Positions 1 to 25,235 of a DNA stretch of 25,235 nt are shown piece by piece. The position numbers and the translations under genes were made by a program. The DNA is from a virus: positions 1-25,235 of the IMG/VR virus record IMGVR_UViG_3300017989_000419, one strand, 5' to 3'. Numbering within the stretch: the first letter of the stretch is position 1; each line of letters begins with the position of its first letter. Under the pieces are notes generated by a model. The model saw only the letters and a list, made by a program, of their open reading frames with translations. It did not search any database and was not told the origin of the DNA.

Positions 1-122
1 TTGTTGGGGTTCTTTTCAGTCGATATCGTTACAGAGGCAATGACAATGATCCTGTCACCAGAAACATCAAAAGCCGTAAGACACGTATTACTAAGACTGG
101 GGTCTATTGCTACTGCTATCAT
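1..122 (-). CDS. RuvC-like Holliday junction resolvase, N-terminal part (cut by window edge)
   Basis: The leftward frame starts at ATG 122-120 and runs off the window after about 40 residues. It begins MIAVAIDPSLSNTCLTAFD, which matches the first beta strand of RuvC-type resolvases (hydrophobic strand, then D-P-S-L-x-x-T). The Asp at residue 7 would be the first metal-binding catalytic acid. Such enzymes cut four-way DNA junctions, and in phages they resolve recombination or replication branches before packaging. The start overlaps the stop of the upstream gene as TAATG, so it is translationally coupled to it. The remaining catalytic acids lie outside the window, so the family call rests on the N-terminal motif only. 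Confidence 0.72.
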   Translation of the reverse strand, partial: MIAVAIDPSLSNTCLTAFDVSGDRIIVIASVTISTEKNPN

Positions 123-325
123 TATTTCGTAAGTTTATCAGTTGACTTTTCATCGTTTTCGTCAGTCTTTGCCCTGACCTCTGCCCTCCAAAAATACTCG
201 CACGTTCCTCCAAGAACAGGAGCTTTTAAAAAGTATGATTGGTAATTACTCGGTTTTGCAGTATGTCTGTAGCATATCTGTTTCAGTGGGCATCTCTCGC
301 CCGAACACATCGTAATGTCTGCCAT
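122..325 (-). CDS. Small Cys-containing hypothetical protein
   Basis: 67 residues. The N-terminal half holds three cysteines in the pattern C-x4-C-x5-C followed by Y-R-H, and a fourth Cys sits in C-E-Y-F-W near residue 42, so a small metal-binding fold is possible. The C-terminal 20 residues are charged and probably disordered. It lies directly upstream of the RuvC-like gene and overlaps it by one base. I do not recognise a named family; small proteins of this pattern occur in Bacteroidetes phages. Confidence 0.65.
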   Translation of the reverse strand: MADITMCSGERCPLKQICYRHTAKPSNYQSYFLKAPVLGGTCEYFWRAEVRAKTDENDEKSTDKLTK

Positions 326-404
326 TGTAATCGGTTGTTTAGCAATTAATCTTCAACGAACTCAACCTGTACTAAAAATCATTGAAACGCTTTTTAGTAA
401 GCCG

Positions 405-626
405 TTAGCGGTAATTAAGTTCTTTATAATCTTGAACCCTACTTACTTCCATTATTCCACCACTCGTAAAACAAAAGTACATCTTTCCATTTCCATAATA
501 ATCTCTGCACTTAGCAGGCTCATAGTCTCTGTCCTTGTAGGTTTTTACCCAATAATAACTACCGCTAACAACAGGTATAGTTAATGCCTGTTCTGTGCTT
601 TCTTGCTCTTTTTTTTCTGTGTTCAT
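405..626 (-). CDS. Hypothetical phage protein
   Basis: 73 residues. A polar N-terminal tail (about residues 1-16, rich in E and Q) precedes a compact domain with many aromatic residues (S-Y-Y-W-V-K, Y-E-P-A-K-C-R-D-Y, M-Y-F-C-F-T). This arrangement resembles small phage proteins with a beta-rich core, but I cannot assign a function. It is part of the leftward operon, and a 79-base gap without a convincing ORF separates it from the next gene. Confidence 0.6.
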   Translation of the reverse strand: MNTEKKEQESTEQALTIPVVSGSYYWVKTYKDRDYEPAKCRDYYGNGKMYFCFTSGGIMEVSRVQDYKELNYR

Positions 627-661
627 AATTCTGTTTTTATCTGTTAATTTTCGAGTTTAAA

Positions 662-904
662 TCAGGCACTAACCATACCCAAGTCCGTTGTAAAACATAA
701 AATTATTCGCTCGGTTATTGAAGATTGTTCTACTGCATCAAAATTTAAGTCAGTTGCATCCGACAAGTTTTTAAACAGTTCTACTAAGTCTTTTCCCGTT
801 GTAGTTACCATAACGTCATCACAAGGAATGTAATAAGCTGAATACCCTGCGCTAGTCTTTTCTACAACTACTTCAAATTGTGTATAATTTTCTTCTTTCA
901 TCAT
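662..904 (-). CDS. HicB-like small protein (orphan)
   Basis: 80 residues. The pattern F-E-V-V-V-E-K-x-x-x-G-Y-S-A-Y-Y-I-P, then a Thr/Gly turn and an amphipathic helix (L-V-E-L-F-K-N-L-S-D-A), is that of the HicB antitoxin N-terminal fold (beta-beta-beta-alpha). There is no HicA toxin next to it and no C-terminal DNA-binding domain, so it is not a complete toxin-antitoxin pair. Its start (904-902) overlaps the stop of the upstream small gene. Role unknown; it could be a regulator or a toxin-neutralising protein. The fold assignment is moderate. Confidence 0.6.
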   Translation of the reverse strand: MMKEENYTQFEVVVEKTSAGYSAYYIPCDDVMVTTTGKDLVELFKNLSDATDLNFDAVEQSSITERIILCFTTDLGMVSA

Positions 905-1035
905 TTCTCGTTTTTAGGTCTAGTGTTAAAGTAAAACCCAAGTATCCAAAACCTCCAAAACCTTACATTATCTACATAATCGTAATACCTTTGGATATAG
1001 AATATCCTGTTAAAAAACCTAGCGTTTACAACCAT
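901..1035 (-). CDS. Very small basic/aromatic protein
   Basis: 44 residues, from ATG 1035-1033 to TGA 903-901. The TGA overlaps the ATG of the HicB-like gene (ATGATG), a coupling seen repeatedly in this operon and the main reason to believe the ORF. The sequence is rich in Arg, Phe, Tyr and Trp (R-F-W-R-F-W-I-L-G-F), with a short hydrophobic stretch near residues 27-36 that may associate with membrane. No family recognised. Confidence 0.5.
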   Translation of the reverse strand: MVVNARFFNRIFYIQRYYDYVDNVRFWRFWILGFYFNTRPKNEK

Positions 1036-1040
1036 CCTTT

Positions 1041-1277
1041 CTAGTTTTTAGGCTTCACGCAGAAGCCACATTTGTCATGGTTTTCATTAGACTTCTTCAA
1101 CTCATTCAATATTGAAGTCATGGTCGCAGGGGTGTCTTTCTCGTATGTTGACCACTCACCTCCGTATCTCATTACTTTAATGAAATGCTTAATAAAGTGA
1201 AATTGCCACGCAACGAAAAGCATTCCGAATATGAAAGGACTTCCAATAATCCTCATAAGTAATCTGTTCTTGTTCAT
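1041..1277 (-). CDS. Small membrane protein
   Basis: 78 residues with one hydrophobic segment at about residues 9-28 (I-I-G-S-P-F-I-F-G-M-L-F-V-A-W), preceded by basic residues and followed by a charged tail with a C-x2-C near the end. This suggests a single membrane span with a soluble C-terminus. It overlaps the upstream gene by four bases (ATGA), so the two are likely translated together. Function unknown. Confidence 0.6.
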   Translation of the reverse strand: MNKNRLLMRIIGSPFIFGMLFVAWQFHFIKHFIKVMRYGGEWSTYEKDTPATMTSILNELKKSNENHDKCGFCVKPKN

Positions 1278-1894
1278 TGTTCTGATTTTATAAGTTCAAC
1301 CGTTTTGCAGTCTTCGGAAAGTCTGAATTTGTAGCCGTCCAGTGCTGATATTGATTTTAAATCATCTGCTTTGATTACGTTCGACATATTTCTTATGACA
1401 ACCCTATCATCCCACGCATCAATAGCCGTTTGTATTTCTTCGGGTGTTGGTTGGCGAAATGTTGTGATGCTGCTAGATAAATAAATTACGCTCTCAATGC
1501 TTGATTTACCATTGAATGTTCCGCTTGAAACATACAGCTTATCACCTTCAATTTCATCAACAAAAAAAACTCTAGTCGCTCCACTATTACTGTAATCAAC
1601 AGCACACCAATCCCCCACTTTCGGCTTCCACTCAAACTCACCCTCATCCTTTAGCAGAATGTCGCAGAATTGTGTTACGGGGATTACTTCTTTTTCTGCT
1701 ACTTTCCAAAATGATATTAAAACTCCACTTGTATCTCTGTCTAATTGCATATATGGAAATGACTTAGGTTCGTATTTATCTGTTGTAGATACTTCAACTT
1801 CACCTAATCTAGCACAAGTCTTGATAAACTCATACTCCTGTTCGTTAGCTGGCTCGCAGCAATAACGCGATAACTCTTTTAGTTTGTTGTTCAT
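1274..1894 (-). CDS. Hypothetical phage protein, 206 aa
   Basis: 206 residues, the largest gene of the leftward operon. The middle (about residues 85-155) contains W-K-P-K-V-G-D-W-C-A-V-D and a following beta-rich stretch, which looks like a small SH3-like or barrel domain. The segment P-T-P-E-E-I-Q-T-A-I-D-A-W is a short helix. Proteins built this way (charged N-terminus, K-V-G-D-W box, P-T-P-E-E-I helix) are frequent in Bacteroidetes phages and prophages, but no biochemical role is known to me. The start overlaps nothing upstream; the stop overlaps the membrane-protein gene by four bases. Confidence 0.7.
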   Translation of the reverse strand: MNNKLKELSRYCCEPANEQEYEFIKTCARLGEVEVSTTDKYEPKSFPYMQLDRDTSGVLISFWKVAEKEVIPVTQFCDILLKDEGEFEWKPKVGDWCAVDYSNSGATRVFFVDEIEGDKLYVSSGTFNGKSSIESVIYLSSSITTFRQPTPEEIQTAIDAWDDRVVIRNMSNVIKADDLKSISALDGYKFRLSEDCKTVELIKSEQ

Positions 1895-1980
1895 GTCGTT
1901 TAGTTTAAATCTGATTTGGTTACTAATTGAACGTTAACACCTTTAGCTTTTAGCTCCTTGTAGTGTTTTCATAAATGCCT

Positions 1981-2190
1981 TCATTCCAGTATCTTCAGGG
2001 TTCCGTCAGTCTTCACTATGTACACACAGTTTGGATTCTCAATTATACGAGACAGGATCGTTGCCATCCTGATATCCATCCTGCCCTGAAATATCATATC
2101 ACTGAAAACATCAACGTGTTCACTTCCATCCGGAGGGAATACACTCAGACATTTCTCTATTACCGTTTCTACGTTCTGCTGTGGTGTCAT
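1981..2190 (-). CDS. Hypothetical phage protein
   Basis: 69 residues: an N-terminal helix (Q-N-V-E-T-V-I-E-K-C-L-S-V-F) and a C-terminal alpha-beta part ending V-Y-I-V-K-T-D-G-T-L-K-I-L-E. Its ATG overlaps the stop of the upstream gene (ATGA, 2190-2187). The same frame beyond the TGA reads K-H-Y-K-E-L-K-A-K-G-V-N-V-Q-L-V-T-K after a second stop, which may be a remnant of another small gene (see findings). No family recognised. Confidence 0.6.
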   Translation of the reverse strand: MTPQQNVETVIEKCLSVFPPDGSEHVDVFSDMIFQGRMDIRMATILSRIIENPNCVYIVKTDGTLKILE

Positions 2191-2366
2191 TTGATTTTAA
2201 ATGTTACTGGATACTTGGATAGATACTTCTCTACGTCCTTCAACTTGGCAAACTTAATGTACTTGCCGTTCACATCAAGAACCTTGACCATCGATATAAC
2301 TATCTTGGGGTCACCATCGACCACCTCAAAGCCATACTTGGTAATCTCAAAACTACCTACATTCAT
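2187..2366 (-). CDS. Hypothetical small protein
   Basis: 59 residues from ATG 2366-2364 to TGA 2189-2187, overlapping the next gene by four bases. The sequence alternates beta strands (S-F-E-I-T-K-Y-G-F-E-V-V, K-I-V-I-S-M-V-K-V-L-D) and ends with a helix containing L-K-D-V-E-K-Y-L-S-K-Y. It is the first gene downstream of a leftward terminator. A possible own promoter (TATTTATTTACTTG on the minus strand, about 2384-2397) lies between them, but this is weak. Function unknown. Confidence 0.6.
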   Translation of the reverse strand: MNVGSFEITKYGFEVVDGDPKIVISMVKVLDVNGKYIKFAKLKDVEKYLSKYPVTFKIK

Positions 2367-2424
2367 TGTTTTTAATTTTAGCGCAAGTAAATAAATATTC
2401 CAATACCACGCAACTTTTCAAATA

Positions 2425-2454
2425 AAAAACCCCGCCATCTGCAAGGGCGGGGAA
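2425..2454 (-). terminator. Rho-independent terminator, leftward
   Basis: On the plus strand an A-run is followed by CCCCGCC, a short loop and GGGCGGGG. Read leftward this is a GC-rich hairpin followed by a T-run. It sits directly after the metallopeptidase-like gene (stop at 2492) and should end its transcript. Confidence 0.85.
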
Positions 2455-2491
2455 CAAGAAACCAAAACACATGAAAACTAAAAGCAGATTA

Positions 2492-2794
2492 TTATCCTAA
2501 TTCATACTGTAATATCGTGTCCTTCGTCAATCCATCTATGAAATTCTCGTACTCCTCGTAACTCTCGTCATCGACCTGAGGAAAGACTATATGAAACAAC
2601 TCATGAACTATAGACTCCTCATCCAAAGGTATATCATGGTAAATGACAGCACTCCTGCCCTCAAAATCCCTCTCTATCCCTATAAAGTAATCCTCCCCAT
2701 CATACTCAATGCTATCAGGGTCTATCCGCTCAGTACGGATAATCCAGTCATCAAGACCCAAACGCTTTACCCATGAATCTATAAGTGGTTTCAT
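2492..2794 (-). CDS. Small HExxH metallopeptidase-like protein
   Basis: 100 residues. The motif E-E-S-I-V-H-E-L-F-H-I-V-F (about residues 59-71) contains HExxH, the zinc-binding and catalytic signature of many metallopeptidases. The N-terminal part is W-V-K-R-L-G-L-D-D-W-I-I-R-T-E, as in small SprT- or ImmA-like phage proteins. A third zinc ligand is not obvious in the acidic C-terminus. It may be a protease acting on a regulator or host protein, or a degenerate fold without activity. Monocistronic: terminators lie on both sides. Confidence 0.6.
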   Translation of the reverse strand: MKPLIDSWVKRLGLDDWIIRTERIDPDSIEYDGEDYFIGIERDFEGRSAVIYHDIPLDEESIVHELFHIVFPQVDDESYEEYENFIDGLTKDTILQYELG

Positions 2795-2838
2795 GACCGC
2801 TAAGTAAATGATTATTTTTCAAATGACAACGTTCCTGA

Positions 2839-2872
2839 TAAAAAAAAGCCCCCAGGGTAAAATGGGGTGGGG
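2839..2872 (-). terminator. Rho-independent terminator, leftward
   Basis: An A-run at 2839-2847 followed by GCCCCCA, an eight-base loop and TGGGGTGG. Read leftward this is a GC hairpin plus T-run. It would stop transcripts coming from the 3053-3280 region before they reach the metallopeptidase-like gene. Confidence 0.7.
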
Positions 2873-3052
2873 TATGAGTTGTGTACATGGGGGTGGAGTA
2901 TAATAATTATTTGCGTTTGCCAATTCCAACAAAATGCACCCCCCTTCGTTAATGGGTGGGGGTATATTGTTAGAAACGAAATCCAACATCGTACATCCCG
3001 TATTTAATAAGTACGATTACACAATGTTATGTCATTCCGCTTCCGTTCGTCA

Positions 3053-3280
3053 TCACATTGCCATTCGTAATGAATACGTGTTCACATTGTTACCTACTTT
3101 GGAAGATCTGAATTGTAACACAGTGCAGCCTGAAGTAAGATCCATAATCGCTTGTTCGTTGTTGGAAAACTCTGCTCCAATCGTATACACGTTGTTAATA
3201 ATACGCATAACAGAGTATAACCCTTTCTTACGTTTGCACGCTGTTACATCTTTCTTTCCGCTTAATAGTTGTATGTGCAA
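3053..3280 (-). CDS. Possible small protein with TTG start
   Basis: 75 codons if TTG at 3280 is used. The first in-frame ATG (at about 3208) gives a 51-residue protein. The part V-Y-T-I-G-A-E-F-S-N-N-E-Q-A-I-M-D-L looks like ordinary coding sequence (alternating strands and a helix), and a leftward terminator follows at 2839-2872. Against it: no good start signal, an unusual abrupt end (R-M-A-M), and an opposite-strand ORF of 116 codons over the same bases. I prefer the leftward reading, but with low certainty. Confidence 0.35.
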   Translation of the reverse strand: MHIQLLSGKKDVTACKRKKGLYSVMRIINNVYTIGAEFSNNEQAIMDLTSGCTVLQFRSSKVGNNVNTYSLRMAM

Positions 3281-3284
3281 CTAA

Positions 3285-4213
3285 TATCGTGTGTACTATG
3301 TTGTATACCTGCTTTTAGTGTGTTTTGTGTTATGTATTTTGTTTATAACTTTCCTTAGTGTTTCTATTGTATTTGTCAGGAACGTAGCCAGTACCAATAA
3401 CAATGTGTCTAAAGCACTTTCTCTTCTCGCTGGTAGTCTATATCATAAAAAAAAAGTTATGCGATTTTGAACTTACAACAAAGTATATTCGCTGAGTGTG
3501 TAGTATGTTATTGTCTTCCGGCTGACATTTGATCATTTTTTTCTTGTTTTATTCGTCAGGATCATTATTATTTCGCGCGCATCATCCGTGAATACATATA
3601 TATTTAAATAGCCGTGTGTTGGTTGTTATATAGCTCTAAGTTAATATAAACTCTAACTACTTGATTTTCAGTTACTTACGATTTATTTTTATCAGATTTA
3701 TATAACTGTCATTTAGATGACATTTTACCTCGTTTTATTCCTTGATCATTGTAGTGTCGAAAGACAAAGGAATAATACCAACAAAGGGAAATGACTCTAT
3801 TTGTTGGGGTTGAATAGGAATGCTCCAGTAGCAACGTAGTGAAATACTGCTCTATTTGATTTGAGTTTGATCTTTGACGTATTGGCTCGAAATTGCTTGT
3901 CAGCATATAATGAAAAGGCAAGCACCACTAGTGAAGTTAGCACACTGTTGCCGTGAAACTTCAGTGGGTTAGGTACGCTGCAATGTACCTATAAATGATC
4001 AACGGGAAAATTATACCAACCATATTGGAACGGATACGTTGTTCGGAAATTAAAGTAGAGCCAAAGCGCGTAAAAGTTGCCGCGCTAGTAATAGTAACTA
4101 TAAAAAAGGAAAAGCCACACGGAAAAGGCATGGGAAAACTATGCGCTTTTCGTTCCGTTCGTTCGGGGTGTGGTTTCTAAACACTAAACACTAATCAATT
4201 AAATAATAAAACC
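3285..4213. other. Divergent intergenic region
   Basis: About 930 bases between the leftward and rightward gene blocks, AT-rich with short GC islands. No ORF in it has a convincing start and composition. It holds a perfect 8-base inverted repeat CCAACAAA/TTTGTTGG (3778-3807), TGAAGTT/AACTTCA (about 3932-3962), AGGTAC/GTACCT (about 3970-3992), three GATCATT words and one AATGATC, and one GTCAGGAACG (3375-3384). Its position between diverging early operons fits a regulatory region and possibly a replication origin, but no iterons or DnaA boxes are clear. Confidence 0.5.
4115..4173 (+). promoter_or_regulatory. Imperfect leader hairpin before the rightward operon
   Basis: CCACAC (4115-4120) pairs with GTGTGG (4168-4173). 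Inside it GAAAAG-GCAT (4122-4131) pairs with ATGC-g-CTTTTC (4141-4151), with a GGGAAAACT loop. It lies 40 bases upstream of the first rightward gene and has no T-run, so it is more likely a leader structure or small RNA than a terminator. Confidence 0.4.
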
Positions 4214-4594
4214 ATGAGCAAGCTAGTCAACAATGCAAAATCAACAATTGAGAAATTGAACGCCAAAGAAAATTTAACCCAATTTGAAAAAGTAAGAAAG
4301 GCGAATGCGATCTACAAAATAGAAAGTAGATCGTTAAGTAAAATTTACAAAGATTTAAGGACTGCTGAAGGCGATTTAAAAGACGCAATAACCGATGTTT
4401 TAGGGAAAAAGACTTTGCCGAAATTCGCTGAATTTGCAAGCAAGGCGAAAGAAGGTAAAGAGTTATTCAGTATATGGGATGGGCTTAATATGCTAAGTAA
4501 GTTCAATGTGAAAGCGCAACAAGAAAAGAAAGCCGCAAAGCAACAGAAGCGCGAAAGCCAGAAGACAATGGAAGTAATAAAGAAAGCCGCATAA
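4214..4594 (+). CDS. Lysine-rich hypothetical protein, first gene of rightward block
   Basis: 126 residues, highly helical and basic, with Lys- and Ala-rich ends (C-terminus A-Q-Q-E-K-K-A-A-K-Q-Q-K-R). The C-terminal 35 residues are predicted to form a charged coiled coil. It is followed by a good terminator, so it may be transcribed as a single early gene from the divergent region. No family recognised; basic helical early phage proteins may bind nucleic acid. Confidence 0.7.
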   Translation: MSKLVNNAKSTIEKLNAKENLTQFEKVRKANAIYKIESRSLSKIYKDLRTAEGDLKDAITDVLGKKTLPKFAEFASKAKEGKELFSIWDGLNMLSKFNVKAQQEKKAAKQQKRESQKTMEVIKKAA

Positions 4595-4618
4595 TTAGAA
4601 ACAAAAATAGAAACCTTT

Positions 4619-4652
4619 AAAGGTCGCATCGTAATTGGTGCGGCCTTTTTTA
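4619..4652 (+). terminator. Rho-independent terminator
   Basis: AAAGGTCGCA (4619-4628) pairs with TGCGGCCTTT (4639-4648) through ten base pairs including one G-T, loop of ten bases, followed by a T-run. It ends the transcript of the 4214-4594 gene. Confidence 0.88.
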
Positions 4653-4664
4653 ATACCAATAAAA

Positions 4665-4871
4665 ATGGAAACAGTAGTGCTAATGGAAGGTGTATTAAAC
4701 GATGACGTTATACACTATCCGCCAAAAGGTAAAGTATTCAGTGGTAATTATATTGCAATAGTGGAGCGTTATGAATACGCGAATGAGTGGAGCGATACGA
4801 AAGTTGTAAAACGGTTCCGTAATGAAAACCAGTTAGAAAAGTATCTTGACAAATTCTACCCTAATTACTAA
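4665..4871 (+). CDS. Hypothetical small protein
   Basis: 68 residues starting M-E-T-V-V-L-M-E-G. I chose ATG 4665 because upstream in-frame codons lie inside the terminator and the AAAA-ATG context matches neighbouring starts. The segment S-G-N-Y-I-A-I-V-E-R-Y-E-Y and the end F-R-N-E-N-Q-L-E-K-Y-L suggest a small alpha-beta fold. No known function. Confidence 0.65.
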   Translation: METVVLMEGVLNDDVIHYPPKGKVFSGNYIAIVERYEYANEWSDTKVVKRFRNENQLEKYLDKFYPNY

Positions 4872-4891
4872 TCTTTAAACACAGAACAAAA

Positions 4892-5251
4892 ATGAAAGCA
4901 CAATTAGTAAACAAAACTTTGAAGTCTAAAAAATTAGCTTGGACTTCAGACATGGAAGGTGACTACGTAGTAGATCTAAGTAACGCAAAGCAATTAGATG
5001 CGAATGGACTCTACATTGATCTAGAAGGTGATCCTATCCTATCTAACGAAACTTGCAAATTAATCTTTGAGAATACTCCTTATGATAAAGACCATATGGC
5101 ATTGTTCGATAAAGAATTCCTGAGCAGTTTCACGTACGATCTTGCACATGATTTACTCCACATGGTCGAAGACTTCGGAGAAGAAGACAAAGACGTGATC
5201 GCATACGGAAATGCAATAATTGAAATAAACAAGTACTTGTATAATCTTTAA
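4892..5251 (+). CDS. Hypothetical acidic protein
   Basis: 119 residues, acidic, with a long C-terminal helix pair (A-H-D-L-L-H-M-V-E-D-F-G-E-E-D). It lies between the 4665 and 5264 genes with short gaps and A-rich leaders (aaacacagaacaaaaATG), the typical start context here. No recognisable motif. Confidence 0.65.
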   Translation: MKAQLVNKTLKSKKLAWTSDMEGDYVVDLSNAKQLDANGLYIDLEGDPILSNETCKLIFENTPYDKDHMALFDKEFLSSFTYDLAHDLLHMVEDFGEEDKDVIAYGNAIIEINKYLYNL

Positions 5252-5263
5252 ACACAAAGTAAA

Positions 5264-5455
5264 ATGGAAACAGTTAAATTCAAATGGATACATCAAACCA
5301 AGTGGAAAACATTGAAACACTTAGGTAATCCATTCACAGATATGGAGGAAGCGATAAAGTTTGTTCGGCACAATAAAACCGAATGGGGTTTAGAGTTGAA
5401 ACTTCGTGATACCAAAGGAGAATTTAAGGGCGAATTGCAATGGAATAATTGCTAA
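5264..5455 (+). CDS. Hypothetical small protein
   Basis: 63 residues beginning M-E-T-V-K-F-K-W-I-H-Q. The central part D-M-E-E-A-I-K-F-V-R is a helix between beta strands, a pattern seen in many small phage proteins. Leader taaacacaaagtaaaATG resembles that of the upstream gene. Function unknown. Confidence 0.62.
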   Translation: METVKFKWIHQTKWKTLKHLGNPFTDMEEAIKFVRHNKTEWGLELKLRDTKGEFKGELQWNNC

Positions 5456-5469
5456 AAAAAGAAAGCGAA

Positions 5470-5616
5470 ATGGAAACATTAGTATTGATCGATGAGCTGG
5501 TGTGTGAGCATATCAGCCTAAAAGAAATCGAAAAAGAACTGAACAAAGAAATGAAGTTCTGTAGTAGTAGAGTGTTAATAGAGTATATGAACAATTTAAT
5601 AGGTCAGGAACAATAA
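5470..5616 (+). CDS. Very small hypothetical protein
   Basis: 48 residues: M-E-T-L-V-L-I-D-E-L-V-C-E-H-I-S, then a charged helix and L-I-E-Y-M-N-N-L-I-G-Q-E-Q. Its last codons are read from a GTCAGGAACA word (5603-5612), one of the repeated motifs of the window. Start chosen from the A-rich context 14 bases after the previous stop. Function unknown. Confidence 0.5.
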   Translation: METLVLIDELVCEHISLKEIEKELNKEMKFCSSRVLIEYMNNLIGQEQ

Positions 5617-5636
5617 CAATTGAAGAAAGAAAAGCT

Positions 5637-5828
5637 ATGAACAATAACAAACACATTTGGGAAGGTTGGACAGTTCAAGATTTCATCGATGAACTGGAAT
5701 TTACATTCAAGTATCAAAGATTCAGCAGTAAGAAAGAACTGAAGGATTGGTGTAAATCTGAACAACCATATTACAAGAAACATATACCTGAAGTGTACAA
5801 TCACTTCCTTAAAAAGTCAGGACTATGA
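5637..5828 (+). CDS. Hypothetical small protein
   Basis: 63 residues, aromatic and charged (I-W-E-G-W-T-V-Q-D-F-I-D-E-L-E). The pattern W-T-V-x-D-F-I-D-E-L and K-K-E-L-K-D-W-C-K is typical of small Bacteroidetes phage proteins next to replication genes. The stop overlaps the start of the next gene (ATGA). Confidence 0.65.
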   Translation: MNNNKHIWEGWTVQDFIDELEFTFKYQRFSSKKELKDWCKSEQPYYKKHIPEVYNHFLKKSGL

Positions 5829-5923
5829 AAGAAAGAAACGAAGATCTGCAAGCCATAAATGCAGGAGTGGCAATCGGTGTAATGTTCCTGCTTATTCAGT
5901 TACTTAACAACTTTGTCTTTTAG
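5825..5923 (+). CDS. Tiny single-span membrane protein
   Basis: 32 residues: charged N-terminus M-K-E-R-N-E-D-L-Q, then a hydrophobic segment from about residue 14 (A-G-V-A-I-G-V-M-F-L-L-I-Q-L-L) to the end. Start overlaps the upstream stop (ATGA), supporting translation. Similar tiny membrane ORFs occur at 13213 and 16755. Role unknown. Confidence 0.5.
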   Translation: MKERNEDLQAINAGVAIGVMFLLIQLLNNFVF

Positions 5924-5979
5924 TGGACAATTATATGTCAGGAACGCAACTACATTGCAAACAATTAAAAACACACATC

Positions 5980-6285
5980 ATGAAACTACAAAGAACATTC
6001 AATTTCATAACTAAGGACGGGCGCGAACATACCTTTCATTTCGGAAGGTATGAACGTCCGAACAGTACGAAAGCATGGAAGCTCGTTAGTGAAGCATTGG
6101 ACAGGAGCTTTATCAGGTCCGCAGGTTATGACACGACCGAGTGGAAGCCTATTGACAGAGGGTTAAGATTCAAACTGGGCAAAGCACTGCTCAATGATAT
6201 GGTAGAAGATATTTTCTTCATGCCTAACGATAAAGAAAGCGCAATCATTTACAAATATCAACTAAACAAAAAACTGAACAGATGA
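5980..6285 (+). CDS. Hypothetical phage protein
   Basis: 101 residues from ATG 5980. The frame is open upstream to a GTG, but that region contains a GTCAGGAACG word and looks like leader. Motif F-N-F-I-T-K-D-G-R-E-H-T-F-H-F-G suggests a beta hairpin, followed by helices. Stop overlaps the next start (ATGA, 6282). Confidence 0.65.
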   Translation: MKLQRTFNFITKDGREHTFHFGRYERPNSTKAWKLVSEALDRSFIRSAGYDTTEWKPIDRGLRFKLGKALLNDMVEDIFFMPNDKESAIIYKYQLNKKLNR

Positions 6286-6980
6286 AAAAAGTAGTATGGA
6301 GTGACGGAAAGAATGTCTTTGTAATACGCAAGGGCAAAACGAGTAACGATAAAATATCGGATGGCTCAGAGCTGATACAGACCTACACCTTTTCTGTTGA
6401 GCAATGGTTACTTGCATCAACAAGCAAAGGATTTGGTATGAAGAAGTTCTTTAGCTTGGATGGTAGTAACTGTTTGGATTGTCCATTTAGTGGTAACCAA
6501 GGAAAGGGCGGATGCTATACGCACAAGTTCCAACAGTATGTAGGGTTCATAAGTATGCTACGTAGTATAAAGGCTTCAGACCTTACACCACTTGATGAGG
6601 ATAAGAGCAGAAGGATAATTGAAATGTCAAGAGGTGTTTATGTCAGGTTCGGTACGTATGGTGAACCAAGTCTTATTCCTATTGGATTGGTCAGGAACAT
6701 TACCGATGTCGCAAAGAGTTGGACAGGTTACACACACCAATGGGAAAAGGATTGGTCGCAACCTTTCAAAGACTACTTCATGGCAAGTAGACACGAAACA
6801 GACAGCGTTAATGGTTGGCGATCATTCCAAGCATTGTCTGTAAGCAAGATGAGGGAATCATTCGGAGTCGGATGCCCAGCTTCTAAGGAGGGCGGATATA
6901 AAAGTAACTGCGCTACGTGTGGACTATGTAGTGGTCTACTTGGCAAGGGTAAAAAGGATGTTAAAATAATTGTACACTAA
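6282..6980 (+). CDS. Cys-rich phage protein of the DUF7227-like type
   Basis: 232 residues. Two cysteine clusters are visible: C64-x2-C67 and C78 within N-C-L-D-C-P-F-S-G-N-Q-G-K-G-G-C, and C198, C210, C213, C216 in C-P-A-S-K-E-G-G ... C-A-T-C-G-L-C. Between them lies R-F-G-T-Y-G-E-P-S-L-I-P and W-T-G-Y-T-H-Q-W. This combination (R-x-x-Y-G-E/D-P, G-Y-T-H-x-W, C-P-A-S-x-E) is a widespread phage and plasmid family of unknown function; I associate it with DUF7227, but the number should be checked. The clusters probably bind zinc or an iron-sulfur cluster. Confidence 0.72.
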   Translation: MKKVVWSDGKNVFVIRKGKTSNDKISDGSELIQTYTFSVEQWLLASTSKGFGMKKFFSLDGSNCLDCPFSGNQGKGGCYTHKFQQYVGFISMLRSIKASDLTPLDEDKSRRIIEMSRGVYVRFGTYGEPSLIPIGLVRNITDVAKSWTGYTHQWEKDWSQPFKDYFMASRHETDSVNGWRSFQALSVSKMRESFGVGCPASKEGGYKSNCATCGLCSGLLGKGKKDVKIIVH

Positions 6981-6997
6981 TCAATAATCAATAAACA

Positions 6998-7249
6998 ATG
7001 GGAACAGTTAACACAATGAGTGCGATGCATAATCACATACAGCACATGGTAAGAAAGGGTATGATAGACCTTGATGATTTCTACAATGTATCATATGACA
7101 GGAGCAGAATTATACTGCAAGGTAGGTACTCATCTAGTAAGATATCTGATTACAAAGAGTTTTGGACTTTCAGTATAGATGATGTCAATGGCTTTGTGGA
7201 GGGTCAGTCAGACATTGATGGGGTAGAAGTTAAAATAGTATTAACATAA
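6998..7249 (+). CDS. Hypothetical small phage protein
   Basis: 83 residues with H-N-H-I-Q-H-M-V near the N-terminus, a helix, and beta strands (S-R-I-I-L-Q-G-R-Y, F-W-T-F-S-I-D-D). The arrangement resembles small uncharacterised Bacteroidetes phage proteins. Preceded by an A-rich leader (aataaacaATG). No function assigned. Confidence 0.6.
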   Translation: MGTVNTMSAMHNHIQHMVRKGMIDLDDFYNVSYDRSRIILQGRYSSSKISDYKEFWTFSIDDVNGFVEGQSDIDGVEVKIVLT

Positions 7250-7262
7250 TAAGTTAGGAACA

Positions 7263-7850
7263 ATGAAAAAGCAAATTGATTTAAGAAAAAGATGCGATGA
7301 GTCTGATAAGATATGCGCTTACTTTAAGATAGGTTACCGACCTATTAACGATTGGAACGAACTCATGCCAGTTGTTCAGAAGGTGGCTGATGATATACTT
7401 GGATTGCATGATGGAAGCTATTGCGATGCTGATACACTATATGAACATAACTTTGTAAATCTGCTATACAAAGATGTTCCATATGTCAGGAACATTGTCT
7501 GCAATACAATAGATTGGCTACACAAACAGACCAGAACAGTAGTGCATGGGTGTCTATACAGACTTACTGTTGAGAATCTTTGCAAGCATGAAGAATTATG
7601 GGATGCGTTTAAGGATGAACAGATACACCATGTAATTGATGGTGCATATGTATGGATAGTAGATGGTGGCGAGGGTCAAGTGTTCAGTTTCGTTGATGAT
7701 GTATGGGTAGATAGTAAAGGTGTGGTCATAGGTTACTCTGCTGACTTCTGCAACGAGTTCATAAAAGCAAGAACGAAGATTGAAATTATAACCAAACTCT
7801 ACGATTGTGCTGGAGATAATGTTGAACCTAAAATAGTATTTGAGTCATGA
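7263..7850 (+). CDS. Hypothetical phage protein, 195 aa
   Basis: 195 residues, starting after TTAGGAACAATG, where a variant of the repeated CAGGAAC word acts as or overlaps the ribosome-binding region. The protein is mixed alpha-beta with many Cys, Asp and Trp residues and no motif I recognise. A second copy of the repeated word (7485-7494) lies in the coding sequence as V-R-N. Stop overlaps the next start (ATGA). Confidence 0.65.
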   Translation: MKKQIDLRKRCDESDKICAYFKIGYRPINDWNELMPVVQKVADDILGLHDGSYCDADTLYEHNFVNLLYKDVPYVRNIVCNTIDWLHKQTRTVVHGCLYRLTVENLCKHEELWDAFKDEQIHHVIDGAYVWIVDGGEGQVFSFVDDVWVDSKGVVIGYSADFCNEFIKARTKIEIITKLYDCAGDNVEPKIVFES

Positions 7851-8053
7851 GAAAAGCAAGCGTAGATGTCAAGACGGCAAGGGGATCCTATAGGATTTAC
7901 CGAATAGACTTCAAAGATGAACGGCATTATGACAATTGGTGTAATGCAATGGAGCAGAAGTGGGGTCACAAAATCATTGGGGTAAGGTTTGATGATGACT
8001 ACCCTGGAATTGATGGGTTTAATAGTAGTCAGGAACGTAATCAAAAACAATAA
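7847..8053 (+). CDS. Hypothetical small protein
   Basis: 68 residues: basic N-terminal beta region (Y-R-I-Y-R-I-D-F-K-D-E-R-H-Y-D-N-W) and D-D-D-Y-P-G-I-D-G-F. The 3' end contains GTCAGGAACG (8028-8037), read in a different frame from the V-R-N copies, so the word is not kept only for its amino acids. Translationally coupled to the upstream gene. Confidence 0.6.
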   Translation: MRKASVDVKTARGSYRIYRIDFKDERHYDNWCNAMEQKWGHKIIGVRFDDDYPGIDGFNSSQERNQKQ

Positions 8054-8075
8054 CAACTAAAAACAAATAGAAAGC

Positions 8076-8954
8076 ATGACAAAAGAAGAAAGAGTATTCG
8101 ACCTATTGTGCGACACGGAAACCAATTGGACTGTTCGCAAGGAACCATTGACAGCTACCAAGATAACTGATGATGGCATTATTGAACTACCAACCAAAAC
8201 ATTCGGACTGTTCAGGTCTGATAACGATGGATGGCTTGGTAGCGTTGGTAATCAGTATATACCAATGCAGAACTTTGAGTTAGCTGATACCATCGTAGGT
8301 ATTCAAGAACTGTTCGGTGGTCAACTCAGGGGTGGTGATCTTAGAGATGGCAAGAAGATATTCTATCAGCTCTCACTAAAGGATGAATACGTTGGTCCTG
8401 ACACGCTCAAGAGACACATCACTTGCCTCAACTCACATGATGGTACATCTTCCATTGGATTCGGTAGCAGTAATACTGTTATCAGTTGTAGTAATACTTT
8501 TCATAAGGCTATGAAAGACCTCAGTAAGTTCAGACATACAATGACTGCAAGTGACCGCTTGGCGATGGCTGTTGCTGAGTTCCGCAAGGCAATGGATGAA
8601 GATGCTGATTTGATGGATAGGTTCAAAAGGTTTACTGATGTGAACATTGACAGAACAATACTTGAACGTGTTATGCACAATGTCTTCAAGGTTGACATGA
8701 ACACCAAGGAGTCTGATATAAGTACTCGTAAGAAGAATCAGATAAAGGACTTTGAGCAAGCCCTGGAGCGTGAGACATCACAGAAAGGTGGTACTCTATG
8801 GGGTCTGTTCAATGCGGTGACATACTACACCAACCACATGGAGAAGTCAGATGAACACCACCTGATGTTCGGTGGAGGGTACAAGAAGAACCTTACTGCC
8901 TTTAACATCATCGACAGATACGAGAGTGATAAACGAAAATTGGTTTACGCATGA
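8076..8954 (+). CDS. DUF932 phage/plasmid-like protein
   Basis: 292 residues. The order of motifs W-T-V-R-K-E-P-L, a central V-G-N-Q-Y-I-P-M-Q-N-F-E-L-A-D, G-K-K-I-F-Y-Q-L-S-L, and C-S-N-T-F-H-K-A is that of the DUF932 (TIGR03299) family, common in phages and plasmids. The biochemical role is unknown; these genes usually lie near recombination and replication genes, as here. Length is close to that expected for the family. Stop overlaps the next start (ATGA, 8951). Confidence 0.88.
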   Translation: MTKEERVFDLLCDTETNWTVRKEPLTATKITDDGIIELPTKTFGLFRSDNDGWLGSVGNQYIPMQNFELADTIVGIQELFGGQLRGGDLRDGKKIFYQLSLKDEYVGPDTLKRHITCLNSHDGTSSIGFGSSNTVISCSNTFHKAMKDLSKFRHTMTASDRLAMAVAEFRKAMDEDADLMDRFKRFTDVNIDRTILERVMHNVFKVDMNTKESDISTRKKNQIKDFEQALERETSQKGGTLWGLFNAVTYYTNHMEKSDEHHLMFGGGYKKNLTAFNIIDRYESDKRKLVYA

Positions 8955-9172
8955 GAGATTTATTTGAATACTACGATGAGATGCCGCCCCAACTTAAAGG
9001 GGTGGTATCTAAGTGGGTAGAGATTGAAGCTGGAGATGGTCTTACCTACTACCAATGCGAACAGTTTCTCAGTGAGGTTAACGCCATAGGCTATACGTTT
9101 GAGTATGGTCTATGTGCAGAACCTTTTGGGTTATGTCGTATAGGTGACAATTTAGAGTCAGGAACAATATAA
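8951..9172 (+). CDS. Small protein following DUF932
   Basis: 73 residues, acidic: M-R-D-L-F-E-Y-Y-D-E-M-P-P, and a central Y-Y-Q-C-E-Q-F-L-S-E-V-N-A-I-G-Y-T-F-E-Y-G-L. Small proteins with this E-x-G-L-T-Y-Y-x-C core often follow DUF932-type genes in Bacteroidetes elements. Its last codons overlap a GTCAGGAACA word (9157-9166). Function unknown. Confidence 0.68.
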   Translation: MRDLFEYYDEMPPQLKGVVSKWVEIEAGDGLTYYQCEQFLSEVNAIGYTFEYGLCAEPFGLCRIGDNLESGTI

Positions 9173-9182
9173 TTTTACGGAC

Positions 9183-9362
9183 ATGCGCAATGTAAGAAAC
9201 ACAGCACTTAAAGACATCAGCAAGCACATCAAAGAATCATACCCAAAGGAGGTATATGGAAGAGTGGATGTATGGGTGTGCTGTCCTGAACATCTCAATA
9301 CCAAAGAAACAAGAGAACTTAACCGAAGACTTGGTCTTCACAAAATCAATAAACAAAAATGA
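9183..9362 (+). CDS. Small hypothetical protein
   Basis: 59 residues from ATG 9183 to TGA 9360-9362. Charged N-terminus (M-R-N-V-R-N-T-A-L-K-D-I-S-K), then V-D-V-W-V-C-C-P-E-H-L-N-T-K-E-T-R-E-L-N-R-R-L. I prefer it to the overlapping frame that starts at 9256, which breaks this coherent sequence. No family recognised. Confidence 0.55.
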   Translation: MRNVRNTALKDISKHIKESYPKEVYGRVDVWVCCPEHLNTKETRELNRRLGLHKINKQK

Positions 9363-9384
9363 AAAAGACAAAAACAAAAGCAAT

Positions 9385-9480
9385 ATGAAAGAGATGATAA
9401 CACTTACTCTTTACATGGTCGCACTCAAGGTGCTTGACTTTATTGATAACTTAAAAAAGGATGATAGTGATGAGCGATAA
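9385..9480 (+). CDS. Tiny hypothetical protein
   Basis: 31 residues from ATG 9385: M-K-E-M-I-T-L-T-L-Y-M-V-A-L-K-V-L-D-F, followed by an acidic tail. A longer reading of the same frame back to 9256 would overlap the 9183-9362 gene and is less likely. Hydrophobic N-terminal half, possibly a membrane or amphipathic helix. Function unknown. Confidence 0.4.
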   Translation: MKEMITLTLYMVALKVLDFIDNLKKDDSDER

Positions 9481-9700
9481 GATATGGATGGCGCAACTTG
9501 ATGGCTTGGGAAGCTACTCAATAGAAGTACTTGGCACATCTGAAAAAGATGTACTTAGTAAACTCAGAAAGGAATACAATACTAATTGGAGACAATCCAA
9601 AGGTGAAGGTAAGTCGTTCAATGAAATCATGGATTACAACGGTGGGCTTGTCCAGGAGCTTACACTTGGTAAGGTTTACGTTGACGGATTTAGAGATTAA
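9470..9700 (+). CDS. Hypothetical small protein
   Basis: 76 residues if ATG 9470 is used. ATG 9461 in the same frame is also possible, but an AAAAAAGG purine run at 9453-9460 is better placed for 9470. The sequence D-K-I-W-M-A-Q-L-D-G-L-G-S-Y-S-I-E-V-L-G-T-S-E-K-D-V is a beta hairpin plus helix, as in several small phage proteins that take up a variable-length residue hairpin. Overlaps the upstream gene by 11 bases. Confidence 0.62.
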   Translation: MSDKIWMAQLDGLGSYSIEVLGTSEKDVLSKLRKEYNTNWRQSKGEGKSFNEIMDYNGGLVQELTLGKVYVDGFRD

Positions 9701-9752
9701 TTAATAACCAAAACAAAAAGCATGAAAAAAAACAGTAACACCAACAGAGGCA

Positions 9753-10025
9753 ATGGGTAAGATTCTATCGTTTAACAATGGTAGGTTCTTTAGTGTCAGG
9801 TTCATTAAGAAAGATGGATCCATAAGAAAGATGACCTGCAAGAAGGTTGTCAAGAAAGCAATCAACGGCAATGGGGCAAGGTACAATACCCTGGAGCGCG
9901 GTTATCTTCCTGTATACGATTTAAGAAAGAAAGAATATCGTACCTTGAACTTCAATACGTTGACTCAGTTCAAACTGAACGGAGTTGACTACAATGTAAA
10001 CAAAGAATATTCACTACCATTTTAA
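9753..10025 (+). CDS. SH3 beta-barrel-like small protein, probably frameshifted N-terminus
   Basis: 90 residues from ATG 9753: G-K-I-L-S-F-N-N-G-R-F-F-S-V-R-F-I-K-K-D-G-S-I-R-K-M-T-C, a pattern found in Bacteroidetes proteins described as having an SH3 beta-barrel fold. An earlier ATG at 9722 has the correct A-rich leader but is followed by eight A residues and hits a stop. Removing one A gives M-K-K-T-V-T-P-T-E-A-M-G-K-I-L, continuous with this frame. The gene therefore probably starts at 9722 with a one-base indel (real or from assembly) or slippage. Confidence 0.68.
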   Translation: MGKILSFNNGRFFSVRFIKKDGSIRKMTCKKVVKKAINGNGARYNTLERGYLPVYDLRKKEYRTLNFNTLTQFKLNGVDYNVNKEYSLPF

Positions 10026-10035
10026 ATAAAACAAC

Positions 10036-10476
10036 ATGAAAGAAGGAATAAACGTATTATCACTATTTGATGGAATGAGTTGTGGGCAGATTGCTCTTGA
10101 CAAATTAGGTGTAAAGGTCAACAAGTACTTTGCTTGTGAGATTGACAAGTACGCAATGCAGGTAACTCAACATAACTTTCCTGACACCATACAGTTAGGA
10201 GATGTTCAGTTCGTTACAAAGGAGACTTTTGGTAATCACAAGATAGATATTATAATAGGTGGGAGTCCTTGTCAGGGCTTTAGTTTTGCAGGTAAGATGC
10301 TGAACTTTGATGATCCACGCAGTAGACTGTTCTTTGAGTATGTCAGGCTCGTTAAGGATTTGAAACCCAAGTACTTCCTGCTTGAGAATGTCAAGATGAA
10401 GAAAGAGTCTCAGGATGTCATTACAGAAACGCTATTTATCACTACCAACGGTAATGATTGGGAGAGGGTTGATTAA
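10036..10476 (+). CDS. C5-cytosine DNA methyltransferase, N-terminal half
   Basis: 146 residues carrying the AdoMet-binding and catalytic half of a C5-methyltransferase. Motif I is L-S-L-F-D-G-M-S-C-G-Q (residues 8-18), motif IV G-G-S-P-C-Q-G-F-S-F (catalytic Cys79), and motif VI L-L-E-N-V (115-119). Motifs VIII-X and the target recognition domain are missing here and are found in the gene at 11151. The protein ends with N-D-W-E-R-V-D at a TAA. It would need the second half to methylate DNA. Role in phages: protection from host restriction or regulation. Confidence 0.85.
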   Translation: MKEGINVLSLFDGMSCGQIALDKLGVKVNKYFACEIDKYAMQVTQHNFPDTIQLGDVQFVTKETFGNHKIDIIIGGSPCQGFSFAGKMLNFDDPRSRLFFEYVRLVKDLKPKYFLLENVKMKKESQDVITETLFITTNGNDWERVD

Positions 10477-10512
10477 TTGTTTATATTTACAGGAACGAGT
10501 TAATTAAAATAG

Positions 10513-11154
10513 ATGATAATAGATAAAGAAGTTTACGTCACTGTATCTGGTAGTAATAAACCATATTACGAATCTCTCGGATATACACTACCATACTCAA
10601 TAGATAATAGAGGGCGTTTGCGTGTAAAAAAGGGGTCTAAGATATTAGTAGATATCCTACACGTACACAAGACAAGTAACATTAAAATAAATTATAAGTG
10701 CGACTCCTGTGGGGCTGTAAAAGAAACATCGCTGTCTTCGGTTATTGGAAGACGTAATAGCGAATACAATAAAAGCGGTAAAACATTTTGCAGTAGTTGC
10801 GCTAATAAAAAAATGTCTGGTGCTAACAACGCCAACTATAAACATGGGTCTAAAAGATACCCTGAATATAGGAACAACGCAAAGAGAAGAAATATTGATT
10901 TTAATCTATCTCCAAATGAGTTTAAATCAATAACATCTGAACCTTGTCATTATTGTGGCGGGTACTCTACTGACTATGACCTTAAAAGCAGGGGCAATGG
11001 AATCGACAGGATGGACTCTTCTTTAGGGTATACTACTGACAATTGCTTGCCATGTTGCTCTAAATGCAACTTCTTGAAAAACAAGTCAAGCTATGAGGAC
11101 TTCATTAACTACATAATTAAAGTATACAAAAACATAACAAAAAAGAAATCATGA
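10513..11154 (+). CDS. HNH homing endonuclease inserted in the methyltransferase gene
   Basis: 213 residues. The N-terminal part has a C-x2-C ... C-x2-C zinc knuckle (Y-K-C-D-S-C-G and F-C-S-S-C-A). The C-terminal part (about residues 140-195) has C-H-Y-C-G, then G-I-D-R-M-D-S-S-L-G-Y-T-T-D-N-C-L-P-C-C-S-K-C-N-F-L-K, the zinc and N-x-x-x-C-C-x-x-C-N-x-x-K part of phage HNH nucleases of the I-D-R-x-D type. Such nucleases cut DNA at the uninvaded allele and spread their own gene. It sits exactly between the two methyltransferase halves, and its TGA overlaps the start of the second half (ATGA). Confidence 0.88.
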   Translation: MIIDKEVYVTVSGSNKPYYESLGYTLPYSIDNRGRLRVKKGSKILVDILHVHKTSNIKINYKCDSCGAVKETSLSSVIGRRNSEYNKSGKTFCSSCANKKMSGANNANYKHGSKRYPEYRNNAKRRNIDFNLSPNEFKSITSEPCHYCGGYSTDYDLKSRGNGIDRMDSSLGYTTDNCLPCCSKCNFLKNKSSYEDFINYIIKVYKNITKKKS

Positions 11155-12284
11155 AATTCAAAAACAAAAAAACAGGGGAAATAGTGGAATGGGACTGTAT
11201 CAATATAAATTCAGCGTTAGTTTCCGCTCAGACACGTAAGCGGCTGTACTGGACGAACATTCCAAATGTAGACCAACCAGAGGACAAGGGCATTGTACTG
11301 AAGGATATTATTGAGAGTGGCTACGTAGATGACAGAATGGTTAATCAAGGTAAGTCTCATTGTGTAACGGCAAGATACTCAGGAGCTGTTTGGTGGAACT
11401 CAATAGAAAGAAGGCAAAGAACTATGATTGCTTTAGAGCAGGTGGATGACATCGTTGAACTTAATGAGAATCAACAGAAGAAGATTGAAAAAATCAATAA
11501 CGTAAATCCCGACAAGGCAAACTGTTTGACAGAGGCAATTGGAAGAGGCGGTAGTAGTTCTGAGTACCTTACAAGCGTGAAGAAAAAGACTGATGCCATT
11601 AAGCAAGTAGGAGACAAACTCCGCCACCCAGAGGCAACTAAGAAAGGCTACGCTGAAGCAGGTCATGGTGAGGGTCTTGACCTTACATTCCCACAGTCAA
11701 AGACACGTAGAGATCGTTCAATGAAAGACAAGTCCAACTGTCTTACCGCAGCAAGTCATGATATGGGGGTTGTAGAAGCTGTAAAGGGAGGTGCTGTAAG
11801 AGGCAGGTACAACGAAGATGGTAAAACAGAACAGCGTCTTGAGGTCAGGAAAGATGACAAGACCAACTCAATAACCACAGTTCAAAAGGATAGCGTTGTA
11901 GTAAGACCAGCTACAATTGTTGGGAGAAGACTCAATGAACGTGGAGTAAGAGAGGACTACAATAAGGATGTTCCAATTACTCAGTGTTTACAAGTGAAAC
12001 ATAATTCTGATAAGACAGGAACATTGACAACCGTAGAGAAGGACAATGTACTTAGCGAGAATGAGCCTGGGCGTTACCCTAATGCTTACGAGGACAAAAA
12101 ACTTGTATGGAGAAAGTTAACTCCCTTGGAATGCGAGAGGCTTCAAACCGTTCCTGATTTTCACACACTTGTTTTGGACGAGAACGGTAAGCAGTTGGTA
12201 AGTAATTCTCAGCGTTACAAGATGCTTGGTAATGGATGGACTATAGATGTAATTACTCACATAATGAAAAACATGGAACTATGA
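11151..12284 (+). CDS. C5-cytosine DNA methyltransferase, C-terminal half with repeat-bearing TRD
   Basis: 377 residues. Residues 18-36 (I-N-I-N-S-A-L-V-S-A-Q-T-R-K-R-L-Y-W) are the region around motif VIII. Residues 320-371 (W-R-K-L-T-P-L-E-C-E-R-L-Q, then Q-R-Y-K-M-L-G-N-G-W) are motifs IX-X. The target recognition region between them has five units of the form (D/G)-K-x-(N/H/G)-(C/S/T)-x-T at about 68, 121, 193, 236 and 287. The catalytic half is separate (10036-10476). Split C5 enzymes that work as two subunits are known, so activity is possible. Start coupled to the HNH stop. Confidence 0.87.
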   Translation: MKFKNKKTGEIVEWDCININSALVSAQTRKRLYWTNIPNVDQPEDKGIVLKDIIESGYVDDRMVNQGKSHCVTARYSGAVWWNSIERRQRTMIALEQVDDIVELNENQQKKIEKINNVNPDKANCLTEAIGRGGSSSEYLTSVKKKTDAIKQVGDKLRHPEATKKGYAEAGHGEGLDLTFPQSKTRRDRSMKDKSNCLTAASHDMGVVEAVKGGAVRGRYNEDGKTEQRLEVRKDDKTNSITTVQKDSVVVRPATIVGRRLNERGVREDYNKDVPITQCLQVKHNSDKTGTLTTVEKDNVLSENEPGRYPNAYEDKKLVWRKLTPLECERLQTVPDFHTLVLDENGKQLVSNSQRYKMLGNGWTIDVITHIMKNMEL

Positions 12285-12532
12285 AAAACGAAATAGAAAT
12301 AGATAAGGTTCTTTTCCCCGATTCAGATAAACTAACTATAAGTGAAGAGGGTGTTGGTAGTTTTCAAATAGTTGACGCTGAACTTGATGGTATAAATTGC
12401 ACTATAAGTGAAGAGGATGTTATTGAGATTGATGTGTCTGACTATAAATACATATCTCTTTCCTACAACAACATTCTTACTCTTGAGAATTTTATATATG
12501 AGATGAATGAGTTTTACGAAAATGAAAACTAA
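12281..12532 (+). CDS. Acidic hypothetical protein
   Basis: 83 residues from ATG 12281, which overlaps the methyltransferase stop (ATGA). Strongly acidic (K-L-T-I-S-E-E-G, I-S-E-E-D-V-I-E-I-D-V-S-D-Y). L-T-I-S-E-E-G-V and C-T-I-S-E-E-D-V form a short internal repeat encoded by near-identical bases. Small acidic phage proteins often act as DNA mimics or partners of nucleases, but nothing here proves that. Confidence 0.6.
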   Translation: MKNEIEIDKVLFPDSDKLTISEEGVGSFQIVDAELDGINCTISEEDVIEIDVSDYKYISLSYNNILTLENFIYEMNEFYENEN

Positions 12533-12533
12533 A

Positions 12534-13220
12534 ATGAAGAAATACATAGCATACTACAGGGTATCAACACGCAAGCAGGGTGATTCTGGTCTTGGTCTTG
12601 ATGCTCAGAAGAGAATGGTTCAAGGTCATGTCAGGAACGATGTCATCCTTGAGGAGTTCACTGAGGTAGAGTCAGGTACAAGCAAAGGCAAACGCCCCAT
12701 ACTACAACGGGCAATACAAAGATGCCAGGATGAGGGAGCCACTCTTGTGATAGCCAAGATAGACCGACTATCTCGTAACTTACATTTTGTATCAAGCCTG
12801 TATCAATCGGGTGTTGACTTTGTGTGTTGCGATATGCCACACGCCAACAAACTAACCATACATCTCTTTGCAGCGGTAGCAGAACATGAGGCTGACATCA
12901 TATCAGAACGTAACAAGGCCGCTGCTCAGTCTATCAAGAAGATAATTGAGCGTGATGGGTTTTACGTGTCCAAAGCCGGAAACAGGATCACCAAGCTTGG
13001 TGGGTGTGAGAATCCTAATACCACTCCTGCCAACAAAGCATGGAAGGAAAAAGCACGTAACAATAGAAATAAGAATGTTGCAAGACCGTTTGCTCAAGAG
13101 TTGCGTAGGCAAGGTATTGGATATTGTACTATTGCTCACAGGTTAAATGAGGCAGGTTACAAAACATCAAGAGGTAAGATGTATTATGATAAAACAGTTT
13201 ACAGGCTTTTAAATGAATGA
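12534..13220 (+). CDS. Serine recombinase (resolvase family)
   Basis: 228 residues. The N-terminal catalytic domain (about 1-140) begins M-K-K-Y-I-A-Y-Y-R-V-S-T-R-K-Q-G, with the nucleophile Ser11 in Y-R-V-S-T, then L-G-L-D-A-Q, D-R-L-S-R-N and E-H-E-A-D-I-I-S-E-R-N. The C-terminal part ends with a helix-turn-helix-like F-A-Q-E-L-R-R-Q-G-I-G-Y-C-T-I-A-H-R-L-N-E-A-G. It lacks the long zinc-ribbon domain of large serine integrases. ATG 12534 follows the previous stop directly; 12522 is an alternative. It may invert or resolve phage DNA. A copy of GTCAGGAACG (12630) is in the coding region. Confidence 0.88.
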   Translation: MKKYIAYYRVSTRKQGDSGLGLDAQKRMVQGHVRNDVILEEFTEVESGTSKGKRPILQRAIQRCQDEGATLVIAKIDRLSRNLHFVSSLYQSGVDFVCCDMPHANKLTIHLFAAVAEHEADIISERNKAAAQSIKKIIERDGFYVSKAGNRITKLGGCENPNTTPANKAWKEKARNNRNKNVARPFAQELRRQGIGYCTIAHRLNEAGYKTSRGKMYYDKTVYRLLNE

Positions 13221-13317
13221 CATTCAATTTTATTTAATTATTCAGATAGTAATAGTTCAGTTGTTGGCTATAATATTCAATTACTTACATAAAAATAGAG
13301 ATGAAAGGAAAGGTTAA
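13213..13317 (+). CDS. Tiny single-span membrane protein
   Basis: 34 residues: M-N-D-I-Q-F-Y-L-I-I-Q-I-V-I-V-Q-L-L-A-I-I-F-N-Y-L, then a basic tail H-K-N-R-D-E-R-K-G. Its start overlaps the recombinase 3' end and its stop overlaps the start of the next gene, so it is tightly packed like a real gene. Role unknown. Confidence 0.5.
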   Translation: MNDIQFYLIIQIVIVQLLAIIFNYLHKNRDERKG

Positions 13318-13519
13318 AGTAATAGTCAGGGTTGCGGCAGAACACCCTGACGCTGAGACATTCAAATGTCTTGGCAATAAGATTGTACTAAAAGCAGAGA
13401 GTTACGATCATGCATTTGAGTTTGCGATGACAATGCTTTACTTGCGAGGCTCTGAAATGTTTGAACACGGAGACCTGATGTTCTACAATAACGGAATACT
13501 GATAGAGATAGACAGATGA
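13301..13519 (+). CDS. Hypothetical small protein
   Basis: 72 residues: M-K-G-K-V-K-V-I-V-R-V-A-A-E-H-P-D-A-E-T, a beta-alpha start followed by S-Y-D-H-A-F-E-F-A-M-T-M-L-Y-L-R-G-S, resembling small ferredoxin-like alpha-beta folds. Stop overlaps the next start (ATGA, 13516). No function assigned. Confidence 0.6.
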   Translation: MKGKVKVIVRVAAEHPDAETFKCLGNKIVLKAESYDHAFEFAMTMLYLRGSEMFEHGDLMFYNNGILIEIDR

Positions 13520-14019
13520 AGAAGAATCAAAAACTGATAAGGTTCAAGAAAAGCCTGTTCGATGAAAAGCTATTACCAGTGCTTGATAAATTAGATATCA
13601 CCTCAAGAGAGAAGACCGAGGTAATGAAGACAGCAAGGCTTATTGCTGAGGAGTATGCTGACGCATATTATGCCTCAAGTATCGGTGAATCATACTATGA
13701 TAGTGCTGATGTGCTGTTTGAAAAATATCACGAAAGCATTGAGAATGACATAATTGACATGTGCAAAAAACTGAATGTATCTCCTTTTAACCTGGTAGGA
13801 TTCACCAGAGGTAACGAGTTCATATCGACAGCGAGGTGCATCGTATCATACAATCTTACAGAGAAGTATGGTTCAAACGATAAGATGTTCAACGTGATAG
13901 GAAGAGTAATTGGAGGTAGAGACAGGGGTACTATAAGGTCATCAAGAAACAGAGCATTGCAGCTAATGGAGGTGAAAGATGACATGCTTATGACAATGTT
14001 CCTGAAATTAAATCAATAA
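13516..14019 (+). CDS. Protein with DnaA domain IV-like C-terminal HTH
   Basis: 167 residues. The C-terminal part (about residues 108-155) reads A-R-C-I-V-S-Y-N-L-T-E-K-Y ... F-N-V-I-G-R-V-I-G-G-R-D-R-G-T-I-R-S-S-R-N-R-A. This resembles DnaA domain IV, with its A-R-x-I-A-M-Y-L helix and G-R-D-H-x-T-V signature, here G-R-D-R-G-T-I. The His typical of the DnaA signature is replaced by Arg. The N-terminal 100 residues are helical, with no AAA+ motifs. It may bind DNA at an origin or promoter and could recruit or compete with host initiation factors. Inference from motif only. Confidence 0.6.
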   Translation: MKKNQKLIRFKKSLFDEKLLPVLDKLDITSREKTEVMKTARLIAEEYADAYYASSIGESYYDSADVLFEKYHESIENDIIDMCKKLNVSPFNLVGFTRGNEFISTARCIVSYNLTEKYGSNDKMFNVIGRVIGGRDRGTIRSSRNRALQLMEVKDDMLMTMFLKLNQ

Positions 14020-14057
14020 TTAAAACTAACGACATTAAAAAAGAAGCAACGGTAGTA

Positions 14058-14669
14058 ATGCTACCAACTAACAGTAAGGTATCAAAAGGCTCAATATGTC
14101 TTCACGACAAGTTCGGGTTAGGCATTCATAAAAGCGAAGAATGCTCATATGATGGTTCAGTACGCCAACACCTCTACATCACTGATGATTCAGAGATAAA
14201 AGAAGGTGATTGGTATTACTGGCTTGTAACAAATACAGTACAATGCTTTAAGTCATTCAATGGTGATAAACCTACTGATGATTGCAAGAAAATCATCGGA
14301 ACAACTAACCCTGAGCTAACGGGTATTAAGAAAGAATGGGAAGAGCTCAGTGGTGATTGGCACAAGTCAAGTAGACTAGGACTACCTCAAATCCAACAAT
14401 CATTCATCGAATCTTACTGTAAGAATCCAGTTGATAAGGTGATGGTTGAGTATACAAGAGATGAAGATAGTATGCAGCTTAACATTAACACAAAAGGTGA
14501 AGTATCATCTTGGTATCTCAAACTAACCTCAAACAACGAAATCATTATTCATCCTATTGAGGAGAAGATGTACACTGAAGGTGAATTGATTCAATTTGTT
14601 CTGGACAACAGATTCAGAATTGATTCAGACACATGCAGAGAAGAAATAATCAATTGGATAAAGAAATGA
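14058..14669 (+). CDS. Hypothetical phage protein, 203 aa
   Basis: 203 residues. Q-H-L-Y-I-T-D-D-S-E-I-K-E-G-D-W-Y-Y-W, C-K-K-I-I-G-T-T-N-P-E-L and G-L-P-Q-I-Q-Q-S-F-I-E-S-Y-C together form a pattern common in uncharacterised Bacteroidetes phage proteins (H-x-Y-I-x-x-D-x-E-I-K-x-G-D-W; L-P-x-I-P-x-S-F-I). The same pattern may be loosely shared with the 1274-1894 gene on the other strand. No biochemical role known. Confidence 0.75.
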   Translation: MLPTNSKVSKGSICLHDKFGLGIHKSEECSYDGSVRQHLYITDDSEIKEGDWYYWLVTNTVQCFKSFNGDKPTDDCKKIIGTTNPELTGIKKEWEELSGDWHKSSRLGLPQIQQSFIESYCKNPVDKVMVEYTRDEDSMQLNINTKGEVSSWYLKLTSNNEIIIHPIEEKMYTEGELIQFVLDNRFRIDSDTCREEIINWIKK

Positions 14670-14698
14670 AAACAGTAACAAAAGAAGAGTTGAACTAA

Positions 14699-14716
14699 TT
14701 AATTAACCAGCAATGA
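14699..14716 (+). repeat. 18-base direct repeat at gene start, copy 1
   Basis: TTAATTAACCAGCAATGA occurs here and again at 15432-15449. Both copies end on the ATG of a gene. The two copies bracket the genes at 14713 and 15126. A shorter match ACCAGCAATGA recurs at about 15819-15829. Confidence 0.8.
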
Positions 14717-15129
14717 AAAAGACAAGAGAATTAGTAAGCATGGTTGATTATGTGGTGCAATGCTATGAGATGGGTGATGAACATCCTAACCCGTCAGATG
14801 CGTTCTATCAAACATACCTGTACGCCAAATTCCTAAAGCAACCTTTAACGCTTGGAATGTTTGTGCCTTGCGATGATGAGGGTAATGTTTTGGAAGAGCC
14901 TATTGAAACTATTGGCGGTGTTGAACTTTACGCAAAAACATACAACCAAGCACTAGACAAAGTTGTGTTTGATGGTTTTGAGGTTTCTTACGATGGAGTT
15001 AATTTAATAACGGTGTCTAAAGACGATGTTTATATTGAGTTCTACACTAATCATATAATGTCAAATGGAATGCAAATCAAATCAATCTCCGACCTATGCG
15101 GCTACGGACTTAAATACTACGAGCAATGA
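14713..15129 (+). CDS. Hypothetical phage protein
   Basis: 138 residues: M-K-K-T-R-E-L-V-S-M-V-D-Y-V-V-Q-C-Y-E-M-G, then F-L-K-Q-P-L-T-L-G-M-F-V-P-C-D-D-E-G-N-V-L-E-E-P. The latter is a pattern of small phage proteins common in Bacteroidetes (P-L-x-L-x-M-F-V-P-C-D-E-E-G-N-V-L). Stop overlaps the next start. Function unknown. Confidence 0.72.
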   Translation: MKKTRELVSMVDYVVQCYEMGDEHPNPSDAFYQTYLYAKFLKQPLTLGMFVPCDDEGNVLEEPIETIGGVELYAKTYNQALDKVVFDGFEVSYDGVNLITVSKDDVYIEFYTNHIMSNGMQIKSISDLCGYGLKYYEQ

Positions 15130-15449
15130 AACTTACAGGTAAAGCAAAAGAATTATTTGAAGAATGGTGTGATAGACAATCACCAAGAATAATTACATGG
15201 TCAGCAAGAGGTAGTTCCTATGAATCCGTAGGTCTTTATGACCAACCCGAATCAATGCAATGGGGCGTGTACCAAGATTGGGCTGATAGCTTGGGTTATT
15301 TCATAACAAATAGCTGGATTGGCGATAATGTATTTTGCCCAGATATAACTAAAGATAACCTAATACTTTGGGAGGATGATTTCAAAACCCGTCAAGAAGC
15401 ACGTAACGCAGCTATTGAGAAGTTGAATTACTTAATTAACCAGCAATGA
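15126..15449 (+). CDS. Hypothetical phage protein
   Basis: 107 residues with W-G-V-Y-Q-D-W-A-D-S-L-G-Y and a C-terminal helix R-Q-E-A-R-N-A-A-I-E-K-L-N. Such Y-Q-x-F-x-D-S-x-G proteins are frequent accessory genes in Bacteroidetes phages. The final codons L-I-N-Q-Q come from the direct repeat at 15432-15449. Overlaps neighbours on both sides (ATGA). Confidence 0.72.
   Translation: MKLTGKAKELFEEWCDRQSPRIITWSARGSSYESVGLYDQPESMQWGVYQDWADSLGYFITNSWIGDNVFCPDITKDNLILWEDDFKTRQEARNAAIEKLNYLINQQ
15432..15449 (+). repeat. 18-base direct repeat at gene start, copy 2
   Basis: Identical to 14699-14716. Here it encodes the end of the 15126 gene and the start of the 15446 gene. The pair could have arisen by, or allow, homologous exchange that moves the intervening genes as a block. 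Confidence 0.8.
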
Positions 15450-15613
15450 CTAATCAAATCTGCATACCTTGCGGCGTTAAGTACCTGACCGAAGAAGAAC
15501 TGAAAAGATGTCGTGTAGTAACTTGCTTTAATGGTAAATGCCGCGATTGTGGCGAGGTTAAATTAGTGACGAGTATTCGACATTACAATTACTGTGAAAA
15601 GAAAGAACGATGA
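15446..15613 (+). CDS. Small zinc-ribbon-like protein
   Basis: 55 residues: I-C-I-P-C-G at the N-terminus, then T-C-F-N-G-K-C-R-D-C-G. With two C-x2-C pairs and further cysteines this fits a small zinc ribbon. Start and stop overlap neighbours by four bases each. Possibly binds nucleic acid or a protein; function unknown. Confidence 0.6.
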   Translation: MTNQICIPCGVKYLTEEELKRCRVVTCFNGKCRDCGEVKLVTSIRHYNYCEKKER

Positions 15614-15828
15614 AAAAGACACCGATACAAAAGCTGATTGAAGAATTGAACAATATGATTGACGATGGTTATACTGAAATTTGTATAGCTAAAAACCTAG
15701 CAACCGAACTACTCGAAGAAGAAAAACAGATGGTTGTTGATGCTCACGAATCAGGATGGCACGTTGGTTATAGAGGTGGTCTTGGTCAAGATGCTGAACA
15801 ATACTTTAAAGAAACATACCAGCAATGA
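15610..15828 (+). CDS. Hypothetical small protein
   Basis: 72 residues: helical N-terminus (I-Q-K-L-I-E-E-L-N-N-M-I-D-D), L-A-T-E-L-L-E-E-E-K-Q-M-V-V-D-A-H and C-terminal Y-F-K-E-T-Y. This E-K-x-Q-I-x-D-A-Y/H-x-x-G ... Y-Y-x-x-T-Y pattern is common in small Bacteroidetes phage genes next to DUF551. Function unknown. Confidence 0.72.
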   Translation: MKKTPIQKLIEELNNMIDDGYTEICIAKNLATELLEEEKQMVVDAHESGWHVGYRGGLGQDAEQYFKETYQQ

Positions 15829-16154
15829 AAAGCAAAGAAGAAATAGAAGCGTTGGCGTTGGAGTTTTATCCTAAAAAACCTGATGTTGAACGAGATTACA
15901 TTAATGCTGCAAAAGCAGAAGCATTTATCAAATGCTACGAAATGGCGAAACCAAAATGGATTAGCGTTAAGGATGAATTGCCTGAGTCTGAATTAGATGT
16001 ATTAGTTAGGATGCCTTTTATTGGGTTAGATGACTTATTCGCTGTGTGTAATTATAGCAATGGATGTTGGTGGGATTATAGAGGTTCAACATTACCACAT
16101 AACGGATATGTTATTACACACTGGATGCCACTACCTGAACCACCAACCAAATGA
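15825..16154 (+). CDS. DUF551 domain protein
   Basis: 109 residues. The C-terminal part W-I-S-V-K-D-E-L-P-E-S-E-L-D-V-L-V ... V-I-T-H-W-M-P-L-P-E-P-P is the DUF551 signature, found in many phages. The N-terminal 45 residues are a helical E-A-x-A-x-x-A-F-I-K-C-Y-E-M-A segment that often precedes it in Bacteroidetes. Function unknown; overlaps both neighbours (ATGA). Confidence 0.9.
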   Translation: MKSKEEIEALALEFYPKKPDVERDYINAAKAEAFIKCYEMAKPKWISVKDELPESELDVLVRMPFIGLDDLFAVCNYSNGCWWDYRGSTLPHNGYVITHWMPLPEPPTK

Positions 16155-16318
16155 AAGAAGTAACATTAACAATCAGAGCTAGATGTACTGATGAGTTCTA
16201 CGAAAAAAACATAGCTAATTCAGTAGCTGAAATAAAGTCTGGTGAATTTCAAAGAAGTATGAAAACAAAAGGCGTCACTAAAGTAACAGCAACTGTTCAA
16301 GTAATTAATATCAAATGA
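16151..16318 (+). CDS. Small hypothetical protein
   Basis: 55 residues: M-K-E-V-T-L-T-I-R-A-R-C-T-D-E-F-Y, a short helix and a second strand V-T-K-V-T-A-T-V-Q-V-I-N-I-K. Probably a small beta-alpha-beta unit. Both ends overlap neighbours by four bases, which supports translation. Confidence 0.55.
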   Translation: MKEVTLTIRARCTDEFYEKNIANSVAEIKSGEFQRSMKTKGVTKVTATVQVINIK

Positions 16319-16476
16319 AAACAGCACTAACTATCTACGTTACTATTTGCTTAATATGCCCGATTTTCAATTACCAAGAAGACAAGCCGATTCAAGAAGA
16401 GATTGATGTGGTTGATTTTTGGTGTGATTGTGGTGTTGTGGAAAGATGGGAAATGATACCTTTGAAGTGGGTGTAG
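16315..16476 (+). CDS. Small protein with hydrophobic N-terminus
   Basis: 53 residues: M-K-T-A-L-T-I-Y-V-T-I-C-L-I-C-P-I-F looks like a signal or anchor segment, followed by an acidic region and F-W-C-D-C-G. No convincing lipobox. The TAG stop is immediately followed by the attC-like site described below. Function unknown. Confidence 0.5.
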   Translation: MKTALTIYVTICLICPIFNYQEDKPIQEEIDVVDFWCDCGVVERWEMIPLKWV

Positions 16477-16541
16477 TCAACGGTTCGGATAAAAATTGAA
16501 ATACTAACCTGACATTGGCTTTTAGCCTTTGTTGTAAAAAC
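16476..16541. repeat. attC-like site F (about 66 bases)
   Basis: Order of boxes: TCAACGG (R'' position), GGATAAA (16487-16493), TTTAGCC (16521-16527), GTTGTAA (16531-16537). GGATAAA and TTTAGCC pair with one mismatch, and the outer CAAC and GTTG pair. The length resembles the classic 59-base element of integron cassettes. The right half TTTAGCCTTTGTTGTAAAA is identical to bases at 21235-21253 in the array near 21 kb. No T-run, so it is not a normal terminator. Confidence 0.5.
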
Positions 16542-16551
16542 GTTATAGATA

Positions 16552-16695
16552 ATGCATAGATTTAAGACAATAAACTTTTATAATAGTAAGTGTAGAAAAT
16601 GCGGATTGATTTGGAAAACTGAAATAACTGGCGTAACGGTGTATATAGATAATAATGGAAAACGAATGTACGACAGACCAATATGTAAAGGCTAA
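16552..16695 (+). CDS. Small cassette-like ORF with C-x2-C
   Basis: 47 residues: M-H-R-F-K-T-I-N-F-Y-N-S-K-C-R-K-C-G-L-I-W-K-T, ending P-I-C-K-G. Three cysteines suggest half of a zinc ribbon. The ORF lies between GTTGTA (16531-16536) and TACAAC (16701-16706), the same bracketing seen for ORFs at 20-21.8 kb, and does not overlap its neighbours as the phage genes do. It may be a stray gene cassette. Confidence 0.45.
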   Translation: MHRFKTINFYNSKCRKCGLIWKTEITGVTVYIDNNGKRMYDRPICKG

Positions 16696-16754
16696 TGTGC
16701 TACAACACCCTACTATGAAACGTGTAATGTTTAATAGGACGAAAAACAAATGAA

Positions 16755-16889
16755 ATGAAAACAGAAATAGAATTATGCAATCACCGAGCCAAGAAGGGGA
16801 CACTTCAGGCTAAAAAGTACGGAACACTCATCATCTTCCTGTCGTGGTTATTGACAGCAGGGATGATTTATTCAATGACATTAATTTAA
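16755..16889 (+). CDS. Tiny single-span membrane protein
   Basis: 44 residues: basic N-terminus (C-N-H-R-A-K-K-G-T-L-Q-A-K-K-Y-G) followed by T-L-I-I-F-L-S-W-L-L-T-A-G-M-I-Y-S-M-T-L-I, a clear transmembrane segment at the C-terminus. Followed after one base by GACAGGAACA and the start of the next gene. Function unknown. Confidence 0.5.
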   Translation: MKTEIELCNHRAKKGTLQAKKYGTLIIFLSWLLTAGMIYSMTLI

Positions 16890-16900
16890 AGACAGGAACA

Positions 16901-17176
16901 ATGAAAGAAGAAGAAGCAGACAAATTACTATCTAAAATAGTAAAGGGAATGATTGATCTAGGTATGTACGGACACGAGCATATTAACGATACTCCTCTCA
17001 ATACGATATTTTTAGGAATATCATCAGCTATAATAGCAACAGGCAGCTCAGAATCTGATGATGACATGAAGCAATCATCAGTAGATTTATTGGAGGCTCT
17101 TGAAGCTGTGATCAATTCATCACGGCTTATAAAGGAGATTGACATACAGAACCAAATAAATGACCTATTAGATTAA
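16901..17176 (+). CDS. Hypothetical helical protein
   Basis: 91 residues from ATG 16901, directly after GACAGGAACA (AGGA in Shine-Dalgarno position). Entirely helical and acidic: E-E-A-D-K-L-L-S-K-I-V-K-G-M, S-S-A-I-I-A-T-G-S-S, then L-L-E-A-L-E-A-V-I-N. No known motif. It stands directly before the replication initiation-like gene. Confidence 0.65.
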   Translation: MKEEEADKLLSKIVKGMIDLGMYGHEHINDTPLNTIFLGISSAIIATGSSESDDDMKQSSVDLLEALEAVINSSRLIKEIDIQNQINDLLD

Positions 17177-17182
17177 TTCGTA

Positions 17183-18025
17183 ATGGGGTGGATAAAGATT
17201 GACAGGAACATAACCGAGCATTGGTTGTGGACAGATGAGAAGAAACTGAAGTGGTGGTTGACCATACTTCTTGATGTTAATTACTCGGACAGAAAGATGG
17301 CGTTAGGGTATAATACTTATGAGATAAAACGTGGTCAATCACCAAACAGTATAAGAACCTGGGCAGGCATTTTTAAGACAGGAACGAAGTCAGTTGTAAG
17401 GTTCTTGAATATGCTTGAGAAAGACGGTTTGATAACGAAGGAAATCATAGGAAATGGGAAACACTCAACAACACTTGTAACTGTCTGTAAATACGATAGT
17501 TACGACTATGTGTGCAACGCAAAGGAAACGCAAGAGACAACAGTAAGTACCACGCAAGTGGATACGCAAGTGGATACGCAAGGGGGTGACATAAGAAGAA
17601 AGAAAGAAAGTAAAGAAAGAAAAAAAGAAAGAAATAATACAAATGCTCCAAGCATAAATGAGGTGATCGAGTATGTTGTAGGACAAGGATATCCTCAATC
17701 TATTGCTGAGAAGTTCCACTCACACTACACTGTCAAGGGCTGGGTTGTCAAGGATGGTTCTAAGATTGATAATTGGAAAGGTCTTCTGAATAACACTTGG
17801 TTCAAGAATAGAAAAAAGTCAAGTGTCAAGGCTCCACCATTAGAGCCAGGATGGAAGTATGTAGATATGTCTGAGGCTTATGATATTGTGCGTGATCAAA
17901 ATAATGTAAGTTTGTCAGAGAAAGTAGCAATTGGCGCAGGAGATGATTACGTCAGGAAGATGATGAACATGAACCCTTCATTTCACACTGTAGGTGAAGG
18001 ATGGAAATACAGAGAGAAGAAATGA
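17183..18025 (+). CDS. Winged-helix phage replication protein (helicase-loader/initiator type)
   Basis: 280 residues. The N-terminal part (1-115) W-I-K-I-D-R-N-I-T-E-H-W-L-W, K-L-K-W-W-L-T-I-L-L-D-V-N-Y-S, R-G-Q-S-P-N-S-I-R-T-W-A and V-R-F-L-N-M-L-E-K-D-G-L-I is a winged-helix domain of the DnaD/phage replisome organiser kind found in Bacteroidetes prophages. A linker with T-Q-V-D-T-Q-V-D-T-Q and a Lys/Glu-rich run follows, then a C-terminal helical part that should contact the helicase. It overlaps the primase-helicase gene (ATGA), as expected for a loader or initiator. Confidence 0.78.
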   Translation: MGWIKIDRNITEHWLWTDEKKLKWWLTILLDVNYSDRKMALGYNTYEIKRGQSPNSIRTWAGIFKTGTKSVVRFLNMLEKDGLITKEIIGNGKHSTTLVTVCKYDSYDYVCNAKETQETTVSTTQVDTQVDTQGGDIRRKKESKERKKERNNTNAPSINEVIEYVVGQGYPQSIAEKFHSHYTVKGWVVKDGSKIDNWKGLLNNTWFKNRKKSSVKAPPLEPGWKYVDMSEAYDIVRDQNNVSLSEKVAIGAGDDYVRKMMNMNPSFHTVGEGWKYREKK

Positions 18026-19725
18026 AAAAACTGTTTGAGAGAGAGATAAGTATTTACGAGAGTCTGTATGATTTGGATTCAAGCCATGTGATAACTGTAG
18101 GTCAGGCTCTTGGTCGTATCAAGAAAGGGAAGAGCAAGGATAAGGTTGAGCAGATACGTAGACTTGGAACAGGAAAGGAGCGTGATAGTGTTAAGAAGAG
18201 TTTACCATCACCTTTGTTCTCTGGCGTATTCAAGTCACGTAACGACAACAACATCATCTCATACACTGGTCTGATATGTTTGGATTTTGATCACTGCAAG
18301 ATAGTTGAGAAAATGTCTGAGCTGAAAAGAAACAAGTACGTGATAGCGTGTTGGGTTTCTCCGAGTGGAAACGGGGTTAAGGCATTGGTAGAGGTGTCAC
18401 ATCCGGAAAAACATCTTCAGCACTTCGATGCCATGCTTGAGGATTTCAAAGAACTTGATCCTACAGGTAGAAATCTGAGCCGTGTGTGTTTCGAGTCTTA
18501 TGATCCAGATATGTACATTGCCCGTAAGTGGGAGGTGTATGACAGGATGATTGAGAAAGTGTATGATGCCGTTCCTGTCAAAGTAACAACCGAAAACAGC
18601 ATCTACGAGAAACTCAAGAAGTGGATGATAAACAAGGGAGAAGGATTCTTTGAGGGTAATCGTAACAACTTCGTATTCAAACTTGCCTGTGGATGTCTTA
18701 GATTCGGTTTAACAAAAGATGAGATAAGAAGCCCAATGATCGGAGATTTCTGTGGCGGCTCATTCACTGTGAAGGAGTTGGATATCATAATCAACTCGGT
18801 ATACAGAAACTACGCATCAGATTTTGGTACTGCTGAGTTCACAGATGATGATAGACTCATACATACAGTTACAAGAAAAAGCATTGAGCAGCAACTTGAG
18901 TCGTTGGATGGACCTCTTGAGGATGTAATATACCTGAATGACATCTTTCCTGATATGTTAAAGGACTTTCACTCTGGAAATCAAAAAGGAGAGACAACCC
19001 ACTTCTCTGGAATTGACGAAAGATTCAGGTGGTGTAGGGGAGAGATAACAATTGTTGGAGGAATAGGAAACTTCGGTAAATCCACTATGATGCTACAACT
19101 TATGCTTATGAAATCATTGATGGATGGTTATAAGTGGGCGGTATTCTCACCAGAACAATATCCACCTAAGTTCTTCTATAATCAATTGATTCATGCGATG
19201 GTAGGAAAGTCACCATACAAACATCATCATAATCAAATGTCTGAGGATGAGTACAGAAGGGCGGCAGAGAAACTGAACGATAAGTTCTACTTCATATACC
19301 CTGAGAAGGAGATGCCGAGCCAGGAGTACATCAACAGAAAGTTTGTTGAGGCCATGATAAAGCATAACATCGATGGATGCATGATAGATCCATTCAATGC
19401 AATCTACAGAGATAGACGAAACAATCTGCGTGATGATCAATTCTTGGAGGATTTTTTCAGAGTTCAGAAGAAGTTTGCTTTAGAGAACAACGTCTACATG
19501 ATAATAGTTGCTCACCCGAACAGCTCCATACAGAAGGATGAGAGAACAGGTGATTACAAATGTCCGAGGGTCTATGACTTTGCCGGAGGTGCTATGTGGA
19601 ACAATAAGGCAGACAACATCATCATGTTCCATAGACCGTATTACAATTCACAGCCACAGGACTCCACATCTCAGTTCATTTCTCAAAAGATAAAGAAGAA
19701 GGAACTTAATGGAACTACTGGATAA
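18022..19725 (+). CDS. Primase-helicase (BT4734/VirE-like N-terminus, RecA-type helicase), probably truncated
   Basis: 567 residues from ATG 18022 (overlapping the upstream stop); an in-frame ATG at 18001 is less likely. The N-terminal BT4734/VirE-like primase domain shows L-D-F-D-H (87-91) and W-V-S-P-S-G-N-G-V-K-A-L (111-122). The C-terminal helicase has Walker A G-G-I-G-N-F-G-K-S (346-354), Walker B-like G-C-M-I-D-P-F-N-A-I (452-461) and I-V-A-H-P-N (495-500). It should unwind DNA and make primers for phage replication. It stops at K-E-L-N-G-T-T-G with TAA, while the same frame continues with helicase-like sequence to 19884. Confidence 0.85.
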   Translation: MKKLFEREISIYESLYDLDSSHVITVGQALGRIKKGKSKDKVEQIRRLGTGKERDSVKKSLPSPLFSGVFKSRNDNNIISYTGLICLDFDHCKIVEKMSELKRNKYVIACWVSPSGNGVKALVEVSHPEKHLQHFDAMLEDFKELDPTGRNLSRVCFESYDPDMYIARKWEVYDRMIEKVYDAVPVKVTTENSIYEKLKKWMINKGEGFFEGNRNNFVFKLACGCLRFGLTKDEIRSPMIGDFCGGSFTVKELDIIINSVYRNYASDFGTAEFTDDDRLIHTVTRKSIEQQLESLDGPLEDVIYLNDIFPDMLKDFHSGNQKGETTHFSGIDERFRWCRGEITIVGGIGNFGKSTMMLQLMLMKSLMDGYKWAVFSPEQYPPKFFYNQLIHAMVGKSPYKHHHNQMSEDEYRRAAEKLNDKFYFIYPEKEMPSQEYINRKFVEAMIKHNIDGCMIDPFNAIYRDRRNNLRDDQFLEDFFRVQKKFALENNVYMIIVAHPNSSIQKDERTGDYKCPRVYDFAGGAMWNNKADNIIMFHRPYYNSQPQDSTSQFISQKIKKKELNGTTG

Positions 19726-19884
19726 TGCATATTAACCTACAATGTTATGAATGGTAGATTTTACGATGACGGAGTAAACCCATTGGAACTCGACAAGCAC
19801 GAGTATGTTGTGAATAGCCAGGCAATGCGTCAAGCGAGGATGCATTATACCATAGATAAAGACGTAGACAAAGTTCCATTTTAG
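19726..19884 (+). pseudogene. Apparent C-terminal remainder of the primase-helicase
   Basis: Immediately after the TAA at 19723-19725 the same frame reads C-I-L-T-Y-N-V-M-N-G-R-F-Y-D-D-G-V-N-P-L-E, ending D-K-V-P-F at TAG 19882-19884. RecA-type helicases of this class normally finish with a strand and a G-R-F-Y-like turn after the K-x-x-x-L-x-G-x-x-G segment, so the two parts look like one protein of about 620 residues cut by a single stop. ATG 19747 could start a separate 45-residue peptide. The stop may be a mutation, an error or readthrough. Confidence 0.5.
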
Positions 19885-19908
19885 AACGTTGAGTATGAAA
19901 TTTCGTTT

Positions 19909-19943
19909 TAACGGCTTATTAACGCTGAGTATATGAGCCGTTA
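19909..19943. repeat. Inverted repeat TAACGGCT/AGCCGTTA
   Basis: Perfect 8-base arms at 19909-19916 and 19936-19943 with a 19-base loop, 24 bases after the end of the helicase frame. The related words AACGTTGAGTAT (about 19885) and AACGCTGAGTAT (19921) form a direct repeat around it. It marks the left edge of the cassette-like array. Confidence 0.6.
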
Positions 19944-19950
19944 TGGCTTA

Positions 19951-19977
19951 TATACATTATATACATTATATACATTG
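19951..19977 (+). repeat. Threefold 9-base tandem repeat
   Basis: TATACATTA occurs three times in tandem (last base changed to G). It directly precedes GTTATACCAC, the left inverted-repeat box of cassette A. Such AT-rich tandem repeats are prone to slippage. Confidence 0.85.
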
Positions 19978-20003
19978 TTATACCACGTTTAATTTAAAAT
20001 ATA

Positions 20004-20324
20004 ATGGATAGAAATATAAGTGAAACACCTGAAAGATGGGTGATAGTTAAATTACCAAACAACTACTATAAAGTTTTTGGAACTTGGGCAGGTGGTTATT
20101 TAGATGGTGATAGATGGAAATTAAATTCAGGAATTAGTAAAGTAGAACAAGACGAAAACTTTTATTATTTTATTGGCTTTAGTGGAAGTTGTTATAAGTG
20201 CCACAAAAAAGCTTATGGAATAGCAACATCTTACGGATTAGGTGTTTTAAATAAAAGAATAGAACAAGGAAACGGACAGATTGAATTAATGGAAGATGTC
20301 GATGATTGGGTAAATGTGGTATAA
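20004..20324 (+). CDS. Cassette A ORF, hypothetical protein
   Basis: 106 residues, AT-rich and with different codon use from the phage genes (many TTA, AAA, GAA). Y-K-V-F-G-T-W-A-G-G-Y-L-D-G-D-R-W-K-L-N-S-G-I looks like a beta hairpin typical of small Bacteroidetes accessory proteins, and G-S-C-Y-K-C-H-K-K has one C-x2-C-H. The ORF lies between GTTATACCAC (19977-19986) and its exact inverse GTGGTATAAC (20316-20325), which overlaps the TAA stop. Function unknown. Confidence 0.68.
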   Translation: MDRNISETPERWVIVKLPNNYYKVFGTWAGGYLDGDRWKLNSGISKVEQDENFYYFIGFSGSCYKCHKKAYGIATSYGLGVLNKRIEQGNGQIELMEDVDDWVNVV

Positions 20325-20440
20325 CGGTTTTGTATATGACACGTAGCAAAACAGACCTTTGAATAGAGAATAAATTATTAATTAAGCACATAGTTTAAAA
20401 ATAGCCTAACAGCTATGTGTTATATACTTTGTTAGGTGTA
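20316..20440. repeat. attC-like site after cassette A
   Basis: GTGGTATAAC at the stop codon, then GTATATGACACGTAGC (20332-20347), which pairs with GCTATGTGTTATATAC (20412-20427) over 16 bases with only two G-T pairs. GTTAGGTGTA (20431-20440) then begins cassette B. Outer TAAC and GTTA pair as well. This nested order (R'', L'', loop, L', R') is the layout of an integron attC site; the loop is about 64 bases. A smaller hairpin CACATAG/CTATGTG competes with it. Confidence 0.6.
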
Positions 20441-20449
20441 GTTTATTTT

Positions 20450-20716
20450 ATGATGAAATTAGATGAAAAATCTAAAGCCCAAAGTTGGGAATTAGAAGTA
20501 ACTTGTAAGAATAGGGAATACCTTAATGAGGTGGTAAAAGCCATATTAAAATATGGTATGATGAATTTTGAAGTGAATATTGTTGAATGCCATAGTAACC
20601 ACGAAGGATGGGAAGGTAGCTATACTGTTTTAATATGGTGTAGTTGGTTTAGTAATTTGGGCGACATTGCCAAAGACCTAAAGAAAATAGAGAAGCGTTT
20701 AGAAAATTACACCTAA
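20450..20716 (+). CDS. Cassette B ORF, hypothetical protein
   Basis: 88 residues from ATG 20450 (a GTG at 20417 in the same frame is inside the attC-like hairpin). W-E-L-E-V-T-C-K-N-R-E-Y-L-N-E-V-V-K-A-I-L-K-Y-G is a strand followed by a helix; the C-terminus is a charged helix. The ORF is bracketed by GTTAGGTGTA (20431-20440) and TACACCTAAC (20708-20717), the latter overlapping the stop. No family recognised. Confidence 0.65.
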   Translation: MMKLDEKSKAQSWELEVTCKNREYLNEVVKAILKYGMMNFEVNIVECHSNHEGWEGSYTVLIWCSWFSNLGDIAKDLKKIEKRLENYT

Positions 20717-20880
20717 CGATTCGCGGATAAGGCGAGTTGTGGCGCAGCCTCAACAAGTAGCCTTTGAAGCGCCACTATTCGCCTTATGCCCTGTTGGAGA
20801 CACGTTAGTTACATGAGAGATTAAAGGAAATAAACAACCTATGCCGTGGCGTTTCATCCGCGAATCGTAGGAGCAAATTA
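20708..20880. repeat. attC-like site after cassette B, with large GC-rich hairpin
   Basis: TACACCTAAC at the stop codon is followed by CGATTCGCGGAT (20717-20728), which is the exact inverse of ATCCGCGAATCG (20856-20867). Inside lie ATAAGGCGA (20727-20735) with TCGCCTTAT (20779-20787) and GTGGCGC (20739-20745) with GCGCCAC (20769-20775). An alternative R' box GTTAGTT is at 20803. The long nested pairing without a T-run argues against a terminator. It ends in CGTAGGAGCAAATTA, the left box of cassette C. No ORF is visible between 20717 and 20907. Confidence 0.6.
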
Positions 20881-20907
20881 AGAACAGAAAAAACAAAATT
20901 TAAAATC

Positions 20908-21123
20908 ATGGAAGACTTATACGAGGATTACGAAGAAAACACTTTAGAAAGCTGCCCAAGATGTGACTTGACATTCGATGAAATTGACTTTGAATTTCAA
21001 GCATGCTCTAAATGCGGTTATGACTGTGAAAAAGGTAGCGTTGACCATAGTTCTATCCGTAATCCTACATCTGCTGACATTGATTCTGGCGACTATGATT
21101 TGTTAAATGGTCGTTGGATGTGA
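20908..21123 (+). CDS. Cassette C ORF, zinc-ribbon-like protein
   Basis: 71 residues, acidic. C-P-R-C at residues 16-19 and C-S-K-C-G-Y-D-C at 33-40 form a clear two-knuckle zinc ribbon. The ORF lies between CGTAGGAGCAAATTA (20866-20880) and its perfect inverse TAATTTGCTCCTACG (21154-21168), 15 bases each. Function unknown; small zinc ribbons are frequent in mobile cassettes. Confidence 0.65.
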   Translation: MEDLYEDYEENTLESCPRCDLTFDEIDFEFQACSKCGYDCEKGSVDHSSIRNPTSADIDSGDYDLLNGRWM

Positions 21124-21146
21124 TTTTACCTTTTGTGACTGTTCGA

Positions 21147-21253
21147 CCGTAGGTAATTTGCTCCTACGGAGTTGGCTAAGAAATGTTGCCACTAAATACA
21201 TTTCAAATTAACCACAATGACGGCTGCAATATTATTTAGCCTTTGTTGTAAAA
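21147..21253. repeat. attC-like site after cassette C
   Basis: CCGTAGG (21147-21153) and CCTACGG (21163-21169) form a local hairpin. Then GGCTAA (21174-21179) pairs with TTAGCC (21236-21241). Inside is the hairpin GAAATGT (21180-21186), loop TGCCACTAAAT, ACATTTC (21198-21204). GTTGTAAAA (21245-21253) begins cassette D. The 19 bases TTTAGCCTTTGTTGTAAAA (21235-21253) also occur at 16521. Confidence 0.6.
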
Positions 21254-21263
21254 TCGTAAGAGC

Positions 21264-21473
21264 GTGGAAGAAGAAAAATGGAGAACAGCAAAGTGGAAAG
21301 GAACACTAATACACACCATGAGCAACAGATGGCTGAACAACATTAGGAAGTACTTTAGAGAAGGGGATGGAAGGGAGAAGATACAACCGATAATGAATGA
21401 GATTAAAAGACGTAAATCCGTTAGAAAAAAACGTGGTTGCCCTGCTGATAACGCTGCAAAGAACCGCGCGTAG
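21264..21473 (+). CDS. Cassette D ORF, basic hypothetical protein
   Basis: 69 residues with a GTG start at 21264; ATG 21318 in the same frame would give 51 residues beginning M-S-N-R-W-L-N-N-I. Strongly basic with R-K-Y-F-R-E-G-D-G-R-E-K and E-I-K-R-R-K-S-V-R-K-K-R. It may bind nucleic acid. Bracketed by GTTGTAAAA (21245-21253) and TTTTACAAC (21481-21489). No family recognised, and the coding call is moderate. Confidence 0.5.
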   Translation: MEEEKWRTAKWKGTLIHTMSNRWLNNIRKYFREGDGREKIQPIMNEIKRRKSVRKKRGCPADNAAKNRA

Positions 21474-21480
21474 GCTTATG

Positions 21481-21616
21481 TTTTACAACGGTTTGGCTAA
21501 AGTGAGTTGCCTTTAAATACTCACTACACTTTCAAATTAGAATGACATGAGTAAAAAAGAAAAAACCTCCGATAACCACGAACAAGGCAATTCATCTTTA
21601 GGTGTTGTTAGCGCAC
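21481..21616. repeat. attC-like site after cassette D
   Basis: TTTTACAAC then GGTTT then GGCTAAAG, followed by hairpin AGTGAGT (21501-21507), loop TGCCTTTAAAT, ACTCACT (21519-21525). CTTTAG at 21596-21601 could pair with CTAAAG (21497-21502), and GTTAGCGCAC (21607-21616) is the left box of cassette E. The left half TTTTACAAC-n5-GGCTAAA is complementary to the right half TTTAGCC-ttt-GTTGTAAAA of the sites at 16521 and 21235, as expected for simple half-sites of one attC family. Confidence 0.55.
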
Positions 21617-21774
21617 GTTTTTTTGATGTTGGTGATTATGTTCAGTATTCTAAATATGGGGCACATGAAGTCATTGATTATTGCGACAACCACCAAGAGG
21701 CGTTACTAAATTATTGCGGTGATTGGTTTTTTGCCCCATATAGCAGAATAAAACCTTTGCCAAATGTGCGCTAA
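21547..21774 (+). CDS. Cassette E ORF, hypothetical protein
   Basis: 75 residues. The N-terminal 20 residues (M-S-K-K-E-K-T-S-D-N-H-E-Q-G-N-S-S-L-G-V) are encoded inside the attC-like region. From F-F-D-V-G-D-Y-V-Q-Y on it looks like a compact beta-rich domain ending W-F-F-A-P-Y-S-R-I. TGTTAGCGCAC (21606-21616) and GTGCGCTAACA (21766-21776, overlapping TAA) bracket that domain. The N-terminus may be supplied by the preceding site. Function unknown. Confidence 0.58.
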   Translation: MSKKEKTSDNHEQGNSSLGVVSARFFDVGDYVQYSKYGAHEVIDYCDNHQEALLNYCGDWFFAPYSRIKPLPNVR

Positions 21775-21966
21775 CAATCGCTAAGTAACACGACAAATTT
21801 GTCGCATATAACCAACTGAAAAACAAGTAGTTGATGTTTCAAAAACTGAAACAGTCATCCAATGTCAGTAGCTTAGAAATATCAATAGGACAATTTTGTC
21901 GCAATTTTAGAACTCAATTACATTACGACATGATTAATTAATTTAGCAATATCAAAAAAAAGAAAG
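21775..21966. promoter_or_regulatory. Leader of the recombination operon with palindromic operators
   Basis: No ORF. CGACAAATTTGTCG (21791-21804) is a perfect 14-base palindrome; GACAATTTTGTC (21889-21900) repeats its arms, both followed by GCA. CTAAG (21781) and CTTAG (21872), and GTTTC/GAAAC (about 21836-21851), add weaker pairs. Two similar palindromes 98 bases apart upstream of the YqaJ gene look like operator sites for a dimeric repressor. No clear promoter was found. Confidence 0.45.
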
Positions 21967-23082
21967 ATGAAGAAAAGTTGGGTAGTTAGAATCAAAGACA
22001 GAACCCCTGAGTGGTTTGAATACAGGAATAACGGTTTAGGAGCATCATCTGCTGCCATCGTGTGTGGATTGAGTCCGTACAAACCTACAAAGATGCAGTT
22101 GTTCCACGAGAAGGTAGGAACTATGGAACCGGATAGAACAATGTCCGCACCTGCATTTCACGGAATACACCAAGAGGCTTATGTAGCGAATCTTTGGAAG
22201 TATTACGATGGAACTGAAGATGGATACATGGACAACTTTGAACGTGGAGAAATCATAAGAAAAGCAAGTCAACTTGTTGGATTCGTACAGAACCCAAAGT
22301 ACCCACATCTGTACTGCAACTTGGATAGGGTTATTGAGAAAGGTTCACGAAAGCTGAACGATGACGGAACATTGTCTGATGAGTTGACAAGTAAACCTTG
22401 TCCACTGGAGATTAAGACGATGAACGGATTCGTCTACAAGAAATACGATGGCGTTCCTGATATGTACATTTTACAGGTTCATCAGCAGATGATGATAATG
22501 GAGTGTGACTATGCTGAGATAGCCATACTGATTGATGGAAGAGGATTCAAGGTCTTTCCAATAGAGCGTAACGAGGATATCGTAGACATGATAACTGAAA
22601 GAACATACGATTTTTGGAGTCGTGTTCTTCAGGGTAGAAAGGCTCTTATTCAGGCTGAAATGGCTAAAGAGGATGATGACTTTGAAAAGTACCACGACTA
22701 CATGGGGGTCATACAGCAACTTGAACCTGAACCTGACGATAACGAAAACTACTCAACGTTCCTGTCAGATACTCACACTGTAGAGCAGGAGATAATGATG
22801 GGGAATGATGATCTATTAGGGCAGGTACAGCACCTTCAAACAGTCAAGGAAATGATCAAGCAACTTGAAAAAGAAAAACGAGAGCTTGAGAACAAAGTCA
22901 AGAATGAGTTTAGAAAAGAGTCCGTAGAGAAGATAGAGTTCCCTGGGCATGGATACATGAGGTACTATCAACGAGCCAATAACAACACCAAGATGTTGGA
23001 TGTAAGAATCAATAAGCCAGACCAATTCGTCATCGGAGTTGAATTGGAAAATATTGATAGGAAAGTAGGTTATATAATTTAA
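21967..23082 (+). CDS. YqaJ-type phage exonuclease
   Basis: 371 residues. G-L-G-A-S-S-A-A-I-V-C-G-L-S-P-Y (about 23-38) and F-H-G-I-H-Q-E-A-Y (64-72, Glu70) match the YqaJ/lambda exonuclease N-terminal motifs. Asp120 in N-L-D-R and Glu148-x-Lys150 in L-E-I-K are the metal-binding and catalytic residues of this PD-(D/E)xK fold. A coiled coil follows at about 295-320. The enzyme degrades one strand at double-strand ends to give 3' overhangs that the ERF-like protein encoded next can anneal. Start follows an A-rich leader. Confidence 0.9.
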   Translation: MKKSWVVRIKDRTPEWFEYRNNGLGASSAAIVCGLSPYKPTKMQLFHEKVGTMEPDRTMSAPAFHGIHQEAYVANLWKYYDGTEDGYMDNFERGEIIRKASQLVGFVQNPKYPHLYCNLDRVIEKGSRKLNDDGTLSDELTSKPCPLEIKTMNGFVYKKYDGVPDMYILQVHQQMMIMECDYAEIAILIDGRGFKVFPIERNEDIVDMITERTYDFWSRVLQGRKALIQAEMAKEDDDFEKYHDYMGVIQQLEPEPDDNENYSTFLSDTHTVEQEIMMGNDDLLGQVQHLQTVKEMIKQLEKEKRELENKVKNEFRKESVEKIEFPGHGYMRYYQRANNNTKMLDVRINKPDQFVIGVELENIDRKVGYII

Positions 23083-23100
23083 TTGTAATACTTTAGCACC

Positions 23101-23688
23101 ATGGAAAAGTTAGTAAAGTTACAGGCAGAACTGAAGTCACCGAAGAATCAGCACAATAAATTCGGTGGATATAAATACAGAAACTGCGAGGATATCCTTG
23201 AGGCAGTGAAACCACTACTTGACAAGCACGGTCTTGTGTTGAATATAACAGATTCTATTGGAGAACTTTGCGGCATCCCGTACACAGAGGCCACTGCAAG
23301 TATATTCGATCCAAAGAAGCCAGATATTGTTATTTCGTCAAAGGCACAGGCAGGTATTGATCCTAATCAAAAAGGAATGAGTCTTGGTCAATGTTTCGGT
23401 GCGTCATCATCATATGCTCGTAAGTATGCCCTGAACGGTCTTTTTCTTATCGATGATAACAAGGATCCTGACGTAACAAATAACCACTCAACTACTAAAC
23501 AAAGAAAGACAACCACTGTTGAGAAGAAGGCAGGAGCAAAGAAGAAAGTAGTGGCTGGAACTGCTGAGTACAACAAGCTGTTGGAATGGATAGAGAGTGC
23601 AAAAGGCTCTATTGAAAAGGCTCTTGAAATGTACGACATAGACAGTGCGACAGAAAACATAATTCGTAAATCAATTAAATCCAAGTAA
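23101..23688 (+). CDS. ERF-family single-strand annealing protein
   Basis: 195 residues. The N-terminal 120 residues (K-L-V-K-L-Q-A-E-L-K-S-P-K-N-Q-H-N-K-F-G, Y-K-Y-R-N-C-E-D-I-L-E-A-V-K-P-L-L, G-M-S-L-G-Q-C-F-G-A-S-S-S-Y-A-R-K-Y-A-L) match the ERF family, which anneals complementary single strands during phage recombination. The C-terminal part is Lys-rich and probably flexible. With the exonuclease upstream and SSB downstream (one-base gap) it forms a recombination operon. Confidence 0.88.
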   Translation: MEKLVKLQAELKSPKNQHNKFGGYKYRNCEDILEAVKPLLDKHGLVLNITDSIGELCGIPYTEATASIFDPKKPDIVISSKAQAGIDPNQKGMSLGQCFGASSSYARKYALNGLFLIDDNKDPDVTNNHSTTKQRKTTTVEKKAGAKKKVVAGTAEYNKLLEWIESAKGSIEKALEMYDIDSATENIIRKSIKSK

Positions 23689-23689
23689 T

Positions 23690-24070
23690 ATGGTAAATAA
23701 AGTACAATTATTAGGGAACATCGGAAAAGACCCAGATGTAAGAGAAACCAAGTCAGGTAAAGTTGTAAACCTTGTTCTGGCAACATCGGAAAGATACACC
23801 GATAAGAGCGGACAGAAACAGGAGAACACAGAATGGCACAACCTTGTAGTGTTCGGAAAGCTTGCTGATGTTGTTACCAAGTATGTAAAGAAAGGTGACA
23901 AGCTTTATGTTGAAGGGAGTATTACCACAAGAAAGTGGGAGGATAAAGAAGGGAACACCCGATACAATACGGACATCAAGGTGCGTGACCTTACAATGCT
24001 TGGAGGCACAGAGAAGAAAGCGCAGCCAGTTGCTGCGGGAATTGATGAGGATGGGGATTTACCCTTCTAA
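23690..24070 (+). CDS. ssb: Single-stranded DNA-binding protein
   Basis: 126 residues. V-N-K-V-Q-L-L-G-N-I-G-K-D-P-D-V-R, F-x-L-A-T-like V-L-A-T-S-E-R-Y, E-W-H-N-L-V-V-F-G-K-L-A, and G-D-K-L-Y-V-E-G-S-I form the OB fold of bacterial and phage SSB. The acidic tip D-E-D-G-D-L-P-F at the C-terminus recruits partner proteins. It protects single strands made by replication or the exonuclease. The start is one base after the ERF stop (TAATATG). Confidence 0.95.
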   Translation: MVNKVQLLGNIGKDPDVRETKSGKVVNLVLATSERYTDKSGQKQENTEWHNLVVFGKLADVVTKYVKKGDKLYVEGSITTRKWEDKEGNTRYNTDIKVRDLTMLGGTEKKAQPVAAGIDEDGDLPF

Positions 24071-24081
24071 AATGGTAGTAT

Positions 24082-24112
24082 TTTGATTCTACCTTTTTAA
24101 GTATTATCTTTA
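24082..24112 (+). promoter_or_regulatory. Bacteroidetes-type promoter
   Basis: TTTG (24082-24085), 19 bases, then TATCTTTA (24105-24112). This matches the Bacteroidetes -33/-7 consensus TTTG-N19-TAnnTTTG except for the last base. The ATG of the next gene begins five bases later, so the mRNA would be leaderless or nearly so. Confidence 0.65.
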
Positions 24113-24116
24113 CCAA

Positions 24117-24659
24117 ATGGAAAAGAAATGCTTTAAATGCTATGTGACCAAACCTTTGTCTGAGTATTATAAACATTCTCAGATGAAGGATGGTCACTTA
24201 AACAAGTGCAAGGAATGCACAAAGAAAGATGTAGACAAAAGAGAGAAAAGACTCCGCAAGGACTCTGAATGGGTTGAAAAAGAGAAGATTAGAGCCAGAG
24301 AAAAGTATCGAAGGCTTGGCTACAAGGAAAAGCATAAAAAAGAGCCAAGACCAGCAAAAATATTTAGAAACAAATACCCTGAAAAATACTCTGCTCATAA
24401 ATCGGTTCAAAGAGTGAAACCAGAGACAAAAGGAAACCATTTGCATCATTGGAGTTACAATGAAGAACATTACAAAGATGTGATTGAGTTAGAACCAAAA
24501 ACACACGCTTTTCTTCACCGTTACATAAACTACGACCAAGAGCAAATGATGTACAGAGTGTCGGCTAATCTAAACGGCTGGGATTTTGGAGAGTTGTTAA
24601 ATACAAGAGATAAGCACGAAAGGTTTTTAGGTTCGTGTATTAAGCAAAAAGAGATGTAA
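24117..24659 (+). CDS. HNH-like phage nuclease with zinc knuckles
   Basis: 180 residues. The N-terminus [15 protein letters not shown] ... [10 protein letters not shown] is the C-x2-C ... C-x2-C zinc module found in many phage HNH-type proteins. The centre is a basic helical arm. The C-terminal [27 protein letters not shown] looks like a degenerate HNH centre (H-H-W-x-Y, a following acidic helix and a final H). It has its own promoter, as is common for inserted endonuclease genes. It could be a free-standing homing endonuclease. Confidence 0.7.
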
Positions 24660-24669
24660 AATTCATCTG

Positions 24670-24868
24670 CTTCAAGCAAACAGTGATAGATACGAACGGT
24701 TCAGCAGTCCGTCCCGAAGTCAGACCTTACTAGGTTCTATCACAGCATCAGCCAAGATGCGTTGTTTGTTTGAAGGTGTCAAGAATTATTAGACAGTCTA
24801 TCTTGGAAAACATTTAGGCAATGCACTAATTGAGACATCCAACGTGGCAGTTGGCAGATGATAATTTA
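24670..24868 (+). ncRNA. Structured non-coding RNA candidate
   Basis: No ORF in about 250 bases. CTTCAAGCAAAC (24670-24681) pairs with GTTTGTTTGAAG (24764-24775) with one G-U. Inside, GTGATAGA (24683-24690) pairs with TCTATCAC (24736-24743), and GCATC (24745-24749) with GATGC (24756-24760), giving a three-way junction. Smaller hairpins are ACGG/CCGT and ACCT/AGGT inside the second arm. Downstream, CCAAC-gtggca-GTTGG lies within CATC...GATG. A terminator follows. It is not a tRNA and I cannot match it to a known family. Confidence 0.6.
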
Positions 24869-24870
24869 AG

Positions 24871-24899
24871 AAGCCCTGTCGTAATGATGGGGCTTTTTA
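24871..24899 (+). terminator. Rho-independent terminator
   Basis: AAGCCC (24871-24876) pairs with GGGCTT (24890-24895), followed by a T-run to 24899. It ends the transcript of the HNH-like gene and the structured region. Confidence 0.88.
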
Positions 24900-24911
24900 T
24901 TATCTTTAAGT

Positions 24912-25235
24912 ATGGCATACACAAGGAAGATAAAACTGAAGATTACTGATGAGGTGTATGAGAAGATGCAATCTCGTAATCAGTTGTGGACAAGAGAGGC
25001 TTTCGATCAGTCGGAGGAGCTTGCCGGGCAGTTCAAGAAGAACATCATCTATATGTGCGAGAAGAAAGGCGTAAAGATAAAGGATATGCTTTCGTGGCTT
25101 AATGACATGGGGTTGAAGTTCAGAGGCAGAAGACTGTACGAATGGGGTGATGAACACGCAATTTACCCTACTCTCATAGAGATAACATTCTTCTCGAAAT
25201 TCTTTGAGATAGACCCAGGTATAATGATAAGTAAA
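24912..25235 (+). CDS. HTH-like regulatory protein, N-terminal 108 residues (cut by window edge)
   Basis: Open from ATG 24912 to the end of the window without a stop. The N-terminus M-A-Y-T-R-K-I-K-L-K-I-T-D-E-V-Y-E-K-M is followed by F-K-K-N-I-I-Y-M-C-E-K-K-G-V-K-I-K-D-M-L-S-W-L-N, then R-R-L-Y-E-W-G-D-E-H-A-I-Y-P-T-L-I-E-I-T-F-F-S-K-F-F-E-I-D-P-G. The second part resembles the S-R-W-E-N-G-x-x-x-P-x-x-x-x-L-x-x-I-A-x-x-F turn of XRE-type repressors. It may be a phage regulator. TATCTTTA (24901-24908) just upstream matches the -7 box of the promoter at 24105, suggesting a leaderless start, though the -33 box is poor. Confidence 0.65.
   Translation, partial: MAYTRKIKLKITDEVYEKMQSRNQLWTREAFDQSEELAGQFKKNIIYMCEKKGVKIKDMLSWLNDMGLKFRGRRLYEWGDEHAIYPTLIEITFFSKFFEIDPGIMISK

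Follow-up and report, generated by a model that had tools for sequence, protein, structure and literature searches.

CALINs, arrays of attC-like sites and small genes without an integrase, have been described in phages, Polaribacter phage P12002L included (Qi et al., 2023; PMC9892861). In that study IntI1 was active on five of six phage attC sites, activity was reported on a P12002L attC as called in that study, and the divergent attC directions of P12002L were taken as mosaicism. A survey with IntegronFinder 2.0 found complete integrons to be almost absent from the phylum, a single one being named in Bacteroidetes proper, that of Salinibacter ruber (PMC9024848).

The locus analysed here resembles the phage CALINs in its attC-like sites, small genes and lack of an integrase. 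The initial annotation had proposed an integron-like cassette array inside a phage, and this central idea holds; it had also thought such an array unusual in a phage, for which a precedent exists (Qi et al., 2023). Unlike the classical site orientation of that study, reversed polarity is systematic in the viruses compared below, and two aspects go beyond it: units move as site plus gene, and a conserved element ends the arrays. P12002L itself carries candidate sites of the present type at 30906–30958 and, more weakly, at 38045–38077 and 38889–38923, all on the same strand as their genes.

The window, a virus record of 25,235 bases from IMG/VR, carries the array between a primase/helicase gene (18001–19725, with BT4734-N and DnaB_C domains) and a YqaJ gene (21967–23082). 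Five small open reading frames, A to E, lie there with an inverted R'/R'' pair around each, just as first described; a direct check of the window confirmed that right arm and stop codon overlap in A, B and E, and that the C pair departs from GTT/AAC, with a variant core. As also noted initially, no integrase is in view: no tyrosine recombinase was found in the 25,235 bases. The window and most of the viral records are fragments, so a phage-borne integrase could lie beyond their ends. The features are as follows, the units being the candidate mobile units argued for below.

19878–19887, plus strand: left border, ATTTTAGAAC, where the helicase reading frame ends.
19924–20325, plus strand: unit A, site followed by ORF 20004–20324, R'' ending at 20325; L'' GTATATGAGCC at 19929–19939, L' GGCTTATATAC at 19945–19955, R' at 19977; bracketing pair GTTATACCAC 19977–19986 and GTGGTATAAC 20316–20325.
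20326–20717, plus strand: unit B, site followed by ORF 20450–20716, R'' ending at 20717; L'' 20332–20346, L' 20413–20427, R' at 20431; bracketing pair GTTAGGTGTA 20431–20440 and TACACCTAAC 20708–20717.
20718–21167, plus strand: unit C, site followed by ORF 20908–21123; site made of GATTCGCGGAT 20718–20728 and ATCCGCGAATC 20856–20866, core GTAGGAGC/GCTCCTAC; bracketing pair CGTAGGAGCAAATTA, 20866–20880 and 21154–21168.
21168–21489, plus strand: unit D, site followed by ORF 21264–21473, R'' ending at 21489; L'' 21174–21190, L' 21222–21241, R' at 21245; bracketing pair GTTGTAAAA 21245–21253 and TTTTACAAC 21481–21489.
21490–21775, plus strand: unit E, site followed by ORF 21547–21774, R'' ending at 21775; L'' 21497–21511, L' 21586–21601, R' at 21607; bracketing pair TGTTAGCGCAC 21606–21616 and GTGCGCTAACA 21766–21776.
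21776–21801, plus strand: conserved terminal element, AATC-GCTAA-N5-ACGACAAATTTG, newly recognised here.
21904–21913, plus strand: right border, ATTTTAGAAC; TCAATTAC comes next, as it does in empty phages.
404–686, minus strand: unit F, an extra unit newly recognised here, ORF 626–405, R'' 413–404; L'' 679–665, L' 588–574, R' 569–560.

Between 19885 and 21966 there are four tandem GTT...AAC pairs of at least 9 nt each. Dinucleotide shuffling of the array region (n = 5,000) gave no, one or two tandem pairs in 4548, 433 and 19 cases, respectively, and other 2-kb stretches of the window hold 0–2 pairs. Tandem one-gene units bounded by GTT/AAC-core sites, as expected of a CALIN, are therefore present, unit C having the variant core. 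The insert begins past the AAC of the left border with GTTGAGT, an exact GTTRRRY, and the 10-nt repeat ATTTTAGAAC stands at both of its ends. It can be seen from the empty relatives L004 and L007 that an unoccupied junction has one ATTTTAGAAC with TCAATTAC directly after it; the L007 sequence reads CCATTTTAGAACTCAATTAC. The helicase frame of the window stops early, at a TAA (19723–19725) shared with L001 and L030, where relatives have a sense codon and about 45–50 more residues; its remainder (19725–19884) is open from an ATG at 19747.

About 45 loci with both genes were recovered in scans using the YqaJ and helicase proteins, and the gap between the two ranges from 199 to 2,244 bases. The junction is empty in L004, L005, L007, L015, L017, L024 and L050, holds other cassettes in three lineages (L008/L032, L022 and L038/L040), and is occupied by an HNH endonuclease gene or other small genes in several relatives; the window's own array recurs in L001 and L002/L030. 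The initial annotation had called for this comparison, and the variable content of the junction excludes the outcome that would have told against a cassette array, namely the same ORFs in all relatives. Searches with the nucleotide sequence against phage records found no real relative, and a scan with an L022 cassette protein found no match beyond itself.

Several further observations concern this junction and HNH genes. The junction HNH genes of L009, L021, L031, L011, L025 and L008 have a conserved leader of about 130 nt upstream, TTTATATCTTTGT..CCTTACT..CTTGGTTCTGGGGGTATTTTT, with stem-like halves. In L008 the helicase C-terminal tail (GAAGAAGTTCCATTTTAA) occurs a second time, at 7141–7330 past the terminal element, a pattern that would fit arrival of its array from another phage by recombination. 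Elsewhere in the window, a cytosine-methyltransferase-like gene is split into 10036–10476 and 11151–12284 with an HNH-like ORF (10513–11154) between the parts, and alignments of L005 and L053 skip about 10428–11204.

The genes of the array gave no function when compared with Pfam, NCBIfam and PHROGs, and Rfam returned a single chance miRNA match; ORF C (20908–21123) has zinc-ribbon-like cysteines. The protein of cassette A (20004–20324) has distant homologues of 34–44% identity in Celeribacter, Alteromonas and Synechococcus phages, which suggests that gene A is part of a wider phage gene pool.

ORF A also provides evidence on movement. It occurs in 23 viral contigs, 21 of them beyond the window's two near-identical copies, at 77–91% protein identity. 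In 17 of these DNA homology stops at or just past GTGGTATAAC and the downstream sequence differs; in several it also starts at or near GTTATACCAC. The repeat is missing from L343–L346. Whole units, cut at the AAC core, distinguish the members of two close phage pairs, about 94% and 99% identical: L329 and L330 have flanks of about 99% identity and different units between GTGGTATAAC and (C)GCTAAC, and L337 has one unit more than L340, spanning from past GTGGTATAAC to CTTATAAC. The exchanged unit is a site with a start codon in its loop, then a gene, then R''. Thus, as far as sequence comparison can establish it, close relatives differ in cassette content with borders at the core, as is expected of a CALIN.

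The order of site and gene within the unit was reflected in gene polarity. A string taken from a phage site, ACAACGGTTTGGCTATG, matched 44 viral stretches and, in genomes, at least 119, mostly of Bacteroidota, and the viral and genome motif groups share a second half, ...TATAG-N5-GTT, beyond what the pattern demanded. On viral contigs the ratio of genes on the same strand as the motif to genes on the opposite strand was 26:2 upstream and 31:0 downstream, whereas on genome contigs it was 10:67 and 10:94 (Fisher p 2e-14 and 4e-22). Judged from these counts, genes in phage arrays have the opposite direction relative to the site, so that the site comes before its gene. The initial annotation had placed an attC after each gene; together with the L337/L340 and L329/L330 differences, the polarity counts instead indicate that the phage mobile unit is a site plus its downstream gene, and in this respect the array departs from a CALIN.

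This arrangement has a consequence for the reading frames. There are seven viral cases in which an ATG within the site begins a frame that passes R'; in six of them GTT at R' is a frame-0 codon, and inspection found it in frame in window units E and F, L329 and L337 as well. The start codon of ORF E (21547) lies in the loop of site E, its frame passes through the core, and no in-frame ATG, GTG or TTG near R' offers an alternative start; ORF F likewise starts within the loop of site F. Read in this way, some phage sites encode a start codon and a leader of about 17–22 residues in frame with the core. Supply of the leader by the upstream cassette was also considered, and is ruled out by L337/L340, which puts the leader in the gene's own unit.

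An alternative is that the array is a relic host CALIN, captured once by illegitimate or homologous recombination and since immobile, the differences among phages being ordinary mosaicism. Phage CALINs have been explained in this way (PMC9892861), recombination proteins of the phage include ERF and YqaJ, and L008 repeats the helicase tail after its array, as if a block had been transferred whole. However, single capture does not account for the gain and swap of units in phages 94–99% identical, with borders at the core, nor for a gene polarity opposite to that of host arrays, which implies that the phage cassettes are not simple copies of host cassettes. We consider this explanation unlikely.

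Exchange at the core is matched by the structure of the site. A covariance model replaced the initial attC regular expressions, which missed most sites. In the model, built on 31 sites, 92% of pair cells are paired and 69 cells have changed on both sides; none of 500 shuffles gave covariation as high, and the signal was lost when partners were slid by one column. The stem has two conserved G.T pairs (28/31 and 22/31), and on direct reading the L arms of B, D and F have G.T at two positions five apart. Sites of this type thus fold as R-L-loop-L-R with covariation, and the concern raised at the outset, that the hairpins might not fold as attC sites do, is answered for the type. Within the window, attC model matches were obtained for site E at 21483 (E 0.00085) and site D at 21161–21251 (E 0.046), site F gave a weak R1 match at 693–667 (E 1.2), and A, B, C and F had weak or no match to the site model. 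An attC hairpin with R and L boxes is accordingly found for the site type and for D and E, the boxes of A, B and F come from direct reading, and C is atypical. In site A the spacer between the L' arm and R' is lengthened by three tandem copies of ATATACATT (19949–19976). A further possible attC-like site lies at 16475–16537, between ORFs of 53 and 47 aa (R1 E 0.018), with a poor stem. In DNA folding, the motif strand outperformed the complementary one at most of the sites folded, B and F being uninformative; this is consistent with, although it does not prove, the motif strand being the reacting strand.

Hairpins beside small genes could also be terminators or regulatory RNAs of ordinary accessory genes, the pairs having no role in recombination. 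Small ORFs without a known function are indeed common in the junction and some lack sites (L010, L012, L014). Against this, each pair brackets its own gene with its arms 170–350 nt apart, homology stops at the pair, and the same structured site divides genes in Bacteroidota arrays beside a recombinase; such a reading therefore seems very improbable.

Past the last cassette, GCTAA-N5-ACGACAAATTTG is common to the window, L008 and L022, and a scan for the terminal element found it in 14 viral stretches directly past a cassette-type ...AAC. The unit inserted in L337 adjoins a related sequence, TCGCT..TTTACG. Because of its position and this insertion, the element at the end of several arrays is possibly attI-like. 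No copy of it was found in the fetched host loci.

To characterise the genomes that share the site, 27 were reached via the motif; 32 recombinase loci were fetched and scanned, since whole-genome model scans undercount long-loop sites. The best TIGR02249 match was usually a protein of 360–400 aa aligned to profile positions of about 2–182 and 239–315, with a score below the 265-bit cut-off in 27/27 genomes. Compared with VchIntIA (2a3v), one host recombinase is missing about 43 residues at the IntI-specific insert, and its best solved relative is XerA (5hxy). By this comparison the additional domain specific to IntI appears to be absent from the Bacteroidota platform. For two host recombinases the best family match was NF040815, 'site-specific tyrosine recombinase/integron integrase', at 216 and 230 bits (cut-off 220). 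They resemble this XerA type, from which the host recombinase differs in about 90 extra N-terminal residues and in being linked in the genome to attI-like and attC-like arrays.

Model sites occur in 22 loci, and in 19 of them every site lies 3' of the recombinase in one orientation (the exceptions are L304, L288 and L297); in most recombinase loci without sites the contig stops near the recombinase. Eight Xer control loci yielded no site at E<0.01. In 22/32 loci an attI-like ATATA...GTTR follows the recombinase stop within 220 nt, compared with 3.5% of random windows. On sequence grounds, then, an array of one-gene cassettes adjoins the host recombinase, with an attI-like site beside the gene at the array start. 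Because the genomes were selected for the motif, it is this linkage, and not frequency, that counts as evidence; among 296 genomes of the phylum, co-occurrence of motif and recombinase was moderate (13/20 versus 79/276, p 0.002), with a recombinase set that includes shorter relatives.

The host platform is like an IntI integron in its recombinase, attI-like site, one-gene cassettes, R''-L''-L'-R' hairpins and GTT/AAC core. It is unlike one in that the recombinase has no IntI-specific insert and scores under the TIGR02249 cut-off, and in that it reads in the direction of its cassettes; the phage arrays are set apart by reversed gene polarity and no recombinase in view. Of the integron idea, the cassette array therefore stands, while membership of the canonical integrons is not established, the host recombinase having no IntI-specific insert.

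Comparison between genomes establishes, at the level of sequence, the identity of the cassettes, the borders of exchange, the structure of the site, the reversed polarity and the linkage of host recombinase, attI-like site and array. We consider it likely that the array belongs to an integrase-less, reversed-polarity integron-like type of Bacteroidota phages, with recombination probably carried out in trans by an enzyme of the host. The mobile unit would be a hairpin recombination site plus one small gene, ending at the ...AAC that opens the next unit, and in some units the site would supply the start codon and leader. Units would be exchanged by recombination at the AAC/GTT core, one observed insertion lying beside a putative attI-like terminal sequence, with phage transcription entering from the left as the presumed means of cassette expression. 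The enzyme, acting on folded site DNA, is probably supplied by the host, because Bacteroidota genomes with the same site encode a tyrosine recombinase of about 375 aa beside an attI-like site and array. The action of the host recombinase on phage sites, the identity of the strand that reacts and the part of the terminal element as attI are inferences.

Exchange of a structured hairpin site at AAC/GTT is characteristic of integron-type tyrosine recombinases. This pattern does not fit the remaining candidate, the phage's own serine recombinase, whose gene (12507–13220, Resolvase domain) lies in the window and might have moved the cassettes; a similar gene is present in empty-junction relatives such as L005/L053. 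We give this possibility very little weight.

A broader reading, towards which we lean with some reserve, is that Bacteroidota hold an integron family missed by IntI criteria, with a XerA/IntI-like recombinase lacking the IntI patch, and that phages keep a separate, reversed cassette pool, served by the host recombinase, with site-encoded starts and an attI-like terminus. Phage CALINs are known; for the polarity rule, the site-encoded starts and the Bacteroidota platform, our search, which covered open-access literature, brought up no description. It appears that viruses of Bacteroidota have their own cassette system for trading genes. If this is correct, phages would run a cassette trade on host machinery, beyond occasional relics, and host and virus cassettes would be kept in opposite expression orientations. 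A new class of integron-like platforms would exist in a phylum nearly without complete integrons (PMC9024848), and cassette traffic between host and virus, together with the role of site polarity, would become directly testable.
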